NCBI RefSeq assembly: GCF_002223055.1
Contig: NZ_NKFL01000004.1
Location: 1,612,001-1,676,000 of the forward strand
Length of the DNA: 64,000 nucleotides
Source of the DNA: Burkholderia sp. HI2500
GTDB taxonomy: Bacteria; Pseudomonadota; Gammaproteobacteria; Burkholderiales; Burkholderiaceae
Direction: 5' to 3'
The number at the start of each line of letters is the position of its first letter. The first letter of the stretch is position 1. A program made the translations under genes and the position numbers. Of this stretch, positions 1-64,000 are shown piece after piece. The notes beneath the pieces were generated by a model. That model was not told the origin of the DNA. It worked only from the letters and a program-made list of their open reading frames with translations, and did not search any database.

Positions 1-71
1 CTACAGCGACGGGCACCACCGTGCCCACGGAACGATAGCCGGTCGTCATCAAAACAGACGCGGCGTGACCG

Positions 72-473
72 TCATTTGAGCCATTCACGCAGCCTGCCGG
101 CAATGCTGAATCGCTCGACATACCCCAGCGCCGAAACCGCGCTCATCGCTCCGATTGCCGCATACAGCAACAGCATTTCTCCATGCCTTCCGACGTCCGG
201 CCATGCAGCATTGGTCAGAACCGCAAGAACGATCGAACCCGCAACGCCGCCCACGATGACCAGCATCGGCAAGACCGCCTTCCGCGGAAGCCGTGCGCCT
301 GCCCAATAGACCGGATACGAAAGCAGCAAGGCCACCGGAAATGCAATCGCGAAAGCAACCACGGAAAAAACGATCGACACACTGCCGAAATCCCTGACGG
401 ACAAAATGCCGATGAGCAAGCCGGCCACGATCGCGGCAGTCAGACTTGCGCCAAGCAAATCAGAAATCTTCAA
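72..473 (-). CDS. Small four-helix membrane protein of unknown function
   Basis: The reading frame is open far upstream, but the credible protein starts at a TTG at 473, because GGGAG lies six bases before it and the upstream residues are Arg-rich shadow sequence. The 133-residue product begins MKISDLLGASLTAAIVAG and is almost entirely hydrophobic. Helices run at roughly residues 8-26, 32-56, 70-92 and 100-118, with a short basic tail ending in REWLK. It should sit in the inner membrane. I recognise no family. It lies downstream of the potFGHI operon on the same strand, separated by about 145 bases, so co-transcription is possible but not shown. The TTG start is inferred. Confidence 0.6.
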   Translation of the reverse strand: MKISDLLGASLTAAIVAGLLIGILSVRDFGSVSIVFSVVAFAIAFPVALLLSYPVYWAGARLPRKAVLPMLVIVGGVAGSIVLAVLTNAAWPDVGRHGEMLLLYAAIGAMSAVSALGYVERFSIAGRLREWLK

Positions 474-619
474 TTTTTTCTCCCGTGGCGCCCGCCGCAA
501 TTCGGCGCCGCTTCGCCACTTTTGCCGGGCACATCTGCAAGCCCGTCTCGTCAAACAAAACGCCCGGCCCGACTCGTCGTCGGCACCGGGCGTTGTCCAT
601 CGCGATCGCAACCCGAGAG

Positions 620-1441
620 TCAGGTCGCGAACCCCGCCATCCGCTTGCGTTCCTGGCGCAGCATCACGAAGTTCGCGATCACGACGCCGGCCGTCACCGC
701 GACGATGAACAGCGTCGCGAGCGCGTTCATCTCCGGGTTCAAGCCCAGCCGCACACGCGAGAACACCACGAGCGGCAGCGTCGTCGAGCCGGGGCCCGAC
801 AGGAACGCCGACAGCACGAGGTCGTCGATCGACAGCGTGAACGACAGCAGCCAGCCCGCGATCAACGCCTGCGAAATCAGCGGCAGCGTGATCGTGAAGA
901 ACACCTTCAGCGGTGTCGCACCGAGATCGAGCGCAGCTTCTTCCAGCGACGGATTCAGCTCGCGCACGCGCGACTGCACGATGATCGCGACGTACGAGAT
1001 GCACAGCATCACGTGGCCGAGCCAGATCGTGAACACGCCGCGCTCGGCCGGCCAGCCGATCCACTTCGCCAGCTCGATGAACAGCAGCAGCAGCGAGATC
1101 CCCTGGATCACCTCGGGAATCACGAGCGGCGCGTTGATCATCCCGCTGAACAGCGCGAAACCGCGAAAGCGTCCCATCCGCGCGAGCACGAAGCCGGCCC
1201 ACGTGCCGATGAACACCGACGCGAACGCGGTCAGCACGCCGATCTTCAGCGACAGCCACGCGGCCGTCAGCAGCTCGTCGTCCTCGACGAGCGCCGCGTA
1301 CCAGCGGAACGAGAAGCCCGACCACACGGTGACGAGCTTCGACTCGTTGAACGAATAGACGATCAGGCTGATGATCGGGATGTACAGGAACGCGAAGCCG
1401 GCAAACAGCGCCGCGAACTGCAGGTAACGATTCGGCTTCAT
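620..1441 (-). CDS. potI: Putrescine ABC transporter, inner-membrane permease PotI
   Basis: This is the second permease of a putrescine/spermidine-type ABC importer and works with PotH in the inner membrane. The 273-residue protein has a short basic N-terminus (MKPNRYLQ), a first helix at about residues 8-30 and five further hydrophobic segments. A binding-protein-dependent permease loop (EEAALDLGATPLKVFFTITLP) lies in the second half; this is the EAA motif that docks on the ATPase. Length matches PotI/YdcV-type permeases (about 265-285). The ATG overlaps the potH stop as ATGA, so the two are translationally coupled. Substrate specificity is inferred from the whole operon, and spermidine or another polyamine is possible. 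Confidence 0.9.
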   Translation of the reverse strand: MKPNRYLQFAALFAGFAFLYIPIISLIVYSFNESKLVTVWSGFSFRWYAALVEDDELLTAAWLSLKIGVLTAFASVFIGTWAGFVLARMGRFRGFALFSGMINAPLVIPEVIQGISLLLLFIELAKWIGWPAERGVFTIWLGHVMLCISYVAIIVQSRVRELNPSLEEAALDLGATPLKVFFTITLPLISQALIAGWLLSFTLSIDDLVLSAFLSGPGSTTLPLVVFSRVRLGLNPEMNALATLFIVAVTAGVVIANFVMLRQERKRMAGFAT

Positions 1442-2364
1442 CGGCGGCCTCCCTGCTCCTTCGCCTGGAAGTGCTGGAACATCGCCATCGGCACGAGCAG
1501 CAGCAGCACCATCGCGCAGGTCACCGCCGACGCCATCGGCCAGTCTGCGTTGTTGAAGAACTCGTTCCACATCACGCGGCCGATCATCAGCGTGTTCGCG
1601 CCGCCGAGCAGTTCGGGAATCACGTACTCGCCGACCGCCGGGATGAACACGAGCAGGCAGCCCGCGATGATCCCGTTCTTCGACAGCGGCAGCGTGATCT
1701 GCACGAATGCCTTCCACGGCTTCGCGCCGAGGTCGTACGCGGCTTCGAGCAGGCGCAGGTCCATCTTCACGAGGTGGGCGTAGAGCGGCATCACGAGGAA
1801 CGGCAGGTACGAATAGACCATCCCGATGTACACCGCGTAGTTGGTGCGATACAGCTCGATCGGCGTATGCGTGAGCCCGATCCACATCAGGAAGTTGTTC
1901 AGCAGCCCGTTGTTCTTCAGGATGCCGATCCACGCGTACACGCGGATCAGGAACGATGTCCAGAACGGCAGCATCACGCCCATCATCAGCAGGTTGCGGG
2001 TCGCCGGGTTCGAGCGCGCGATGTAATACGCCATCGGATAGCCGATCAGCAGACACAGCAGCGTCGTGATCGCGGCCACCCACACCGAATTCACGTAGGT
2101 CGCGAAATACAGGCTGTCCGTGAACAGGAACGCGTAGTGCGACAGGTTCAGCGCGACGTGCACGACGCCGTCCGCGTACGACGCGAGCTCCGTGTACGGC
2201 GGGATGCCGAGCTGCAGCTCCGCGAAACTGATCTTGACGACCAGCACGAACGGCACGAGGAAGAACAGCACGAGCCACGTGAACGGCCCGGCGACAACCG
2301 CCGTGGCGCCCGTCAGGTTGAAGCGCCGCACCGGCCACTCGAGCAGGGACTTGAACGCGGTCAT
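1438..2364 (-). CDS. potH: Putrescine ABC transporter, inner-membrane permease PotH
   Basis: First permease of the polyamine importer, 308 residues. After a cytoplasmic N-terminal stretch of about 20 residues it has six hydrophobic segments. The first is near residues 24-46 (WLVLFFLVPFVLVVKISF). The EAA docking loop reads EAAYDLGAKPWKAFVQITLP, followed by the typical VGEYVIPELLGG segment of PotH-type permeases. Its start overlaps the end of potG by four bases and its end overlaps potI by four, so potG, potH and potI form a continuously coupled unit. Nothing looks damaged. Confidence 0.92.
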   Translation of the reverse strand: MTAFKSLLEWPVRRFNLTGATAVVAGPFTWLVLFFLVPFVLVVKISFAELQLGIPPYTELASYADGVVHVALNLSHYAFLFTDSLYFATYVNSVWVAAITTLLCLLIGYPMAYYIARSNPATRNLLMMGVMLPFWTSFLIRVYAWIGILKNNGLLNNFLMWIGLTHTPIELYRTNYAVYIGMVYSYLPFLVMPLYAHLVKMDLRLLEAAYDLGAKPWKAFVQITLPLSKNGIIAGCLLVFIPAVGEYVIPELLGGANTLMIGRVMWNEFFNNADWPMASAVTCAMVLLLLVPMAMFQHFQAKEQGGRR

Positions 2365-3521
2365 GACGTCAGCACCACGCCGGCCGTCGCGCTCCAGCGC
2401 ACGTAGATCTCGTCGCCGAGTGCCGGCGTCTCGAGCTCGGAAATCGCGAGGCTCGACACGTTCGCGATCACCGTCTTGCCGCCGTCGAGCTTCACGTGAT
2501 ACAGCGAGTAGCCGCCCATGTAGGCGACGTTGCTGATCCGGCCGCGCGCCCAGTTGAACGCGCCTTCGGGCGGCTTGCGCGTGAGCGCGATCCGTTCGGG
2601 GCGCACCGACACGGTGACCGGCATCCCGAGCGGGCCCGAGATCCCGTGGCTCACGTACAGCCGGCTCGGCAGCTCCGGCGATTCGATATACACGTGGTCG
2701 GGTTCGTCCTCGACGGTCACGCCGTCGAACAGGTTCGTCGAGCCGATGAATTCGGCCGAGAAGCGGCTGTTCGGATATTCGTACACCTCATTCGGCGAGC
2801 CGATCTGCACGATCTGCCCTTCGCTCATCACCGCGAGGCGATTGGCCATCGTCATCGCCTCTTCCTGGTCGTGCGTCACCATGATGCAGGTGACGCCGAC
2901 CTTGTTCAGGATGTTGACGAGCTCGATCTGCGTGCGCTGGCGGATCTGCTTGTCGAGCGCGGACATCGGCTCGTCGAGCAGCAGCAGCTTCGGCCGCTTG
3001 ACCAGCGAGCGCGCGAGCGCGACGCGCTGCTGCTGGCCGCCGGACAGCTGATGCGGCTTGCGCTTCGCGTACTTGCTCATCTGCACGAGTTCGAGCGCCG
3101 AAGCGACGCGCTCCTTCAGCTCGGCCTTCGGCGTGCCTTCCTGCTTGAGACCGAACGCGACGTTCGACTCGACCGACATGTGCGGGAACAGCGCATACGA
3201 CTGGAACATCATGTTCACGGGCCGCTTGTACGGCGGCATCTGCGCGAGGTCCTCGCCGTCGATCAGGATCTTGCCCGACGTGACCGTCTCGAGGCCCGCG
3301 AGCATCCGCAGCAACGTCGACTTGCCGCAGCCCGAGCTGCCTAGCAGCGCGAACAGCTCGCCCTGGCGCACGGTCAGGTTGACGCTGCGCACGGCTTCGG
3401 TGTCGCCGAATTTCTTGACGACGTCGACGATCTGGACAAAGGTCTCGGCGCGCGCATCGGCGCCGGAGGAGGAAACGGAGGACGGTGCGCCCGCGACCGG
3501 CGCACCCGACTGGCTATTCAT
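2361..3521 (-). CDS. potG: Putrescine ABC transporter ATP-binding protein PotG
   Basis: ATPase that powers polyamine uptake through PotH and PotI. The 386-residue protein has a 25-residue Ser/Ala/Gly-rich N-terminal extension, then a complete nucleotide-binding domain. Walker A is GSSGCGKST at residues 61-69, the signature is LSGGQQQRVALARS, and Walker B is LLLLDEPMSALD, followed by the switch HD in VTHDQEE. The C-terminal third is the TOBE-type regulatory domain seen in PotA/PotG/MalK relatives, including a VSVRPERIAL segment. An 85-base gap with a hairpin separates it from potF upstream. The following permease gene overlaps by four bases. Confidence 0.93.
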   Translation of the reverse strand: MNSQSGAPVAGAPSSVSSSGADARAETFVQIVDVVKKFGDTEAVRSVNLTVRQGELFALLGSSGCGKSTLLRMLAGLETVTSGKILIDGEDLAQMPPYKRPVNMMFQSYALFPHMSVESNVAFGLKQEGTPKAELKERVASALELVQMSKYAKRKPHQLSGGQQQRVALARSLVKRPKLLLLDEPMSALDKQIRQRTQIELVNILNKVGVTCIMVTHDQEEAMTMANRLAVMSEGQIVQIGSPNEVYEYPNSRFSAEFIGSTNLFDGVTVEDEPDHVYIESPELPSRLYVSHGISGPLGMPVTVSVRPERIALTRKPPEGAFNWARGRISNVAYMGGYSLYHVKLDGGKTVIANVSSLAISELETPALGDEIYVRWSATAGVVLTS

Positions 3522-3554
3522 GATGTGCTGCTTCTCTCCTGCGTTGAACGAACA

Positions 3555-3579
3555 AAGCCCCCGGGGGCACCAGGGGCTT
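3555..3579 (-). terminator. Hairpin between potF and potG, possible attenuator
   Basis: Read on the minus strand, AAGCCCC and GGGGCTT form a seven-base-pair stem around a C/G-rich loop, followed by TGTTCG rather than a long U tract. It lies between the binding-protein gene potF and potG. Such intercistronic hairpins often let the binding protein be made in excess over the membrane parts. That role is inferred. Confidence 0.4.
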
Positions 3580-3606
3580 CATGACTGCCGGGAACATCGG
3601 CGCGTG

Positions 3607-4701
3607 TCAGCGGCCCGACTTCAGCTCGGTCCACAGACGCGTCTGCAGACGCTGGATTTCAGGCGGCAGCGGCTTGAGCAGGAACAGCGTCTTCACGACG
3701 TCGGCCGGCGGATAGACGGCCGGGTCGTTCGCGACGTCGGGCCGCACGTACTTGCGGGCCTCTGCGTTGGCGCTCGGGTAGTACACCGCGTTCGTGATCG
3801 CCGCGTGCACCTTCGGATCCTCGATGTAGTTGATCCACTGCAGCGCGGCATCCTTGTTCTTCGCATCCTTCGGGATCGCCATCACGTCGAACCACACCGG
3901 CGCGCCGCCCTTCGGAATGTAGTACTCGACCTTGTACGGCTTCTTCGCCTCGATCGCGCGATGCTTCGCGATCACGACGTCACCCGACCAGCCGAACGCG
4001 AAGCAGATGTCGCCGCCGACCAGGTCGTTGATGTAGCCCGACGAGTTGAATTGCGTGATGTACGGGCGGATCTTCTTCAGCACTTCCATCGCGGCCTTGT
4101 AGTCGGCCGGGTTCGTGCTCATCGGATCCTTGCCGATGTAGTGCAGCGTCGCCGCGAACATCTGGTCGGGGGCGTCGAGCACCGACACGCCGCAGGTCTT
4201 CAGCTTCGAGATGTTTTCCGGCTTGAACAGGATGTCCCAGTTGTCGAGCGGCACCTTGCCGAGCGCCTGCTGCGCCTTCGTCAGGTTGTATGCGAGACCG
4301 GTCGTGCCGTACGCCCAGGGCACCGAGTACTTGTTGCCCGGGTCCGCGCCGGCGACGAGCGCCATCAGTTGCGGATCGAGGTACTTGAGGTTCGGCAGCT
4401 TCGACTTGTCGAGCGGCGCGAAGATGCCGGCGGCGATCTGCTTGCCCGCGTAGTTGCTGGTCGGCACGACGATGTCGTAGCCCGAGCTGCCCGTCAGCAG
4501 CTTCGCCTGCAGCGTGTCGTCGCTGTCGTAGTTGTCGTAGCGGACCTTGACGCCGGCCTGCTTCTCGAAGTTCGGGATCGTGTCCTTCGCAATGTAGTCC
4601 GACCAGTTATAGACATTGAGCTGCGTATCCTTCGCCGCTGCCGCCGATGCACCCACGCACAGCGCGAGCGCTGCGAACCGGCCCACTACCTTTGCTTTCA
4701 T
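3607..4701 (-). CDS. potF: Periplasmic putrescine-binding protein PotF
   Basis: Periplasmic solute-binding protein that captures polyamine and delivers it to PotGHI. The 364-residue product starts MKAKVVGRFAALALCVG and has a signal peptide ending near residue 23 (ASAAAA). The mature N-terminus, LNVYNWSDYIAKDTIPNFEKQAG, is characteristic of the PotD/PotF family. Later family segments are YDIVVPTSNY, VPWAYGTTGLAYN and a C-terminal WTELK. It is first in the operon; about 430 bases without a gene lie upstream and should carry the promoter. A weak TTGTGA/TAGTTT pair with a 17-base spacer sits near 4780-4815 on this strand, which is not strong enough to list separately. Confidence 0.93.
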   Translation of the reverse strand: MKAKVVGRFAALALCVGASAAAAKDTQLNVYNWSDYIAKDTIPNFEKQAGVKVRYDNYDSDDTLQAKLLTGSSGYDIVVPTSNYAGKQIAAGIFAPLDKSKLPNLKYLDPQLMALVAGADPGNKYSVPWAYGTTGLAYNLTKAQQALGKVPLDNWDILFKPENISKLKTCGVSVLDAPDQMFAATLHYIGKDPMSTNPADYKAAMEVLKKIRPYITQFNSSGYINDLVGGDICFAFGWSGDVVIAKHRAIEAKKPYKVEYYIPKGGAPVWFDVMAIPKDAKNKDAALQWINYIEDPKVHAAITNAVYYPSANAEARKYVRPDVANDPAVYPPADVVKTLFLLKPLPPEIQRLQTRLWTELKSGR

Positions 4702-5129
4702 CCCGTTCTCCCTACGGCCGGACCGTGTGTCCGGCTGCCGTCTGCCTCGTCATGACGGCGCATTCTGGCGCGCCGCCCCTCGAAAACCCCGAAAACTACC
4801 ATCATTCGCGCCCCGTCACAAAAAAATCATGCCGGTGTCGCGCAAACGGAACAGATTACCGCCGCCGGCCAGGCTGGCCGCCCGTGCGGCGGGGCGTTCC
4901 CGGGGAATTCTATCGGGTAATCGGCGGCTGTCCACCGGGAAAAACGGGCGGCGGCGCACCCGCGTCCGCCGGCCGGACGCGAACCGCCTGGCGCGCTGTG
5001 CCCGAACCCGCCGCACTGTCACGCCGCTGCACCGGTACGGCATGCCGGCCGCCCCCGTCCGACCGTCCGACCGTCCGGCCGCGATGCATTAAAATGGTGG
5101 CTGACGATTCAACTGCGTGAACCCTTCCG
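4702..5129. other. Intergenic region between divergent potF and the DUF1289 gene
   Basis: No convincing coding frame lies in this 428-base stretch. The frames that stay open are Arg/Pro-rich shadows without ribosome binding sites. It must contain the potF promoter (minus strand) and the promoter of the DUF1289 gene (plus strand), but neither is clear by eye. A run of seven A residues near 4821 is the most AT-rich point. Confidence 0.5.
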
Positions 5130-5333
5130 ATGGCCTCCAATCTCCACGACCTGCCCGACAGCCCCTGCATCGGCGTGTGCTCGACCCTCTTCGACGAAGT
5201 CTGCAAGGGCTGCGGCCGCACGGCTGCCGAAGTGTCGAACTGGGTGTTCCTGAGCGACGACGAAAAGCGCGCGGTGTGGGAGCGCATCTCGCGCGAAGGC
5301 ACCGCGATGCGCTTCCAGTACGACAAGCTGTAA
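5130..5333 (+). CDS. DUF1289 small cysteine-rich protein
   Basis: A 67-residue protein carrying the DUF1289 pattern: SPCIGVCSTL, then KGCGRT, giving four cysteines as C-x3-C with C-x2-C-type spacing. This is followed by the family's conserved WVFLSDDEKRAVWERI segment, which resembles the usual tail W-x(5-6)-EK-x-x-V-W. The cysteines suggest metal or Fe-S binding, but the family has no firmly established role. The start at 5130 (MASNLHDLPDSPC) fits the family's short N-terminus. It appears to be a single gene, convergent with the OmpW-like gene. Confidence 0.8.
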   Translation: MASNLHDLPDSPCIGVCSTLFDEVCKGCGRTAAEVSNWVFLSDDEKRAVWERISREGTAMRFQYDKL

Positions 5334-5359
5334 ACCCACCGCCGCCGCGCATAAAAAAA

Positions 5360-5383
5360 GCGGCATGCCGACCGACATGCCGC
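5360..5383 (-). terminator. Rho-independent terminator for the OmpW-like gene
   Basis: GCGGCATG and CATGCCGC pair as an eight-base stem around an eight-base loop. On the minus strand the stem is followed by seven T residues (5352-5358). It lies about 30 bases beyond the stop of the OmpW-like gene and also separates it from the convergent DUF1289 gene. Confidence 0.75.
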
Positions 5384-5414
5384 CAACCCCAACTCTGTTC
5401 TTTTCCCTTCGCGT

Positions 5415-6056
5415 CTAGAACTTCATCCCGACGCCCACGCCGACGATCAGCGGATCGATGTGCAGCGTGCCGATGCCCTTGTCGCCCAGCGTCGCATCGG
5501 TGCTCATCCAGATCTTCTTCACGTCGACGTTCATGAAAATCTTCTTCGTCACCTGCACGTCCACGCCGAACTGCAGCGCGGGGCCGAAGCTGCTCTTGTT
5601 GATCGACACGCCCTGCCCGCCGACGTTGAGCCCGTTGTTGTAGAAGTACGTGTAGTTCACGCCCGCACCGACATATGGACGCACCTTGCCGGCATGATTG
5701 AAGTGGTACTGCAGCAGCAGCGTCGGCGGCAGCACGCCCACGCCGCCGAGATTGCCGACGCTCGACGTCAGCTGGTGCCGCGACGTGCCCAGGATCAGCT
5801 CGACGCCGAGGTAGTCGCGGATCATGTACGTGAAGTCGAGCTCGGGCACGATCGCGTTGTTCACCCCGACGTTGAGCGCACCCAGCGTGTCGCTCGCGCG
5901 TTCGTTCGGCTGGATGCTGATCGCGCGCAGCCGGACCAGGACGTCGCCCTGGTTGATGCCGTCGCCCGGCGAGGCTGCGTGCGACAGCGAAGGCATCGCG
6001 GCGAAAGCGACAGCAACGGCCGCAGCGGTGACACAAGTTCGAATCGTTTTATGCAT
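5415..6056 (-). CDS. OmpW-family outer-membrane beta-barrel protein
   Basis: A 213-residue exported protein. The signal peptide is about 27 residues long and ends ...SLSHA before ASPGD. The mature part starts GDVLVRLRAISIQPNE, typical of OmpW. Later OmpW features include LDFTYMIRDYLGVELILGTSRH, LPPTLLLQYHF, VRPYVGAGVNYTYFY and a terminal strand ending in Phe (VGVGVGMKF), the usual outer-membrane assembly signal. OmpW proteins form eight-stranded barrels with a hydrophobic channel, and exact substrates are unclear. The ATG at 6056 is preceded by GGGGGT. A short inverted repeat lies in the leader. Confidence 0.88.
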   Translation of the reverse strand: MHKTIRTCVTAAAVAVAFAAMPSLSHAASPGDGINQGDVLVRLRAISIQPNERASDTLGALNVGVNNAIVPELDFTYMIRDYLGVELILGTSRHQLTSSVGNLGGVGVLPPTLLLQYHFNHAGKVRPYVGAGVNYTYFYNNGLNVGGQGVSINKSSFGPALQFGVDVQVTKKIFMNVDVKKIWMSTDATLGDKGIGTLHIDPLIVGVGVGMKF

Positions 6057-6071
6057 GGTACGGACCCCCAA

Positions 6072-6088
6072 AGAATGGTTTCCATTCT
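6072..6088. repeat. Short perfect inverted repeat upstream of the OmpW-like gene
   Basis: AGAATGG and CCATTCT flank a three-base centre 16 bases upstream of the ATG at 6056, next to a TTGACG-containing AT-rich stretch. It could be an operator or a small leader hairpin. Only the symmetry is seen. Confidence 0.35.
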
Positions 6089-6121
6089 CCCTGTAGGGTC
6101 TTTTCTTTATCTTGATATTCG

Positions 6122-7312
6122 TCAAGCCAGCGTAAACGTGGGGCGGTTTGCCGCAGGCTCCGTCGCACAGCCCGTCAGCAGCAGGTCGAGCAAATCGCGC
6201 ACGCTGCGGATCGCACGGCCGAACGGCAACGCTTCGCGGCCGCGGAAGAACAGCCCGTTCGCCACGTCGCCGCGCAGCGCGGCCGCGAGCCGCGTATCGA
6301 TGCAGAAATGGCCGAACTTCTCGATGCCGTCGCGCAAGCCGCATACGCTCAGGCATTCGAGCGCGGTCGGGCAACGCTGTTTCAGCGCACCGAGCTTGGT
6401 GCGGATGCGCGTCTCGTTGCGCAGGTAACGATCGAGCCACGGCGTCTTCACCGCGCGCGCGGGCAACCCGGTCACGCTGACGAAGTCGACGATGTCCTCG
6501 GGCGTCGCGTCGGCCAGCACGCGCTTGAAGTGCGGATGCGCGTCGCCCTCTTCCGTCACCGCGAACGGCGTCCCCACCTGCACGCCGTTCGCGCCGGCGT
6601 CGAACGCCGCGCGCACCGTGTCGTGGCTGTTGATCCCGCCCGCAACGATCAGCGGGATCGTTTCGCGCGCGAGGCCGAGCGACGCCATCACCTGGGCGGT
6701 CTCGTCGAGCACGCGCGCGAAATCGAAGCGAGGGTCGTGCATGTCGTCGATCTGCGTGACGCCGAGATGGCCGCCCGCATGCGCCGGATGCTCGATCACG
6801 ATCGCGTCGGGCAGGCGCCCCTTCTTCATCCATTTCTTCAGCACGAGCGCGATCCCGCGGCTATCCGACAGGATCGGAATCAGCGCGATGTCGTGCCCTT
6901 GCGTGAGATCGGGCAGATCGAGCGGCAGGCCCGCGCCCATCACGATCGCGTCCGCCCCCTCGTCGCACGCGACCCGCACGTAGTCGGCATGCGCGCTCAC
7001 GGCCTTCATCACGTTGACCGCGATCATCCCGCGCCCTTCGCTGTAGGTCTTCGCGAGGCGGATCTCGCGTGCGAGCGCCTCGAGGTTCGCGGCCTCGAGC
7101 GTCGCGCGATCGGGTTGCGCGCGACAACGCGCGAGCAGGTCCGCATGATGGTGGCGCAGGTCGATGCTCGCGATCGTGCCGACCGCGCCTTCTCGCGCGA
7201 CGCTGCCCGCCAGCCGGTGCGCGGAGATGCCGACGCCCATGCCGCCCTGCACGACGGGCAACAAGGTGCGGCCGCGAATCGTCAGCGGCGGAAAGGAAGT
7301 GCGTACGGTCAT
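6122..7312 (-). CDS. Nitronate monooxygenase-like FMN flavoprotein
   Basis: A TIM-barrel flavoprotein of the nitronate monooxygenase/2-nitropropane dioxygenase family, which oxidises nitronates with FMN and oxygen. The 396-residue product begins MTVRTSFPPLTIRGRTLLP. Family motifs are VVQGGMGVGIS near residue 20, EHPAHAGGHLG (the AGGHLG segment carries the proposed catalytic His) and IVAGGINSHDTV plus GANGVQVGTPF for phosphate binding. After the barrel comes an extension of about 100 residues with four cysteines (KQRCPTALECLSVCGL...HFC). The start at 7312 has GAGG seven bases upstream. The physiological substrate is unknown. Confidence 0.82.
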   Translation of the reverse strand: MTVRTSFPPLTIRGRTLLPVVQGGMGVGISAHRLAGSVAREGAVGTIASIDLRHHHADLLARCRAQPDRATLEAANLEALAREIRLAKTYSEGRGMIAVNVMKAVSAHADYVRVACDEGADAIVMGAGLPLDLPDLTQGHDIALIPILSDSRGIALVLKKWMKKGRLPDAIVIEHPAHAGGHLGVTQIDDMHDPRFDFARVLDETAQVMASLGLARETIPLIVAGGINSHDTVRAAFDAGANGVQVGTPFAVTEEGDAHPHFKRVLADATPEDIVDFVSVTGLPARAVKTPWLDRYLRNETRIRTKLGALKQRCPTALECLSVCGLRDGIEKFGHFCIDTRLAAALRGDVANGLFFRGREALPFGRAIRSVRDLLDLLLTGCATEPAANRPTFTLA

Positions 7313-7390
7313 CTGAAACCTCGTCGGAACATCGGAACCGCGATGATCGACGATCCACCGACGCGCACCTTGACGACCGTCAATAAAAAA

Positions 7391-7408
7391 CGGCACGCGA
7401 GCGTGCCG
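7391..7408 (-). terminator. Terminator downstream of the aldehyde dehydrogenase gene
   Basis: CGGCACGC and GCGTGCCG pair around a two-base centre. On the minus strand the stem runs into six T residues. It ends the aldehyde dehydrogenase transcript about 25 bases after its stop. T residues also follow on the plus strand, but no plus-strand gene is near. Confidence 0.75.
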
Positions 7409-7434
7409 TTTTCATGTCATGCCGTGAGAAACGC

Positions 7435-8871
7435 TCAGGCCGGCTTCGCGGGCTTCAACTGCATCGACTTGTACTCGAGATATTCTTCGAGCCCGTACAC
7501 GCCGTTCTCGCGGCCGTGTCCCGACTGCTTGTAGCCGCCGAACGGCGCGGCCATGTTCCATGCGCCGCCGTTGATGTCGACCTGCCCGGTGCGGATGCGG
7601 CGCGCGATGCCCATCGCGCGTTCGTCGCTGCCGGCCCATACCGCGCCGCCGAGCCCGTACGGCGAATCGTTCGCGATGCGCACGGCCTCGTCTTCATCGC
7701 GATACGTGATGATCGACAGCACCGGCCCGAAGATTTCTTCCTGCGCGATCGTCGATTTCGGATCGACGCGGCCGAACACGGTCGGCTTCACGAAGAAGCC
7801 TTTATCCAGCCCTTCCGGCAGGCCCGTGCCGCCCGTCACGAGTTCGGCGCCTTCGTCGATCCCGCGCTGGATGTAGTCCTGCACGCGCTGCTGCTGCACG
7901 GCCGATGCCAGCGCGCCGAGGCGCGTCGCATCCTGCCGCGGATCGCCGGCGACGTAGGTTTCGGCCGCCGCCTTCGCGATCTCACGCGCTTCGTCGTAGC
8001 GCGCTTCCGGCACCAGCATGCGCGTGTGCGCCGAGCAGGTCTGCCCCGCGTTCAGGTAGCACGCGTTGACCGTGCCCTTCACCGCCGTCGCGAAATCGGC
8101 ATCGTCGAGGATCACCGACGCCGACTTGCCGCCCAGCTCGAGTGCAACGCGCTTGACGCCCGCGGCCGCCAGCTCGGCCACGCGCTTGCCGGCGCGCGTC
8201 GAGCCTGTGAACGACACCATGTCGACGTCCGGATCGGTGGCCAGCACTTCACCGACGACCGGGCCATAGCCGCACACGAGGTTGAACACGCCGGCCGGCA
8301 GCCCGGCTGCGTGAATCGCTTCGGCGAGCATGAACGCGTTGAGCGGCGCGACTTCGGACGGCTTCAGGACGACCGTGCAGCCGGCCGCGAGCGCCGGCGC
8401 AACTTTCAGCGTGATCTGGTTGAGCGGATAGTTCCACGGCGTGATCGCCGCGACGACGCCGACCGGCTCGCGCACGACGAGCGAGTTGCCGACCTGTGCC
8501 TCGAATTCGAACGACTCGGCGAGCTTCGCATACGCCTTCCAGTTGTAAATCGGGCCGCCGACCTGGATCGCGCGCGACAGCTTGATCGGCATCCCGACTT
8601 CGCCGGTGATCGACTGCGCGAGTTCCTCGCTGCGCGCCTGCAGATGCTCGACGATCTTGCGCAGGTAGCCTGCGCGCGTCGCGGGCGGCGTGGCCGCCCA
8701 CGCGTCGAAGGCTGCGCGCGCCGCGCGGATCGCGTCCTGCGCGTCGGACGCGACACCTTCCGGAATCCGGCCGATCACGGCCTCGGTGCCCGAGTCGATC
8801 ACGTCGATCGTCCCGGTGCCGGCCGGTTTGCGCCACGCGCCGTCGATATAGAACTGGTCGTAGATTTTCAT
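7435..8871 (-). CDS. NAD(P)+-dependent aldehyde dehydrogenase
   Basis: A 478-residue soluble aldehyde dehydrogenase that oxidises an aldehyde to its acid. All key residues are present: the oxyanion-hole Asn in PWNYP (Asn147), cofactor-site Lys in LKPSE (170), FTGSTRAGK (221-229), general-base Glu in LELGGKS (Glu245) and nucleophile Cys in AGQTCSAH (Cys279). Length is that of the standard class (475-500). The closest general resemblance is to the broad aldehyde dehydrogenase group often annotated as betaine or gamma-aminobutyraldehyde dehydrogenase-like, but the substrate cannot be read from sequence. A polyamine breakdown role is possible given the nearby pot operon, but that is speculative. 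Confidence 0.88.
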
Positions 8872-8942
8872 CGCTTTCCGCCTCCAGGAAAGCCGCCATT
8901 CTAGCGAGCGTTTCCGTCCGCCGGTGTGACCCGGCGTGACGA

Positions 8943-8971
8943 TTGACAGCCATTCGAAAGGTCTTTAGCCT
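8943..8971 (+). promoter_or_regulatory. Candidate sigma-70 promoter
   Basis: A perfect TTGACA at 8943-8948 is followed, after 17 bases, by TAGCCT at 8966-8971, a weak -10. It lies 34 bases upstream of the TTG start at 9006, with AAAGGAG in between. Position and spacing support it as the promoter of the membrane-protein gene. Confidence 0.5.
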
Positions 8972-9005
8972 CGGCGCCTCATTCATCATAAGAAAGGAGA
9001 ATGCC

Positions 9006-9767
9006 TTGAGCATCCTGACCAAAATCGAGGGCGGCTATCTTCAGGTATTGCGCGTGATCGTGCTGTTGTTCGCGACCGCAGTCCTGATCGGCGGGGTCAT
9101 ATTCGGCGCGGTCGCACTCGATGCGCGCCTGTCGAAACCGCCGAAGGTCGATTCGGCCATCCAGGTCGATCCCGCATCGTTCGCGTGGGAGAACGATGCG
9201 CCCGTCAAGGCCACGCCGGCCGCCGGCGGCGCCGCAGCCAAGGACGACGATGCGTCGCCCGCGCTGCGCCTGTCGACGCAACTGTCGGGCATCGTGCAAA
9301 AGCACGGCCGCGCGGCCCTGTCGCCGGACTACGCGGTCGATCGCGACGCATACGAGCCGTCGTTCCAGCGCGTGCTCGGCGACGACGACCATCCGGACGT
9401 CGCGTACTACGAACAGCAGATCGCGTATCTCGACAAGGTGCTGTCGCGCCCGGACGTCGCGGCCAGCGTCAAGAAGAAGGTCACCGGTCACGGCGACGAA
9501 TATGCGCGCGAGCAGGCGTACACCGACGTCGTGTCGACGGTCATGCGCGACTTCTCCGAGCGCTACGACGCACGCCGCACCGCGATCGACGACGAAAAGA
9601 AGGCCGCGGAAGAAACCGCTGCCGAGAACGGCCAGACCGCGCGCTACGCGGGCGTCGCCGCGCTCGTCGCGCTGTATTCGTTCGTGTCGCTCGCGGTGCT
9701 GATCATCCTGATCCGCGTCGAGCGCAGCATTCGCTCGATCGCGCGCGCCACGCACACGACGACCTGA
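9006..9767 (+). CDS. Two-helix membrane protein with periplasmic domain
   Basis: No family recognised. The chosen start is the TTG at 9006, six bases after AGGAG; an ATG at 9001 is out of frame and the open frame further upstream has no ribosome binding site. The 253-residue product begins MSILTKIEGGYLQVLRVIVLL. It has a first helix at about residues 14-36, a region of about 170 residues that is acidic and Ala/Asp-rich (with ALSPDYAVDRDAYEPSF and a Lys/Glu-rich helix), and a second helix near 219-241 followed by a basic tail. This suggests two transmembrane anchors with the middle part outside the cytoplasm. A candidate promoter lies just upstream and a strong hairpin follows. Confidence 0.7.
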   Translation: MSILTKIEGGYLQVLRVIVLLFATAVLIGGVIFGAVALDARLSKPPKVDSAIQVDPASFAWENDAPVKATPAAGGAAAKDDDASPALRLSTQLSGIVQKHGRAALSPDYAVDRDAYEPSFQRVLGDDDHPDVAYYEQQIAYLDKVLSRPDVAASVKKKVTGHGDEYAREQAYTDVVSTVMRDFSERYDARRTAIDDEKKAAEETAAENGQTARYAGVAALVALYSFVSLAVLIILIRVERSIRSIARATHTTT

Positions 9768-9806
9768 GTTCGCTCACCGGCAGCCGGGCTCGCGGGCCGG
9801 GCTGCG

Positions 9807-9828
9807 GCGGGCCCGGCAACGGGCCCGC
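9807..9828 (+). terminator. Strong GC hairpin with GCAA loop, possible terminator
   Basis: CGGGCCCG is repeated on both sides of a GCAA tetraloop, with a further G-C closing pair, giving nine base pairs. No T tract follows (CTTCACGG), so termination, if any, may need Rho, or the hairpin may protect the 3' end. It lies 40 bases after the stop of the membrane-protein gene, in a 314-base gap that otherwise shows no gene. Confidence 0.45.
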
Positions 9829-10081
9829 TTCACGGTGCCGACGGCCGTTCCCCGGCCGCCTCATCCCGCGCCGCGCCTCACGCGCTTGCGCACTTTCCGT
9901 TCCCGCTGCCCCCTCACTTCGCCGTCGGCGATCCTCGCCGGCGCGGCGTCCGTTTCACCACCGCCATGTCAGCATCCGCCCGGGTGCGCGGTCGGGCCCG
10001 CATCGTGCTATGTTTTTATTATCGGCACCGGCCCAATGCAACCGGCGCCGCCCGGAATCGACGTATTTCGTGAGCGCTGCC

Positions 10082-10447
10082 ATGTCCGACGCACCCCATA
10101 TCCTCGGCTCGCAAGATCGCCTGGAACTGCTTTGCTGGCTCACCTGCGGCAATCTCGGCGCGTTTTACCTCAACGAATCGTGGCCGGACGCCACGTTCCA
10201 GGTCCAGGCCGCGCACCGCTGGCTCGACCGCCATCGTCGTCAGGCCGACTGGCTGGCCGTTGCCAAGCTCGCGGCGCTCGCGCAGGACATCGCAAAGCGG
10301 CATGCCGGGTTCGTCGATGCGTCATGGGCGCGCGACGCGGTCGAGGAAATCGTCGATACCGACGATCTCGACTATCGGGCGAAACTCGTGCAATGGGTCT
10401 ACGAAGACTGCTGCAAGGCGCTCGCCGACAAGCGGCTGGCCGATTGA
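10082..10447 (+). CDS. Small conserved hypothetical cytoplasmic protein
   Basis: A 121-residue protein with no signal peptide or membrane segment. It begins MSDAPHILGSQDRLELLCWLTCGNLGAF and is rich in Trp, Ala and Asp, with mainly helical character. It contains four cysteines, including a CC pair near the end (EDCCKALADKRL). I do not recognise a family. The ATG at 10082 is preferred; an in-frame GTG twelve bases earlier is an alternative, and neither has a strong ribosome binding site. The 314 bases upstream should hold its promoter. Confidence 0.6.
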   Translation: MSDAPHILGSQDRLELLCWLTCGNLGAFYLNESWPDATFQVQAAHRWLDRHRRQADWLAVAKLAALAQDIAKRHAGFVDASWARDAVEEIVDTDDLDYRAKLVQWVYEDCCKALADKRLAD

Positions 10448-10578
10448 GTCCATGCGTGCGGGCCGCGACAGCGCGCGGCCGCCCGTCTTCTCATCGATGA
10501 TGTGCGCGGGGCGGCCGGAATGGCCTGCGGAAGCGGTACGCATCGCACCGCCCCCTGCGCCGCCAAGCACCGCGACAC

Positions 10579-11058
10579 TTACAGCAGCGACTTCGCCTGC
10601 GTCAGCACCTTGTCGCAGATCTGCTTGGTCACCTGCTGCTTCAGGCCGCCGCCGCTCAGGTCGAGCTTGCTGCCGTTGCCGGCATCGAGGACCCCGCTCG
10701 CGCCGCTGGTATAGCCGCTGTCGGACGATGCGTTGCCGCCGAGCTTGCCCATCAGCGCGTCCTTCACCGACGACGCGCCGCCGGACGCCCCGCCGAGATA
10801 GTTGTTCTGGATGCAGAACTGCAGCAGGCCGGCGACGTTCCCGGTGCTGCCCGGCATCAGCGACGCACCGCCCCCGCCCGTCAATGCACCGCCGAGGCCG
10901 CCGAGATTGCCGAGCGCACCGCCCGCGCTGCCGCCTGCATCGCCACCGCCGCCGACCTGCTTCAGGACATCGCCCAACTGCGCATGCGCCACCGAAAACG
11001 GCGCGAGCAATCCGATCAGCGCGCCGGCAACGGTCGCGCGGTATAGACGTGCATTCAT
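10579..11058 (-). CDS. DUF2501 family exported protein
   Basis: A 159-residue exported protein with a signal peptide of about 26 residues (MNARLYRATVAGALIGLLAPFSVAHA). It is followed by a Gly-rich region (residues about 35-75) and a conserved C-terminal half with LLQFCIQNNYL and LKQQVTKQICDKVLTQAKSLL. The two cysteines in these segments and the overall plan match DUF2501, the family of E. coli YjjA. Function is not established; a periplasmic location is inferred. GGGAGG lies seven bases before the ATG at 11058. Confidence 0.75.
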   Translation of the reverse strand: MNARLYRATVAGALIGLLAPFSVAHAQLGDVLKQVGGGGDAGGSAGGALGNLGGLGGALTGGGGASLMPGSTGNVAGLLQFCIQNNYLGGASGGASSVKDALMGKLGGNASSDSGYTSGASGVLDAGNGSKLDLSGGGLKQQVTKQICDKVLTQAKSLL

Positions 11059-11325
11059 ATGAAGCCTCCCGGTTGTGATGACATGAGTACCGCGAATCGA
11101 ATCCAAGGATACGCAATCGACCCGTGCATGACAGCCTTCGAAGGCGGCCTGAAACGTCAGGCATCGTGATATCGCCGCAATTTGACAAAGCTTGACGGCG
11201 AGCCGTGTGCGGAACGTCGGTTTGGCGCAGGCTCGCGCGGCGCGCGTGAAGCGGCATAGAATCGTCGTCGCCGGCCGTTCGGACCCTCCGGCCCGATCCC
11301 CATCCCGAACCTGAAGGATGCTCGC

Positions 11326-11874
11326 GTGATGCTTGCCCATCGACTGCTGCTGATCGCCGGCGCATCGGCCGCGCTGCTTTGGGGTTCCGGCACCGCCCGC
11401 GCGGCGACGGCGACGGCCGCCGCCGCATGCCCGTCGCCTTCGTTCGACCGCTATCCGGCACTCGCTGCGAGCGCGCCGCGCAAGCCGGCCGCGGCACCCC
11501 GCCTGACCACCAGGGAAACCCGCCGCTACCGCACCGTCATTCGCGACGAATTCACGCAACCGGCCAATTTTGCCGGCCACTACCGGGTCGCGGTCTGGGG
11601 TTGCGGAACGGATTGCCGGAATTTCGCGATCGTCGACAAGTACACGGGCGCGACGTACACGATGCCCGGCGTGCAGGCCATCGCAGGCGTGATGGGCAAC
11701 GACGAGGAGCGCGTCGATTTCCGTCCCGGCAGCAGGCTGCTGATCGTCGCGGGCTGCTTCAACGACGAATGCGACGACAACAGCGCGAAGGCCGCCCGGT
11801 TCTTCTACGCGTGGACCGGCACGCAGTTGCGTCGGATCGGCACCTGTCCGCTGGCGATCGAGCCGCTTCAGTAG
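11326..11874 (+). CDS. Exported cysteine-rich conserved hypothetical protein
   Basis: A product of up to 182 residues with a signal peptide ending near GTARA. The mature part carries a conserved-looking core, QPANFAGHYRVAVWGCGTDC then AIVDKYTG, and six further-spaced cysteines in pairs (ACPSP, GCGTDC, GCFNDEC, GTCPL) suited to periplasmic disulfides. I have the impression this core recurs in many proteobacterial hypotheticals, but I cannot name a domain. GTG (11326) and ATG (11329) are both possible starts; AAGGA at 11314-11318 gives spacing of seven or ten bases. Confidence 0.65.
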   Translation: MMLAHRLLLIAGASAALLWGSGTARAATATAAAACPSPSFDRYPALAASAPRKPAAAPRLTTRETRRYRTVIRDEFTQPANFAGHYRVAVWGCGTDCRNFAIVDKYTGATYTMPGVQAIAGVMGNDEERVDFRPGSRLLIVAGCFNDECDDNSAKAARFFYAWTGTQLRRIGTCPLAIEPLQ

Positions 11875-11959
11875 CCGACCGATGGATGCGCATGCCGCCG
11901 CTCGCCGCGACTTGCGCTATCGTTGCTCCGGTACACCTTGAACGGCGCACCCATCCGCG

Positions 11960-12535
11960 ATGTCCATTCGCCTCAGTTTCGACGACGGGCCCGGCCCCTC
12001 GACACCCTTCTTGCTCGATGTTCTGCACGCCGCGTCCTGCCACGCGACCTTCTTCCTGCTCGGCCAGAATCTCGCAGGCGCACTCGACGTCGCGGCAAGA
12101 ATGGCGAGCGAAGGCCACCTGCTCGGCAATCACACGCATTCGCACGCGAGGCCGGGCGCGCTGGCGAACGATGCACTGATCGACGAGATCGAGACGACCG
12201 ACGCGCTGATTCGCGAAGCCTATCGTCGAGCCGGCGTTCCAGCGCCGGACACGATTCCATTGCGCCTGCCTTACGGCCTGATGCCGGAGGACAGCCGCGC
12301 CGGCGTGCTGGCGCGGCTGCAGCGCGAACACACGGGCTGGACCGCGATACTGGACGACTGGCACCGGCCGGCGCCGTCGCCGCAGGCGCTGTTCGACGCG
12401 ATGTGCGCGCACGTCGACGCCAGCGCGGCACGGCAACGTGACGTGCTGTTCTGCATGCACGACGGATCGCGGCACGGCGAGGCGCGGCCCCATACGGTCG
12501 AAGCGGTACGCCTGTTCCTGAATCGGCCGCGCTGA
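11960..12535 (+). CDS. NodB-type polysaccharide deacetylase, minimal form
   Basis: A 191-residue protein consisting only of a NodB homology domain. Visible motifs are SFDDGP at the N-terminus (catalytic-base and metal Asp), HTHSH around residue 60 (metal His pair), RLPYG in place of the usual R-x-PYG and a late CMHDG. Family members remove acetyl groups from GlcNAc-type sugars or related amides with a divalent metal. There is no signal peptide, so it should act in the cytoplasm, unlike peptidoglycan deacetylases. Its stop is 12 bases from the convergent kinase gene, so it may belong with the cluster that follows, for example deacetylating a precursor. That link is inference. Confidence 0.75.
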   Translation: MSIRLSFDDGPGPSTPFLLDVLHAASCHATFFLLGQNLAGALDVAARMASEGHLLGNHTHSHARPGALANDALIDEIETTDALIREAYRRAGVPAPDTIPLRLPYGLMPEDSRAGVLARLQREHTGWTAILDDWHRPAPSPQALFDAMCAHVDASAARQRDVLFCMHDGSRHGEARPHTVEAVRLFLNRPR

Positions 12536-12547
12536 TAAAGCAGCCGG

Positions 12548-13513
12548 TTAGCGTACCGGCGCCGCACCACCGAGCAACTGCCTCCAGCCGCCGAGAAAGC
12601 CGATGCCCGGCCCCAGTGTCCACAGGCCGCGTTGTGCGGCTTCGAGATGGATCAGCGTCTGGTCCGCGCAGAACAGGGCCATCAGCGCATCGCGTCGATC
12701 ATGCATCCAGTCCGGCACGTCATCGGGCCGCGTCGCGGCATAGGCTTGCAGGCCAGCATCCCAGCGCTGCGCATCGAATACGAAGCGGTCGTCCCTGCCT
12801 GCATCGCGCGACAGCGCGAACAACGCAAAAGCCGCTTCGAGCCACTGCGCGCCCTGCCCGACATCGTCGAAATCGAGCACGCCGTTCACCGCGTGCCCCA
12901 CATACAGCAGGTTGCCCGCGTGATAGTCGCCGTGCAGCCAGTGCACCGCCCCCGTCAGCCAGCGGGCAGCAGCATCGAGATGTGCGCCGATCCAGTGAAT
13001 CATCGTCTCGTAGTGGCCGCTCAAGTCACCCGGCAACGACGGCGCAGCGCGCGCCGCGACACGTGCGTGGCGCGCAGACAGCCAGGCGAGCGGCGCCGAT
13101 TCGGTCACGGGTATCGCCGCCATCGCCGCATGCAGATGCGCAAGCGCACGCATCGCATCGATCGCGCCCGCCTCCGCTTCGTCCGGCAGGCCGGGGCGGC
13201 CGTCGATATGCTCGAACAGATGCAGCCAGCTTCCGTCGGGCAGTTGCACACCGGACTGTGCTTCAACGGTCGGCCGCAGCTTCGGCAATGCAGGCAGCAT
13301 CGGCGCCGCACGCGAGCGGCCGAGATGGCCGAGCATCGCCGCCTCGCGATGCACCTGCTCGACCGCCTTGCCGGGCCACGACACGCGCAGCACCGTAGGC
13401 CCCGCATCGCACTCGACGAGATACGTTTTGTTAGTATGGCCCGACGCCAGCGCGCGCAGGTGCGCCGGCCCGATGTTCCAGTACCGGTGAAGCCACGGTT
13501 CCAGCGTTTTCAC
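12548..13513 (-). CDS. Aminoglycoside-phosphotransferase-fold kinase
   Basis: A 321-residue kinase of the APH/choline-kinase fold. Catalytic motifs are WLHGDYHAGN at residues 192-201 (Brenner motif with catalytic Asp) and LDFDD at 213-217 (metal Asp). Upstream, LASGHTNKTYLVECDAGPTVLRVSW is the nucleotide-binding sheet. Family relatives include RdoA/SrkA stress kinases and small-molecule kinases, so the substrate is open. I choose the GTG at 13513 because AGGAG lies four bases before it; an ATG at 13540 would share bases with the divergent gene's start and has no ribosome binding site. It lies back to back with the CmcI-type gene. Confidence 0.72.
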   Translation of the reverse strand: MKTLEPWLHRYWNIGPAHLRALASGHTNKTYLVECDAGPTVLRVSWPGKAVEQVHREAAMLGHLGRSRAAPMLPALPKLRPTVEAQSGVQLPDGSWLHLFEHIDGRPGLPDEAEAGAIDAMRALAHLHAAMAAIPVTESAPLAWLSARHARVAARAAPSLPGDLSGHYETMIHWIGAHLDAAARWLTGAVHWLHGDYHAGNLLYVGHAVNGVLDFDDVGQGAQWLEAAFALFALSRDAGRDDRFVFDAQRWDAGLQAYAATRPDDVPDWMHDRRDALMALFCADQTLIHLEAAQRGLWTLGPGIGFLGGWRQLLGGAAPVR

Positions 13514-13538
13514 GTCACTCCTACTCGTTGCATTGACC

Positions 13539-14228
13539 ATGTCAGAGCGTCCCTCGGCCCGCATGCGGGACATCAATATCGAATGGCTGACGCGCGCTGC
13601 CGAATTCGACCATCTATTCCAGACGCGCTGGCTCGGCGAGCGCTTCTTCCACCTGCCCGGCGACATGCTCGCGCTCCAGGAGCTGATCTGGCGCGAGCGT
13701 CCCGACTGCATCGTGCAGACCGGGATCGCGGCGGGCGGCGGCGTCGTATTCTCCGCGTCGATGCTGGAACTGGCCGGCGACAGCGGCCGCGTCGTCGCGA
13801 TCGAGCCGCGCCTGCGCGACGAGGTCAGGCAGCGCCTGCAATCGCACCGGCTCGCCCACCGGATGACGCTGATCGAAGGCGAATCATGCGCGGCCGACAC
13901 GCTCGCCTCGGTGCGTGCGCAGATCGATGACGGCGCACGCGTGATGGCGATCCTCGATCTCACGCACACCCACGCGCACGTGCTGCGCGAACTCGAATGC
14001 TACGCGCCGCTCGTGACGCCCGGCAGTTACGCGATCGTGATGGACACCATCATGGAGTACCTGCCCGCGTCAATGTTCGACGGCAAGCCGTACGGCAAAG
14101 GCAACAACCCGGCCACCGCCGCGCATGAATTCCTCGCTCGCGACAAGCGCTTCGAGGTCGACTACGACATCGAGGACCGCGTCCTCATGACGCTGTCGCC
14201 CGGCGGCTTCCTGAAGCGAGTGCGCTGA
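13539..14228 (+). CDS. CmcI-type (cephalosporin hydroxylase/rhamnosyl O-methyltransferase) protein
   Basis: A 229-residue Rossmann-like protein of the CmcI family, whose members are SAM- and metal-dependent O-methyltransferases or tailoring enzymes of cephamycin and polyketide pathways. Matches include FHLPGDMLALQELIW, VQTGIAAGGGVVFSASMLE (cofactor loop), LIEGESC and LDLTHTHAHVLRELECYAPLV, the last equivalent to the family's LDSNHTHDHV segment. The segment that in relatives usually reads V/I-D-I-D-I-R is here IEPRLRDEVR, so the metal or cofactor site may differ. Its end overlaps the convergent glycosyltransferase gene by 44 bases. It is the only plus-strand member of the cluster. ATG at 13539 has no clear Shine-Dalgarno; 13569 (MRDINIEWL) is an alternative. 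Confidence 0.72.
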   Translation: MSERPSARMRDINIEWLTRAAEFDHLFQTRWLGERFFHLPGDMLALQELIWRERPDCIVQTGIAAGGGVVFSASMLELAGDSGRVVAIEPRLRDEVRQRLQSHRLAHRMTLIEGESCAADTLASVRAQIDDGARVMAILDLTHTHAHVLRELECYAPLVTPGSYAIVMDTIMEYLPASMFDGKPYGKGNNPATAAHEFLARDKRFEVDYDIEDRVLMTLSPGGFLKRVR

Positions 14229-15393
14229 TCAGGCGCGCCGCCTCGGCAGAACCGTCGCGCGACGCGTAGCTCGCGCGGATCCGCGCCGCCTGCTCGCGCA
14301 ACGTCCCGGGCCGCAGCAGGCGTTCGAGCGCAGCGGCGATGTCGGCCACGCCGGCCTGCTGCAGATCCAGCACGCACCCCGCGCCGGCCCGCTCGACGAA
14401 GTGCGCCGAATGGAACTGGTCATTGCAGAACGGCGACAGCAGCATCGGCACGCCGCTCGCAAGCGACTCCATCACCGAATTCGCGCCGCCGTGACTGACG
14501 AACGCGTGCGTGCGCTGCAGCAGTGCCAGTTGCGGCACGTAACGCACGGCGACCACGCGCTCGTCATCGGCCGGCAACAGATCCGAATCGACCAGCTCGC
14601 CCACCGACAGCACCAGTTGCGCCGACGTCGCGCGCGTCGCCTCGATGACCTTCGCAAACACGTCGGGATGGTAGTAAAGCTGGCTGCCGAGCGACATGTA
14701 GACCAATGGACGATCCGCATCGAGGCGTTCCCACGGGAACGGCGTCTCGTCGCCGCGCGGGCCGGACGGCATTGCCGGGCCGACCAGCTCGACACCCGGC
14801 GGCGGCGCACCGACCAGCGCGTCGGTCGTGAATGCGAGCGTCAGGTGCGGAGAGAGGATGTCGCATCCGCGAAAACGCGCGTCGAGCCCGTAGCGCGCGA
14901 ACAGCCGCGTGCGTTCCGGCGTGAGCCATCGCACCGTGCGCAGCAGTTCCGAATCGAGATCGTCCGGCAGCACCGGATTCAGCGAATTCGACATCGAGAC
15001 CCACGGCAGCCCTTCCAGTTCGGCGGCAATTGCCGCCGCATAGAGCAGCGGATCGATCACGACCACGTCGGGCCGCCAGTCACGCAGCACCGCGCGAATG
15101 CCGTCTACTTGCGCGGGCGCGAGATCGATCAGCAGCGTGCGGATCCAGTGCCGCAGCCAGGCCGCGTCGCGAATGTTCGCGGCGAAGCTCGCGCCGCGTG
15201 ACAGGTCATGGCGCTCGGGCGTCTCGCGCGGCCCGACGAATTCGAAGCCGCCGGCGCCGTCGAGCTGCGCACTGATGTCGGCCGGCGCATAGAACGCGAC
15301 GTCGCACCCGGCGGTGCGCAGATGCTGGGCCGGGCCGATACACGGATTGACGTGCCCCTTTTCGGGCACCACGCAGAACAGGATGCGTTTCAT
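14185..15393 (-). CDS. GT1-type (MGT-like) glycosyltransferase
   Basis: A 402-residue GT-B glycosyltransferase of the UDP-glycosyltransferase/macrolide glycosyltransferase type. It starts MKRILFCVVPEKGHVNP, the usual acceptor-domain loop. The donor site near residue 310 reads VSHGGANSVMESLASGVPMLLSPFCNDQFHSA, which contains the conserved HGG, E, P and DQ positions. Relatives attach sugars to small hydrophobic or natural-product acceptors. No signal or membrane segment is seen. It is last in a minus-strand operon, seven bases after the asparagine-synthase-like gene. The final 15 codons overlap the 3' end of the CmcI-type gene on the other strand. Confidence 0.82.
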   Translation of the reverse strand: MKRILFCVVPEKGHVNPCIGPAQHLRTAGCDVAFYAPADISAQLDGAGGFEFVGPRETPERHDLSRGASFAANIRDAAWLRHWIRTLLIDLAPAQVDGIRAVLRDWRPDVVVIDPLLYAAAIAAELEGLPWVSMSNSLNPVLPDDLDSELLRTVRWLTPERTRLFARYGLDARFRGCDILSPHLTLAFTTDALVGAPPPGVELVGPAMPSGPRGDETPFPWERLDADRPLVYMSLGSQLYYHPDVFAKVIEATRATSAQLVLSVGELVDSDLLPADDERVVAVRYVPQLALLQRTHAFVSHGGANSVMESLASGVPMLLSPFCNDQFHSAHFVERAGAGCVLDLQQAGVADIAAALERLLRPGTLREQAARIRASYASRDGSAEAARLISALASGSRRATAS

Positions 15394-15400
15394 GAACGAT

Positions 15401-16462
15401 TCAGGTTGGGCGATGCGCGGCATCGAGGTGGTCGAAATGATCGAGGATCAGCGACAGCGTCGTCCACAGCACGCGTTCGGTATCCGCCTGCAGCGTGGGC
15501 GCGGCCAGGCCGAGCGTGTCGGCCAGCGCGCGCGTGCGGTCGCGATCGAGCAGCGCCGCGAGATCCATTGCCGGGGCGAGCCGCCCGCGCTTCGGGCCGT
15601 GCACGAGACGGTCCGGCAGGTTCAGACGCGCGCCGAGATCGCGCAGGCACTGCTTGTCCGGGTCGGGCGCGATGCTCGTCAGATGCGCGACGACGGCAGC
15701 GTCGACGAACGGCGGATGCAGATCGACCGACGCCGCATCGAACAATGCATGGCATAGCGGCAGATAGTTGGCCGACTGATCGCGTCGCAGCACCTGATCC
15801 GCGCCGTCGCCGGTGATGGCCACCTCGACGCCGTCCGCGGCCATCGCCTCGGCGAGCAGCAGCTTCGCGACCGGATGCAGGTTGAACATCGGCTCCTCGA
15901 CCGCATGCGTCGTTCTCGGCAGCGCCGCGACGAAATCGGCCTCGTTCGCGCGCACGATCTTCACGTTCGCCTGCATCTGCGCGGCCAGTTCGAGTGCGGC
16001 ATCGCGCTCGCAATAGTCCGGCATGTCGGTCACGAGGACATAGGACGTCACGTGCCGCTGCGCGCCGAGTTCGCGCAGCAACGCGAGCAGCAACGCCGAA
16101 TCGAGCCCGCCGCTCAGCGCCAGCGCGACGCGCTTGCCGCTGTCGAGCGCGCGCTGCAGCGACGCGCGCAGCACGGTTTCCAGATCGGCGCGCTGCGGCT
16201 GCCCGGGTGCCGGCTGCACGGTCAGCCCTTGCGGCGAACGGATCAGCGCATGGCCGGGCGGCACCGCGCGCACGTCGCGCAACACGGTGCGGCCGACCAG
16301 CCGCTCGCCGCTCAGGTAACCGGCGATGGCCGCCGCGTCCGGCTCGCCTGCCGCTTGCCCCGACGCGTGCAGGACGGCCCGGATGCCGGACGCCGCCGCA
16401 CCGCTGCGCGGATGGTAGTGAAGCCGGTCGAAGCCGAACAGGTCGCGCGTGCCGACGATCAT
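15401..16462 (-). CDS. Asparagine-synthase-like amide-forming enzyme lacking a catalytic glutaminase domain
   Basis: A 353-residue protein whose residues 100-350 form an asparagine-synthetase ATP-pyrophosphatase domain. The PP-loop SGGLDSA is at 117-123, with later AVEEPMFNLHP and ITGDGADQVLRR, matching the acidic and GDGADE-like signature. The N-terminal 90 residues resemble only the end of the class II glutaminase domain (GTRDLFGFDRLHYH), and the catalytic Cys2 is absent. Such truncated forms act with free ammonia or other amines, or as adenylating ligases like beta-lactam synthetase. It overlaps the radical SAM gene by four bases (ATGA). Product unknown. Confidence 0.78.
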   Translation of the reverse strand: MIVGTRDLFGFDRLHYHPRSGAAASGIRAVLHASGQAAGEPDAAAIAGYLSGERLVGRTVLRDVRAVPPGHALIRSPQGLTVQPAPGQPQRADLETVLRASLQRALDSGKRVALALSGGLDSALLLALLRELGAQRHVTSYVLVTDMPDYCERDAALELAAQMQANVKIVRANEADFVAALPRTTHAVEEPMFNLHPVAKLLLAEAMAADGVEVAITGDGADQVLRRDQSANYLPLCHALFDAASVDLHPPFVDAAVVAHLTSIAPDPDKQCLRDLGARLNLPDRLVHGPKRGRLAPAMDLAALLDRDRTRALADTLGLAAPTLQADTERVLWTTLSLILDHFDHLDAAHRPT

Positions 16463-17337
16463 GGATAACGCGCCTTCAAGGCGTCCACTTCAATGCGTTT
16501 GAGGATGCGATGCGGCGCCACCGGCGCGCTGCCGCCCTGGCAATGCAGGCACGCTTCGAGCGGCGCCTCGCGTTGCAGATAGGCAAGCATCGCGTCGAGC
16601 ATGCCAGCGTCGTCGCACAGCGGCAGGCCGTCGGACTGAAAATCCTTCTCACCCTGGTAGAGCGTATGGAAATGCGCCGGACGCGTGCAGGTGTAGAACA
16701 TGCCGTCGCGAATCATATGGCAGCGCTCGCGGATCCAGCAATCGTGATAAAGGCGCTGCGCTGCGTCACGATCGGTGCCGGGCTGCGCACGGTTCATCGT
16801 CGTGAACACGTCCTGCACTTTCCAGTTCAGGCGCACGTCGAAGCGCGCGGCCTGGCGCTCGATGTGCGCGACCAGGTCGGGCGACAGCGACGGCTTCGGA
16901 TAGCGCGAGATCGTCAGCGCATCCACCGCCTGCCAGAACGCATCGGTCATCTCGCCGAGCTTCAGGCCGTTCGTCGTGACGGAGACCACGGGCGCGATGC
17001 CCGTGGCGCGCACGCGCTGGACGAGTTCGACGAGCGCCGGATGCAGCAGCGGCTCGCCGCCGACCAGCTTGAACATGCGCGGGCGCAGCACCTTCGCGGC
17101 GCGGCGCAGATCGGCTTCGATCGACGCGGGGCTTGCATACCACTCGGGCAGCAACGGCGACAGCGAGCAGCATTCCGCGCAGGTCAGGTTGCAGTGATCG
17201 ACGATGTGCGCTTCGAGCGAGCGCGTCAGCACGCGCCCGTCTTCGACGCGGTAATCGCGATCGAGCGGCGGCGGAAACACATGCTGCCGCTCGGTGGGCG
17301 GCGTCGGCTTCGACATCCGGTTCAGATTGGCATTCAC
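16459..17337 (-). CDS. Radical SAM protein
   Basis: A 292-residue radical SAM enzyme. The [4Fe-4S]-binding motif is CNLTCAEC (Cys49, Cys53, Cys56, spacing C-x3-C-x2-C), followed by the GGEP motif in KLVGGEPLLHP and a SVTTNGLKL strand. Late cysteines (YHDCWIRERC, YTCTRP, LEACLHCQGG) suggest an auxiliary Fe-S cluster of the SPASM or twitch type. The reaction is unknown; peptide or sugar modification is typical for such proteins. Start chosen: GTG at 17337, one base after the upstream stop with AGGA seven bases before; ATG at 17316 is an alternative giving 285 residues. Confidence 0.8.
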   Translation of the reverse strand: MNANLNRMSKPTPPTERQHVFPPPLDRDYRVEDGRVLTRSLEAHIVDHCNLTCAECCSLSPLLPEWYASPASIEADLRRAAKVLRPRMFKLVGGEPLLHPALVELVQRVRATGIAPVVSVTTNGLKLGEMTDAFWQAVDALTISRYPKPSLSPDLVAHIERQAARFDVRLNWKVQDVFTTMNRAQPGTDRDAAQRLYHDCWIRERCHMIRDGMFYTCTRPAHFHTLYQGEKDFQSDGLPLCDDAGMLDAMLAYLQREAPLEACLHCQGGSAPVAPHRILKRIEVDALKARYP

Positions 17338-17338
17338 T

Positions 17339-18331
17339 TCAGCGTCCTGCTTCCACACAACGGGAAAAGAAATCGACCAGACGGTCGCGCGCATCCACCA
17401 TCGCGGCGGCCATCGTCACCGCGCCGTTCAGATGCGATGCAAAGCGCGACGGATCGTCGAGCCAGCCTTGCACGATCCAGAGCTTGAGCGCGTGCTGCAG
17501 ACACGCGGCATCGACCGCCCAGGCAATGCGCGCGGGATCGACCGGCCGGGTCCGCCGATAGGCCAGCACGAACGCTTCCGCCAGATGCGGCGCCTCCAGC
17601 GGCAGATGGTTCAGGCAACGCACCAGTTCGTATTCACGCGGTGCGCCGATCGACGCTTCCCAGTCGAGAATGAGCGGCGGCAGCGTGCCCGTGAACAGAT
17701 AGTTGAACTGGTTGTAGTCGTTGTGGATCGGGTGCTGCGGATCGTCGGCGGGAAACGCGTCGATGCTGCCCGGATAGTAGCGGTCGAGCAGGCGCAGCGC
17801 GAGATCGACGTAGCGGCGCAGGTTGTCGGCGGCGTGGTTCGCGCGTGCGCGATCGAGTGCATCATGCAGGCTGCGGCGCACTGCGTCCGCGTCGATCGCG
17901 GTCAGGCGTGCGCGGATCGTGTCGAGCTGCGGCAAGTGAAGCTGCTCGAGCCTCAGATGCAATGCGGCCAGGCTCGCGCCGAGCGCATCCCATTCGGCCG
18001 GCGAAAACGTGTCGTAGGTTCTGAACTGCCCGGCTTCCCAGCGCGTCAGCATCGCGTGCGAGCCTTGTCCCGTCCACAGCGGCTCGCCGGACGTCGTGCG
18101 TTTCAGCATCTGCGCATGGAATCGGGGATCGCGATGCGTTTCCAGGTGAGCGAGCACGGCGGCCTCCTTGGCCGCACGCGCATGATGTTCGGACGCGTAG
18201 AGCTTGACCGCTACACCGCCGTCATCGGTCGGCAGGCGCCACACGCGTTCGCCGACCTGGCGCGGCGGCCCGCTGCGGCCCAGCGCATAGGCATCGCGGA
18301 TCTCGTCGAAGGTCGCGGCGAGCGAGTCCAT
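17339..18331 (-). CDS. Second aminoglycoside-phosphotransferase-fold kinase
   Basis: A 330-residue kinase of the APH fold. The catalytic loop is HNDYNQFN at residues 203-210 and the metal site is LDWEAS at 222-227, with Trp replacing the more usual Phe. The N-terminal lobe has VAVKLYASEHHARAAKEAAVLAHL, where the Lys and Glu are the expected ATP-binding pair. It differs clearly from the other APH-type gene of the cluster (12548-13513), so the two are not a recent duplication. The start codon directly follows the stop of the methyltransferase gene. The substrate is unknown, and a sugar or amino alcohol is plausible. Confidence 0.75.
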   Translation of the reverse strand: MDSLAATFDEIRDAYALGRSGPPRQVGERVWRLPTDDGGVAVKLYASEHHARAAKEAAVLAHLETHRDPRFHAQMLKRTTSGEPLWTGQGSHAMLTRWEAGQFRTYDTFSPAEWDALGASLAALHLRLEQLHLPQLDTIRARLTAIDADAVRRSLHDALDRARANHAADNLRRYVDLALRLLDRYYPGSIDAFPADDPQHPIHNDYNQFNYLFTGTLPPLILDWEASIGAPREYELVRCLNHLPLEAPHLAEAFVLAYRRTRPVDPARIAWAVDAACLQHALKLWIVQGWLDDPSRFASHLNGAVTMAAAMVDARDRLVDFFSRCVEAGR

Positions 18332-19081
18332 TCAGATGTGCTCGGCCGGCCCGTATCGATACGGATGGCCGCTCAGGAACGTGTTGTGCCCGACGTAGCG
18401 CACCTTGTACATCGCCGGGCGGAACAGCACCGAAGGCGCGTTGTTCGCGATGCCGAGCAGCGGGTACAGGTCCTGCCGCACGAAGAACGCGTTGTTGCCC
18501 ATGTCGTCGCAGCAGACGAGTTCATAACCCTTCTGCCGGCCGAGATGGACGAGCGATTCGAGGCTCGCGCCGTAATACGTCGAGCCGTCCCATTCGTGGT
18601 CCGGATTGAAGCACATGACCCAGCGCTCGGGCGGCGTGTAGTACGGGTTGTATTCGATCACGACGATACGCGGCTGGAATGCTTGCAAGCCGCGCCAGAC
18701 CCAGTAGTCGTTGCCGTCGATGTCGATCGACAGCAGGTCGAAGTCGGTTGGCGTGTTGGCATCGGCGAGCAACGTGTCGATCGTGTCGGGCTGGACGCGA
18801 TCATGGTGCAAGCGAACGCGTTCCGCTCCCGCGTAGTGGGCGGCAAGCTTGCCGAAGCGGTACGCGCTACCTTCCACCAGCACGCCGGACCAATCCCGTT
18901 CGCGCAGCAACCGCGCGGTGTTGCTGTTGCGCAGGCCGTCGCTTGCGCCGATATCGACGCAGAAGCGGTTGGTCGGTGCGATCCGCTCCATCAGGCGCGA
19001 CAGGATGCCTTCCTCGGTGCCCTGTGCATAGAGACTTGGCGCAAGGCCGGATAAATCGAGCGGGAGAGGATGGTCCTGCAT
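18332..19081 (-). CDS. FkbM-like SAM-dependent methyltransferase
   Basis: A 249-residue predicted methyltransferase. Motif I is FCVDIGASDGL at residues 40-50, the post-I region GVLVEGSAYRFGKLAAHY follows, and then comes LLSIDIDGNDYWVW (acidic catalytic or metal region) and VVIEYNPYY. This order is that of FkbM-type O-methyltransferases, but resemblance is moderate. It is the first gene of the five-gene operon. I use the ATG at 19081; an in-frame GTG at 19174 would add 31 residues rich in Pro, Ser and Gly that look non-native. The promoter should lie in 19082-19200. Confidence 0.68.
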   Translation of the reverse strand: MQDHPLPLDLSGLAPSLYAQGTEEGILSRLMERIAPTNRFCVDIGASDGLRNSNTARLLRERDWSGVLVEGSAYRFGKLAAHYAGAERVRLHHDRVQPDTIDTLLADANTPTDFDLLSIDIDGNDYWVWRGLQAFQPRIVVIEYNPYYTPPERWVMCFNPDHEWDGSTYYGASLESLVHLGRQKGYELVCCDDMGNNAFFVRQDLYPLLGIANNAPSVLFRPAMYKVRYVGHNTFLSGHPYRYGPAEHI

Positions 19082-19205
19082 CGAGGGGGCGGCTCCTGGT
19101 CGGAATTGAGGGTGGTATCCGGAGCGTAATTTACCCGAAGTCGATTGAGGGGAGGAAACGGGAATGTGCGACACCCCCGCGCTTCACCCGCACGGACATG
19201 AAAAA

Positions 19206-19235
19206 GCCCGCATCGACAATACTGTCGATGCGGGC
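19206..19235 (-). terminator. Strong terminator after ybiT
   Basis: GCCCGCATCGACA and its complement form a 13-base-pair stem around a four-base loop. On the minus strand it is followed by five T residues. It ends the ybiT transcript 90 bases past its stop and insulates the cluster operon that begins at 19081. Confidence 0.85.
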
Positions 19236-19325
19236 CCGATGCGCTTCTCGCGGCTTCGCGTTGCTATGCGCTCCAGCTTCGTACCACGGCCGGACCGCAA
19301 CACATGAACGGAAGCGTCAGGACAC

Positions 19326-20918
19326 TTACTCCTGCCCCTGACTCGTCAGGAACTCCTCGTAATTGCCGCCGAAGTCGAACAGCGTGCCATCCGTCCGCAC
19401 TTCGATGATCCGGTTTGCCAGCCCGCTCACGAACTCGCGGTCGTGCGACACGAAGATCAGCGTGCCTTCGAACTGCTCGAGCGCGATCTGCAGCGACTCG
19501 ATCGACTCCATGTCCATGTGGTTGGTCGGCTCGTCCATCAGCAGCACGTTGTGGCGGCCGAGCATCAGCTTGCCCCAGATCATGCGGCCCTTCTCGCCGC
19601 CCGACAGCACCTTCACCGACTTCTTGATGTCGTCCGACGTGAACAGCAGGCGGCCCAGCGTGCCGCGCACCATCGTTTCGTCGTCGCCGTCCTTGCGGTA
19701 CTGGTCGATCCAGTCCATCAGCGTGATGTCGTTCGGGAACTCCTCGTACGTGTCCTGCGGCATGTAGCCGACGTTCGCGTTCTCGGACCACTTCACCGTG
19801 CCGTGCTCGAGCTCGAGCGCGCCGAGCAGCGAACGCAGCAGCGTCGTCTTGCCCGCGCCGTTCTCGCCGATGATCGCGATCCGCTCGCCCGGCTGAACCG
19901 ACAGGTTGAAGTTCTGGAAGATCGTGCGCTCGTACTTCTTCGTGATCTCTTCAGCGACCACCGCGACGTTGTGCAGCTTCTTCTCGAACTCGAAACGGAT
20001 GAACGGGTTCTGGCGCGACGACGGCTTGAATTCCTCGATCTTGATCTTGTCGATCTGCTTCGCGCGGCTGGTCGCCTGACGGGCCTTCGACTTGTTCGCC
20101 GAGAAGCGGCGCACGAAGTCCTGCAGTTCCGCGACACGCTCCTTCGCACGCGTGTTCGCCGCGGCCTGGCGCTCGCGCGCCTGTGCCGACGCGAGCATGT
20201 AGTCGTCGTAGTTGCCCGGCCAGACCTTCAGCGTGCCGAAGTCCATGTCGGCCATGTGCGTGCACACCGAGTTCAGGAAGTGACGATCGTGCGAGATGAT
20301 GATCATCGTCGAGTTGTACTCGTTGAGCGTTTGCTCGAGCCAACGAATCGAGTTGATGTCGAGGTTGTTGGTCGGTTCGTCGAGCAGCAGCACGTCCGGC
20401 TTCGAGAACAGCGCCTGCGCGAGCAGCACGCGCAGCTTCCAGCCCGGCGCGACGTCGCTCATCGTGCCGTTGTGGAATTTCTCCTCGATGCCGATGCCGA
20501 GCAGCAGCGCACCCGCGCGCGCCTCGGCGTCGTAGCCGCCGTATTCGGCGAACTTGCCTTCGAGCTCGGCGGCGTGCATGTAGTCGTCGTCGGTGGCTTC
20601 CGGGTTCGCGTAGATCGCGTCACGCTCGGTCATGGCGGCCCACATCTCGGTGTGGCCCATCATCACGACGTCGAGCACGCGCACGTCTTCGTACGCGAAC
20701 TGGTCCTGGCGCAGCTTGCCGAGACGCACGTTCGGCTCCAGCGCGACGTTGCCGGCGCTCGGCTCGAGGTCACCGCCGAGGATCTTCATGAACGTCGACT
20801 TGCCACAGCCGTTCGCGCCGATCAGACCATAGCGGTTGCCCTCGCCGAATTTGACCGAGATATTCTCGAACAAGGGCTTCGGCCCGAATTGCATCGTGAT
20901 GTTGGCAGTAGAAAGCAC
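19326..20918 (-). CDS. ybiT: ABC-F translation factor YbiT
   Basis: A soluble ABC-F ATPase that acts on ribosomes rather than transporting. The 530-residue length equals that of E. coli YbiT and the N-terminus, [23 protein letters not shown], matches it almost word for word. There are two nucleotide-binding domains: Walker [10 protein letters not shown] and GENGAGKTT, and Walker [12 protein letters not shown] and [11 protein letters not shown]. The inter-domain linker ([21 protein letters not shown]) is the part that reaches the ribosomal P-site region. Start is GTG at 20918, ten bases after GGGA; the extra 44 in-frame upstream residues look spurious. A strong terminator follows. Confidence 0.92.
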
Positions 20919-21089
20919 GGCAGGTCCCGTTAAAGGATAAATCGACGGAAAACCGTGTATTTTAGCAGGTGTCGGAGAAACTGCCGACCACGCCGTTCCG
21001 GCAGCGCATTTCCGGCCCCCTCGGCCTGCCGCCCGGCGGCCCGCCAACACGACGGCACGCGCCCCACCGCCGCCTTACCGGAAGCCCGC

Positions 21090-21542
21090 ATGCTTGCCAG
21101 CCAGCTTCGCGAACAACTCGTCGGCGCGTGGCGCCTCGTGTCCTACGAAATCCGCCCGCGCGACGGCAGCGCGGTCACCTATCCGCTCGGCCGCGACGCG
21201 CGCGGCTGGATCCTGTACACGCCGGACGGCTACATGTCCGCCCAGCTGATGGCCGCCGGCCGGCCGGCCTACGCGGACGGCGACCTGCAGGGCGGCACCG
21301 CCGACGAGCGCGCGGCGGCCGCCGGCGGCTACATTGCGTATTCCGGCCCCTTTCAGGTCGCCGACGACGGCACGCTGACCCACGAAATGGACGTCAGCCT
21401 GTTCCCGAACTGGATCGGCAACGTCCAGCAGCGCGCCGTCAGGCTCGACGGCGATCGCCTGCAGCTCGGCACGGCCGCCCCGGTACGGATCGACGGCCGG
21501 GAAGTCGATGCCGTGCTGCTCTGGGTGCGCGCGGGCCGCTGA
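21090..21542 (+). CDS. Lipocalin-like domain protein
   Basis: A 150-residue protein of the lipocalin-like family (the type usually 130-150 residues long). It starts MLASQLREQLVGAWRLVSYEIRPRDGS, the characteristic GxW strand. Then come PLGRDARGWILYTPDGYMSAQLM, a hallmark of this family, YIAYSGPF, the Asp/His segment LTHEMDVSLFPNWIG and QQRAVRLDGDRLQL. It lacks a signal peptide. Function is unknown beyond a likely small-molecule-binding barrel. Its stop is six bases from the convergent AsmA-family gene. No clear ribosome binding site is seen. Confidence 0.8.
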   Translation: MLASQLREQLVGAWRLVSYEIRPRDGSAVTYPLGRDARGWILYTPDGYMSAQLMAAGRPAYADGDLQGGTADERAAAAGGYIAYSGPFQVADDGTLTHEMDVSLFPNWIGNVQQRAVRLDGDRLQLGTAAPVRIDGREVDAVLLWVRAGR

Positions 21543-21548
21543 TGCCCG

Positions 21549-23864
21549 TCACTTGCCGGCCTTCGCCGCCGCCCGCTGCGCCGCCTTCGCGTTCATCTGG
21601 CCGAACAGCTCCGAACACGGCACGTCGCGGTTGTTGCTCGGCGCGATCAGCGGAATCAGGGCCGCGAACGGGTTGATCAGCCCGAGGCCGACCATCGCGC
21701 CGGCACGCAGCGCGAGCGCGCCCGCGTCGACGCCGACGTTCGGGTTCTTGAACGTGCCCTTCGCATACAGCGGCGAGCGCAGCGAGAAGATCCGGAAACC
21801 CTTCGTGTGCGGATGGATCTTCAGGTTCAGCGTTTCGTCGCGCAGGCTGATCGGGCCGTCGACGTTGATCAGCGCGTCGTCCGTATCGAGCGCGAACACC
21901 TTCGGGTCGAGAATGCCGTTGGTCGCGACGAAGTCGATCGCCGCGCAGTTGATCTTCACGTCGTTGTTGCCGAACAGCTTCTCGTAGACGACGTTCGCGA
22001 CGTTCAGCCCCGCCGCTTCCATCAGCAGGCGGCTGATGCGGCCGTCCGTCACGAGCGCCTTCACCTCGCCGGTCGACGTCGCGGCCAGCGCGGCCGGCGA
22101 GTTGCCGGTCGCCGACAGCGACGCATCGCCGTTGATCTCGCCGAGCGCCGACTGCATGACCTTCTGCGCCGGGAACAACTGCTTGAGCTTCAGGTGCCGC
22201 GCCGCCACGGTGAAGCGGCCCTTCAGCGGCGCACCGCTGCCGTCGAGATGCGCGGTCGTCGCGAGCGTGCCGCCCGCGACGCCGAACTGCAGCGGCTCGA
22301 GCGACAGCACGCCGTCCGTCATCACGATGTGCGTGTACAGGTTGGTGATCGGCAGGTCCGAACTCTTGACCAGCTTGCGGCCGGTGAACTTGACGTCCGC
22401 GTCGAGCGCACGCCAGCGGTCCGTGCGGAACGTCTCGACCGGCAGCACGCGGCCCGACGGCTGTTTCGTCGTGTCGCCGCGCTTGGCCTTGCTCGCGGCC
22501 GTATCCGCGCCGATCACCGGCGCGAGGTCGGAGAACTGCAGCAGGTTCGACACGAGTTCGCCCGACAGCTTCGGCCGCGGCTCGCGCTGCTCGTAGACGA
22601 GCGTGCCGCCGAGATCGCTGCCGCCGACGCGACCGTTGAAGTTCTCGTAACGGAAGGTGCTGGCCTTGCGCTTGAAGTTGCCGATCAGTCGCCCTTCCGT
22701 CGCGTAAGGCGGCGTATCGGGCAGCGTGATGCCGGTCAGCTGGTAAAGGTGCGACATCGACGTGCCCTGCAGCCACAGTCGCAGATCGATGGCCGCGAGA
22801 TGCATCGGGTCGGTCAGCGTGCCGACGATCGCGAGCCGCGTGTCGCCGGCCTTCACGTCAGCCTGCAACGGGAACGGCCGCGATGCGTCCTGGATCGCGA
22901 GCACGCCGCCCAGCTTGCCAGTGCCGCTGATCGGCACGTTCTTGTAGCGGCCGTCGACCTTCAGCCCGAACGCATAGGTCGGGCCGGACGGCTTCGCGGG
23001 CGCTGAGACGCTGCTTGCACCCGATGCGGCAGCGGCAGCCGATGCCGAAGAGGTAGCTGAGGAAGACGACGCCGAAGAGGTAGCTGAGGAAGACGACGCC
23101 GGCACCACGGCAGACACGGCCGCAGCACCCGTTGCCGACGCCGAACTCACAGCCTGCGCAGCGGACGCACTCGACGCGGCCTCCGCGTTGGCCTTCGCGC
23201 TCAATTGCGCGGCGCCATGCTTGCCGACCCGCTGCGCCGATGCCGCGCGCGACGTCTGCTCCTGCTCCTTCAGCACGTCGCCGAGCGGAATCGGCTGCCC
23301 GAGCGTATCGATCGCGACGGTCAGGTCGGCCCTCGTGATCGCGTCGCGGTACGTGACGGTGCCCTTCGCGAAGCCGAAGCTGTCGAGCCGCACCTTCCAC
23401 GGCGACGGCTGCGACGATTGCTTGAACTGGAAGGTCCACGTGTTGCGGCCGTCGGCGAGCCGCTCGAGGTCGACGGCCGGATTCACGACGTCGATCGACG
23501 GGATCACGATTTCATGCGCGAGCAGCGGCAGGATCGCGAGATCGAAGTGCGCGGCATCGAGCGTGACGAACTTGGGCATCTTCGCCCAGTCGGGGTTGCC
23601 GATCTCGAGCTGCGTGGCCGTGAAGCTCGGCCAGGGCACCCAGGCGCGCCAGCCGGTTTCGCCGTCGGGGCGGCGCCAGCCGACCTTCAGGTCGCCGTTG
23701 ATCGCGAACGGGCGGCCGAGTGCGGCCGTGACCTGCTCGTTGACCCACGGCTTCGCGCGGTTCCAGTCGAAGATAAAGAGAAAGACGCCGGCCGCCGCGA
23801 TGAGCACCGCGACGATACCGACGATCCATGCAGCCGATTTGCCGATGGCTCGGGCTAGCGTCAT
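21549..23864 (-). CDS. AsmA-family envelope protein
   Basis: A 771-residue AsmA/YhjG-type protein. One N-terminal transmembrane helix lies at about residues 10-32 (AAWIVGIVAVLIAAAGVFLFIF), and the rest is probably periplasmic. The AsmA-like N-terminal domain continues as DWNRAKPWVNEQVTAALGRPFAINGDLKVGWRR. The C-terminal half has GNFKRKASTFRYENFNGRVGGSDLGGTLVYEQR and the KIHPHTKGFRIFSLRSPLYAKGTFKNPNVG type of tail. AsmA relatives are bridge-like proteins linked to phospholipid movement and outer-membrane homeostasis. Between the halves lies a Ser/Ala linker of about 75 residues containing an exact tandem repeat. ATG at 23864 is used; the extra upstream in-frame residues look random. Confidence 0.8.
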   Translation of the reverse strand: MTLARAIGKSAAWIVGIVAVLIAAAGVFLFIFDWNRAKPWVNEQVTAALGRPFAINGDLKVGWRRPDGETGWRAWVPWPSFTATQLEIGNPDWAKMPKFVTLDAAHFDLAILPLLAHEIVIPSIDVVNPAVDLERLADGRNTWTFQFKQSSQPSPWKVRLDSFGFAKGTVTYRDAITRADLTVAIDTLGQPIPLGDVLKEQEQTSRAASAQRVGKHGAAQLSAKANAEAASSASAAQAVSSASATGAAAVSAVVPASSSSATSSASSSSATSSASAAAAASGASSVSAPAKPSGPTYAFGLKVDGRYKNVPISGTGKLGGVLAIQDASRPFPLQADVKAGDTRLAIVGTLTDPMHLAAIDLRLWLQGTSMSHLYQLTGITLPDTPPYATEGRLIGNFKRKASTFRYENFNGRVGGSDLGGTLVYEQREPRPKLSGELVSNLLQFSDLAPVIGADTAASKAKRGDTTKQPSGRVLPVETFRTDRWRALDADVKFTGRKLVKSSDLPITNLYTHIVMTDGVLSLEPLQFGVAGGTLATTAHLDGSGAPLKGRFTVAARHLKLKQLFPAQKVMQSALGEINGDASLSATGNSPAALAATSTGEVKALVTDGRISRLLMEAAGLNVANVVYEKLFGNNDVKINCAAIDFVATNGILDPKVFALDTDDALINVDGPISLRDETLNLKIHPHTKGFRIFSLRSPLYAKGTFKNPNVGVDAGALALRAGAMVGLGLINPFAALIPLIAPSNNRDVPCSELFGQMNAKAAQRAAAKAGK
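23044..23097. repeat. Two perfect 27-bp tandem repeats inside the AsmA-family gene
   Basis: Two identical 27-base units, 23044-23070 and 23071-23097, each encode nine residues of Ser, Ala and Thr on the minus strand, so copy changes would stay in frame. They sit in the low-complexity linker of the AsmA-family protein and could vary in number among strains. Confidence 0.9.
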
Positions 23865-24016
23865 GGCGGTTCCGTTGTTGTTCTGAAATGTTGCCGCACC
23901 ATGCCGGGCCGCTTGCGTGGACGAACGGCGCACGACACCCGCGGCTTTTCAATCGGTATTATGACGCACGCCATGGTGACGTTTCGGCGCCATTAACGCT
24001 TTTTTTCATTTGTGAC

Positions 24017-24714
<698 letters not shown>

Positions 24715-24718
<4 letters not shown>

Positions 24719-25518
24719 GCCCCGCCCTGCAGGACCTGAGCCTCGTCGACGTCGGCATCGCCGCCGCGCTCGTCGCGGTCAACGGCGCGATCTCGATGGC
24801 CCTGTCGCTCGGCCTCGGCCGCAAGCTCGCGCTCGCGGCCGTGCGCACCGTCGTGCAGTTGCTCGCGATCGGCTACGTGCTCGGCTGGGTGTTCGGTCAT
24901 CCTCACTGGTACATCGTGCTGCCGCTCACCGCGCTGATGACGCTGATCGCCGGGTTCGCCGGCGCGGAGCGCGGCAAGCGCACGTATCGCGGCCAGCGCA
25001 TCGACAGCATCGCGTCGATCTGGTTCAGCAGCTGGTTCGTCGCGGCGGTCGGCCTGTTCGTCGTGATCCGCATCCATCCGTGGTACGCGCCGCAATACGC
25101 GATTCCGATCCTCGGGATGATTCTCGGCAATACGCTCACGGGCGTGTCGCTCGGTGTCGAGCGGATGATGGAAGAACTCACGGCGCGCCGCGACCGCGTC
25201 GAAACCGCGCTTGCGCTCGGCGCGACACGCTGGGAAGCCGCGCAGGACGCCGCGCGCCAGGCCGTGCGTGCCGGCATGCTGCCGACGCTGAACCAGATGG
25301 CCGTCGTCGGCGTCGTGAGCCTGCCGGGGATGATGACGGGTCAGGTGCTGGCCGGCCAGTCGCCGCTGCAGGCCGTGCGCTACCAGATCGTGATCATGTT
25401 CCTGATCGCCGCGGCCTCCGCGCTCGGCACGGTCGGCGCGGTGCTGATGACCTATCGCCGGCTGTTCTCGGCGGATCACCGCTTTCTCGCCGCGCGGCTC
25501 GAAGAACGCGCGCACTGA
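24715..25518 (+). CDS. fetB: Metal (iron) efflux ABC permease FetB
   Basis: Membrane partner of FetA, 267 residues. It has six to seven hydrophobic segments, a basic cytoplasmic loop GAERGKRTYRGQR and the conserved middle region PQYAIPILGMILGNTLTGVSLGVERM found in the FetB/YbbM family. A cytoplasmic coupling segment, ALALGATRWEAAQDAARQAVRAGMLPTLNQM, resembles the usual EAA-like loop. Start is GTG at 24715, which lies inside the fetA stop codon overlap, with GGAGG about eight bases upstream. Iron as substrate is taken from the characterised E. coli pair. Confidence 0.88.
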
Positions 25519-25559
25519 CACGCGGCCCCATCGCGCGATGCGTTCGCGCGGTTCGCCAG

Positions 25560-26033
25560 TCAGCGCGCGCTGCGGCGCTTGCCGAGTGCCTGCCGCAACG
25601 CGGCTGCGATGTCCGTGTCCGGCGCGAGCCCGTCGACCGACGCGACGAGCCTTACCGCACGCGGTGTCGTCACATAGGCGTGCGCGCTGACATAGCCGCC
25701 GCTGCCGGCCGAGCGCGTCGTCACGACGAGCGCCTGCGGCGCACGTGCACCGAGGTCGGCCACGAATGCATCGGTGACCGTACCATCACGCGCATGCAGC
25801 GCGCCCGTCACGTAATCGTCGGTATCGAAGCCGGGGGCGGCATGCGCGGTCGAATACACGCGCACCGCGTAGCTGCCGGTCGAGCAGGGTTCGAGCGCGC
25901 CGCTCGACACGACCGCCACCTGCTGCCGCGACGGCAGCCCGACTTTCTTCACGAAGCCGCAATCGTCGGCCGCGTGCGCGTGTGCGGCAACGAACGCAAT
26001 GACGTACAGCAACGCGCGCATTCGGTATTTCAT
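25560..26033 (-). CDS. PliI-like periplasmic lysozyme inhibitor (probable)
   Basis: A 157-residue exported protein with a signal peptide ending at AHAHA and two cysteines (DDCGF, EPCSTG) near the mature N-terminus. The core reads YVTGALHARDGTVTDAFVADLGAR...LVVTTRSAGSGGYVSAHAYV. The S-G-G-Y within it matches the SGxY loop described for PliI inhibitors of invertebrate-type lysozyme, and the fVtG-x-x-x-x-rdG pattern fits that fold. It would protect peptidoglycan in the periplasm. The match is from memory of the family pattern, so treat as likely but not certain. The gene is convergent with fetB. Confidence 0.55.
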   Translation of the reverse strand: MKYRMRALLYVIAFVAAHAHAADDCGFVKKVGLPSRQQVAVVSSGALEPCSTGSYAVRVYSTAHAAPGFDTDDYVTGALHARDGTVTDAFVADLGARAPQALVVTTRSAGSGGYVSAHAYVTTPRAVRLVASVDGLAPDTDIAAALRQALGKRRSAR

Positions 26034-26169
26034 AGGGATGTCGTGACAGGAAGGTGATGATGCGGGCGAGCATGGCGTGACATGCTCATGACGTCATGCG
26101 GGTCGCTACGGCCGTCGCACGGCGAACGGCTGCCATGCCGTTGAAGCAGGTCGCGAGAAAGCATGGTGA

Positions 26170-26198
26170 CGGCGACACGAAACGGTCACGTGTCGCCG
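26170..26198. repeat. Ten-base-pair inverted repeat in intergenic region
   Basis: CGGCGACACG and CGTGTCGCCG flank a nine-base loop, about 65 bases past the stop of the exported-protein gene at 26263. No T tract follows on either strand, so it is only a weak terminator candidate for that gene. Nothing else is seen in the surrounding 229 bases. Confidence 0.4.
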
Positions 26199-26262
26199 CG
26201 TGGTACCGCAAGTCGAATCCGTTGCGCGCGCACCCGCTCCGACGCCGGCCCGCGCGCACCGT

Positions 26263-26814
26263 TCAGCGCTTGATCGACACCGTCACCTTCGAGCCATCGC
26301 TCATCGTGACGGACTTCGACCCGCCGTTGGTCGGGATCGACACCCACTTCACCTGGCTCACCGACACGACGTCCGGACACTGCAGCGACTTGCCGCCGGC
26401 CGTCACGTTGCGCGTGCCTTTCGGCGCGGCCGCCTGGAAGCTCAGCTGCACGTTGGCGACCCCCTTCGCGTCGATCGACGGCGCGAGCCGCACCTGGGTC
26501 TGGCGCACCATCGCGCCGTTCTCGTCGCGCGGCAGGTTGTCGGCGTTCGGGCAACCGTCCGGCATCGCGACCGCCCCGCTCGGCGGCACCGACTTCCAGT
26601 TGAAGTCGTCCGTCTCGCCCGAGCGGATCTTGCGGGTCTCCTGCGTATTGCCGAAGCTCTTCGAGTCGACCTTGACGGTGTATTCGAGCTGCCCGGTACC
26701 GCCGCCCTTCAGGCTGCCCTTGACCGGCGGCGCCGCGAATACGCTCGCGCTGATGCACGCCGCCGCGAACACGACCGACCACGTTGCGGCGACTGACAAG
26801 CTGCGTTGGCTCAT
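26263..26814 (-). CDS. Exported protein of unknown function
   Basis: A 183-residue exported protein; the signal peptide ends ...ASVFAAPP around residue 28. The mature protein is rich in Lys, Ser, Gly and Val with likely beta structure. It contains GTGQLEYTVKVDSKSFGNTQETRKIRSGETDDFNW, two cysteines (DGCPN, SLQCPD) and ends SDGSKVTVSIKR. I do not recognise a family; similar proteins seem confined to Burkholderia-like bacteria, which is an impression and not a search. AAGGAGG directly upstream of the ATG at 26814 (spacing five) is the best ribosome binding site in this part of the window, suggesting high expression. Confidence 0.72.
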   Translation of the reverse strand: MSQRSLSVAATWSVVFAAACISASVFAAPPVKGSLKGGGTGQLEYTVKVDSKSFGNTQETRKIRSGETDDFNWKSVPPSGAVAMPDGCPNADNLPRDENGAMVRQTQVRLAPSIDAKGVANVQLSFQAAAPKGTRNVTAGGKSLQCPDVVSVSQVKWVSIPTNGGSKSVTMSDGSKVTVSIKR

Positions 26815-26973
26815 GCTGACCTCCTTGGTATGCGGCGGCACGCGCGTGCCGCGCGGTTTTCGATGCATGATGCGCTGCCAGTCTACCGCCAAGCGGCATG
26901 CAATGCGCCGCAAACGCATCGGGTGTTACCCCGCTTGCGTTCGCGGCGCCGCAACCTTAAACGCGAGGCCGGC

Positions 26974-27990
26974 TCAGAAGCCGCTCAGCACGAGCTTGCC
27001 GATCGAGCGTCCGGCCTCGAGCAGCTGGTGCGCGCGCCGCACGTTCGCCGCGTTGATCGTGCCGAGCTGTTCGCCGACCGTGGTGCGCAGCGTGCCGCCG
27101 TCGACGAGCCGGGCGACTTCGCCGAGGATCCGGTGCTGCTCGATCATGTCCGGCGTCTCGAACATGGCGCGCGTGAACATGAATTCCCAATGAAACGCCG
27201 CGCTCTTCGCCTTCAGCAGTTCGACCGGCACCGGCTTGTCGTTCTCGACGATCGTGCAAATGCCGCCCTGCGGCCGGATGACCTCCGCAGCGGCAGGAAA
27301 GTGACGATCCGTGTCGTTGAAAATCAGCACGTAGTCGACATTCGGATACCCGGCCTCGCGCAGCTGCGCAGGCAGGTCGCCGAAATGGTCGACCACCATA
27401 TCCGCGCCCAGCGAGCGCACCCACTCGGTCGACGCCGGCCGAGATGCAGTTGCGATCACGTGCAGCTTGCCGAGCGCCTTCGCGAGCTGGATCGCGATCG
27501 AACCCACGCCCCCCGCGCCGCCGATGATCAGCACCGACTTGCCGGCGTCCGCGCCCTGCGGCGACACGCGAAGCCGGTCGAACAGCGCTTCCCACGCGGT
27601 CAGCGCGGTGAGCGGCAGCGCCGCGGATGCGGCGAAATCGAGCGTGCGCGGCTTCAGCGCGGCGATCCGCTCGTCGACCGTATGGAATTCGCTGTTCGCG
27701 CCCGGCCGCGTGATGCTGCCCGCGTAGAACACTTCGTCGCCGGGCCGGAACAGCGTGACATCGGCGCCGACCGCGACCACCGTGCCGGCCGCATCCCAGC
27801 CGAGTACGCGCGGCGTGTCCTCGACCTGCGGCTTCGGCGCGCGCACCTTGAAGTCCACCGGGTTCACGGAAATCGCCTCGACCTTCACGAGCAGGTCGCG
27901 CGAGCCCGGCACGGGCTGCGGCAGCTCCACGTCGAGCAGCGCTTGCGGGTCGTCGATCGGCAGATAACGGGTCAGTCCAACGGCTTTCAT
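26974..27990 (-). CDS. Medium-chain zinc-type alcohol dehydrogenase/quinone oxidoreductase family protein
   Basis: A 338-residue NAD(P)H-dependent MDR enzyme. It begins MKAVGLTRYLPIDDPQALLDVELPQP, has the family's ISVNPVDFKVR and a nucleotide-binding IGGAGGVGSIAIQLAKALG near residue 155. The catalytic zinc ligand Cys of true alcohol dehydrogenases is absent, as in quinone oxidoreductase-like members (ZADH group). GGAG lies eight bases before the ATG at 27990. It is transcribed away from a LysR gene, and a perfect palindrome lies between them, so it is the probable target of that regulator. Inducers might be electrophiles or quinones, as for related pairs; this is inference. Confidence 0.85.
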   Translation of the reverse strand: MKAVGLTRYLPIDDPQALLDVELPQPVPGSRDLLVKVEAISVNPVDFKVRAPKPQVEDTPRVLGWDAAGTVVAVGADVTLFRPGDEVFYAGSITRPGANSEFHTVDERIAALKPRTLDFAASAALPLTALTAWEALFDRLRVSPQGADAGKSVLIIGGAGGVGSIAIQLAKALGKLHVIATASRPASTEWVRSLGADMVVDHFGDLPAQLREAGYPNVDYVLIFNDTDRHFPAAAEVIRPQGGICTIVENDKPVPVELLKAKSAAFHWEFMFTRAMFETPDMIEQHRILGEVARLVDGGTLRTTVGEQLGTINAANVRRAHQLLEAGRSIGKLVLSGF

Positions 27991-28081
27991 CACGACACTC
28001 CTTCAAGGAAACCTGTGGGCCGCGGCGCAGCCCCATGAACGTCATCGTAGGCAACCCGATCATTCGAGAAAAGCGCTATAT

Positions 28082-28102
28082 TTCCTGAAACATTTTCAGG
28101 AA
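28082..28102. promoter_or_regulatory. Perfect palindrome, probable LysR operator
   Basis: TTCCTGAAA and TTTCAGGAA flank the centre CAT, a complete 21-base inverted repeat. It lies 10 bases before the LysR start at 28113 and 91 bases upstream of the dehydrogenase start at 27990. LysR proteins usually bind interrupted dyads between their own gene and a divergent target, so this is the expected operator. A further TTTCAG half-site follows at 28103. Confidence 0.65.
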
Positions 28103-28112
28103 TTTCAGAATA

Positions 28113-29054
28113 ATGGCCTCCGATCCGATTCCGGCCCCCGACAAGCCGCTCGACCTGCTCGACGTCGCGCTGTTCGTGCGCGCGGCGCTGCTCGCGAACG
28201 TCACCGCGGCCGGCCGTGAATTCGGCGTGTCGGCCGCGGTCGCGAGCGCGCGCATCGCGCAACTCGAACGCCAGCTCGGCGCACGGCTGCTGCATCGCAC
28301 CACGCGCCGCATCAGCCTCACGCAGGACGGTGAAGTCTTCATGGCGCACGCCGACACGCTGCTGTCGGCCGCCGATGCCGCGCGCGCATCGGTCGGCCAC
28401 GGCCGCTCCGAGCCGTACGGGCGGCTGAAGGTGTCGATGTCGTCGTCGTTCGGTCGCCAGCATGTCGCGCCGGTGATTCCCGCGTTCCTGCGCCGCTATC
28501 CGTCCGTGTCGCTCGACCTGCGGCTGTCGGACGAGATCGTCGACCTCGTCGACGACGGCTACGACGTCGCGATCCGCCTCGGCGCGCTGAAGGATTCGAC
28601 GCTCGTCGCGCGCAAGCTCGCGACGAACCGCCGCGTGCTGTGCTGCTCGCCCGCGTATCTCGCCGCACACGGCACGCCGCGCCATCCGGCCGACCTCGCT
28701 CAGCACGAGTGCGTGATCCTCGGCGACCAGCGCGACTGGTCGTTCGCCACGCCGCAAGGCCCGCTCACCGTGCGGGTGGGCGGCCGGCTCGTCGCGAGCA
28801 ACGGCGAGGCGATCCGCGAAGCGCTCGTCGACGGCTTCGGGATCGCGATCAAGTCGACCTGGGACGTCGGCCCGCTGCTCACGAGCGGCGCGCTCGTCAC
28901 GGTGCTCGACGACTATCCGTTCGCGGAAGACATCGCGATCTGGGCCGTCTACCCGAGCCGCGCGCACGTTCCGCTGAAGACGCTCGCCTTCATCACGTTC
29001 CTGGCCGAGCATTTCGGCGACCCGCCGTACTGGGATCGCGCGGACGGGCCATGA
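28113..29054 (+). CDS. LysR-family transcriptional regulator
   Basis: A 313-residue regulator. The N-terminal winged helix-turn-helix spans about residues 14-75 (LLDVALFVRAALLANVTAAGREFGVSAAVASARIAQLERQLGARLLHRTTRRISLTQDG). An effector-binding domain of two lobes follows (SSSFGRQHVAPVIPAFLRRYPSVSLDLRLSD and later VASNGEAIREALVDGFGI). This is the AaeR/DmlR-like subgroup. It should control the divergent dehydrogenase and itself through the palindrome just upstream. The inducer is unknown. Confidence 0.9.
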   Translation: MASDPIPAPDKPLDLLDVALFVRAALLANVTAAGREFGVSAAVASARIAQLERQLGARLLHRTTRRISLTQDGEVFMAHADTLLSAADAARASVGHGRSEPYGRLKVSMSSSFGRQHVAPVIPAFLRRYPSVSLDLRLSDEIVDLVDDGYDVAIRLGALKDSTLVARKLATNRRVLCCSPAYLAAHGTPRHPADLAQHECVILGDQRDWSFATPQGPLTVRVGGRLVASNGEAIREALVDGFGIAIKSTWDVGPLLTSGALVTVLDDYPFAEDIAIWAVYPSRAHVPLKTLAFITFLAEHFGDPPYWDRADGP

Positions 29055-29221
29055 CCGCCCCGCCGCGCACGGTTTCGATCCGCCCCCCGCCGCCGCGTGC
29101 GGCCAACCGGCTACAATGGCGCGTTCGCCACGCAAGGGCCCGACGCCGGACGGGGCCCGCACCGGCAGGCGGCCGCCCGTTGGCCGCCTACGCATTTCAT
29201 TCGTTTCCCAACCATCCCGTC

Positions 29222-30067
29222 ATGACCCACAACCTCGTCATCCAGAGTCTTGCGCCGCTGTCGGACACCCATCACAAACCGCTGCTCGCGCTGTCGCGCG
29301 GCACCCGCATCGTGCAGACCGACGATCATGCGCTGCGGATCGACAACGCGAACCCGGCGCAACGCCTCGACATCGATGCTTACTGCGGCACGCACGCGCT
29401 CGACTTCGCGTTCGTCGAGGCCGGCCTCTCGCTCGGCGATTTCGGGCTCGCCGTGATGGACATGGATTCGACGCTGATCACGATCGAGTGCATCGACGAG
29501 ATCGCCGATTTCTGCGGGCTGAAAACGCAGGTCGCCGAGATCACCGAAGCGTCGATGCGCGGCGAAATCCGCGACTTCAACGAAAGCCTCACGCGCCGCG
29601 TCGCGCTGCTGGCCGGGCTCGACGCGCACGCGCTCGAACGCGTGTACGAGGAACGGCTGCAACTGTCGCCGGGCGCCGAGAAGATGCTCGCCGGCGTGAA
29701 GGCCGCCGGCATGAAGACGCTGCTCGTGTCGGGCGGCTTCACGTTCTTCACCGAACGGCTGAAGGCGCGCCTCGGCCTCGACTACGCGCATGCGAACACG
29801 CTCGAGATCGTCGACGGCAAGCTGACCGGCAAGGTGCTCGGCGAGATCGTCAACGCCGACGTAAAGGCGCGCCTGCTGCGCGAGACGTGCGCGTCGCTCG
29901 GCCTCGAGCCGCGTCGCGCGATCGCGATGGGCGACGGGTCGAACGACCTGAAGATGATGGCCGAAGCCGGGCTGTCGGTCGCGTACCACGCGAAGCCCGT
30001 CGTGCGCGATGCGGCGACGGTCGCGTTCGATCACGTCGGCCTCGACGGGCTGCTGCGGCTGTTCTGA
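29222..30067 (+). CDS. serB: Phosphoserine phosphatase SerB
   Basis: Last step of serine synthesis: phosphoserine to serine, cytoplasmic, Mg-dependent HAD enzyme. The 281-residue protein carries motif I DMDST at residues 80-84 (nucleophile and acid Asp), motif II in LLVSGGFTFF, Lys in the NADVKARLL region, and motif III AIAMGDGSNDLKMM. The N-terminal 75 residues form a shorter regulatory segment than in E. coli SerB (322 residues), as usual in Burkholderia. The start at 29222 follows about 165 bases with no gene after the LysR gene, so it likely has its own promoter. A strong bidirectional terminator follows. Confidence 0.93.
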   Translation: MTHNLVIQSLAPLSDTHHKPLLALSRGTRIVQTDDHALRIDNANPAQRLDIDAYCGTHALDFAFVEAGLSLGDFGLAVMDMDSTLITIECIDEIADFCGLKTQVAEITEASMRGEIRDFNESLTRRVALLAGLDAHALERVYEERLQLSPGAEKMLAGVKAAGMKTLLVSGGFTFFTERLKARLGLDYAHANTLEIVDGKLTGKVLGEIVNADVKARLLRETCASLGLEPRRAIAMGDGSNDLKMMAEAGLSVAYHAKPVVRDAATVAFDHVGLDGLLRLF

Positions 30068-30090
30068 TCCCGCGGAATCCGAAATGAAAA

Positions 30091-30121
30091 ACGCCGGCGC
30101 GATGCAACATCGCGCCGGCGT
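30091..30121 (+). terminator. Bidirectional terminator between serB and metC
   Basis: A 14-base-pair stem (ACGCCGGCGCGATG with its complement) closes a three-base loop. TCTTGTTTTT follows on the plus strand, and GTTTTTCATTT on the minus strand. It ends both serB and the convergent metC. Confidence 0.88.
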
Positions 30122-30154
30122 CTTGTTTTTCTGCCGAACGTTGTCAGCGGGCGA

Positions 30155-31336
30155 TCAGCCCAGCGCAGCCTGCATCGCGCGCTCGATGTCCGCACGCAGG
30201 TCGCCCTCGTCTTCCAGGCCGACATAGAAACGTACCAGCGTGCCGCGATGCGCCCAGTCCGGACGCATCGACGCGACGTCGTAAGGCATCGCGAGGCTGC
30301 ACGCGCCGCCCCAGCTCCAGCCGATCGCGAACAGCTCGAGCGACTCGACGAAGCGGTCGACCTGCTCCGCACTGTAGCGTTCGTCGAACACCACCGAGAA
30401 CAACCCGCCCGCGCCGGTGAAATCGCGCATGAACGACGCGTGCCCCGGGCAATCGGCGATCTGCGGGTGCAATACCGCCGCGATCTCCGGCCGCGCCTTC
30501 AGCCATTGCGCGAGCGCAAGCGCGCTCTTGCTGTGCGCGTCGAAACGCACCTGCATGCTCGGCAGGCTGCGCAGCACGAGCGAGCAATCGTCGACCGACA
30601 CGCCGACACCGCAGCGCATCCGCGCGAGCTTCAGCTGTGCATGCAGCGCCGCGTTCGCGGTGATCGTCGCCCCCATCAGCACGTCGCTGCCGCCCGACTG
30701 GTACTTGGTCAGCGCCTGCACCGAGATGTCGACGCCGTGTTCGAACGGCTTGAATGCGAGCCCGGCCGAAAAGGTGTTGTCGATCGCGGTGACGATGCCG
30801 CGCGCCTTCGCGGCCGCCGTGATCGCCTGCACGTCCGGCACTTCCATCGTCACCGAGCCCGGCGCCTCGATCCAGATCAGCCGCGTGTTCGGCTGGATCA
30901 GGTCGGCAATGCCGGCGCCGATCAGCGGATCGTAGAAGCGCGCGGTGATGCCGAAATCCTTCGCGAGCCAGTTGCCGAAATCGGCGTTCGGCCCGTACAC
31001 GTTGTGCGGAATCAGCACGTCGTCGCCGGCTTTCACGATCCCGAAGTAGACGTTCATGATCGCCGCGAGGCCCGACGGCTGCAGCAGCGCATGCGTGCCG
31101 CCCTCGATCTCGGCAAGCCGCTGCGCGAGCGCGAGCGACGTCGGCGTCGCATGCAGGCCGTAGCGCCACTGGTTGTCGTTGTGCCAGACGAGCGCACGCA
31201 TCGTCGCGAGATCGGGAAACACGACCGTCGACGCGCGCGCGACCGGCGGCACGAACGAACGGAAGCCTTCCGGGATCACGTCGTCGGGTTGAACGATGCG
31301 GGTTTGCAGTGCGCGCTTGGGAGTGGATGCAGTCAT
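30155..31336 (-). CDS. metC: Cystathionine beta-lyase-like PLP enzyme
   Basis: A 393-residue PLP-dependent enzyme of the Cys/Met metabolism family, most like cystathionine beta-lyases of the MetC type. PLP-site features include LQPSGLAAIMNVY (phosphate-binding region), VYGPN, VTAIDNTFSAGL (Asp holding the pyridine N) and the Schiff-base Lys in ALTKYQSGGSDVLMG. The C-terminal WGGACSLAMPYD and LVRFYVGLED carry the substrate-carboxylate Arg. It would cleave cystathionine to homocysteine, pyruvate and ammonia in methionine synthesis. Other family activities cannot be excluded. ATG at 31336 is chosen; the longer frame starts inside the promoter region. Confidence 0.82.
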   Translation of the reverse strand: MTASTPKRALQTRIVQPDDVIPEGFRSFVPPVARASTVVFPDLATMRALVWHNDNQWRYGLHATPTSLALAQRLAEIEGGTHALLQPSGLAAIMNVYFGIVKAGDDVLIPHNVYGPNADFGNWLAKDFGITARFYDPLIGAGIADLIQPNTRLIWIEAPGSVTMEVPDVQAITAAAKARGIVTAIDNTFSAGLAFKPFEHGVDISVQALTKYQSGGSDVLMGATITANAALHAQLKLARMRCGVGVSVDDCSLVLRSLPSMQVRFDAHSKSALALAQWLKARPEIAAVLHPQIADCPGHASFMRDFTGAGGLFSVVFDERYSAEQVDRFVESLELFAIGWSWGGACSLAMPYDVASMRPDWAHRGTLVRFYVGLEDEGDLRADIERAMQAALG

Positions 31337-31449
31337 GACGGGAAGCCGGGCACGAGGCCGTTCGGTTGCGGAATATGCAGCTAGATTAGCCAAAATCGGC
31401 GCAATTGGCCCGGTACAATGCGCGCCGCACGCACCGAGCCAGCGCGGGT

Positions 31450-31992
31450 TCAGTCGTCGGTGCGCAGGTTGACGACGCCGCCCACCGTCTCGATTTCCTG
31501 CACGCGGCCGTCGCGCACCTGCAGCGCCGCACGCTTGCCCGGCGCGAGACGCAGCACGACGGGCTGCGGATCCGACTCGTCAGAATTCATCCGGTCGGCC
31601 TTCAGGGCACCCGTCGCGTCGAAGCGGCCGATCCACACGCCCGTGATGTTCGTGCCGTCGTTCGATTCCTCGATTTCGAGCGTGTCGCCGTCGCGATCGC
31701 CCGCGAGCAGCACGACCTCGCCCGTATCGGCGAACTGGTATTCGCCGTGCACGCCTTCCTCGTCCGTCTTCGGGCCGAGATGCACGACGATCGGCCGGTC
31801 ACCGAGCGTGCCTTCGTAGCGCGGCAGGCGGGCGAACTCGGGATTCGGCTTCAGCGGCCGCGCCATTGCCGGTTCATCCTGCTGCGCGCCCGGCGCGACA
31901 GCCTGCGCCGCGACGACGCCCGGCATCACCATGCCCGCCGCCAGCGCGCCCGCGACGACGAGCGCCCGTTGCCATTGCGAATATCGACCCAC
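31450..31992 (-). CDS. Exported protein of unknown function
   Basis: A 180-residue exported protein with a signal peptide ending near VVAAQA. The mature part includes a 30-residue Pro-rich linker, then PRYEGTLGDRPIVVHLGPKTDEEGVHGEYQFADTGEVVLLAGDRDGDTLEIEESNDG, which looks like a small beta-sheet domain of the type reported for sparsely characterised periplasmic proteins. It ends ETVGGVVNLRTDD. No family recognised. GTG at 31992 is the start, eight bases after GGAG. It ends 113 bases from the metC start. Confidence 0.7.
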   Translation of the reverse strand: MGRYSQWQRALVVAGALAAGMVMPGVVAAQAVAPGAQQDEPAMARPLKPNPEFARLPRYEGTLGDRPIVVHLGPKTDEEGVHGEYQFADTGEVVLLAGDRDGDTLEIEESNDGTNITGVWIGRFDATGALKADRMNSDESDPQPVVLRLAPGKRAALQVRDGRVQEIETVGGVVNLRTDD

Positions 31993-32090
31993 CGTGTGTT
32001 GCTCCTTGCTTCAGATTCGCTCGAAAATCGCGGCGATGCCCATGCACATCGTCACGAGCGCGTTGCCGTGGCCGGCGTGCGCATGCCGCG

Positions 32091-33017
32091 TCAGCCCTGC
32101 ATCAGGCGCTCCACCGCATCGCGGTGCGGAATCGGCGCAACCGCGCCGTAGCCCGTCGTCGACAGCGCCGCCGCGGCGTTCGCATAACGCGCCGCCGCGA
32201 ACGGATCGTCGCCCGCGACGATCCGCGCGACGAACGCACCGCCGAAGCAATCGCCCGCGCCCGTCGCGTCGACGGCTTCGACCGCGAAGCCCGGCACGAC
32301 GCGCCGCTCGTTCGGCGTCGCCACGTAAGCGCCTTCCTTGCCGAGCTTCAACGCGACGACCTGCGGCCCGTGTTCGAGCATCGCATCGACGATTGCATCA
32401 CGATCGTTCGCGCCCGTGAGTGCCGTCACGTCGTCCCAGCTGGGCAGGCAGATGTCCGTCTGGCGCAGCGCCTCGCGCATCACCGCGCGAGCCCGCGGCA
32501 ACGGCCACAGCTTCAGCCGCAGGTTCGTGTCGAAGCTGACCTTCGCGCCGTGGCGGCGCGCGTGGTCGATCCCCGCGAACGCGGCGTCGCACGCGGCCGT
32601 GCTGATCGCGAGGCTGATGCCCGACAGGTGCACGGCCTTCGCGGCGGCCAGTGCGTCGAGCGGCAGATCACCTGTTGCATAACGGCTCGCCGCCGAGCCC
32701 GCGCGCAGGTAGTCGAACTGGTGACCATCGGCGCCATGCGTGACGAAGTACACGCCGGTCGGCGCCGTGCGGTCGATCCGCACGTACGTCGTGTCGACGC
32801 GTTCCGCGCGCCACATGTCGGCCAGCAGGCGGCCGAACGGATCGTCGCCGATCGCCGACACGAAGCCCGTCGATGCGCCCTGGCGCGCGGCGGCGATGCA
32901 GAAGTTCGACGTGTCGCCGCCAAAGCCCTGCAGGAATTCAGGCCGGCCCGGCTGCGACTGGTTGAATTCGATCATCGCCTCGCCGAGCGCGAGGATCTCC
33001 GGAAATGCGGCGGCCAT
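32091..33017 (-). CDS. kdgK: 2-keto-3-deoxygluconate kinase (PfkB family)
   Basis: A 308-residue ribokinase-family sugar kinase. The N-terminal signature is GGDTSNFCIAAARQGA near residue 33 and the C-terminal PfkB signature is DATGAGDCFGGAFVAR, which carries the catalytic Asp. The opening EILALGEAMIEFNQ and VYFVTHGADGHQFDYLRAGSAAS favour KdgK, which phosphorylates 2-keto-3-deoxygluconate for the Entner-Doudoroff route. Other sugar substrates remain possible. It lies three bases downstream of rimO on the same strand, so the two are probably co-transcribed. Confidence 0.8.
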   Translation of the reverse strand: MAAAFPEILALGEAMIEFNQSQPGRPEFLQGFGGDTSNFCIAAARQGASTGFVSAIGDDPFGRLLADMWRAERVDTTYVRIDRTAPTGVYFVTHGADGHQFDYLRAGSAASRYATGDLPLDALAAAKAVHLSGISLAISTAACDAAFAGIDHARRHGAKVSFDTNLRLKLWPLPRARAVMREALRQTDICLPSWDDVTALTGANDRDAIVDAMLEHGPQVVALKLGKEGAYVATPNERRVVPGFAVEAVDATGAGDCFGGAFVARIVAGDDPFAAARYANAAAALSTTGYGAVAPIPHRDAVERLMQG

Positions 33018-33020
33018 CGC

Positions 33021-34382
33021 TTACACCTCGCCCCACAGATCGTGGCCGTCTGCGCCCGTGATCTTCACGGACACGAAATCGCCGACCTTGTAGCGCTTCG
33101 ATGCCTTCGCCGCCGGCTCGACATAAACGACGCCGTCGATCTCCGGCGCATCCGCCGCCGTGCGACCGATCCCGCCTTCCTCGCTGACTTCGTCGATCAG
33201 CACCTTGAGCGTCTTGCCGACCTTGCGCTGGATGCGGTTCGCCGACACTTCCTCGGCAACTTCCATGAAGCGCGCGCGGCGTTCCTCGCGGACTTCATCC
33301 GGCAGCGCGCCGTCGAGTTCGTTCGCCGTCGCGCCTTCGACCGGCGAATACGCGAAGCAGCCGACGCGATCGAGTTCCGCTTCGCGGATGAAGTCGAGCA
33401 GCGTTTCGAACTGCTCTTCCGTCTCGCCGGGGAAGCCCGCGATGAACGTGCTGCGAATCGTCAGGTCCGGGCAGATCTCGCGCCACTTCTGCACACGCTC
33501 GAGCACCTTCTCGGCGTTCGCCGGACGCTTCATGCGCTTCAGCACTTCCGGGTGCGCGTGCTGGAACGGCACGTCGAGGTACGGCAGCACGTGGCCCTTG
33601 AACGGGCCTTCGGCCATCAGCGGAATCACTTCGTCGACGCTCGGATACGGATACACGTAATGCAGGCGCACCCATGCGCCGTACTGCGCGGCGAGTTCGC
33701 CGAGCGCGGCGACCAGGTCGGTCATGCGCGTCTTGATCGGCTTGCCGTTCCAGAAACCCGTGCGGTACTTCACGTCGACGCCGTACGCGCTCGTGTCCTG
33801 CGAGATCACGAGCAGTTCCTTCACGCCCGACTTGAACAGGTTCTCGGCTTCCAGCATCACTTCCGCGACCGGGCGCGACACGAGGTCGCCGCGCATCGAC
33901 GGGATGATGCAGAACGTGCAGCGGTGGTTGCAGCCTTCGGAGATCTTCAGGTACGCGTAGTGGCGCGGCGTAAGCTTGATGCCGGCCGCGGGCACGAGAT
34001 CGGTGAACGGGTCATGCGGCTTCGGCAGGTGCGAATGCACGGCCTGCATCACTTCGCCCACCGCGTGCGGGCCGGTGACGGCGAGCACCTTCGGGTGGAC
34101 TTCCTCGATCAGGTTCGAGCCGCTGGCGCTCGACTTGGCGCCGAGACAGCCGGTGACGATCACCTTGCCGTTCTCGGTCAGCGCTTCACCGATCGCGTCG
34201 AGGCTTTCCTGCACGGCTTCGTCGATGAAGCCGCAGGTGTTCACGACGACGAGGTCGGCACCGTCGTAGGTGCCGGAGATTTCATAACCTTCGGCGCGCA
34301 GTTGCGTGATGATCTGTTCGGAGTCGACGAGCGCCTTCGGGCACCCGAGGGATACGAACCCTACTTTGGGGGATTGGGACAT
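33021..34382 (-). CDS. rimO: Ribosomal protein S12 methylthiotransferase RimO
   Basis: A radical SAM methylthiotransferase that modifies Asp of ribosomal protein S12. The 453-residue protein starts [22 protein letters not shown]. The N-terminal UPF0004 domain has cysteines in GCPKA, NTCGF and TGCLG, and the radical SAM motif is CNHRCTFC near residue 150 ([21 protein letters not shown]). A TRAM domain closes the protein ([28 protein letters not shown]). The chosen ATG at 34382 gives the normal length; the longer frame adds fifteen odd residues. Downstream kdgK follows after three bases. Confidence 0.95.
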
Positions 34383-34761
34383 CTGGAATGTGGGGGCGTG
34401 GCAGCAAAAGCGTGAGTTTACAGCCATTTAGGGGTGGCGAGGCAAAACAGGCGATCGGCGGCGGCATCGACCGTCGAATCGGATGCGCGACGCGCCGGCG
34501 GGCCGTCATGCGACGGCTGCCCGATGCGTCCCTTTCAATTTGAAATCGCGCTGTCTGTCGCTACGCGTCGACGGCCAAGCCACGCATGGCCGTCGACGAG
34601 CGCATCACGGCAGCAATATCCCCGCAACGCGCCCTCGGTCAACACGCATCGAAAAGTATGAAAAACTTCACGCTCGCCGCGCTCGACGCATCGCAGTCAA
34701 CTGACCGCCGGGCCGGCACCCGATCTTCCGCGTTCATCCTGCCTATACAAAAGGACGCTAC
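34383..34761. other. Intergenic region between divergent rimO and the M16 operon
   Basis: This 379-base stretch has no convincing gene. It contains the rimO promoter on the minus side, a 12-base-pair inverted repeat at 34566-34598 and, near its end, AAGGA as ribosome binding site for the M16 gene. Base composition drops compared with neighbouring genes. Confidence 0.5.
34566..34598. repeat. Twelve-base-pair perfect inverted repeat upstream of the M16 operon
   Basis: CGTCGACGGCCA and TGGCCGTCGACG flank a nine-base loop, 164 bases before the M16 start. No T tract follows on either strand. It could be an RNA hairpin, a regulator site or a relic of a mobile end; its role is unknown. Confidence 0.6.
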
Positions 34762-36123
34762 ATGTCAGTACGACGTTTGATATGCACGTGGCTCTCGCTG
34801 TGCCCGTTGATTGCAGGCACGGCGATGGCCCAACCCGTCGAGGTACCGGGCTTTACCCACGTGCGCTCCGTGGGCGGCATCGACGAATACCGTCTGGATG
34901 CCAACGGCCTTACCGTGCTTGCCGCGCCCGATTCCGCCGCGACGGTGGTCAGTTTCCAGGTGTTGTACCAGGTGGGTTCACGCAACGAAGCCGCGGGCAC
35001 GACCGGTGACACTCACCTGCTCGAGCACCTGATGTTCAAGGGCAGCCGGCACTACAACAAGGCGCTCGGCAATTCACTGAACAGCTACATGGAGCGCGTG
35101 GGCGCGACCTTCAACGCCACCACGTCGATGGACCGCACCAACTACTTCGGCACGCTCGGGCGCGATGCGCTGGAAGGCTACATCGCGATCGAGGCCGACC
35201 GCATGCGCAACCTCCTGCTGCGCCCGGAAGACCTGGCCAGCGAGATGACGGTCGTACGCAACGAGTACGAGCGAGGCGAGAACAGTCCTTTCACCGCCTT
35301 GTTCCAGCAGGTCATGGCCACGGCTTACCAGGCGCATCCCTACCACCATCCCACCATCGGCTGGCGTAGCGACATCGAGCATGCGAGCGTGGACAAGCTG
35401 CGCCGTTTCTACGACACCTTCTACTGGCCGGACAACGCCACCGTCATCCTGGTCGGCGATTTCCGGCCGGACCAGGCGTTGGGGTGGGTCAGGCAGTATT
35501 ACGGCGGCATCCCGCGCGCGCCCAAGGCCATTCCCGCTGTCACGACCGAAGAGCCGCCGCAGCAAGGGCCGCGAAGGCTGGTGCTCAAACGCGCGGGCGC
35601 AACGGGCAGTCTGATCATCGCCTTCAAGGGGCCGCGCGCGCTCGACCCCGATGCGGCTGCGTTGACCGTACTGGGCCTGGTATTGAGCCAGGGCAAGAGC
35701 AGCCGGCTGTATCGCGCACTGGTCGACACCACGGTTGCCACGCAAGCCGGCGCCGGCTTCCATGCGCTGCGCGATCCCGGTCCGTTCGTCGTGACGGTCA
35801 GCCTGCCGCCCGACGCGAAACACGAGCAGGCCGAGAAAATCGCCTGGACCGAACTGGAGCGGATCAAGACCGAGGGCGTCACTCGCGAGGATATCCAGCG
35901 GGTGCTGGGCCCTTACCGGGCCGATCAGGTCTACCAGCGTGACGGCGTCCGCGCGACGTCCGCCCGATTGGGCCACGCGGTCTCGCTGGGCGACTGGACA
36001 CGGTTCGTCACCGAGCTTGAAGAACTGGAAAAGGTGACGCCCGCCGATGTGCAGCGCGTCGCCCGCAAGTACCTCGTTGAAAACCAGAGCACCACCGGCT
36101 GGTTCGTCCCGGAGAAATCGTAA
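34762..36123 (+). CDS. M16-family zinc peptidase, active subunit, exported
   Basis: A 453-residue metallopeptidase of the insulinase/processing peptidase family. It has a signal peptide of about 24 residues (ends GTAMAQ) and then GFTHVRSVGGIDEYRLDANGLTVL. The inverted zinc motif is HLLEH (in GDTHLLEHLMFKG, His-x-x-Glu-His) near residue 88, and the distal Glu lies in VVRNEYERGE about 75 residues later. It should act in the periplasm with its partner downstream, as such proteins usually pair. Codons such as TTG, GTA and ATA are more common here than in flanking genes, suggesting transfer. AAGGA precedes the ATG by six bases. Substrate unknown. Confidence 0.86.
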   Translation: MSVRRLICTWLSLCPLIAGTAMAQPVEVPGFTHVRSVGGIDEYRLDANGLTVLAAPDSAATVVSFQVLYQVGSRNEAAGTTGDTHLLEHLMFKGSRHYNKALGNSLNSYMERVGATFNATTSMDRTNYFGTLGRDALEGYIAIEADRMRNLLLRPEDLASEMTVVRNEYERGENSPFTALFQQVMATAYQAHPYHHPTIGWRSDIEHASVDKLRRFYDTFYWPDNATVILVGDFRPDQALGWVRQYYGGIPRAPKAIPAVTTEEPPQQGPRRLVLKRAGATGSLIIAFKGPRALDPDAAALTVLGLVLSQGKSSRLYRALVDTTVATQAGAGFHALRDPGPFVVTVSLPPDAKHEQAEKIAWTELERIKTEGVTREDIQRVLGPYRADQVYQRDGVRATSARLGHAVSLGDWTRFVTELEELEKVTPADVQRVARKYLVENQSTTGWFVPEKS

Positions 36124-37469
36124 TGAAGCAGGTTCGTTTCAACCCTCTGCGGACGTGGCTCGTGTGGTTCGCCGTGCTATGGCTGCCTGTCGCGGCTCAG
36201 GCAGGCATCGCCGAGCGCGTCGTGCGCGCCCAGGCCGGCAGCATCACGCTATTGACCTATTCGATGTCGCCGCAGGAAATGGTCTCCCTGACCGGGGTGA
36301 TGCCCCTGGGCGATGCCGACACCGCCAGCAAGGCGGCCAATCCCGCCGTGCCGTTGCTGACGGGCATGTTGCTGCAGGAGGGCAGCACCCGTCGCGACAA
36401 GGTGGCGATCTCCGCGCTGCTGGAAAGCCTGGGTGCTCAGTTGTCGTTCCAGACCGACGGCGGCTATGTCGGCATACACGGCCAAAGCCTGACCAAGGAT
36501 TTGCCGACGCTGATCGACCTGATGGCCGAGCAGTTGCGCCTGCCGGCCTTCAAGCCGGAGGAGCTGGCCAAGGCCAAGAGCCGGCTGGAGGCCGCGATCC
36601 GTAACGCCGCAGAAAACCCGTCGGCTCGGGCCACCGAGGCGCTGAATCGGTCCATTTACCCCGCTGCCCACCTCAACGCACCGGTGCCGCGCGAACGGAT
36701 GCTCGACGCGATCGCCGCTGCCACGCTGGACGACATCAAGGCCTTTCATCAAGCCTATTACGGGCCCGCCCACATGACACTGGTCGTGGTCGGCGGCGCG
36801 GACCCTCGCCGCCTGCAGTCCATGGTGACCGAAGCCTTCGCGGGCTGGAGCGGGGGCCGGGCACTCGTGCGACAGGGCCCGCCACGCAAAGCAAGCCGGC
36901 CCGACACGCAGCGCATCGCCATGGGGGACAAGGAATCCGTCAGCGTGATGCTGGGTCAGGCCATCGACCTGCGCGCCAACGATGCCGACTATCTGCCCCT
37001 CAGCGCGGGTGTCAACATCCTGGGCAACGGCTTCACCGGCCGCCTGATGGCAGGGGTCCGCGACAAGGAGGGCCTGACCTATGGCATCCGCGCCGGCCTG
37101 TCCGGGCTCTCCCTGATGGACGGCGGATTCGTCATCACCAGCAGCTTCGCCCCGCCCCTGCTGAACAAGGGCGTCGCCAGCACGCGGCGGATTCTGGATG
37201 CCTGGTGGAAACAGGGCGTGACCCAAGCGGAACTGGATGCACGCAAGGACGGCATGATCGGCCGCCATCAAGTTGCGATGGAAACCACCGGGCAGATGGC
37301 CGCCATGATCGCCCAGACGGTGCTCCAGGACCGCCCGCTGAGTGACCTGGACACTTATCCCGAGCGCGTCCGCGCGTTGACCGTCGAGCAGGTCAACACC
37401 GCCATCCGCACGTACCTGGACCCCGACAAGATGACGTTGGTGGAAGCAGGCACGTTTGCGGAGAAATAA
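36123..37469 (+). CDS. M16-family partner subunit without zinc motif, exported
   Basis: A 448-residue M16-fold protein with signal peptide (ends AAQAG). Where the active partner has HxxEH this one reads TGMLLQEGS, so the zinc ligands are missing. Such non-catalytic subunits pair with an active subunit and contribute an Arg/Tyr motif, here probably GLTYGIRAGLSG. The start overlaps the stop of the preceding gene by one base (TAATG), so translation is coupled. Codon use is like that of its partner. A UUCG-loop hairpin follows 27 bases after the stop. Confidence 0.86.
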   Translation: MKQVRFNPLRTWLVWFAVLWLPVAAQAGIAERVVRAQAGSITLLTYSMSPQEMVSLTGVMPLGDADTASKAANPAVPLLTGMLLQEGSTRRDKVAISALLESLGAQLSFQTDGGYVGIHGQSLTKDLPTLIDLMAEQLRLPAFKPEELAKAKSRLEAAIRNAAENPSARATEALNRSIYPAAHLNAPVPRERMLDAIAAATLDDIKAFHQAYYGPAHMTLVVVGGADPRRLQSMVTEAFAGWSGGRALVRQGPPRKASRPDTQRIAMGDKESVSVMLGQAIDLRANDADYLPLSAGVNILGNGFTGRLMAGVRDKEGLTYGIRAGLSGLSLMDGGFVITSSFAPPLLNKGVASTRRILDAWWKQGVTQAELDARKDGMIGRHQVAMETTGQMAAMIAQTVLQDRPLSDLDTYPERVRALTVEQVNTAIRTYLDPDKMTLVEAGTFAEK

Positions 37470-37496
37470 CCGCAGCCTCGCTTCGTTCCGTGCCCC

Positions 37497-37514
37497 GCCC
37501 GGCTTCGGCCGGGC
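37497..37514 (+). terminator. UUCG-loop hairpin after the M16 operon
   Basis: GCCCGGC and GCCGGGC enclose TTCG, a very stable tetraloop in RNA, 27 bases after the operon stop. No T tract follows (CGCTGCC). It may protect or end the transcript. Confidence 0.45.
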
Positions 37515-37540
37515 CGCTGCCATCGCACGATCGTGCGTGC

Positions 37541-37717
37541 GCCTGCTCTGCGCAGAACGCCACGGGATGCGGCTTCCCGCCGACGGTCGCAATCCGACCG
37601 GTTTTGATAATCCGCGCCGTTGCCCAGTCCTCGCTCCGGCTGCAGATCCGTGCACGATGCTGCACATGGACCGCGCCGAAACACGCAGAGGAAACGTGCG
37701 CGCCGACCGCGTCGGCT
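37541..37717 (-). pseudogene. Truncated copy of the LprI-like gene
   Basis: On the minus strand this reads QHRARICSRSEDWATARIIK and then VGGKPHPVAFCAEQAHARSCD. The intact LprI-like protein at 39505-40350 has QHRARVCSQSEDWATGAVYQ and then DGGKVRPVAYCEAQAHGSACD. DNA identity is also obvious, including a stretch around 37650-37710 matching 39812-39872 with few changes. Only this middle-to-late segment survives; the N-terminal half and true C-terminus are gone. It abuts the IS256-type remnant, so insertion followed by deletion is the simplest explanation. Confidence 0.8.
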
Positions 37718-37726
37718 TGATGCGGG

Positions 37727-37882
37727 ATGAGGGGCTATCGGCTTACCGTCAACGCCATGTGCGGCAAGACGCGTGGCAACTTCCCGAACGACGAGGCGGC
37801 GATCAAGCTGCTCTGGCTGGCGCTGCGCAACGTGCTGGCCAAAACCGTGCGGTCCACCTTCGACCGGAAATCGGCGAAGTGA
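37727..37882 (+). pseudogene. Remnant of an IS256-type (mutator family) transposase, C-terminal end
   Basis: A 51-codon frame encodes NFPNDEAAIKLLWLALRNVLAK. This is the conserved late segment of IS256-family transposases (F-P-N-D-E-A-A-x-K-L-x-x-L-A-L-R-N), normally followed by KKW and about 30 further residues. Here it loses similarity at TVRSTFDRKSAK and stops, and nothing of the DDE catalytic part remains upstream. No inverted repeats or target duplication were found. It marks a past insertion between the M16 operon and the small gene at 37999. Confidence 0.65.
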
Positions 37883-37998
37883 CGGGGATCCACCCGCACG
37901 CGTCGCTTCCCGACAATTCCGCCGGAACCGCCCCGTCGCTATGCGAAAATCGCAGTGTCCACGCTCTTCCCTCTCTTCCATTACCCAACGGGGCTCGC

Positions 37999-38253
37999 AT
38001 GACCACCCACATCACGATCGAATTCACCGAACACGCAGCCGAAGCTATTGGCGAGCAAACCAGCACCAGCTTCTCCTACGATCAAGGCGCGCACGTACCG
38101 CAACCGGGCGACTTCGTCGAGCTCGAGAACTCGCGCCAGACATTTCTCGTGATCGGCCGCGTGTTTTCGCTCAAGGCCAACTACAGCGCCGTCAAGCTCG
38201 TGCTCGACCTTCCTCCGTCGGACGGCGAGCAGGATTTCGATCAGACGCACTGA
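37999..38253 (+). CDS. Small hypothetical protein
   Basis: An 84-residue soluble protein with no signal or membrane segment. It begins MTTHITIEFTEHAAEAIGEQTS, has VPQPGDFVELENSRQTFLVIGRVFSLKANY, and ends in an acidic tail. The pattern of PGDFVEL plus VIGRVF and hydrophobic strands suggests a small beta-barrel-like fold, but I recognise no family. It lies just past the insertion remnant; a weak GGGG at -10 is the only ribosome binding site. It converges on the oxidoreductase gene with 23 bases between. Confidence 0.6.
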   Translation: MTTHITIEFTEHAAEAIGEQTSTSFSYDQGAHVPQPGDFVELENSRQTFLVIGRVFSLKANYSAVKLVLDLPPSDGEQDFDQTH

Positions 38254-38276
38254 CGGACGACGAGACGCGTGCCCCG

Positions 38277-39326
38277 TCACGCATCCATGATCGCGTTCGC
38301 CGCCAATCGCCCAAGCTGGGGCGCCAGGATCACGCCGGGATGCACGACAACGGCATAAACGCCTGCAACACCGGGCAAAAATCCGTTGATCGGCACCCCG
38401 TCGCTCGTCATCGGCCGCAACGCCAATTTCGCGGAGAGCGGCGTGAGGGTCGGCGGCTCGGCAAACAGCGCCGAAATGTCCGAGGCCGTACGCACAGCAA
38501 GCGCTGCAAGCCCACTGTCCCCCTCTTCCGGAGGATCCGCGGCTGACAGCAGGCTCCCCGACGGGCCGACCCGCACTTCAAGATCCTGTCCATAGAGCAA
38601 GTGGCTGATGAGACCGGGCTTGGCAGCAAAACGCATCAACACGGCCGGCTCCTCGCGAACCGGCAACGACACACCGAGGCCTGCGGCAATGGCAACCGCG
38701 GAAGCCGCATTCGCCAGAACGACGACATCCGCAGGCACATGCCCGTGCACGGTATGCACACCGACAGCGTGCCCATTGCGCGTGTCGACCGCTTCGACTG
38801 CACAACCGCACCGGATCTCCGCGCCGGCCGCTTGTGCACCCGCCAGCAACTGATGCGTGAGGTTGATCGGCTCGACCACGAAATCATCCGGTGCCCATGC
38901 GATCAACTCTGGAAGCCGTGCAAGACGCGGCTCCATCCGCGCCACCTCCCGACGCCCCAACGCTTCCATGTGCACGCCCGCCGCGCGCTGCTCGTCGATC
39001 AGGGCAGCCGTCCGCGCATCCGAGTCCAGCCAGACAAGTGCCCCGCGCGTCGTCACCGGCAACGAACCCAGCTCACGCTCGAGCCTCGCGAACTCCGGGA
39101 GCGCTCCGAGCGTGCGCGAGAATCCGGGCGGGTTTTCAGAAGGAAGCGCGCTGCCGGTACCCACCCAGCCGAACGACCAGTGAGTCACGCCGCCCGCGGG
39201 CACCGTCTGCTGTTCCAGCAGCGTGACCTGTGCGCCCGATCGCGCAAGATGCCATGCGGTGGATGCACCGACGATGCCACCACCGATCACGACGACGCGC
39301 AGCAGGTTGTGTCCCATGAGTGACAT
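38277..39326 (-). CDS. FAD-dependent amino acid oxidase-like protein (DAO family)
   Basis: A 349-residue flavoprotein of the D-amino acid oxidase/glycine oxidase fold. The dinucleotide-binding motif is VVVIGGGIVGASTAWHLARSGAQVTLLEQ near residue 11-39. The second FAD/substrate region is RPMTSDGVPINGFLPGVAGVYAVVVHPGVILAPQLGRLAANAI, whose G-x-x-P-x-x-G pattern is typical. It oxidises a secondary or primary amine, and the substrate cannot be read. No signal peptide is seen. The start at 39326 is MSLMGHNLL; the ATG three codons later is an alternative. It has no operon partner. Confidence 0.8.
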   Translation of the reverse strand: MSLMGHNLLRVVVIGGGIVGASTAWHLARSGAQVTLLEQQTVPAGGVTHWSFGWVGTGSALPSENPPGFSRTLGALPEFARLERELGSLPVTTRGALVWLDSDARTAALIDEQRAAGVHMEALGRREVARMEPRLARLPELIAWAPDDFVVEPINLTHQLLAGAQAAGAEIRCGCAVEAVDTRNGHAVGVHTVHGHVPADVVVLANAASAVAIAAGLGVSLPVREEPAVLMRFAAKPGLISHLLYGQDLEVRVGPSGSLLSAADPPEEGDSGLAALAVRTASDISALFAEPPTLTPLSAKLALRPMTSDGVPINGFLPGVAGVYAVVVHPGVILAPQLGRLAANAIMDA

Positions 39327-39466
39327 TCGAACGTTACGGGGTTCCGACTATACCGTCCGCCCCGCTTCACCGCTGTGCGGTTGCCTGCCGCCCTTTCGCA
39401 CCCGGCATCGAAGCGCCGCCTGATGGACATCCGCTGCGCACGACGCTCGGGCTCAAAAAACAAAAA

Positions 39467-39484
39467 GGCCCGCCATGGCGGGCC
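39467..39484 (-). terminator. Terminator after the LprI-like gene
   Basis: GGCCCGCC and GGCGGGCC pair around a two-base centre; on the minus strand T-rich sequence follows (TTTTTGTTTTTT). It lies 20 bases past the LprI-like stop. Confidence 0.75.
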
Positions 39485-39504
39485 GTGCTCGTGCGAGGAA
39501 TGCG

Positions 39505-40350
39505 TCACCGCGTGTCCGGAAACACCGACGCCTTCAGGCATCGATCGAACCACAATGCATCGTCTCCATCGCCGATCGGCCACATTTCCGCATCGAGTTG
39601 CGGCAGCCCGGCTACCGGCGCTGACGCGCGGTTATCGCCTCCGGACGCCCCCGCACGCATCCACGCCGAGTGCGCGCCACCGGTGTCGCACGCACTCCCA
39701 TGGGCCTGCGCTTCGCAGTACGCAACGGGTCGCACCTTCCCGCCATCGGCCGTGCTCACCGACCGGTACTGATAGACCGCCCCGGTCGCCCAGTCCTCAC
39801 TCTGGCTGCAGACCCGCGCACGATGCTGCACATGGACCGCGCCGAAACATGCGTAGGAAACGTGCGCGCCAGTCGCATCGTCGGGAATGAAGTCGCAGTT
39901 TGCATCGAAACCGGTAAGCGGGCCGCCCGTGTATTTCGCGAGCCACTGGCGCTCGGCCTGCGCACGCGCGATCAGCCCTTTGTTCGATTGATCGGCCAGT
40001 ACGGCGGTGCGCCGATCGATTGCCTTGCGCACTTCGTCGACGGCGAGCGGACGACCTTCGTAATCGGCGTCGAGACGGTTGTTGCGCGCGCTGATCCAGC
40101 GGCGCTGGCTGCGCACCAGCATGTCGCGGATCGCCGTGTCCGGTGCGGCCTTCAGCGCACCCGCGTACGCCGAATTCATCCGCGAGTCGGCTGCGCGCAG
40201 GATGGAGCTCGCGCAGATGCGCTTCTCGATCGACTGCACGGCTTTCGCGCAATCCATCGCAAAGGCAGGCACCGCCACGCCAACGCCCAGCATGAACATC
40301 GAAGCCAAACCAGCCAGTCGGCCAGCCGGTGCCACTCGAATCCCACGCAT
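39505..40350 (-). CDS. LprI-like exported protein (lysozyme inhibitor LprI N-terminal domain)
   Basis: A 281-residue exported protein with a signal peptide ending FAMDC. The first 100 residues fit the LprI pattern: DCAKAVQSIEKRICASSILRAADSRMNSAYAGAL and then LVRSQRRWISARNNR, a small helical domain with paired cysteines known from LprI of mycobacteria, which inhibits lysozyme. The remainder is a second region with several cysteines (ANCDF, YACF, VCSQSEDW, YCEAQAHGSACD) ending FDRCLKASVFPDTR. A decayed copy of the second region lies at 37541-37717. GAGAGA precedes the ATG at 40350. Function as inhibitor is inferred from the domain. Confidence 0.72.
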   Translation of the reverse strand: MRGIRVAPAGRLAGLASMFMLGVGVAVPAFAMDCAKAVQSIEKRICASSILRAADSRMNSAYAGALKAAPDTAIRDMLVRSQRRWISARNNRLDADYEGRPLAVDEVRKAIDRRTAVLADQSNKGLIARAQAERQWLAKYTGGPLTGFDANCDFIPDDATGAHVSYACFGAVHVQHRARVCSQSEDWATGAVYQYRSVSTADGGKVRPVAYCEAQAHGSACDTGGAHSAWMRAGASGGDNRASAPVAGLPQLDAEMWPIGDGDDALWFDRCLKASVFPDTR

Positions 40351-40758
40351 GCTTTCTCTCAGTCGGTTTTTCTTGGTCGCATTGCCTCGATGCGGCATCG
40401 CGCATCATGGCCTGTCGTGCCCGGGCGGCGTCATTGCATTTCGCCGAACGCAGCTTCCACGCTACACCGCGCAGCGCCGCTCATGTACGCGTGCCTGCAC
40501 AAACGCGCACCATCAGGCACGACACGCCCCGGTGTTCCTTCGCAAGTGACGGGATCTCGATCGACTGGACAACGGCCACGCACGCCCGAACCCGGCATGC
40601 GCATTCGGTGCCGACGGTCATGAACGACCGTCGGCGAGAGGATCCGGCAGGCGGCGGCCGCACATCGTCGCGCCGAATGCACGATCGGCCGACCCGCGCC
40701 GCTTCACGGCGCCGACGCCCGACGGGTTGGCCGCCGCGGTCGGCCCGCCGCGAAACCG
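40351..40758. other. Intergenic region between the LprI-like gene and phaR
   Basis: This 408-base stretch has no convincing gene. It should contain the promoter of the LprI-like gene (minus strand, above 40350) and the 3' end region of phaR. I see no clean terminator for phaR; short G/C-rich dyads near 40715-40745 are weak candidates. Confidence 0.45.
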
Positions 40759-41325
40759 TTACTTCTTTTCCGGCTCCGACGCGCCCGGCTGCTTGAACGG
40801 GAACGTGCTGAACATCGACTTTGCCTGGTTCTGCATCTGCTCCTGCATCTGCACGAACATGTTCTTCGACTGCTCGATGTAGCTGGTCATCATCCCTTGC
40901 ATCATCGGCGCCTGCATGTTCATGAACTGCGACCAGACTTCCGGATTCATCGCATTGCCTTCGTACAGGTTCTTCGACTGATCCGCGAGCTTGTTCTGGA
41001 TGTCGATGAACGCCTGGATGTTCTTTTCCAGGTACGTGCCCATCATGCCCTGCATCGCATGCCCGTAGAAACGGATGATCTGCGACAGCATCGACGACGA
41101 GAACATCGGCACGCCGCCGCTTTCCTCTTCGAGGATGATCTGCAGGAGGATGCTGCGCGTGAGGTCTTCGTTGGATTTCGCATCGACGACCTTGAAGTCC
41201 TCCTGCTCCAGCACGAGTTGCTTCACGTCGGTCAGCGTAATGTACGTGCTTGTCTCGGTATCGTAGAGCCGACGGTTCGGGTACTTCTTGATGAGCCGTT
41301 CGGCCGTCTTCTTTGTAGTAGTCAT
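40759..41325 (-). CDS. phaR: PHB synthesis repressor PhaR
   Basis: A 188-residue regulator that senses polyhydroxybutyrate granules and represses phasin and PHB genes. The N-terminus, LIKKYPNRRLYDTETSTYITLTDVKQLVLEQEDFKVVDAKSNEDLTRSILLQIILEEE, is the DNA-binding domain of PhaR/PhbF proteins. The C-terminal half has Met/Gln-rich amphipathic repeats (MQAPMMQGMMTSYIEQSKNMFVQMQEQMQNQ) for granule binding. It lies 119 bases after phaB, so it may be expressed with the operon or from its own promoter. Confidence 0.93.
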   Translation of the reverse strand: MTTTKKTAERLIKKYPNRRLYDTETSTYITLTDVKQLVLEQEDFKVVDAKSNEDLTRSILLQIILEEESGGVPMFSSSMLSQIIRFYGHAMQGMMGTYLEKNIQAFIDIQNKLADQSKNLYEGNAMNPEVWSQFMNMQAPMMQGMMTSYIEQSKNMFVQMQEQMQNQAKSMFSTFPFKQPGASEPEKK

Positions 41326-41444
41326 GTAACGCCTTTGAGTGCAGCGTAGCGGAAGTGACGAATCCCCGCCGCCCGAATCCGGGAGGCGGGGGCCTTCGGA
41401 AAACGCCCGGCTGCGCGGCCACCCGGCCCGCGCAGCGCGGACGC

Positions 41445-42185
41445 TCAGCCCATGTGCAGGCCGCCGTTCAGCGAGAAGTCTGCGCCCGTCGCGAAACCGG
41501 AATCGTTCGACGCGAGCCACGCGACGATCGAACCGATTTCCTCCGGCCCGCCGAGACGCCGCACCGGAATCGTCGCGACGATCTTCTCGAGCACGTCCGG
41601 GCGGATCGCCTTCACCATGTCGGTGCCGATGTAGCCCGGCGACACGGTGTTGACCGTCACGCCCTTCGTCGCGACTTCCTGTGCGAGCGACATCGTGAAG
41701 CCGTGGATGCCGGCCTTCGCGGTCGAGTAGTTGGTCTGGCCGAACTGCCCCTTCTGGCCGTTCACCGACGAAATGTTGATGATCCGGCCCCAGCCGCGTT
41801 CGACCATCCCGTCGATCACCTGCTTCGTCACGTTGAACAGGCTCGTCAGGTTGGTGTCGATCACGGCGGTCCAGTCTTCGTGCGTCATCTTGCGGAACAC
41901 GACGTCGCGCGTGATGCCCGCGTTGTTGACCAGCACGTCGATCTCGCCGACTTCGGCCTTGACCTTGTCGAACGCTTCCTTGGTCGAGTCCCAGTCTCCG
42001 ACGTTGCCTTCCGACGCGATGAAATCGTACCCGAGCGCCTTCTGCTCCTCGAGCCATTTCACCCGGCGCGGCGAGTTCGGGCCGCAACCTGCGACCACCT
42101 TGAAGCCGTCTTTCGACAGGCGCTGGCAGATGCTGGTGCCGATGCCGCCCATCCCGCCCGTTACGTACGCAATTCGCTGAGACAT
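41445..42185 (-). CDS. phaB: Acetoacetyl-CoA reductase PhaB
   Basis: NADPH-dependent short-chain dehydrogenase that reduces acetoacetyl-CoA to (R)-3-hydroxybutyryl-CoA, the PHB monomer. The length of 246 residues equals that of PhaB. The cofactor loop is VTGGMGGIGTS near residue 8; the catalytic Ser lies in IINISSVNGQKGQFG, and the YSTAKAG segment supplies the Tyr and Lys. The product specificity follows from the operon. An intercistronic hairpin separates it from phaA upstream. Confidence 0.95.
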   Translation of the reverse strand: MSQRIAYVTGGMGGIGTSICQRLSKDGFKVVAGCGPNSPRRVKWLEEQKALGYDFIASEGNVGDWDSTKEAFDKVKAEVGEIDVLVNNAGITRDVVFRKMTHEDWTAVIDTNLTSLFNVTKQVIDGMVERGWGRIINISSVNGQKGQFGQTNYSTAKAGIHGFTMSLAQEVATKGVTVNTVSPGYIGTDMVKAIRPDVLEKIVATIPVRRLGGPEEIGSIVAWLASNDSGFATGADFSLNGGLHMG

Positions 42186-42246
42186 AAATCTCACTCCATT
42201 TTTTGGTTTCGAGAGCTGCCGGAGGCCCCCTCTGACTTCACGTGAC

Positions 42247-42272
42247 GCCGGCCGAAGCCGCAATCGGCCGGC
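42247..42272. repeat. Hairpin between phaA and phaB
   Basis: GCCGGCCGA and TCGGCCGGC form a nine-base-pair stem around eight bases, in the 149-base gap between phaA and phaB. No T tract follows on the minus strand. It may tune stability or read-through. Confidence 0.4.
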
Positions 42273-42334
42273 ACACGAATTCGGTTCGCTCGTGGCGAAC
42301 GACCGCTGACGGACTGCCGGTTACGGAGGGCCGC

Positions 42335-43516
42335 TTACGGACGCTCGACCGCGAGCGCGACACCCATCCCGCCGCCGATGCACAGCGACGCCAGCCCGCG
42401 CTTCGCATCGCGCTTGGCCATCTCGTGCAGCAGCGTCACCAGGATCCGGCAGCCCGACGCGCCGATCGGGTGGCCGATCGCGATCGCTCCGCCGTTCACG
42501 TTCACCTTCGACGTGTCCCAGCCCATCTGCTTGTGCACCGCCAGCGCCTGCGCCGCGAATGCCTCGTTGATCTCCATCAGATCCAGGTCGCCCGGCGTCC
42601 AGCCCGCGCGCTCCAGGCACCGGCGCGATGCCGGCACCGGGCCCATCCCCATCACGCTCGGATCCACGCCCGCGTTCGCGTATGCCTTGATCCGCGCCAG
42701 CGGCGTCAGGCCGAGTGCCGCCGCCTTCTGCGCCGACATCACCAGCACCGCCGCCGCGCCGTCGTTCAGCCCCGACGCGTTCGCCGCCGTCACCGAGCCG
42801 TCCTTCGAGAACGCCGGCTTCAGCCCGGCCAGCGATTCCGCCGTCACGCCGTGACGCACGAATTCATCGGTGGCGAACTGCAGCGGCTCACCCTTGCGTT
42901 GCGGAATCGCCACCGGCACGATTTCATCGTCGAAGCGGCCGGCCTTCTGCGCCGCTTCCGCCTTGTTCTGCGACAGCGCCGCGAACGCGTCCTGCTCTTC
43001 GCGCGTGATCCCGTATTCCTTCGCGACGTTCTCCGCCGTGATGCCCATGTGGTACTGGTTGTACACGTCCCACAGGCCGTCGACGATCATCGTGTCAACC
43101 AGCTTCGCGTCCCCCATCCGGAACCCGTCGCGCGAGCCCGGCAGCACGTGCGGCGACGCGCTCATGTTCTCCTGGCCGCCCGCGATCACGATCTCCGCAT
43201 CGCCCGCGACGATCGCGTTCGCGGCCAGCATCACGGCCTTCAGGCCCGAGCCGCACACCTTGTTGATCGTCATCCCCGGCACTGCCGTCGGCAGCCCGGC
43301 CTTGATCAGCGACTGCCGCGCCGGGTTCTGCCCGGAACCGGCCGTCAGCACCTGGCCCATGATCACTTCGCTGACCTGCTCGGGCTTCACGCCCGCACGC
43401 TCCAGCACCGCGCGGATCACCGTCGCGCCCAGCTCGGGCGCCGCAATCTTCGCAAGCGAACCGCCGAATTTGCCGACCGCGGTCCGCGCGGCCGATACGA
43501 TCACTACGTCCGTCAT
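42335..43516 (-). CDS. phaA: Acetyl-CoA acetyltransferase (beta-ketothiolase) PhaA
   Basis: Condenses two acetyl-CoA to acetoacetyl-CoA, the entry step of PHB synthesis. The 393-residue thiolase starts [24 protein letters not shown]. The acyl-Cys is in [12 protein letters not shown] near residue 88, the catalytic His in [20 protein letters not shown] and the proton-relay Cys in SLCIGGGMG. Length and motifs match PhaA. It follows phaC after 99 bases containing a hairpin. The frame open further upstream on this strand has no coding value. Confidence 0.95.
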
Positions 43517-43583
43517 TTCCCTTTCCTCCAGGCCCGCACGACACGGCGCATCGCTACCGGCCCTGTTAAAAAAACTGCGGTGC

Positions 43584-43610
43584 ACCGGACAGCCTGCGCC
43601 GCTGTCCGGT
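43584..43610. repeat. Hairpin just past phaC
   Basis: ACCGGACAG and CTGTCCGGT pair as nine base pairs around nine bases, directly after the phaC stop (43616 side). On the minus strand a run of seven T residues comes 11 bases later, so it could partly terminate, leaving phaA less expressed than phaC. Effect unknown. Confidence 0.45.
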
Positions 43611-43615
43611 TTTCG

Positions 43616-45481
43616 TCAATCGCGCTGCAATACGTAGCGGCCCGGCGCCGGCTCGATCACCGGGAACTGCGCGGTACCGGGCTGGGCGGGCGGCTCCACC
43701 TTGCGGCCGCCGTACTGGTCGAGCCATTCGACCCAGGTCGTCCACCAGCTTCCCGGGTGCTCGGTTGCACCGGCGAACCAGTCGTCCGCCGATTCGGGCA
43801 GGTCGCTGTCGTTGACCCAGTAGCTGCGCTTCTTCTTCGCCGGCGGGTTGATCACGCCCGCGATGTGCCCCGACGCGCCGAGCACGAACTTCAGCGGGCC
43901 CGACAGGATCGACGTCGACGCATAGGCCGTCTGCCACGGCACGATGTGATCCTCGCGCGAACCGTAGATGAAGGTCGGCACGTCGATCAGCGTCAGGTCC
44001 ACCGACTCGCCGCACACGGTCAGCGCGCCCGGTTCGCGCAGCTTGTTCTCGAGATAGGTATTGCGCAGGTACCACGCGTACATCGGCCCCGGCAGGCTCG
44101 TCGAATCGCTGTTCCAGTACAGCAGGTCGAATGGCGCCGGCGTGCGGCCCTTCAGGTAGTTGTCGACGACGTAGTTCCACACGAGGTCGTTCGGCCGCAG
44201 GAACGAGAACGTGTTCGCGAATTCGACGCCGCGCATCAGCCCCGGCTGCGTACCGTTCTTGCCGCCGATGGTCTGCTCGCGCATCTGCACGTGCGCCTCG
44301 TCGACGAACACGTCGAGAATGCCGGTGTCGGTGAAGTCGAGCATCGCGGTGAGCAGCGTCATCGACGCGGCCGGATGTTCGCCGCGCGCAGCAAGCACCG
44401 CGAGCGCGGTCGCGAGCATCGTGCCGCCGACGCAGAAGCCGAGCGTGTTGATCTGCTCGCGGCCGCTGACCTGCTGCACGGCGTCGATCGCCGCGAGCAG
44501 CCCCTCGTTCATGTAGTCGTCCCACGTCTTGTGCGCCACCGATGCGTCCGCGTTGCGCCACGACACGAGGAACACCTGATGGCCGTTCGACAGCGCATGC
44601 GCGACGAGCGAATTCTCGGGCTGCAGGTCGAGGATGTAGAACTTGTTGATGCAAGGCGGCACGATCAGCAGCGGTCGCTCGAACACCTTGTCCGTCTTCG
44701 GCGTGTACTGGATCAGCTGGATCAGGTCGTTCTCGTAGACGACCGCGCCTTCGGTACACCCGAGGTTCTTGCCGACCACGAACTGCGATTCGTCGGTCTG
44801 CGAAATCTTGCCGCGCTGCATGTCGCCGAGCAGGTTCATCATCCCTTGCCGCAGGCTTTCGCCCTGCGTTTCGAGGATCGATTTCTGTGCGTCGGGATTG
44901 AGTGCGAGGAAGTTGCTCGGCGCGGCCGCGGCCGTCCATTGCTGGACCGTGAAACGAATGCGCTCGCGCGTCTTCGGATCGGTCTGCAGCGCGTCGGCCA
45001 GCTCCTGCAGATAGCGCGCGTTGAGCAGATACCAGGCCGCCGCGAACGCATGCGCCGGCGACGCCTTCCACGCATCGCCGCTGAAACGGCGGTCCTTCAG
45101 CTCGGGCGACTCGAGCTTCGCCGCGGCGGCCTGCTGCATCAGCGCCATGCAATCGCGCGCGTAGTCGGCCTGCAACGCCTGCAGCCGCTCGGGCGGAATC
45201 GCGGCGGCCGGCAGCTTCAACCCGGCGAACGGCGACGCCATCGCGCCGAAATCGGGCATCGACGGCATCTGGAACGGGAACGATGTCGGAAACTGGAATG
45301 TCGCGAACGGATTCACGGTGGCCGACGCAGTCGCGGCGCGTGCCGGATCTGCAAAACCGCGCCACGCGTTCAACCACGACTCGAACATCTGCTGCATCGG
45401 CTGGGCGGCCGGATCGAAACCAATGCTGCCCGGGGAAGTGCCCGCCTGAGCGGACGTCGACGATTTTTTCGATGCTGTCAT
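43616..45481 (-). CDS. phaC: Class I polyhydroxyalkanoate synthase PhaC
   Basis: Polymerises 3-hydroxyacyl-CoA to PHB at the granule surface. The protein has 621 residues, near the usual 590-620 for class I. The lipase-like box is GFCVGGT with the nucleophile Cys. The catalytic Asp lies in DLTLIDVPTFIYGSREDHIVPW and the His in LGASGHIAGVINPP. The N-terminal 100 residues are variable and rich in Ala, Pro and Phe. The start at 45481 is MTASKKSSTSAQAG. The first gene of the phaCAB unit, preceded by a leader hairpin and an AT-rich region. Confidence 0.95.
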   Translation of the reverse strand: MTASKKSSTSAQAGTSPGSIGFDPAAQPMQQMFESWLNAWRGFADPARAATASATVNPFATFQFPTSFPFQMPSMPDFGAMASPFAGLKLPAAAIPPERLQALQADYARDCMALMQQAAAAKLESPELKDRRFSGDAWKASPAHAFAAAWYLLNARYLQELADALQTDPKTRERIRFTVQQWTAAAAPSNFLALNPDAQKSILETQGESLRQGMMNLLGDMQRGKISQTDESQFVVGKNLGCTEGAVVYENDLIQLIQYTPKTDKVFERPLLIVPPCINKFYILDLQPENSLVAHALSNGHQVFLVSWRNADASVAHKTWDDYMNEGLLAAIDAVQQVSGREQINTLGFCVGGTMLATALAVLAARGEHPAASMTLLTAMLDFTDTGILDVFVDEAHVQMREQTIGGKNGTQPGLMRGVEFANTFSFLRPNDLVWNYVVDNYLKGRTPAPFDLLYWNSDSTSLPGPMYAWYLRNTYLENKLREPGALTVCGESVDLTLIDVPTFIYGSREDHIVPWQTAYASTSILSGPLKFVLGASGHIAGVINPPAKKKRSYWVNDSDLPESADDWFAGATEHPGSWWTTWVEWLDQYGGRKVEPPAQPGTAQFPVIEPAPGRYVLQRD

Positions 45482-45841
45482 TACCTGCCTTACCGGTGAT
45501 TCGTGAGCGTCTATCGTGAAATCCTGCTCGCGCGCGGCGTGCCGGCTGCGAGCCGGGCCGTCATGCTCTGGAGAGGCGTCTCCAGATTCTGCCGCAGTGC
45601 GGTATTTTTATCATTATCGTTTTCCCCATGTGAAGCGCCATGTCAAACCGCTGAACATTTCCGTACGGAGATAATCCTCGCACAACAGACGGGACAAGGG
45701 TTCCGGCGAAACATAAAACATTTTGGTTGACTTGACTTCGGGATTTTTCATTCAATCGCGCATGCAGTGCGGCATAGCGGCCGAAATATCGAGATAACCC
45801 GATTTTGCGGCGCACCAAAATCCACGTGCATGCGCATTCCG
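45482..45841 (-). promoter_or_regulatory. phaC upstream region
   Basis: These 360 bases hold no gene and are the most AT-rich stretch of the PHB locus. On the minus strand, TCTGGAGA and TCTCCAGA form an eight-base-pair leader hairpin with a GCCT-type loop (45567-45586), and above it lie GATAAT (45613-45618) and TTGACA (45641-45646). Their spacing is 22 bases, too long for a standard promoter, so the exact promoter is unclear. TGC/GCA-rich sequence near 45760 could be a PhaR site; that is speculative. Confidence 0.4.
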
Positions 45842-46681
45842 TCAATCGGCCAGCCAGATCGCTGCTGCCATGCGGCCCGTCACGCGATCGCGCCGGTACG
45901 AATAGAAGCGTGCCTGTTCGGTGACCGTGCAGGCCGTCCCGCCGCTCACGTGCGCAACGCCCGCACGCGCGAGACGCAGGCGCGCGAGCGCATAGAGATC
46001 GGCGAGAAACTTGCCGGGCGCGCCATCGATCGCGACGAACGCAAGCCGGGTTTCATCATGCTCCGACTGCGGGGCCGTGTCGAGAAACGCGTCACGCACG
46101 TCGGCGCCGACCTCGAACGCCCGCGGGCCGATCGCCGGCCCGAGGTATGCATGCAGCGCGTCCGTCGCACCGCCCGCGAGTGCCGCGACACGCGTCGCGG
46201 TCTGCTCGACGATGCCGGCCGCCAGCCCGCGCCAGCCCGCATGGGCTGCGCCGACGGCACGGCCCTGCGTGTCGCACAGCAGCACGGGCAGGCAATCCGC
46301 GACCATCACGACGCAGACGGCACCCGCCCGGTCGGTGACGCTCGCGTCGGCCTGCACCGGCGCCGTCGCCATCGGCGCCGCCGCGATCACCTCGTCCGCA
46401 CGCACGATCTGCGCGCCGTGAACCTGCTCGAGCCACGCAGCGCTCGACTGGCCTGCCAGCGCCAGCAAGCGTGCGCGATTCCCTGCCACATGGGCCGGGT
46501 CGTCACCGGTATGCAGGCCGAGATTCATCCCGCCCGGCAGCGCGTCTCCGCGCTGCCAGCGCCCGTACGGGCCTTCGCTCACGCCGCCGTCACGCGTCGT
46601 GATCAGCGCGCGCACGCGCGGCGACACCTGCCAGTCGGGCTGCACGCAGTCCTGCCACGTCAACGGCGCCAGGTTCGTCAT
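45842..46681 (-). CDS. pgeF: PgeF-type multicopper-oxidase-fold protein (laccase domain)
   Basis: A 279-residue protein of the YfiH/PgeF family, which in E. coli removes wrong amino acids from peptidoglycan precursors (polyphenol oxidase activity also described). Family signatures include ALPGGMNLGLHTGDDPAHVAGNRARLLAL, WLEQVHGAQIV, DCLPVLLCD and GAAHAGWRGLAAGIVEQT (zinc His). The C-terminal TEQARFYSYRRDRVTGRMAAAIWL is typical. The ATG at 46681 follows the rluD stop by seven bases, with AGGAG nine bases before it, so it is an operon partner of rluD. Confidence 0.88.
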   Translation of the reverse strand: MTNLAPLTWQDCVQPDWQVSPRVRALITTRDGGVSEGPYGRWQRGDALPGGMNLGLHTGDDPAHVAGNRARLLALAGQSSAAWLEQVHGAQIVRADEVIAAAPMATAPVQADASVTDRAGAVCVVMVADCLPVLLCDTQGRAVGAAHAGWRGLAAGIVEQTATRVAALAGGATDALHAYLGPAIGPRAFEVGADVRDAFLDTAPQSEHDETRLAFVAIDGAPGKFLADLYALARLRLARAGVAHVSGGTACTVTEQARFYSYRRDRVTGRMAAAIWLAD

Positions 46682-46687
46682 CGGCAC

Positions 46688-47896
46688 TCACTCCTCCTCA
46701 TCGTCCAGGTCCGGCTCGTCATCGTGATACTCGTCGCCGAAATCGTCATCGTCGTAGACACCGTCATCGTCGTCGAATTCCTCGTCGCCCTGTCCGAAGC
46801 CGAGCGCCGCGACGAGTGTGTTCATGTCGTCCGGCAGCGGGCAGCGCCATTGCATCGCCTTGCCCGTGACCGGATGCACGAGGCCGAGCCGCCACGCATG
46901 CAGCGCCTGTCGCGCGAACCCGTCCGGCAGCGGCGTGACCGAGCGCTTGCCGCGCGCACGGCCGTACACGGGATCGCCGAGCAGCGGATGCCCGGCGTGC
47001 GCGCAGTGCACGCGGATCTGGTGCGTGCGACCGGTCTCGAGATCGCACTGGATCGCCGAAACCGGCTGACGTTGCCACAGGCATGTGTCAACCGTGCGGA
47101 AATGCGTGCGCGCGGGCTTGCCCGATGCCCCCGTGACGACGGCCATGCGCGTGCGTTCGCGCGGATCGCGGCCGATCGGCGCGTCGATCGTGCCTTCCTC
47201 GGGCATCGTGCCCCACACGAGCGCGAAATAGCGGCGCTTCACCGTGCGCGCCTGCAGCTGGCGCACGAGGTCCGTCTGCGCGGCCAGCGTGCGCGCCACC
47301 ACCATCAGGCCCGACGTTTCCTTGTCGAGCCGGTGGACGATCCCTGCGCGCGGCAGGCCGGCCGCCGCGTCGCCGTAGCGATGCAGCAGCCCGTTGAGGA
47401 TCGTGCCGCTCCAGTTGCCGGCGGCCGGATGCACGACGAGGCCGGCCGGCTTGTTGATGACAACGAGCGCGTCGTCCTCGTAGATCACGTCGAGCGGCAC
47501 CGGCTCCGGCGTAAAGGCAAGCTGCTCGGGGAGCAGGTCGGGCACGAGTTCGATCTTCGCGCCGAGCGGCACCGGCTGGCGGATCTTTGCCGGCGCGCCG
47601 TCGACGAGCACGCGCTGCGCCTCGATCCAGCTCTGCAGGCGGCTGCGCGAGAATTCGGGGAACAGTTGGGCGAGCGCCTTGTCGAGGCGTTCGCCCGCGA
47701 GCGACATCGGCACTTCGACGACGCGCGGCGCTTCATCGACCGCCGCGGACGGCACGACGGGCGGCTGCATTGCGTCGCCGATCAGATCGTCATCGAGGGA
47801 ATCCCCCGAGGCGGCGTCGGCGGGCCGATCGCTTGGGCTATAATCTTCGCGATTTGGTGTGCCCGGCTGGGCATTCTGCGAACTTGAACGGGTCAT
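46688..47896 (-). CDS. rluD: 23S rRNA pseudouridine synthase RluD
   Basis: Converts uridines 1911, 1915 and 1917 of 23S rRNA helix 69 to pseudouridine. The 402-residue protein has a 55-residue acidic N-terminal extension, then an S4 domain ([34 protein letters not shown]), and the catalytic motif [14 protein letters not shown], where Asp is the nucleophile. After [20 protein letters not shown] comes an unusual tail of about 30 residues almost entirely Asp and Glu. The typical RluD is about 325 residues. It is divergent from bamD with 41 bases between start codons. Confidence 0.92.
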
Positions 47897-47937
47897 TTAG
47901 ACTGGGTCACCGAGACTTGAAGCTAGGACATGCGAGC

Positions 47938-48762
47938 ATGATGAATTCGACCAAACGCACGGCCAGAACCGTCGCCGCCCGGGCTGCGGCGGTAGCGGCC
48001 GCGGCCCTCATCGCCGGCTGCCACGGCTTGCCGCAGAAGCAGGACGAGACGGCTACCTGGTCGAACAACAAATTATACTCAGAGGCCCAGGACGCACTGT
48101 CCGGCGGCGACTGGGGCAAGTGCGCGAAATATTTCGAATCGCTGCAAGGTCGCGATCCGTTCGGCCATTTTGCGCAGCAAGCACAGATCAACGTTGCATA
48201 CTGCAACTGGAAGGATAACGAAGCGGCCGCCGCCGACCAGGCCGTCGATCGCTTCATCCAGCTCCACCCCGATCATCCGGATATCCCGTACGCGTACTAC
48301 CTGAAGGGGATGATCCACTTCAACGACGATCTCGGCCTGTTCGGCCGCTTCTCCGGCCAGGACATGAGCGAGCGCGATCCGCAGGCACTGCGCGAATCGT
48401 ACGATGCGTTCAAGGTCGTCGTCGACCGCTTCCCGAAGAGCAAGTACGCGCCCGACGCCGCCGCGCGGATGCGCTACATCGTCAACGCGCTCGCGTCGCA
48501 CGAAGTGCACGCGGCCGACTACTACTACCGGCGCGGCGCCTACGTCGCGGCCATCAACCGTGCGCAGCTCGCGATCAAGGACTACAAGGGCGCCCCGGCG
48601 ATCGAGGACGCACTGCACATCATGATCCTGTCGTACGGCAAGCTGAACCAGCCGGAACTCGCCGAGGACACGAAGCGCGTGCTCGCCGGCACGTTCCCCG
48701 ACAGCCCGTACGTCACGGGCCACTCGCGCCCCGGCACGAAGAAGTCGTGGTGGCAGTTCTGA
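47938..48762 (+). CDS. bamD: Outer membrane protein assembly lipoprotein BamD
   Basis: Essential lipoprotein of the BAM complex that folds beta-barrels into the outer membrane. The 274-residue product has a lipoprotein signal with lipobox LIAGC, then YSEAQDALSGGDWGKCAKYFESLQGRDPFGHFAQQAQINVAYCNW, typical of the TPR repeats of BamD. DHPDIPYAYYLKGM is a hallmark. AGGA precedes ATG at 47938; the ATG three bases later is an alternative. Divergent from rluD with a short shared promoter region. A bidirectional terminator follows. Confidence 0.95.
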   Translation: MMNSTKRTARTVAARAAAVAAAALIAGCHGLPQKQDETATWSNNKLYSEAQDALSGGDWGKCAKYFESLQGRDPFGHFAQQAQINVAYCNWKDNEAAAADQAVDRFIQLHPDHPDIPYAYYLKGMIHFNDDLGLFGRFSGQDMSERDPQALRESYDAFKVVVDRFPKSKYAPDAAARMRYIVNALASHEVHAADYYYRRGAYVAAINRAQLAIKDYKGAPAIEDALHIMILSYGKLNQPELAEDTKRVLAGTFPDSPYVTGHSRPGTKKSWWQF

Positions 48763-48792
48763 CGCAAGCAGCGTGCAGCACGCGCTGCACGA

Positions 48793-48822
48793 ACAAAAAA
48801 CCCGGCCATCGAGCCGGGTTTT
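48793..48822. terminator. Terminator after bamD, bidirectional
   Basis: AAAAAACCCGGC and GCCGGGTTTTTT form the stem with a six-base loop, so U tracts follow on both strands. It ends bamD and probably also the helicase gene on the minus strand. Confidence 0.9.
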
Positions 48823-48882
48823 TTATTGGCGCCGCATTCGGGCGGCGCCGGTGCAATCGCGCGACGATCGCCGCACGCAACG

Positions 48883-51132
48883 TCACGTGCGCTTTGCCGA
48901 ACGGTGCTCGTCGAAGAAGTCCTGGACGACCGCGATCTCGCGGGTCCGCTTGAACGGCGGCAGGCTCTGCCAGATCCGGCGCCCGTAGGGCTTGTCGACG
49001 AGCCGCGTGTCGCAGATCATCAGCACGCCGCGATCCGTCTCCGCGCGAATCAGCCGGCCCGCGCCCTGCTTCAGCGTGATCACGGCCTGCGGCAACTGGT
49101 GCACGGCGAACGGGCTCAGCCCCTTCTTCGTCAGCGCGTCGAGCCGCGCGGCCAGCACCGGATCGTCCGGCGGCGCGAACGGCAGCTTGTCGATCACGAC
49201 GAGCGACAGCGCGTCACCGCGCACGTCGACGCCTTCCCAGAAACTCTGGCTGCCGACCAGGATCGCGTTGCCATACGCACGGAAACGGTCGAGCAGTTCG
49301 GTGCGGCTTGCATCGCCCTGCACGAGCAGCGGCATGTTCCAGCCGCGCGATTCGATCACGTCGCGCAGCTTCGACGCGATCCGGTCGACCGCGCGCAGCG
49401 TCGTGCACAGCATGAACACGCCGCCACCGGACGCCTCGATCGCCGGCAGCGCGGCGTCGAAGACGGCATCGGTAAACGCCGGCGAAGACGGTTGCGGCAG
49501 GTTGCGCGGCACGTACAGCAACCCTTGCGACTGGTAGTCGAACGGGCTCGCGAGCGTCATCGAGCGACGCGAGCTGAGGCCCATTTGTGCCGCATAGTGC
49601 GTGAAGTCACCGCGCACCGACAGCGTGGCCGACGTGAACACCCAGGCACGCGGCACGCCCGCGCGCTGCTTGGCAAAGATCGGCGCGACCGACAGCGGCG
49701 TTTCGTGCAGCTGGACCGTATGCGCGAACACTTCGACCCAGCGCACCTTCTCGTTCGGATCGCCGTCGGATGCCGCCTTGTCGCCGGCCGCGGTTGCGTC
49801 GGCCTTCGCCGCCGCTTCCGTCGCGCCGGGTGCGACCCAGCCGGCCAGCAGGTCCTGCAGCTCGCGTGCGCGCCGCAGGCACGCGCCGAGCGATTCCGCC
49901 CGTTCGGCCTGGCTGGCAAGCGCCGACGCCAGCGCGTCGAGCGCAGCCTCGAGCGCGTCGAGCGCACCGAACATCGGGTGATCGTCGCCGAGCTGGGCGA
50001 GCGACATGCGGACGATCTGGTCGTTCGCGAACGCCAGGCGCAAGTCGCGCGCCGCACGCTCGAGATCGCCGCCGAGCTTCACCCACTCGACCGCGTCGCG
50101 TGCATGGCTCAGGCCTTCCGCCACCGTGTCGCGGGCGAGCTCGAGGATCTGCGTCGTCGACAGCGTTTCGCCGAAGAACAGCGTCGCCGTTTCCGGCAAC
50201 TGGTGCGCTTCGTCGAAGATGACCGTGTTCGCGTTCGGCAGCAGCTCGGCCATCCCCGTATCGCGCAGCATGATGTCCGCGAAGAACAGGTGGTGGTTGA
50301 CGACGACGACGTCGGCCTGCTGCGCCTCGCGCCGCGCCTGCATCACGAAGCAATCCTTGTAATGCGGGCATTCCTGGCCGAGGCAGTTGTCGCGCGTCGA
50401 CGTGACCATCGACCACACGGGCGCCGTTTCCGGCACGCTCGCGAGCTCGGCCTTGTCGCCGCTCTTCGTGATCTTCGCGAAGCGGACGATTTCCTGCAGA
50501 TACGCCGTATCCTGCCGCGACGGCAACCGGCCGTTGTCGGCCGTGCGTTGCAGGTAGTAGTGGCACAGGTAGTTGGCCCGGCCCTTCAGCATCGCGACCG
50601 ACACCGGCACCGCCAGCGCGTTGCGCACGGTCGGGATGTCGCGCGCGAACAATTGGTCCTGCAGGTGTTTCGTGCCGGTCGACACGATCACCTTGCCGCC
50701 CCACAGCATCGCAGGCACGAGGTACGCATAGGTCTTGCCGGTACCCGTGCCGGCCTCGACGATCAGCGTGTTGTCGCCGGCATCGCCGCCGACTTCGGCT
50801 GCCGCGGCGGCGTCCGCGCCCGTTTCGGCCGCCTTGTCGCCGTCGCCGAGGCGACGTGCCGGCCGCTTGCGGGTTTCGAAGATCTCGGGTTCGGGCATCC
50901 GGCGCGCGGACGCTTCCATCGCGGACGCGACGGCGCGCGCCATCTCGATCTGCGACTGTCGCGGCCGGTAGCCGTCGAGCGCACGCGCCAGCAATCCGCC
51001 TTCGCCGAAGATCGTGTCGAGTTCGTCGACGCGCTTGCGGCTCAGCTCAAAGGTGCCTTCGGGCGCACGAGCGCGCCCGGCGGGCGACACGTCGCGCCGG
51101 GCATCGGGGGTGGCTTCAAGCGGTGAATTCAA
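48883..51132 (-). CDS. DinG/YoaA-type Fe-S DNA helicase
   Basis: An XPD-like 5'-3' DNA helicase, 749 residues. Walker A is EAGTGTGKT near residue 130, the DEAH box is FDEAHQLPE, and later helicase motifs include SQSFWEGVDVRGD and GAGRLIRAETDRG. Four cysteines (YLCHYY then DNCLGQECPHYKDC) match the Fe-S cluster of DinG. A 60-residue insertion before the Walker A (Ala/Gly/Asp-rich) is unlike E. coli. Probable role is repair of replication-linked DNA structures. The next gene, DUF465, lies upstream on the same strand with 55 bases between. Confidence 0.88.
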   Translation of the reverse strand: MNSPLEATPDARRDVSPAGRARAPEGTFELSRKRVDELDTIFGEGGLLARALDGYRPRQSQIEMARAVASAMEASARRMPEPEIFETRKRPARRLGDGDKAAETGADAAAAAEVGGDAGDNTLIVEAGTGTGKTYAYLVPAMLWGGKVIVSTGTKHLQDQLFARDIPTVRNALAVPVSVAMLKGRANYLCHYYLQRTADNGRLPSRQDTAYLQEIVRFAKITKSGDKAELASVPETAPVWSMVTSTRDNCLGQECPHYKDCFVMQARREAQQADVVVVNHHLFFADIMLRDTGMAELLPNANTVIFDEAHQLPETATLFFGETLSTTQILELARDTVAEGLSHARDAVEWVKLGGDLERAARDLRLAFANDQIVRMSLAQLGDDHPMFGALDALEAALDALASALASQAERAESLGACLRRARELQDLLAGWVAPGATEAAAKADATAAGDKAASDGDPNEKVRWVEVFAHTVQLHETPLSVAPIFAKQRAGVPRAWVFTSATLSVRGDFTHYAAQMGLSSRRSMTLASPFDYQSQGLLYVPRNLPQPSSPAFTDAVFDAALPAIEASGGGVFMLCTTLRAVDRIASKLRDVIESRGWNMPLLVQGDASRTELLDRFRAYGNAILVGSQSFWEGVDVRGDALSLVVIDKLPFAPPDDPVLAARLDALTKKGLSPFAVHQLPQAVITLKQGAGRLIRAETDRGVLMICDTRLVDKPYGRRIWQSLPPFKRTREIAVVQDFFDEHRSAKRT

Positions 51133-51187
51133 GGCAAGCGTTCCTGTGTCCAGCGCCCGGGCGGCGCCGGCGCTTGCCAGGCCGCGC

Positions 51188-51403
51188 TCAGGCGCGCTTA
51201 TCCGGTTCCAGCTGCGATTGCAGCAAAATGATTTTGTCCTTGGCCGCCAGCTTTTCCTTCTTCAGCCGGTGCAGCGTGATGTCGTCGATGTCGGAGTGCC
51301 CTTCCTTCAGCTCGATCTCCCGAGCGAGCTGCTGGTGCTGCTCCTGCAATGCAGCCAAACGGTTGTGCAATTCCTGCTGCTGTTCCGTGTGACGGTTTTG
51401 CAT
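51188..51403 (-). CDS. DUF465 (YdcH-like) small coiled-coil protein
   Basis: A 71-residue Gln/Glu/Lys-rich helical protein. The segment LHNRLAALQEQHQQLAREIELKEGHSDIDDITLHRLKKEKLAAKDKI fits DUF465, with the KKEKL-x-x-KD-x-I tail shared with E. coli YdcH. Function unknown; the family is a soluble two-helix hairpin. A good ribosome binding site, GAGGAGG, precedes the ATG at 51403 by seven bases. Confidence 0.85.
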   Translation of the reverse strand: MQNRHTEQQQELHNRLAALQEQHQQLAREIELKEGHSDIDDITLHRLKKEKLAAKDKIILLQSQLEPDKRA

Positions 51404-51479
51404 ACTTGCCTCCTCATCGAAGCAGCGCGCCGACTGGCGTGCCGGCGCGCCCGAGACTGATCTCGATCAATCCAACACG

Positions 51480-52232
51480 TTACTGCCCCTGCTGTTGCTT
51501 CTGCTGCGCCTTCTCGGCCGCTTCCTTCTGACGCTGCTCGACATCGGCCTTGTGCTGCACGGCTTCCTTCTGCTTCTGCTCGTAGCGCGCGGCGTTGTCC
51601 GCCCGCTCCTGCGCCTTCTGCGCGGCCTGCTGGTGCGCCTGGTCGAGCTTGCGCTGGAAGTCGCCCTGCTTCTGGTCGTATGCCTGCTTGTTCGCCGCGC
51701 GCTGCGGCCCTTCCGCGCCACGCTGCGCCTGCTTCAGCGCATTCTGCTCCTGCTTGTCGCGGAACGCAGCCGCGTTTGCCGCATCGTTCGCCGCGCGCTG
51801 CGGTGCTTCCGCCGCGTTCTGCGCCGCCTTCAGCGCCTGCTGCTGGTCGCGCTGCTGCGCACGCACCGCCCGCTGCTCGTCGTTGAGTGCGAGCTGCTCC
51901 TGGCGGATGCTCGCCCGCTCGTCGCGCATCTTTTCACGCGCCTTGCCGAGACAGTGATTGACGAAGAACTTGCTGTAGCAATCGTGCTCGGCCACCGCAT
52001 AACGATAATCGTTTTCTGCGGAGCGTTGATTGAGCACTTTTTGACGGGCGTCGAAATCCGGTGCGGCCGTGGCCGTCACGGGCGCCGCCGCGGCGGCGGC
52101 CGGCGCGGTTGCGTCCGAAGCTTGCGCGAACGCGCTGGAAGGCCCGGCAGACAAAGCCGCGGCGAGCGCTGCGCCGAGCGCGACGAGAGAAATTCGGGAA
52201 GTTGGCAACGTCGTAGGAAAGCTGCGGGACAT
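51480..52232 (-). CDS. Exported Gln/Ala-rich coiled-coil protein
   Basis: A 250-residue exported protein with a signal peptide of about 36 residues (ends SSAFAQA). A short Ala/Thr linker leads to [55 protein letters not shown], which carries two cysteines. The remaining 150 residues are a repetitive Gln, Ala, Arg and Lys helix with [15 protein letters not shown] and [16 protein letters not shown] repeats. The charged helix should form a coiled coil across the periplasm. No family recognised; it resembles TolA-like linkers only in composition. Divergent from tex. Confidence 0.72.
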
Positions 52233-52392
52233 GTGTCAAATTCTATCACCCCCGGCTGGGCGCTCCGCCATTTATGGCAAAATGCCCCGCTTCACTCACC
52301 CGCGGCATCCGGCCCGTCGGGCCCGCCACGCAGCCCGCCGCTTCGGGCCTGCCGGCCCCCGCCGCGATTTCAGCAGGCAGATCATCCACGAC

Positions 52393-54720
52393 ATGACGGA
52401 AACCGTAGCACTCAAGATCGTACAGCGCATCGCCACCGAACTGTCCGTCCAGCCGCGCCAGGTCGCGGCGGCCGTGCAACTCCTCGACGAAGGCTCGACC
52501 GTTCCGTTCATTGCCCGGTACCGCAAGGAAGTGACCGGCAACCTGGACGACACGCAGTTGCGCCAGCTCGAGGAACGCCTCCTGTATCTGCGCGAACTCG
52601 AGGATCGCCGTGCGTCGATCCTGTCGAGCATCGACGAACAGGGCAAGCTGACCGACGAACTGCGCGCCGCGATCGACGCGGCCGACAGCAAGCAGGTGCT
52701 CGAAGACCTTTATCTGCCGTACAAGCCGAAGCGTCGCACGCGTGCGCAGATCGCCCGCGAAGCCGGCCTCGAGCCGCTCGCCCAGGCGCTCCTCGCGAAC
52801 CCGCTGCTCGACCCGCAGGCCGAGGCAGCCGCGTACGTCGACGCCGACAAGGGCGTCGCCGACATCAAGGCCGCGCTCGACGGCGCGCGCGACATCCTGT
52901 CCGAACAGTTCGGCGAGACGGCCGAGCTGCTCGGCAAGCTGCGCGACTATCTGCACAACCAGGGTGTCGTGTCGTCGGCCGTCGTCGAGGGCAAGGAAAA
53001 CGAGGAAGGCGAGAAATTCCGCGACTATTACGACTACGCGGAAACGATCAAGACCGTGCCGTCGCACCGCGCCCTCGCGCTGTTCCGCGGCCGCAACGCG
53101 GGCGTGCTGACGGTCAAGCTCGGGCTCGGCGAAGAACTCGACGCGCAGGTGCCGCATCCCGGCGAGGCGATGATCGCGCGCCATTTCGGCATCGCGAACC
53201 AGAACCGCCCGGCCGACAAGTGGCTGTCCGACGTATGCCGCTGGTGCTGGCGCGTGAAGGTGCAGCCGCACATCGAGAACGAGCTGCTCACGCAATTGCG
53301 CGAAACGGCCGAAACGGAAGCGATCCGCGTGTTCGCACGCAACCTGAACGACCTCCTGCTGGCCGCGCCGGCCGGCCCGAAGGCCGTGATCGGTCTCGAC
53401 CCCGGCCTGCGCACGGGTGTGAAGGTCGCGGTCGTCGACCGCACCGGCAAGGTGCTCGCGACCGACACGATCTACCCGCACGAGCCGCGCCGCGACTGGG
53501 ATGGCTCGATCGCGAAACTCGCACGCATCGCCGCGCAGACGCAGGCCGAGCTGATCAGCATCGGCAACGGCACGGCGTCACGTGAAACCGACAAGCTCGC
53601 GGGCGAACTGATCGCGAAACACCCGGAGCTGCGCCTGCAGAAGATCGTCGTGTCGGAAGCCGGCGCTTCGGTCTATTCGGCATCCGAGCTGGCCGCGAAG
53701 GAATTCCCGGAGCTCGACGTGTCGCTGCGCGGCGCCGTCTCGATTGCACGCCGCCTGCAGGATCCGCTCGCCGAGCTCGTGAAGATCGAGCCGAAGGCCA
53801 TCGGCGTCGGCCAGTACCAGCACGACGTGAACCAGCGCGAACTCGCCCGCTCGCTCGACGCGGTCGTCGAGGACTGCGTGAACGCGGTCGGCGTCGACGC
53901 GAACACCGCGTCGGCCCCGCTGCTCGCCCGCGTATCGGGCCTGAACGCGACGCTCGCGCGCAACATCGTCGACTACCGCGATGCGAACGGCCCGTTCCCG
54001 TCGCGCGAGCACCTGCGCAAGGTGCCGCGCCTCGGCGACAAGACCTTCGAGCAGGCCGCAGGCTTCCTGCGCATCAACGGCGGCGAGAATCCGCTCGACC
54101 GCTCGTCGGTGCACCCGGAAGCGTATCCGGTCGTCGAGCGGATGCTCGCGAAGATCAGCAAGCGCATCGACGACGTGCTCGGCAACCGGGAAGCGCTGTC
54201 GGGCCTTTCCCCGACGGAATTTGTTGACGACCGTTTCGGTCTGCCGACCGTGCGCGACATCCTGTCCGAACTGGAGAAGCCGGGCCGTGATCCGCGCCCC
54301 GAATTCAAGACCGCGACGTTCCGCGAAGGCGTCGAAAAGGTGTCGGATCTCGTGCCCGGCATGACGCTCGAAGGCGTCGTGACGAACGTCGCCGCGTTCG
54401 GCGCGTTCGTTGACATCGGCGTCCACCAGGACGGCCTCGTCCACGTATCCGCGATGTCGACCAAGTTCATCAAGGATCCGCACGAAGTCGTGAAGGCCGG
54501 CCAGGTCGTCAAGGTGAAGGTGATTGACGTCGACGTGAAGCGCCAGCGCATCGCGCTGACGATGCGCCTCGACGACGACGCGGCGGCGCCCGGCATGTCG
54601 TCGCGCGGCGGCCAGGATCGCGGCAACGCGGGGCGCGGCGCGGCCCGCCCGCAGCAGCGTTCGCGCGAGCCGGAACCGGCAGGCGCGATGGCCGCGGCAT
54701 TCGCGAAGCTGAAGCGCTGA
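52393..54720 (+). CDS. tex: Transcription accessory protein Tex
   Basis: A 775-residue RNA-binding protein affecting transcription and stress tolerance. The N-terminal helical region begins [50 protein letters not shown] YqgF-like domain lies around [18 protein letters not shown], followed by a helix-hairpin-helix section ([22 protein letters not shown]) and a C-terminal S1 domain ([31 protein letters not shown]). An Arg/Gln/Gly-rich tail of about 40 residues closes the protein. The IS110-family element begins 35 bases beyond the stop. Confidence 0.95.
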
Positions 54721-54755
54721 GCACCCGCAAGCCCCTGCGCGACAGATAAAAATCT

Positions 54756-54769
54756 ATGGTCAGCCCGAT
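54756..54769 (+). repeat. Left inverted repeat of the IS110-family element
   Basis: ATGGTCAGCCCGAT, matching in reverse complement at 56095-56108 without mismatch. These are probably the subterminal repeats expected for IS1111-like elements. Confidence 0.75.
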
Positions 54770-55015
54770 TTTTGCAAGCGAGGCAGTGTTGACCTAAAGT
54801 GGACTTGCTCGAATCTATCCGGGGTCGCGGATGGGAAAGATCCCGCCCCATGATGGGAGCCGCGCCGGGCAAACCTCAAAAAGCCCACAGCATTGAGGTG
54901 CTGTTTTTTGTGTCAGGTTACTTGCCCGGCCGTTGAGTCGTTTATGCCTTCACGTATCTCGCGTCGCAAAACCAGAGGTGACTACTGAAACTGAAGCCGT
55001 AAGCGATAGGAAGCG
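54770..55015 (-). ncRNA. Candidate bridge RNA region of the IS110-family element
   Basis: This 246-base stretch has no open frame and shows nested pairing. CCGGGCAA (54865-54872) pairs with TTGCCCGG (54922-54929), and next to it ACCTCAA (54873-54879) pairs with TTGAGGT (54893-54899), giving 15 base pairs with one bulged side. Another GGGA/TCCC hairpin lies near 54826. IS110-family elements encode a bridge RNA that pairs with target and donor DNA, in IS1111-type elements expected in this 3' end. The exact RNA ends and guide loops are not determined; strand is assumed to be that of the transposase. Confidence 0.5.
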
Positions 55016-56041
55016 TCAGACTGAGGGAACAGCCTCGATGCTCCGGTAGTGTGTCCCTTTGGCGAGGATGGCCCAGGCGATCCTCGCCAGTTTGTTGGCC
55101 AGGGCACAGGCCACCACGTTCGAGTGTCGTCGCGCCAACAGGCTGCGAATCCAGACGCCCAATGCATCCGTGCGGTGCTCGATGCGCTGCATGACGGCCC
55201 GCGCACATTGCACCAGCAGCCGTCGCAGTTCCTTGTCGCCACGCTTGCTGATGCCCAGTAGCGTTGGTTTGCCGCCGGTGCTGTACTGCCGCGGCACCAG
55301 ACCGACCGAAGCTGCAAACTGCCTTGCTGAGCCATATTGCTGAGCATCGCCCAACTCTGACATCAACACGCTGGCGGTCATCGGGCCAATGCCAGGAATC
55401 TCGAGCAGTCGTTCGCTGCGTTCATCCTCGTGTAGCTGGGTAAGCAACTCACGTTCGAGCTGGTGGATCTGCTCGTCCAGATACTTGAAGTGCGCCTGCA
55501 AACGTTCGAGCACGACCACCAGCCTCGGCGGCAACGATTCTGCCTCGAGCACGGCAGGCAGTCGCCGGATCACTGCCATGCCGCGCGGCAAGCTGATACC
55601 GAACTCCAACAGAAACGCATGAATCTGATTGATCGTGCCGGTGCGGTCACGCACCAGCCGCTCGCGCACACGGTGCAAGGCTGAAACGATCTGCTGGGCT
55701 TCGTTGTGCGGGCTCACGAAACGCATGCTCGAACGAGCGGCTGCTTCGCAGATCGCCTGGGCGTCCGCGAAATCGTTCTTGTTGCCTTGCCGGAACGGTT
55801 TGACGAATTGCGGAGAAATCAGCTTGGCCTCATGGCCCAGCGCTTGAAGTCGACGTGCGATCCAGTGAGCACCGGCGCAGGCCTCCATGACCACAATGCA
55901 ACGCGGAAAATTGCCCAGCAGCGTGAACATCTGGCTACGCGTGAGCTTTTTACGGAACACCATCCTGCCTGACGCATCCTGTCCATGCAGGTGGAAGCAG
56001 TGCTTGCCGAGATCGATTCCGATCAGCGATACCGTGTCCAT
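55016..56041 (-). CDS. IS110-family transposase
   Basis: A 341-residue RuvC-like DEDD recombinase. Catalytic acidic residues are Asp10 (GIDLGKH), Glu53 (VVMEACAGAHW) and Asp90/Asp93 (NKNDFADAQAI). The C-terminal transposase_20 region has IPGIGPMTASVLMSELGD and QFAASVGLVPRQYSTGGK, with the nucleophile Ser at about residue 245. It ends RSIEAVPSV. The frame is intact. I start at MDTVSLIGID (56041); a frame ten residues longer exists. It should act with the adjacent non-coding RNA. Confidence 0.92.
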   Translation of the reverse strand: MDTVSLIGIDLGKHCFHLHGQDASGRMVFRKKLTRSQMFTLLGNFPRCIVVMEACAGAHWIARRLQALGHEAKLISPQFVKPFRQGNKNDFADAQAICEAAARSSMRFVSPHNEAQQIVSALHRVRERLVRDRTGTINQIHAFLLEFGISLPRGMAVIRRLPAVLEAESLPPRLVVVLERLQAHFKYLDEQIHQLERELLTQLHEDERSERLLEIPGIGPMTASVLMSELGDAQQYGSARQFAASVGLVPRQYSTGGKPTLLGISKRGDKELRRLLVQCARAVMQRIEHRTDALGVWIRSLLARRHSNVVACALANKLARIAWAILAKGTHYRSIEAVPSV

Positions 56042-56094
56042 GATGGCCCTCCAGAAGGACAAAATCCTCACTCAGCGTAGTCCACTGAGTGAGG

Positions 56095-56108
56095 ATCGGG
56101 CTGACCAT
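56095..56108 (-). repeat. Right inverted repeat of the IS110-family element
   Basis: ATCGGGCTGACCAT, complement of the left repeat at 54756-54769. It lies 54 bases from the transposase start. Confidence 0.75.
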
Positions 56109-56114
56109 CCTATT

Positions 56115-56140
56115 AAGCCCGCCGAAAGGCGGGCTTTTTT
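56115..56140 (+). terminator. Terminator, probably the original tex terminator
   Basis: AAGCCCGCC and GGCGGGCTT close a GAAA tetraloop and are followed by TTTT on the plus strand. It stands seven bases beyond the right repeat of the IS element, and no plus-strand gene other than tex is near. Confidence 0.85.
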
Positions 56141-56194
56141 ACGACTTCGGCAAACACGGCGCGCGGCCCGACGGCCTACGCGCCACACCTTGTG

Positions 56195-58111
56195 TCAGAT
56201 CTCGATCTTCGTCCCGAGTTCGACCACGCGGTTTGCGGGGATCGAGAAGAAGTCGGTCGGCTTCGCGGCATTCTGGTGCATCCAGGCGAACACGCGCTCG
56301 CGCCAGATCGACATCCCGGGCAGATGCGTCGGCACGACCGTTTCGCGCGCGAGGAAGAACGACGTGTCCATCAGCTCGAACGTCATGTCGTGCGTGCGGC
56401 CGAATTCCTCGAGCACGGCCTTCACGTCCGGCGTCTCGTTGAAGCCGTACTCGGCCTTGACGATATACAGCCCGCCGCCCGCATCACGCGAGGACTGACG
56501 CTTGTCGTCGCGCACGTAAGGAAAGTCGCGCGTGACGAACGTGAGGAAAATGGTGCGCTCGTGCAGCACCTTGTTGTGCTTCAGGTTGTGCAGCAGGCTG
56601 ACGGGCACGAGCTTGTCGTTGCCGGTCAGGTAGATCGCGGTACCCGACACGCGATGCGGCGGATGCGCGAGCAGCCCCTGCAGGAACGGCTCGAGCGGGA
56701 TACCGTCGGCCGCCGTGCGCTCCTTGACGATGTGACGCCCCTTGTACCAGGTCATCAGCAGGAAGAACAGCAGCGCGCCGATGCCGAGCGGCAACCAGCC
56801 GCCCTGCGCGACCTTCAGCAGGTTCGCGCCGAAGAAGCCGAGGTCGACTGCGAGAAACACCGCGATGATCGCGCCGACCAGCAGCCGGTTCCAGTTCCAC
56901 ACCTTCACCATCACGACCGCGGCGAGCACGGTCGTGATCACCATCGTCGCAGTCACCGCGATACCGTACGCGGCCGCGAGGTTGTCGGAGCTCTTGAAGC
57001 CGATGACGATGCAGAGGATCACGAACAGCAGCAGCCAGTTCACGACCGGCACGTAGATCTGGCCGATCGCGAGTTCCGACGTGTGCAGCACCTTCATGCG
57101 CGGCACGTAGCCGAGCTGGATGGCCTGCGACGTCAGCGAATACGCGCCCGAGATCACCGCCTGCGATGCGATCACGGTCGCGACCGTCGACAGCACGACG
57201 AGCGGCAGCAGCCCCCATTCGGGTGCCAGCAGGAAGAACGGGTTCTCGATCGCCTTCGGGTTCTGGATCAGCAGCGCGCCCTGGCCGAAGTAGTTCAGCA
57301 CGAGCGACGGCATCACGAGCCCGTAGGCGGCGATGCGGATCGGCTTCGCGCCGAAGTGGCCCATGTCCGCGTAGAGCGCTTCCGCACCGGTCAGCACCAG
57401 CACGACCGAGCCGAGCACGACGTACGCCTGCAGCAGGTGATCGGCCATGAACGACGCCGCGTAATACGGGTTGATGGCGGCCATGATGCCCGGCACGCGC
57501 ACGATGTGGTACACGCCGAGTGCCGCGATCACGACGAACCACAGCACCATGATCGGGCCGAACAGCTTCCCGACCAGCGCGGTCCCGTGACGCTGGATCC
57601 AGAACAGCGCGATCAGGATCACGATCGTGATCGGCAGCACGAGATGGGACAGGTGTGGTGTCGCGATTTCGAGACCTTCGACCGCCGACATCACCGAGAT
57701 CGCCGGCGTGATCACCGCGTCCCCGTAGAACATGCACGCGCCGAAGATCCCGAGCGCCATCAGCGCGCCCGCGACGCGGGTCTTCGAGTCGAGCGGCCGC
57801 AATGACAGCGCCATCAGCGCGAGCACGCCGCCTTCGCCGTTGTTGTCCGCGCGCATCACGAACAGCAGGTACTTGATGCCGACCACCAGGATGATTGCCC
57901 AGAACAGCAGCGAGATCACGCCGAGAATCGATCCTTCGGTGAGCGGAATGCCGTGTGCGGGGCTGAACGCCTCCTTGAGCGAATACAGCGGGCTGGTGCC
58001 GATGTCGCCGAACACGACGCCGATGGCTGCTATCGCTAGCGCCCGCATCGAGTGTTGTTGCGTCGAATGCGGCGCGTGTGCTGCGTCGGTCGCGTGGATC
58101 GTGTCGTTCAT
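56195..58111 (-). CDS. kup: Potassium uptake protein Kup
   Basis: A proton-coupled potassium importer of the Kup/HAK family in the inner membrane. The 638-residue protein starts [17 protein letters not shown] and has about 12 hydrophobic segments. Early features are [21 protein letters not shown], the hallmark GDIGTSPLY, and [13 protein letters not shown]. The C-terminal part after about residue 440 is cytoplasmic. An ATG at 58111 fits length, while the longer frame is shadow. It is convergent with the former end of tex. Confidence 0.93.
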
Positions 58112-58387
58112 ATGAAGCGTAATAATCGGGTCCGGGTCGGACAAAACGAGCGCTATTCTACTCGCGCCCCCGTGAAACGCCGCCCTGCTCTGTTGCCTTG
58201 TCACCACGTGATCCACGCTGCGCATGCAATCCGGCGCGAGCTGTGGCAGGGCTGCCAATCATAGCCGGGGCAGCGGCGCCTGCCTACCGGATCCACGGTT
58301 CGCGCGGTGCCGGCAAGGATGGCGCCCCAATGAAAAACGGCGCCGCAAGCGGCGCCGTACAAGGCTTTTCGTCGATTGGCCGGCCGC
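58112..58387. other. Intergenic region upstream of kup
   Basis: These 276 bases hold the kup promoter region and the terminator of the phosphoribosyltransferase gene at 58337-58358. No gene is seen. Confidence 0.5.
58337..58358 (-). terminator. Terminator after the phosphoribosyltransferase gene
   Basis: ACGGCGCCGC and GCGGCGCCGT close a two-base centre; on the minus strand five T residues follow. It lies 29 bases past the stop and ends the hflK-to-phosphoribosyltransferase gene series. Confidence 0.85.
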
Positions 58388-58984
58388 TTATGCGCCCGAG
58401 CCGTCGCGCTGCGCGCGACCGCGCTTGATCCACGCCTCGAGGTTGTGCGGGCGAACCGTGTCCCACTCCTCGAACGGCTGATGAATCCACGGATTCGTCG
58501 GCAGGAACTGCGTGTGATAGTCGGGCTTGACCTTCGAGCAACCCTTGTACCAGAGCACGGCCGAGCGCACGGCCGTCACCGACGGATAGCGCTCCTTCAG
58601 ATGCTCCTGCACGCGCGCAAGCGTGACGCCCGAATCGACGAGATCGTCGACCAGCAGCACGTTGCCCGCCAGGTTGCCGCGCGTCATCGTGATGTACTGC
58701 GCGATGTCGAGGTCGCCCTGCTCCGTGCCGGCCGCTTCACGGTACGAACTCGTCGCGAGGATCGCGAGCGGCACGTCGTAGATACGCGACAGTTGATCGC
58801 CGACGCGCAGACCGCCGCGCGCAAGGCACAGGATCTGGTCGAACTTCCAGCCCGATGCATGCACCTGGAGCGCGAGCAGCTCGATGAGACGGTGATACTC
58901 GTCCCAGCCTACCCACAGGTTCTTGTCGTCGTTGCGCGGATCGGTCATCAAGTCTGCCGCCGTCATCGTGATTTGCTGCGTCAT
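58388..58984 (-). CDS. Purine-type phosphoribosyltransferase
   Basis: A 198-residue cytoplasmic phosphoribosyltransferase, likely for hypoxanthine/xanthine or guanine, given that it follows purA by seven bases. The PRPP-binding loop is VLLVDDLVDSGVTL, and QILCLARGGLRVGDQLSRI is the earlier nucleotide-base region. The N-terminus has several Met starts; alignment-like conservation begins near MTDPRNDDKNLWVGWDEYHRLIE. The substrate is not certain. Confidence 0.82.
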   Translation of the reverse strand: MTQQITMTAADLMTDPRNDDKNLWVGWDEYHRLIELLALQVHASGWKFDQILCLARGGLRVGDQLSRIYDVPLAILATSSYREAAGTEQGDLDIAQYITMTRGNLAGNVLLVDDLVDSGVTLARVQEHLKERYPSVTAVRSAVLWYKGCSKVKPDYHTQFLPTNPWIHQPFEEWDTVRPHNLEAWIKRGRAQRDGSGA

Positions 58985-58991
58985 CTGAAAA

Positions 58992-60347
<1,356 letters not shown>

Positions 60348-60451
60348 TTAGCTGGTTAAAAACGTATTCTACCTATGTTCGCGGGCGATTCCGAATTTTT
60401 CCGTTTCGCTTCAACGATATGCACGCCGAAGCACGTCCCGCGAACGCCTGT

Positions 60452-61600
60452 TTATCGGGGTTCGACCACCCATGCGCCGTTGCGCTCGACGAGCGAACGG
60501 TCGCACGCGAACTCGTCGAGCACATGATCGTGGCCCGGCAGCGCCTGGATCACGACCTCACCCGCATCGCGCAGCGCCGCGACGGCCGCGCTCAGCGCGT
60601 CGTCCTGCGCCCACGGCGCGAGAATCGCGGTGCCGCGCGCCTCGACCGGCGAAATCCGCGCGAGCTCACGCAGGTCGAGCGAGAAGCCCGTAGCAGGACG
60701 GGCGCGGCCGTACGCCTGGCCGACGTGGTCGTAGCGGCCGCCCCGCGCGATCGCGTTCGGCACGCCGTCGATGTAGGCGCTGAACATCGCACCGCTGTGA
60801 TATGCATAGCCGCGCAGGTCGCCGAGATCGATCGCCACTTCGGCACCTTTCGCCTGTGCCGCGAGCTGCGCCAGATCGTCGAGCGCCCGCGTGATTTCGG
60901 GCAGCACCGGCAAGCGTGTGCGCGCCTCGGCGAGCACGCTTGCGTCGCCATAGAGATGCGGCAGCGCGCGCAGCGCGGCGCGCGTATCGGCGCCGAGATC
61001 GTCGGTGAGCTCGTTCAGCAGCGGCACGTCCTTGCCCGACAGCGCGTCGTACAGCGACTCGCCGCGCTCGGCGGCCTGCGCATCGCGCGCCAGCAGCGCC
61101 GCGAGCACGCCCGCGTGGCCGAGGTCGAGACGAATGCGCGACAGGCCCGCGAGATGCAGCGCGTCGAGCATCAGCTGCTGGATCTCGAGGTCGGCTTCCA
61201 GCCCGGCATGCCCGTAAATTTCGGCGCCGATCTGGATCTGCTCGCGCGTCGCGTGCAGGCCGCGCGGACGCGTATGCATCACGTGGCCCGCATAGCAGAG
61301 GCGCGTCACGCCCTGGCGGTTCAACAGGTGCGCGTCGATCCGCGCGACCTGCGGCGTGATGTCCGCACGCAGGCCGAGGGTGCGACCCGACAGCTGGTCA
61401 ACCAGCTTGAAGGTGCGCAGGCGCAGGTCTGCACCGCCGCTCGTCAGCAGCGATTCGAGATACTCGAGCAGCGGCGGCATCACCATTTCGTAGCCATACG
61501 AACGGAAGCGGTCGAGCAGCCTGCGGCGCAGCTCCTCGATCTTGCGCGCTTCCGACGGCAGTACGTCGGCGATATTCTCGGGAAGTAACCAGGTCGACAT
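60452..61600 (-). CDS. hisZ: ATP phosphoribosyltransferase regulatory subunit HisZ
   Basis: A histidyl-tRNA synthetase paralogue that forms a complex with short HisG in the first step of histidine synthesis. The 382-residue protein starts [66 protein letters not shown] resembles motif 2 of the tRNA synthetase fold. It lacks the anticodon-binding tail. hisG is not in this window. Located between purA and DUF2065 as in other beta-proteobacteria. Confidence 0.93.
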
Positions 61601-61714
61601 CGGTACGGTCCTACGACGGGAAACAGCGCGCGACACGCGCGCCGCGATATGAATCGGAAATTCTGAATTCGGGCGGGACGAACGGCGGATAAGCCGTCCG
61701 GATCAAGTCTGCGG

Positions 61715-61906
61715 TCAGGTCGCGAGCAGCAGCAGTATGAGCCCGAGCACCATCACGATCAGCCCGCCGATCCGGATATGATGCGGCGGCCGCTCAGCTA
61801 TTCTACGAAACGTGTCGCGCCAGGCGACGGGAAACACGAAGGGGAACGCCCCCTCGATGATCAGCATCAGCGCTACTGCGAGCAACAACGAGCCAGCCAG
61901 GTCCAT
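61715..61906 (-). CDS. DUF2065 small membrane protein
   Basis: A 63-residue protein with two hydrophobic helices (SLLLAVALMLIIEGAFPFVFP and IGGLIVMVLGLILLLLAT) and a short basic stretch WRDTFRRIAERP between them. This is the DUF2065/YjeT form, found next to hflC in many beta- and gamma-proteobacteria. Function unknown. It lies 36 bases past hflC. Confidence 0.85.
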   Translation of the reverse strand: MDLAGSLLLAVALMLIIEGAFPFVFPVAWRDTFRRIAERPPHHIRIGGLIVMVLGLILLLLAT

Positions 61907-61942
61907 GCGAGCGACGGCGCCGCTCGACGCGGCGCCCCAAGG

Positions 61943-62842
61943 TCAGTGTTTGCGGGGAGCAGGCGCCGCCGGTGCGGCACCGCCCGTCGGGCTGCGCATG
62001 AAGCGGAAGAACTCGCTGTCGGGGTCGACGACGATGATGTCGTTGCGCTTGAACGTGTTCCGGTAAGCCTGCAGGCTCGCGTAGAACTGGTAGAACTGCG
62101 GATCGCGGCCGAACGCGTCGGCGGCAATCGTCGCGGCCTTCGCGTCGCCCTCGCCCTTGATCGTCTGCGCGGACTTGTACGCGTTCGCGAGCACGGCCTG
62201 CTGTTCGCGTTCGGCGTCCGCCTTGATCTGCTCGACGTCGGCCGCGCCTTGCGCACGCACCTGCGCCGCCTGATCGCGCAGCGCGCCGATCATCCGCTGA
62301 TAGACGACATCGGTCTGCGCGGCCGGCAAGTCGACGCGCGTCAGCTGGACGTCGACCACGTCGACGCCGAAACCGGATGCCTTCGCCTTCACTTCGTCGC
62401 GGGCCGCATCGGCGATCGCACGCTGGCCGCCGAGCGCGTCGTCGAGCGCGCGCTTGCCGAACGCGTCACCGAGTGCGCTCTTCAGCGCGCCGGCGAGACG
62501 ATCGCCGGCTGCCGACGGGTCACCGCCCGTCGTCGTGAAATACTTCATCGGATCGCTGATCCGGTACTTCACCGCGTAGGCGACGAGCAGGTCGCGCTTG
62601 TCTTCCGTTGCCAGTTGCAGCGGATCCGACGACTCGAGCGATTGCAGGCGCGTGTCGATCAGCGTGGCCGTCTGCAGCGGCGGCGGCAATTTGAAATGGA
62701 TGCCAGGGCCCGCCAGTTCGGGCTGCGCGCCATCGCGCCCCGACAGCACGGCCGCATGGCGCGGATCGACGGTAAGGACGGTTGACGATGCCGCGAAGGC
62801 AACGATCACGATTGCGACGACGAGCGCAATGATTCGGTTCAT
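61943..62842 (-). CDS. hflC: Membrane protease regulator HflC
   Basis: A band-7/SPFH protein that with HflK surrounds FtsH and restrains its protease activity. The 299-residue protein has an N-terminal helix (IIALVVAIVIVAFAAS), then STVLTVDPRHAAVLSGRDGAQPELAGPGIHFKLPPPLQ, and coiled-coil helices. It ends with GSPTGGAAPAAPAPRKH-like Pro/Ala residues. hflK lies 14 bases upstream. Confidence 0.93.
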   Translation of the reverse strand: MNRIIALVVAIVIVAFAASSTVLTVDPRHAAVLSGRDGAQPELAGPGIHFKLPPPLQTATLIDTRLQSLESSDPLQLATEDKRDLLVAYAVKYRISDPMKYFTTTGGDPSAAGDRLAGALKSALGDAFGKRALDDALGGQRAIADAARDEVKAKASGFGVDVVDVQLTRVDLPAAQTDVVYQRMIGALRDQAAQVRAQGAADVEQIKADAEREQQAVLANAYKSAQTIKGEGDAKAATIAADAFGRDPQFYQFYASLQAYRNTFKRNDIIVVDPDSEFFRFMRSPTGGAAPAAPAPRKH

Positions 62843-62856
62843 GTTCTCGCTCCCCG

Positions 62857-64000
62857 TTACTTCAGATCGTCTTCGCGCGACCGGCTGCGAAACGCCTCGC
62901 GCGATCGCAGCACGTCGGTGCCCGACGCCGCCACGGCCGACGCCGCACTCGCGGGTGCCGCTGCAGCCGGCGCGGCAGCCGCCGGTGCCGACGCGGCGTC
63001 GGGTGCGGATGCGCCCGTGGACGTCGCGGCGTTTTGTCGCCCCTGCTCGACGAGCTTGTCGAGCGGCAGATACACGACGCTGTTGCCGCCCTTGTTGCCG
63101 ACGAACACCTTCGTCGAATTCGAATAGATTTCCTGCATCGTCTCGAGATACATCCGCTCGCGGATCACCGCGGGCGCCTTCGAGTACTGCGCATAGACCT
63201 GCTTGAAGCGGTCGGCATCGCCTTCGGCTTCCGTGACCACGCGATCGGCATACGCCTTCGCTTCGTCGACGAGCTTCGCCGCATCGCCCTGCGCCTTCGG
63301 CAGCAGGTCGTTTGCATATGCTTGCGCGGCGCGCTTCGCGGCCTCGCGCTCATCACGCGCCTTCGCGACTTCACCGTACGCGGCCTGCGTCTGCTCGGGC
63401 GCCGCAACGCTCTGCATCGTGACGGCCGTCACCTCGAGCCCCGACTGGTAGCGATCGAGATCGCGCTGGATCGCGGCGGAGAGCTGCTCGCGCAGCGCGT
63501 CGCGGTCCTGGTTCAGCACGTCGGCCGCGCTGCGCGTGCCGACGATCGCACGTACCGCGGCCTGGGCGGCCTGCGAGACGCTGCGCTCGGGGTCGACACT
63601 GCGGAACAGGTAATCGGTCGCGGAACGAATGCGGTACTGGACGATGAAGCGCACGTCGACGATATCGGCGTCGCGCGTCAGCATCGCCGCTTCCTTCACG
63701 TTCGCGAGACGCACGACGTTGTTGCGGCCGATTTCGATCGAGCGGACCTGCGACGTATCGACGATCTCGTGCGACGCGAACGGATAAGGCGCACGCCAGT
63801 GCACGCCCTGGCCGACCGTGCCCGACAGCTTGCCGAGCTGGAGCACGACGCCCGTCTGCCCTTCCTGCACGACGAACAGCCCGCTGCCCGCGTAGACCGC
63901 GACCAGCACGCCGATCACGATGCCGACGCCGACGCGCGCGGCTCGCCCGTTGTCAGGACGGAAGCCGTTGCCGCCCTTGCCGCCGAACAGGCCGTTCAGC
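62857..64000 (-). CDS. hflK: Membrane protease regulator HflK, 5' end cut by window
   Basis: Partner of HflC in the FtsH-restraining complex. The frame runs to the window end and reads LNGLFGGKGGNGFRPDNGRAARVGVGIVIGVLVAVYAGSGLFVVQEGQTGVV, showing the Gly-rich N-terminal region and transmembrane helix. The first residues lie outside. Then comes the SPFH domain (VHWRAPYPFASHEIVDTSQVRSIEIGRN), coiled-coil, and an Ala-rich tail of about 30 residues ending SREDDLK. The truncated frame is listed only as partial. Confidence 0.93.
   Translation of the reverse strand, partial: LNGLFGGKGGNGFRPDNGRAARVGVGIVIGVLVAVYAGSGLFVVQEGQTGVVLQLGKLSGTVGQGVHWRAPYPFASHEIVDTSQVRSIEIGRNNVVRLANVKEAAMLTRDADIVDVRFIVQYRIRSATDYLFRSVDPERSVSQAAQAAVRAIVGTRSAADVLNQDRDALREQLSAAIQRDLDRYQSGLEVTAVTMQSVAAPEQTQAAYGEVAKARDEREAAKRAAQAYANDLLPKAQGDAAKLVDEAKAYADRVVTEAEGDADRFKQVYAQYSKAPAVIRERMYLETMQEIYSNSTKVFVGNKGGNSVVYLPLDKLVEQGRQNAATSTGASAPDAASAPAAAAPAAAAPASAASAVAASGTDVLRSREAFRSRSREDDLK

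What the first reader, a model, noticed from the sequence alone, without database searches (positions are those of the whole stretch)
11960..19081. Compact cluster of natural-product-type tailoring enzymes with no recognised pathway
Seven adjacent genes encode two APH-fold kinases, a CmcI-type enzyme, a GT1-type glycosyltransferase, an asparagine-synthase-like enzyme without glutaminase, a radical SAM enzyme and an FkbM-like methyltransferase; a NodB-type deacetylase adjoins them. Five minus-strand genes abut, overlap or are separated by no more than seven bases, so they should act together. There is no polyketide synthase, peptide synthetase or precursor peptide, which suggests modification of a sugar, amino-acid or nucleotide-derived core. 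I know no described system with this exact set.
Basis: partly seen in the sequence, partly recalled or inferred. Interest (0 to 1): 0.78.

Follow-up and report, generated by a model that had tools for sequence, protein, structure and literature searches.

The report
Conserved eight-gene sugar-tailoring cassette
Many Burkholderia and some related bacteria share the same compact set of eight genes, which looks like a pathway for an unknown sugar-based small molecule and includes a relative of enzymes that help make the antibiotics hygromycin B and spectinomycin.

The parts
11960..12535 (+). nodB-like: CE4 polysaccharide/chitooligosaccharide-type deacetylase, 191 aa, starts directly at the catalytic domain
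   Evidence: PF01522 1.4e-21; best NCBIfam match NodB TIGR04243 71.2 bits, below its 240 cut-off; motif residues D, H, R, D and H kept in 26 of 26 loci, one further D in 25 of 26 (L080 repeats L027)
12548..13540 (-). aph1: APH-fold kinase, 330 aa
   Evidence: PF01636 4.5e-23 (translated from 13519); HGDYHAGN and DFDD kept 26 of 26
13539..14228 (+). cmcI: PF04989 rhamnosyl O-methyltransferase/CmcI family, 229 aa; its start codon overlaps the aph1 start codon head to head (CATG)
   Evidence: 6.4e-62 (translated from 13533); N-terminus conserved to Bordetella, which supports this start
14185..15423 (-). gt1: GT1 (macrolide/EryCIII-like) glycosyltransferase; ATG 15393 is the likelier start
   Evidence: UDPGT 2.8e-20; TIGR01426 138.7 bits, below cut-off 260; closest PDB chains are GT1-type glycosyltransferases, best E 5.4e-26
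15401..16462 (-). asn: asparagine-synthetase-like ATP-dependent ligase without the N-terminal glutaminase half, 353 aa
16459..17337 (-). rSAM: twitch radical SAM enzyme of the SpeY/HygY group, predicted epimerase; start GTG 17337 or ATG 17316
17339..18331 (-). aph2: APH-fold kinase, 330 aa, divergent
   Evidence: most listed relatives carry PF01636; HNDYNQFN and DWE kept 26 of 26
18332..19081 (-). fkbM: FkbM-type SAM methyltransferase, 249 aa, first gene of the five-gene run
   Evidence: PF05050 4e-9 (translated from 19174); this ATG is present in 14 of 14 other loci printed
19126..19135 (-). conserved GGTAAATTAC element 45-54 bases before fkbM, candidate promoter element
   Evidence: kept as GGTA(A/C)ATT(T)AC or close to it in 10 of the 14 other loci printed, weaker in one, not in the three Bordetella (by eye; 15 of the fetched loci were given to that script, one has no fkbM); no sigma-70 consensus match
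19204..19237 (-). likely intrinsic terminator between the upstream ABC-F gene and the cassette
   Evidence: 15-pair stem with T tail, strongest of 4 sites found in 11800-19400, where shuffles give 3.2 on average

Best explanation
A self-contained eight-gene cassette, spread between genera as a unit, encoding a cytosolic pathway for a small amino-sugar glycoside, in the chemical style of aminoglycoside tailoring. Proposed route (inferred): the GT1 enzyme transfers an N-acetylhexosamine (or other sugar) from an NDP-sugar to a small acceptor; the NodB-type enzyme removes the acetyl group; the glutaminase-less AsnB-like enzyme adenylates a carboxylate and joins it to the freed amine or another amine; the SpeY/HygY-type radical SAM enzyme inverts one hydroxyl-bearing carbon; the CmcI- and FkbM-type enzymes O-methylate; the two APH-type kinases phosphorylate, to activate an intermediate, to keep it inactive, or to protect the producer. 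Shown: gene set, linkage, conservation, intact motifs, absence of the glutaminase half, placement of the radical SAM enzyme. Inferred: order of steps, substrates, product, role.
Against: No aminocyclitol- or deoxysugar-forming gene, no transporter and no regulator among the eight, so an aminoglycoside in the strict sense is unlikely, and an exported antibiotic would need housekeeping export. No inositol-1-phosphate synthase in the genome, so self-made inositol is not the acceptor. The rSAM is only about 32-37% identical to SpeY and to the SAT1 protein, so its substrate cannot be read across. The co-divergence is also expected from shared species history. In seven of the eight cassette-free regions the p11326 homologue was not found beside the ABC-F gene, so the site is variable.
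Confidence: 0.55

Rival explanations
1. The cassette decorates a cell-surface or flagellar glycan: FkbM, CmcI-type, AsnB-like and radical SAM enzymes tailor sugars later built into LPS, capsule or glycoprotein.
For: FkbM, CmcI-type and AsnB-like genes are recalled from O-antigen and glycan islands; one Bordetella relative of asn is named 'O-antigen biosynthesis aminotransferase' by its source.
Against: No flippase, polymerase, sugar-nucleotide synthesis or polyprenyl transferase gene among the eight. No glycan locus recognised by eye in about 5 kb of flank on each side in the loci translated (five loci, of which L038 gave few readable ORFs; no family search was run on flanks). All eight are soluble by hydropathy and NodB begins at its catalytic domain, without room for a signal peptide.
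Confidence: 0.2
2. An intracellular metabolite built by mycothiol-like logic (glycosyl transfer, N-deacetylation, ATP-dependent ligation of an acyl or amino acid to the glucosamine), acting inside the cell as a cofactor, thiol or osmolyte rather than as an exported antibiotic.
For: Glycosyltransferase, deacetylase and adenylating ligase are the three core steps of mycothiol-type pathways (recalled); no transporter or membrane protein in the set; low dN/dS.
Against: Homology to the mycothiol enzymes was not tested; the ligase is AsnB-like, whereas the mycothiol ligase is recalled as CysRS-like. No inositol-1-phosphate synthase. Patchy distribution (34 of 65 Burkholderia genomes lack it) argues against an essential cofactor.
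Confidence: 0.15
3. A detoxification or resistance cassette: the APH kinases, glycosyltransferase and methyltransferases modify a foreign aminoglycoside- or macrolide-like compound.
For: APH-fold and macrolide-GT-like families include resistance enzymes; the site next to the ABC-F gene takes up other DNA in some strains.
Against: Eight enzymes with an epimerase and an amide ligase are more than detoxification needs. The three resistance-named glycosyltransferase models that matched gt1 scored 52-93 bits against cut-offs of 700-800, and no resistance model matched the two kinases at E 0.001.
Confidence: 0.07

Closest known systems
SpeY (spectinomycin) and HygY (hygromycin B), twitch radical SAM dehydrogenase and epimerase
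   Same: Fold, three radical-SAM and four twitch cysteines, near full-length alignment; Cys at HygY position 183 as in the SAT1 hygromycin-type cluster protein. The SAT1 cluster, like this cassette, holds glycosyltransferases and an APH gene
   Different: About 32-37% identity. The SAT1 cluster also has aminotransferases, alcohol dehydrogenases, a SIS protein and ABC transporter genes, of which this cassette has none; it instead has an AsnB-like ligase, a NodB-type deacetylase and two methyltransferases
E. coli AsnB, beta-lactam synthetase, carbapenam synthetase
   Different: The first 114-132 residues of those chains (glutaminase domain) have no counterpart in the model or in 32 of 32 aligned rows
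NodB and other CE4 deacetylases
   Same: CE4 motifs (named from recall); best NCBIfam match is NodB
   Different: 71.2 bits against a cut-off of 240; no NodA- or NodC-like gene among the eight
Bulgecin of Burkholderia (sulfated glycopeptide)
   Same: A Burkholderia-made sulfated glycopeptide (passages of PMC5472815); its GlcNAc and its amide are recalled
   Different: No sulfotransferase or NRPS gene here; the paper had not located the bulgecin cluster, so no sequence comparison was made
Mycothiol-type pathways
   Same: Glycosyltransferase, N-deacetylase, ATP-dependent ligase logic (recalled)
   Different: Ligase of another class (recalled), extra epimerase, kinases and methyltransferases; no inositol-1-phosphate synthase

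Membership tests
SpeY/HygY twitch radical SAM epimerase/dehydrogenase group (rSAM protein) | CxxxCxxC radical-SAM cluster plus four twitch cysteines | tested here: met
   C42, C46, C49 and C193, C210, C256, C259 invariant in 30 of 30 rows, aligned with the SAT1 protein and the SpeY fragment
SpeY/HygY twitch radical SAM epimerase/dehydrogenase group (rSAM protein) | Whole-fold match | tested here: met
HygY-type epimerase as opposed to SpeY-type dehydrogenase | Cys H-atom donor at HygY position 183 | tested here: met
   C199 invariant in 30 of 30 rows, aligned to residue 183 of the SAT1 protein, Ser in SpeY. Position number and role are recalled; the paper's title, naming a single cysteine, was seen in reference lists
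Epimerase activity on a sugar or cyclitol | Turnover of substrate | not testable with these tools
   needs protein and substrate
Aminoglycoside/aminocyclitol biosynthetic cluster | Carbocycle- or deoxyaminosugar-forming genes in the cluster | tested here: not met
   none among the eight genes; no PF01658 in the genome (other carbocycle-forming families were not searched genome-wide); so it is not filed as an aminoglycoside cluster
Glutamine-dependent asparagine synthetase | N-terminal glutaminase domain with nucleophile Cys | tested here: not met
   absent in 32 of 32 rows; model covers AsnB 133-508 only
NodB (equivalog TIGR04243) | Score above curated cut-off | tested here: not met
   71.2 against 240 bits
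Prokaryotic viperin (anti-phage) | Score above the curated NCBIfam cut-off | tested here: not met
   NCBIfam 36.9 bits against cut-off 180; PADLOC match covers residues 35-137 only, 42.4 bits, E 1.3e-11

The most novel reading that the evidence does not exclude
The cassette makes a previously undescribed class of amino-sugar metabolite (deacetylated, N-acylated, epimerised, O-methylated, phosphorylated glycoside) by a route that takes its acceptor straight from central metabolism. It circulates as one eight-gene unit among Burkholderiales families, and perhaps in Rhodanobacteraceae, outside the actinobacteria in which SpeY/HygY chemistry is known; and it may work inside the cell, since no exporter travels with it.
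Probability: 0.35. Interest if true: 0.8.

Novelty: new variant of a known kind. Interest (0 to 1): 0.6.

Why it matters
If right, a compact and experimentally tractable pathway for an unknown sugar-based metabolite sits in 31 of the 65 Burkholderia genomes searched, Burkholderia cepacia complex species among the named carriers, and would extend SpeY/HygY radical chemistry to proteobacteria. It also gives a natural set of glutaminase-less AsnB-like ligases for study. The eight-gene boundary, defined by different flanks and by an empty site, tells an experimenter what to clone or delete.

Tried and rejected
Papers: ten searches of the open-access library. The gene-set searches gave one paper on Rubrivivax biofilm that holds five of six terms but not 'radical SAM' and two empty lists. 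SpeY and PDB-code searches gave nothing; a broad one returned butterflies and surnames. The HygY paper is not held. Searches gave listings, mostly off the point; of these papers only passages of PMC10991966, PMC10863075 and PMC5472815 were read. Bulgecin was considered and set aside: no sulfotransferase or NRPS here, and no bulgecin cluster sequence to compare.

Wider genome searches. Burkholderiaceae sample, fkbM at E 1e-30: 28 of 329 genomes; 23 are Burkholderia (own included), three are other genera with 81-83% identity and the full cassette (G732, G746, G884), two are solitary weak 33% matches not followed. Class sample, rSAM at E 1e-20: 2 of 369, the window's own and one gene at 34% with no cassette gene seen in the 3.7 kb returned. 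Order sample, asn at 1e-30: 1 of 300, own only. Phylum sample, rSAM alignment at 1e-30: 1 of 398, own only. In these samples only the best few candidates per genome were scored. In one search, 51 of 65 genomes match at E 0.001, but the 20 beyond the 31 have only weak matches (E 6.4e-6 or worse), read as unrelated radical SAM genes.

In protein databases (120 listed of 526, 159 and 210 hits) relatives of rSAM, asn and aph2 share contig lengths down to 45-59% identity (for example a 366,900-base contig), and Luteibacter proteins appear in all three lists. That is indirect; no such locus was fetched, so whether the whole cassette exists in Rhodanobacteraceae or Myxococcota is open.

A viperin (anti-phage) reading was rejected. 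No Rfam match. No direct or inverted exact repeat of 9 bases or more between 11841-11975 and 19061-19760, so the cassette's own mode of insertion is unknown. No sigma-70 consensus promoter.

Internal stops were reported for six of the 31 genomes, where the query included an upstream extension; in the two checked with the shorter protein there were none; the other four were not checked. aph1 of Bordetella genomosp. 13 aligns in two pieces, not resolved. The two internal stops that flags in aph1 lie at the very C-terminus.

Full report
What is there. Between 11960 and 19081 lie eight intact genes with almost no space between them. On the minus strand, in order of transcription: fkbM (19081-18332), aph2 (18331-17339), a radical SAM gene (17337-16459), asn (16462-15401) and gt1 (15393 or 15423 to 14185). 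On the plus strand: cmcI (13539-14228), convergent with gt1 and overlapping it by 44 bases. Then aph1 on the minus strand (13540-12548), whose start codon overlaps that of cmcI head to head (CATG), and nodB on the plus strand (11960-12535). Families were checked with Pfam and NCBIfam. Upstream of fkbM a likely terminator (19204-19237) follows the ABC-F gene, and a short element GGTAAATTAC (19126-19135) is kept in 10 of 14 other loci printed.

A unit, not a coincidence. A scan of one genome per species for asn relatives returned 23 loci; 22 carry all eight genes in the same order and orientation and one runs off its contig. They come from Burkholderia, Paraburkholderia, Trinickia and Bordetella. 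Flanks differ between genera: ABC-F and AsmA genes in most Burkholderia; sugar ABC transporters in a Paraburkholderia MAG, MFS and Crp-type genes in P. bannensis, P450 and DctA-like genes in Bordetella (these flank names are my reading of translations, not a family search). Within Burkholderia, 31 of 65 genomes have the close radical SAM orthologue (E below 1e-150) and exactly the same 31 have nodB (E below 1e-30); in 30 of 31 both lie on one contig with about 3.9 kb between them, and in G050, a fragmented assembly, on two contigs. The ABC-F neighbour, by contrast, is in 64 of 65.

Of eight regions downstream of the ABC-F gene fetched from cassette-free genomes, none holds a cassette gene. In one, G009, the ABC-F end and the p11326 homologue lie about 100 bases apart where the window has 7.4 kb; in the other seven the p11326 homologue was not found there, so the site is variable. 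In G015 the cassette lies on a different contig from the ABC-F gene, so it also sits elsewhere. All eight genes show dN/dS of 0.065-0.340 in six comparisons, and pairwise protein distances correlate at 0.889-0.974 over 26 rows, although shared species history contributes to that.

How it most likely works. Sugar transfer by GT1, deacetylation by NodB, amide formation by the AsnB-like ligase, hydroxyl inversion by the radical SAM enzyme, O-methylation by the CmcI and FkbM enzymes, and phosphorylation by the kinases, on one small glycoside. Only the presence, linkage and integrity of the enzymes is shown; order, substrates and product are inferred. The genome has no inositol-1-phosphate synthase, so self-made inositol is not the likely acceptor. 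No transporter or regulator belongs to the unit, which leaves open an intracellular role.

Limits. The chemistry cannot be read from sequence alone. The literature library is open-access only. Distant relatives outside Burkholderiales were seen only as single proteins sharing contig lengths, and broader genome samples found no further cassette.

Noticed in passing
window 19326-20894 (ABC-F gene); L021 5024-5137; L025 5054-5182; L086 6534-6704 with ORF 5645-6538: The 3' end of the ABC-F gene looks like an integration hotspot: partial 3' copies of it lie apart from the gene with other genes in between in several Burkholderia, one beside an ORF that I read as a broken or diverged integrase. The cassette sits right at this end in the window.
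   Followed up: partly
window 13538-13541: aph1 and cmcI start head to head with overlapping start codons (CATG), kept in 14 of 15 other loci printed, so neither has an intergenic promoter.
   Followed up: partly
L045 1387-2349: A SpeY/HygY-like radical SAM gene (34% identical) with the HygY-183 cysteine in a distant genome of the same class, between genes that I read as ParA-like and GGDEF-like, with no cassette gene in the 3.7 kb seen.
   Followed up: no
L042 10903-12177: aph1 in Bordetella genomosp. 13 aligns in two pieces separated by about 255 bases, perhaps an insertion or a diverged stretch.
   Followed up: no
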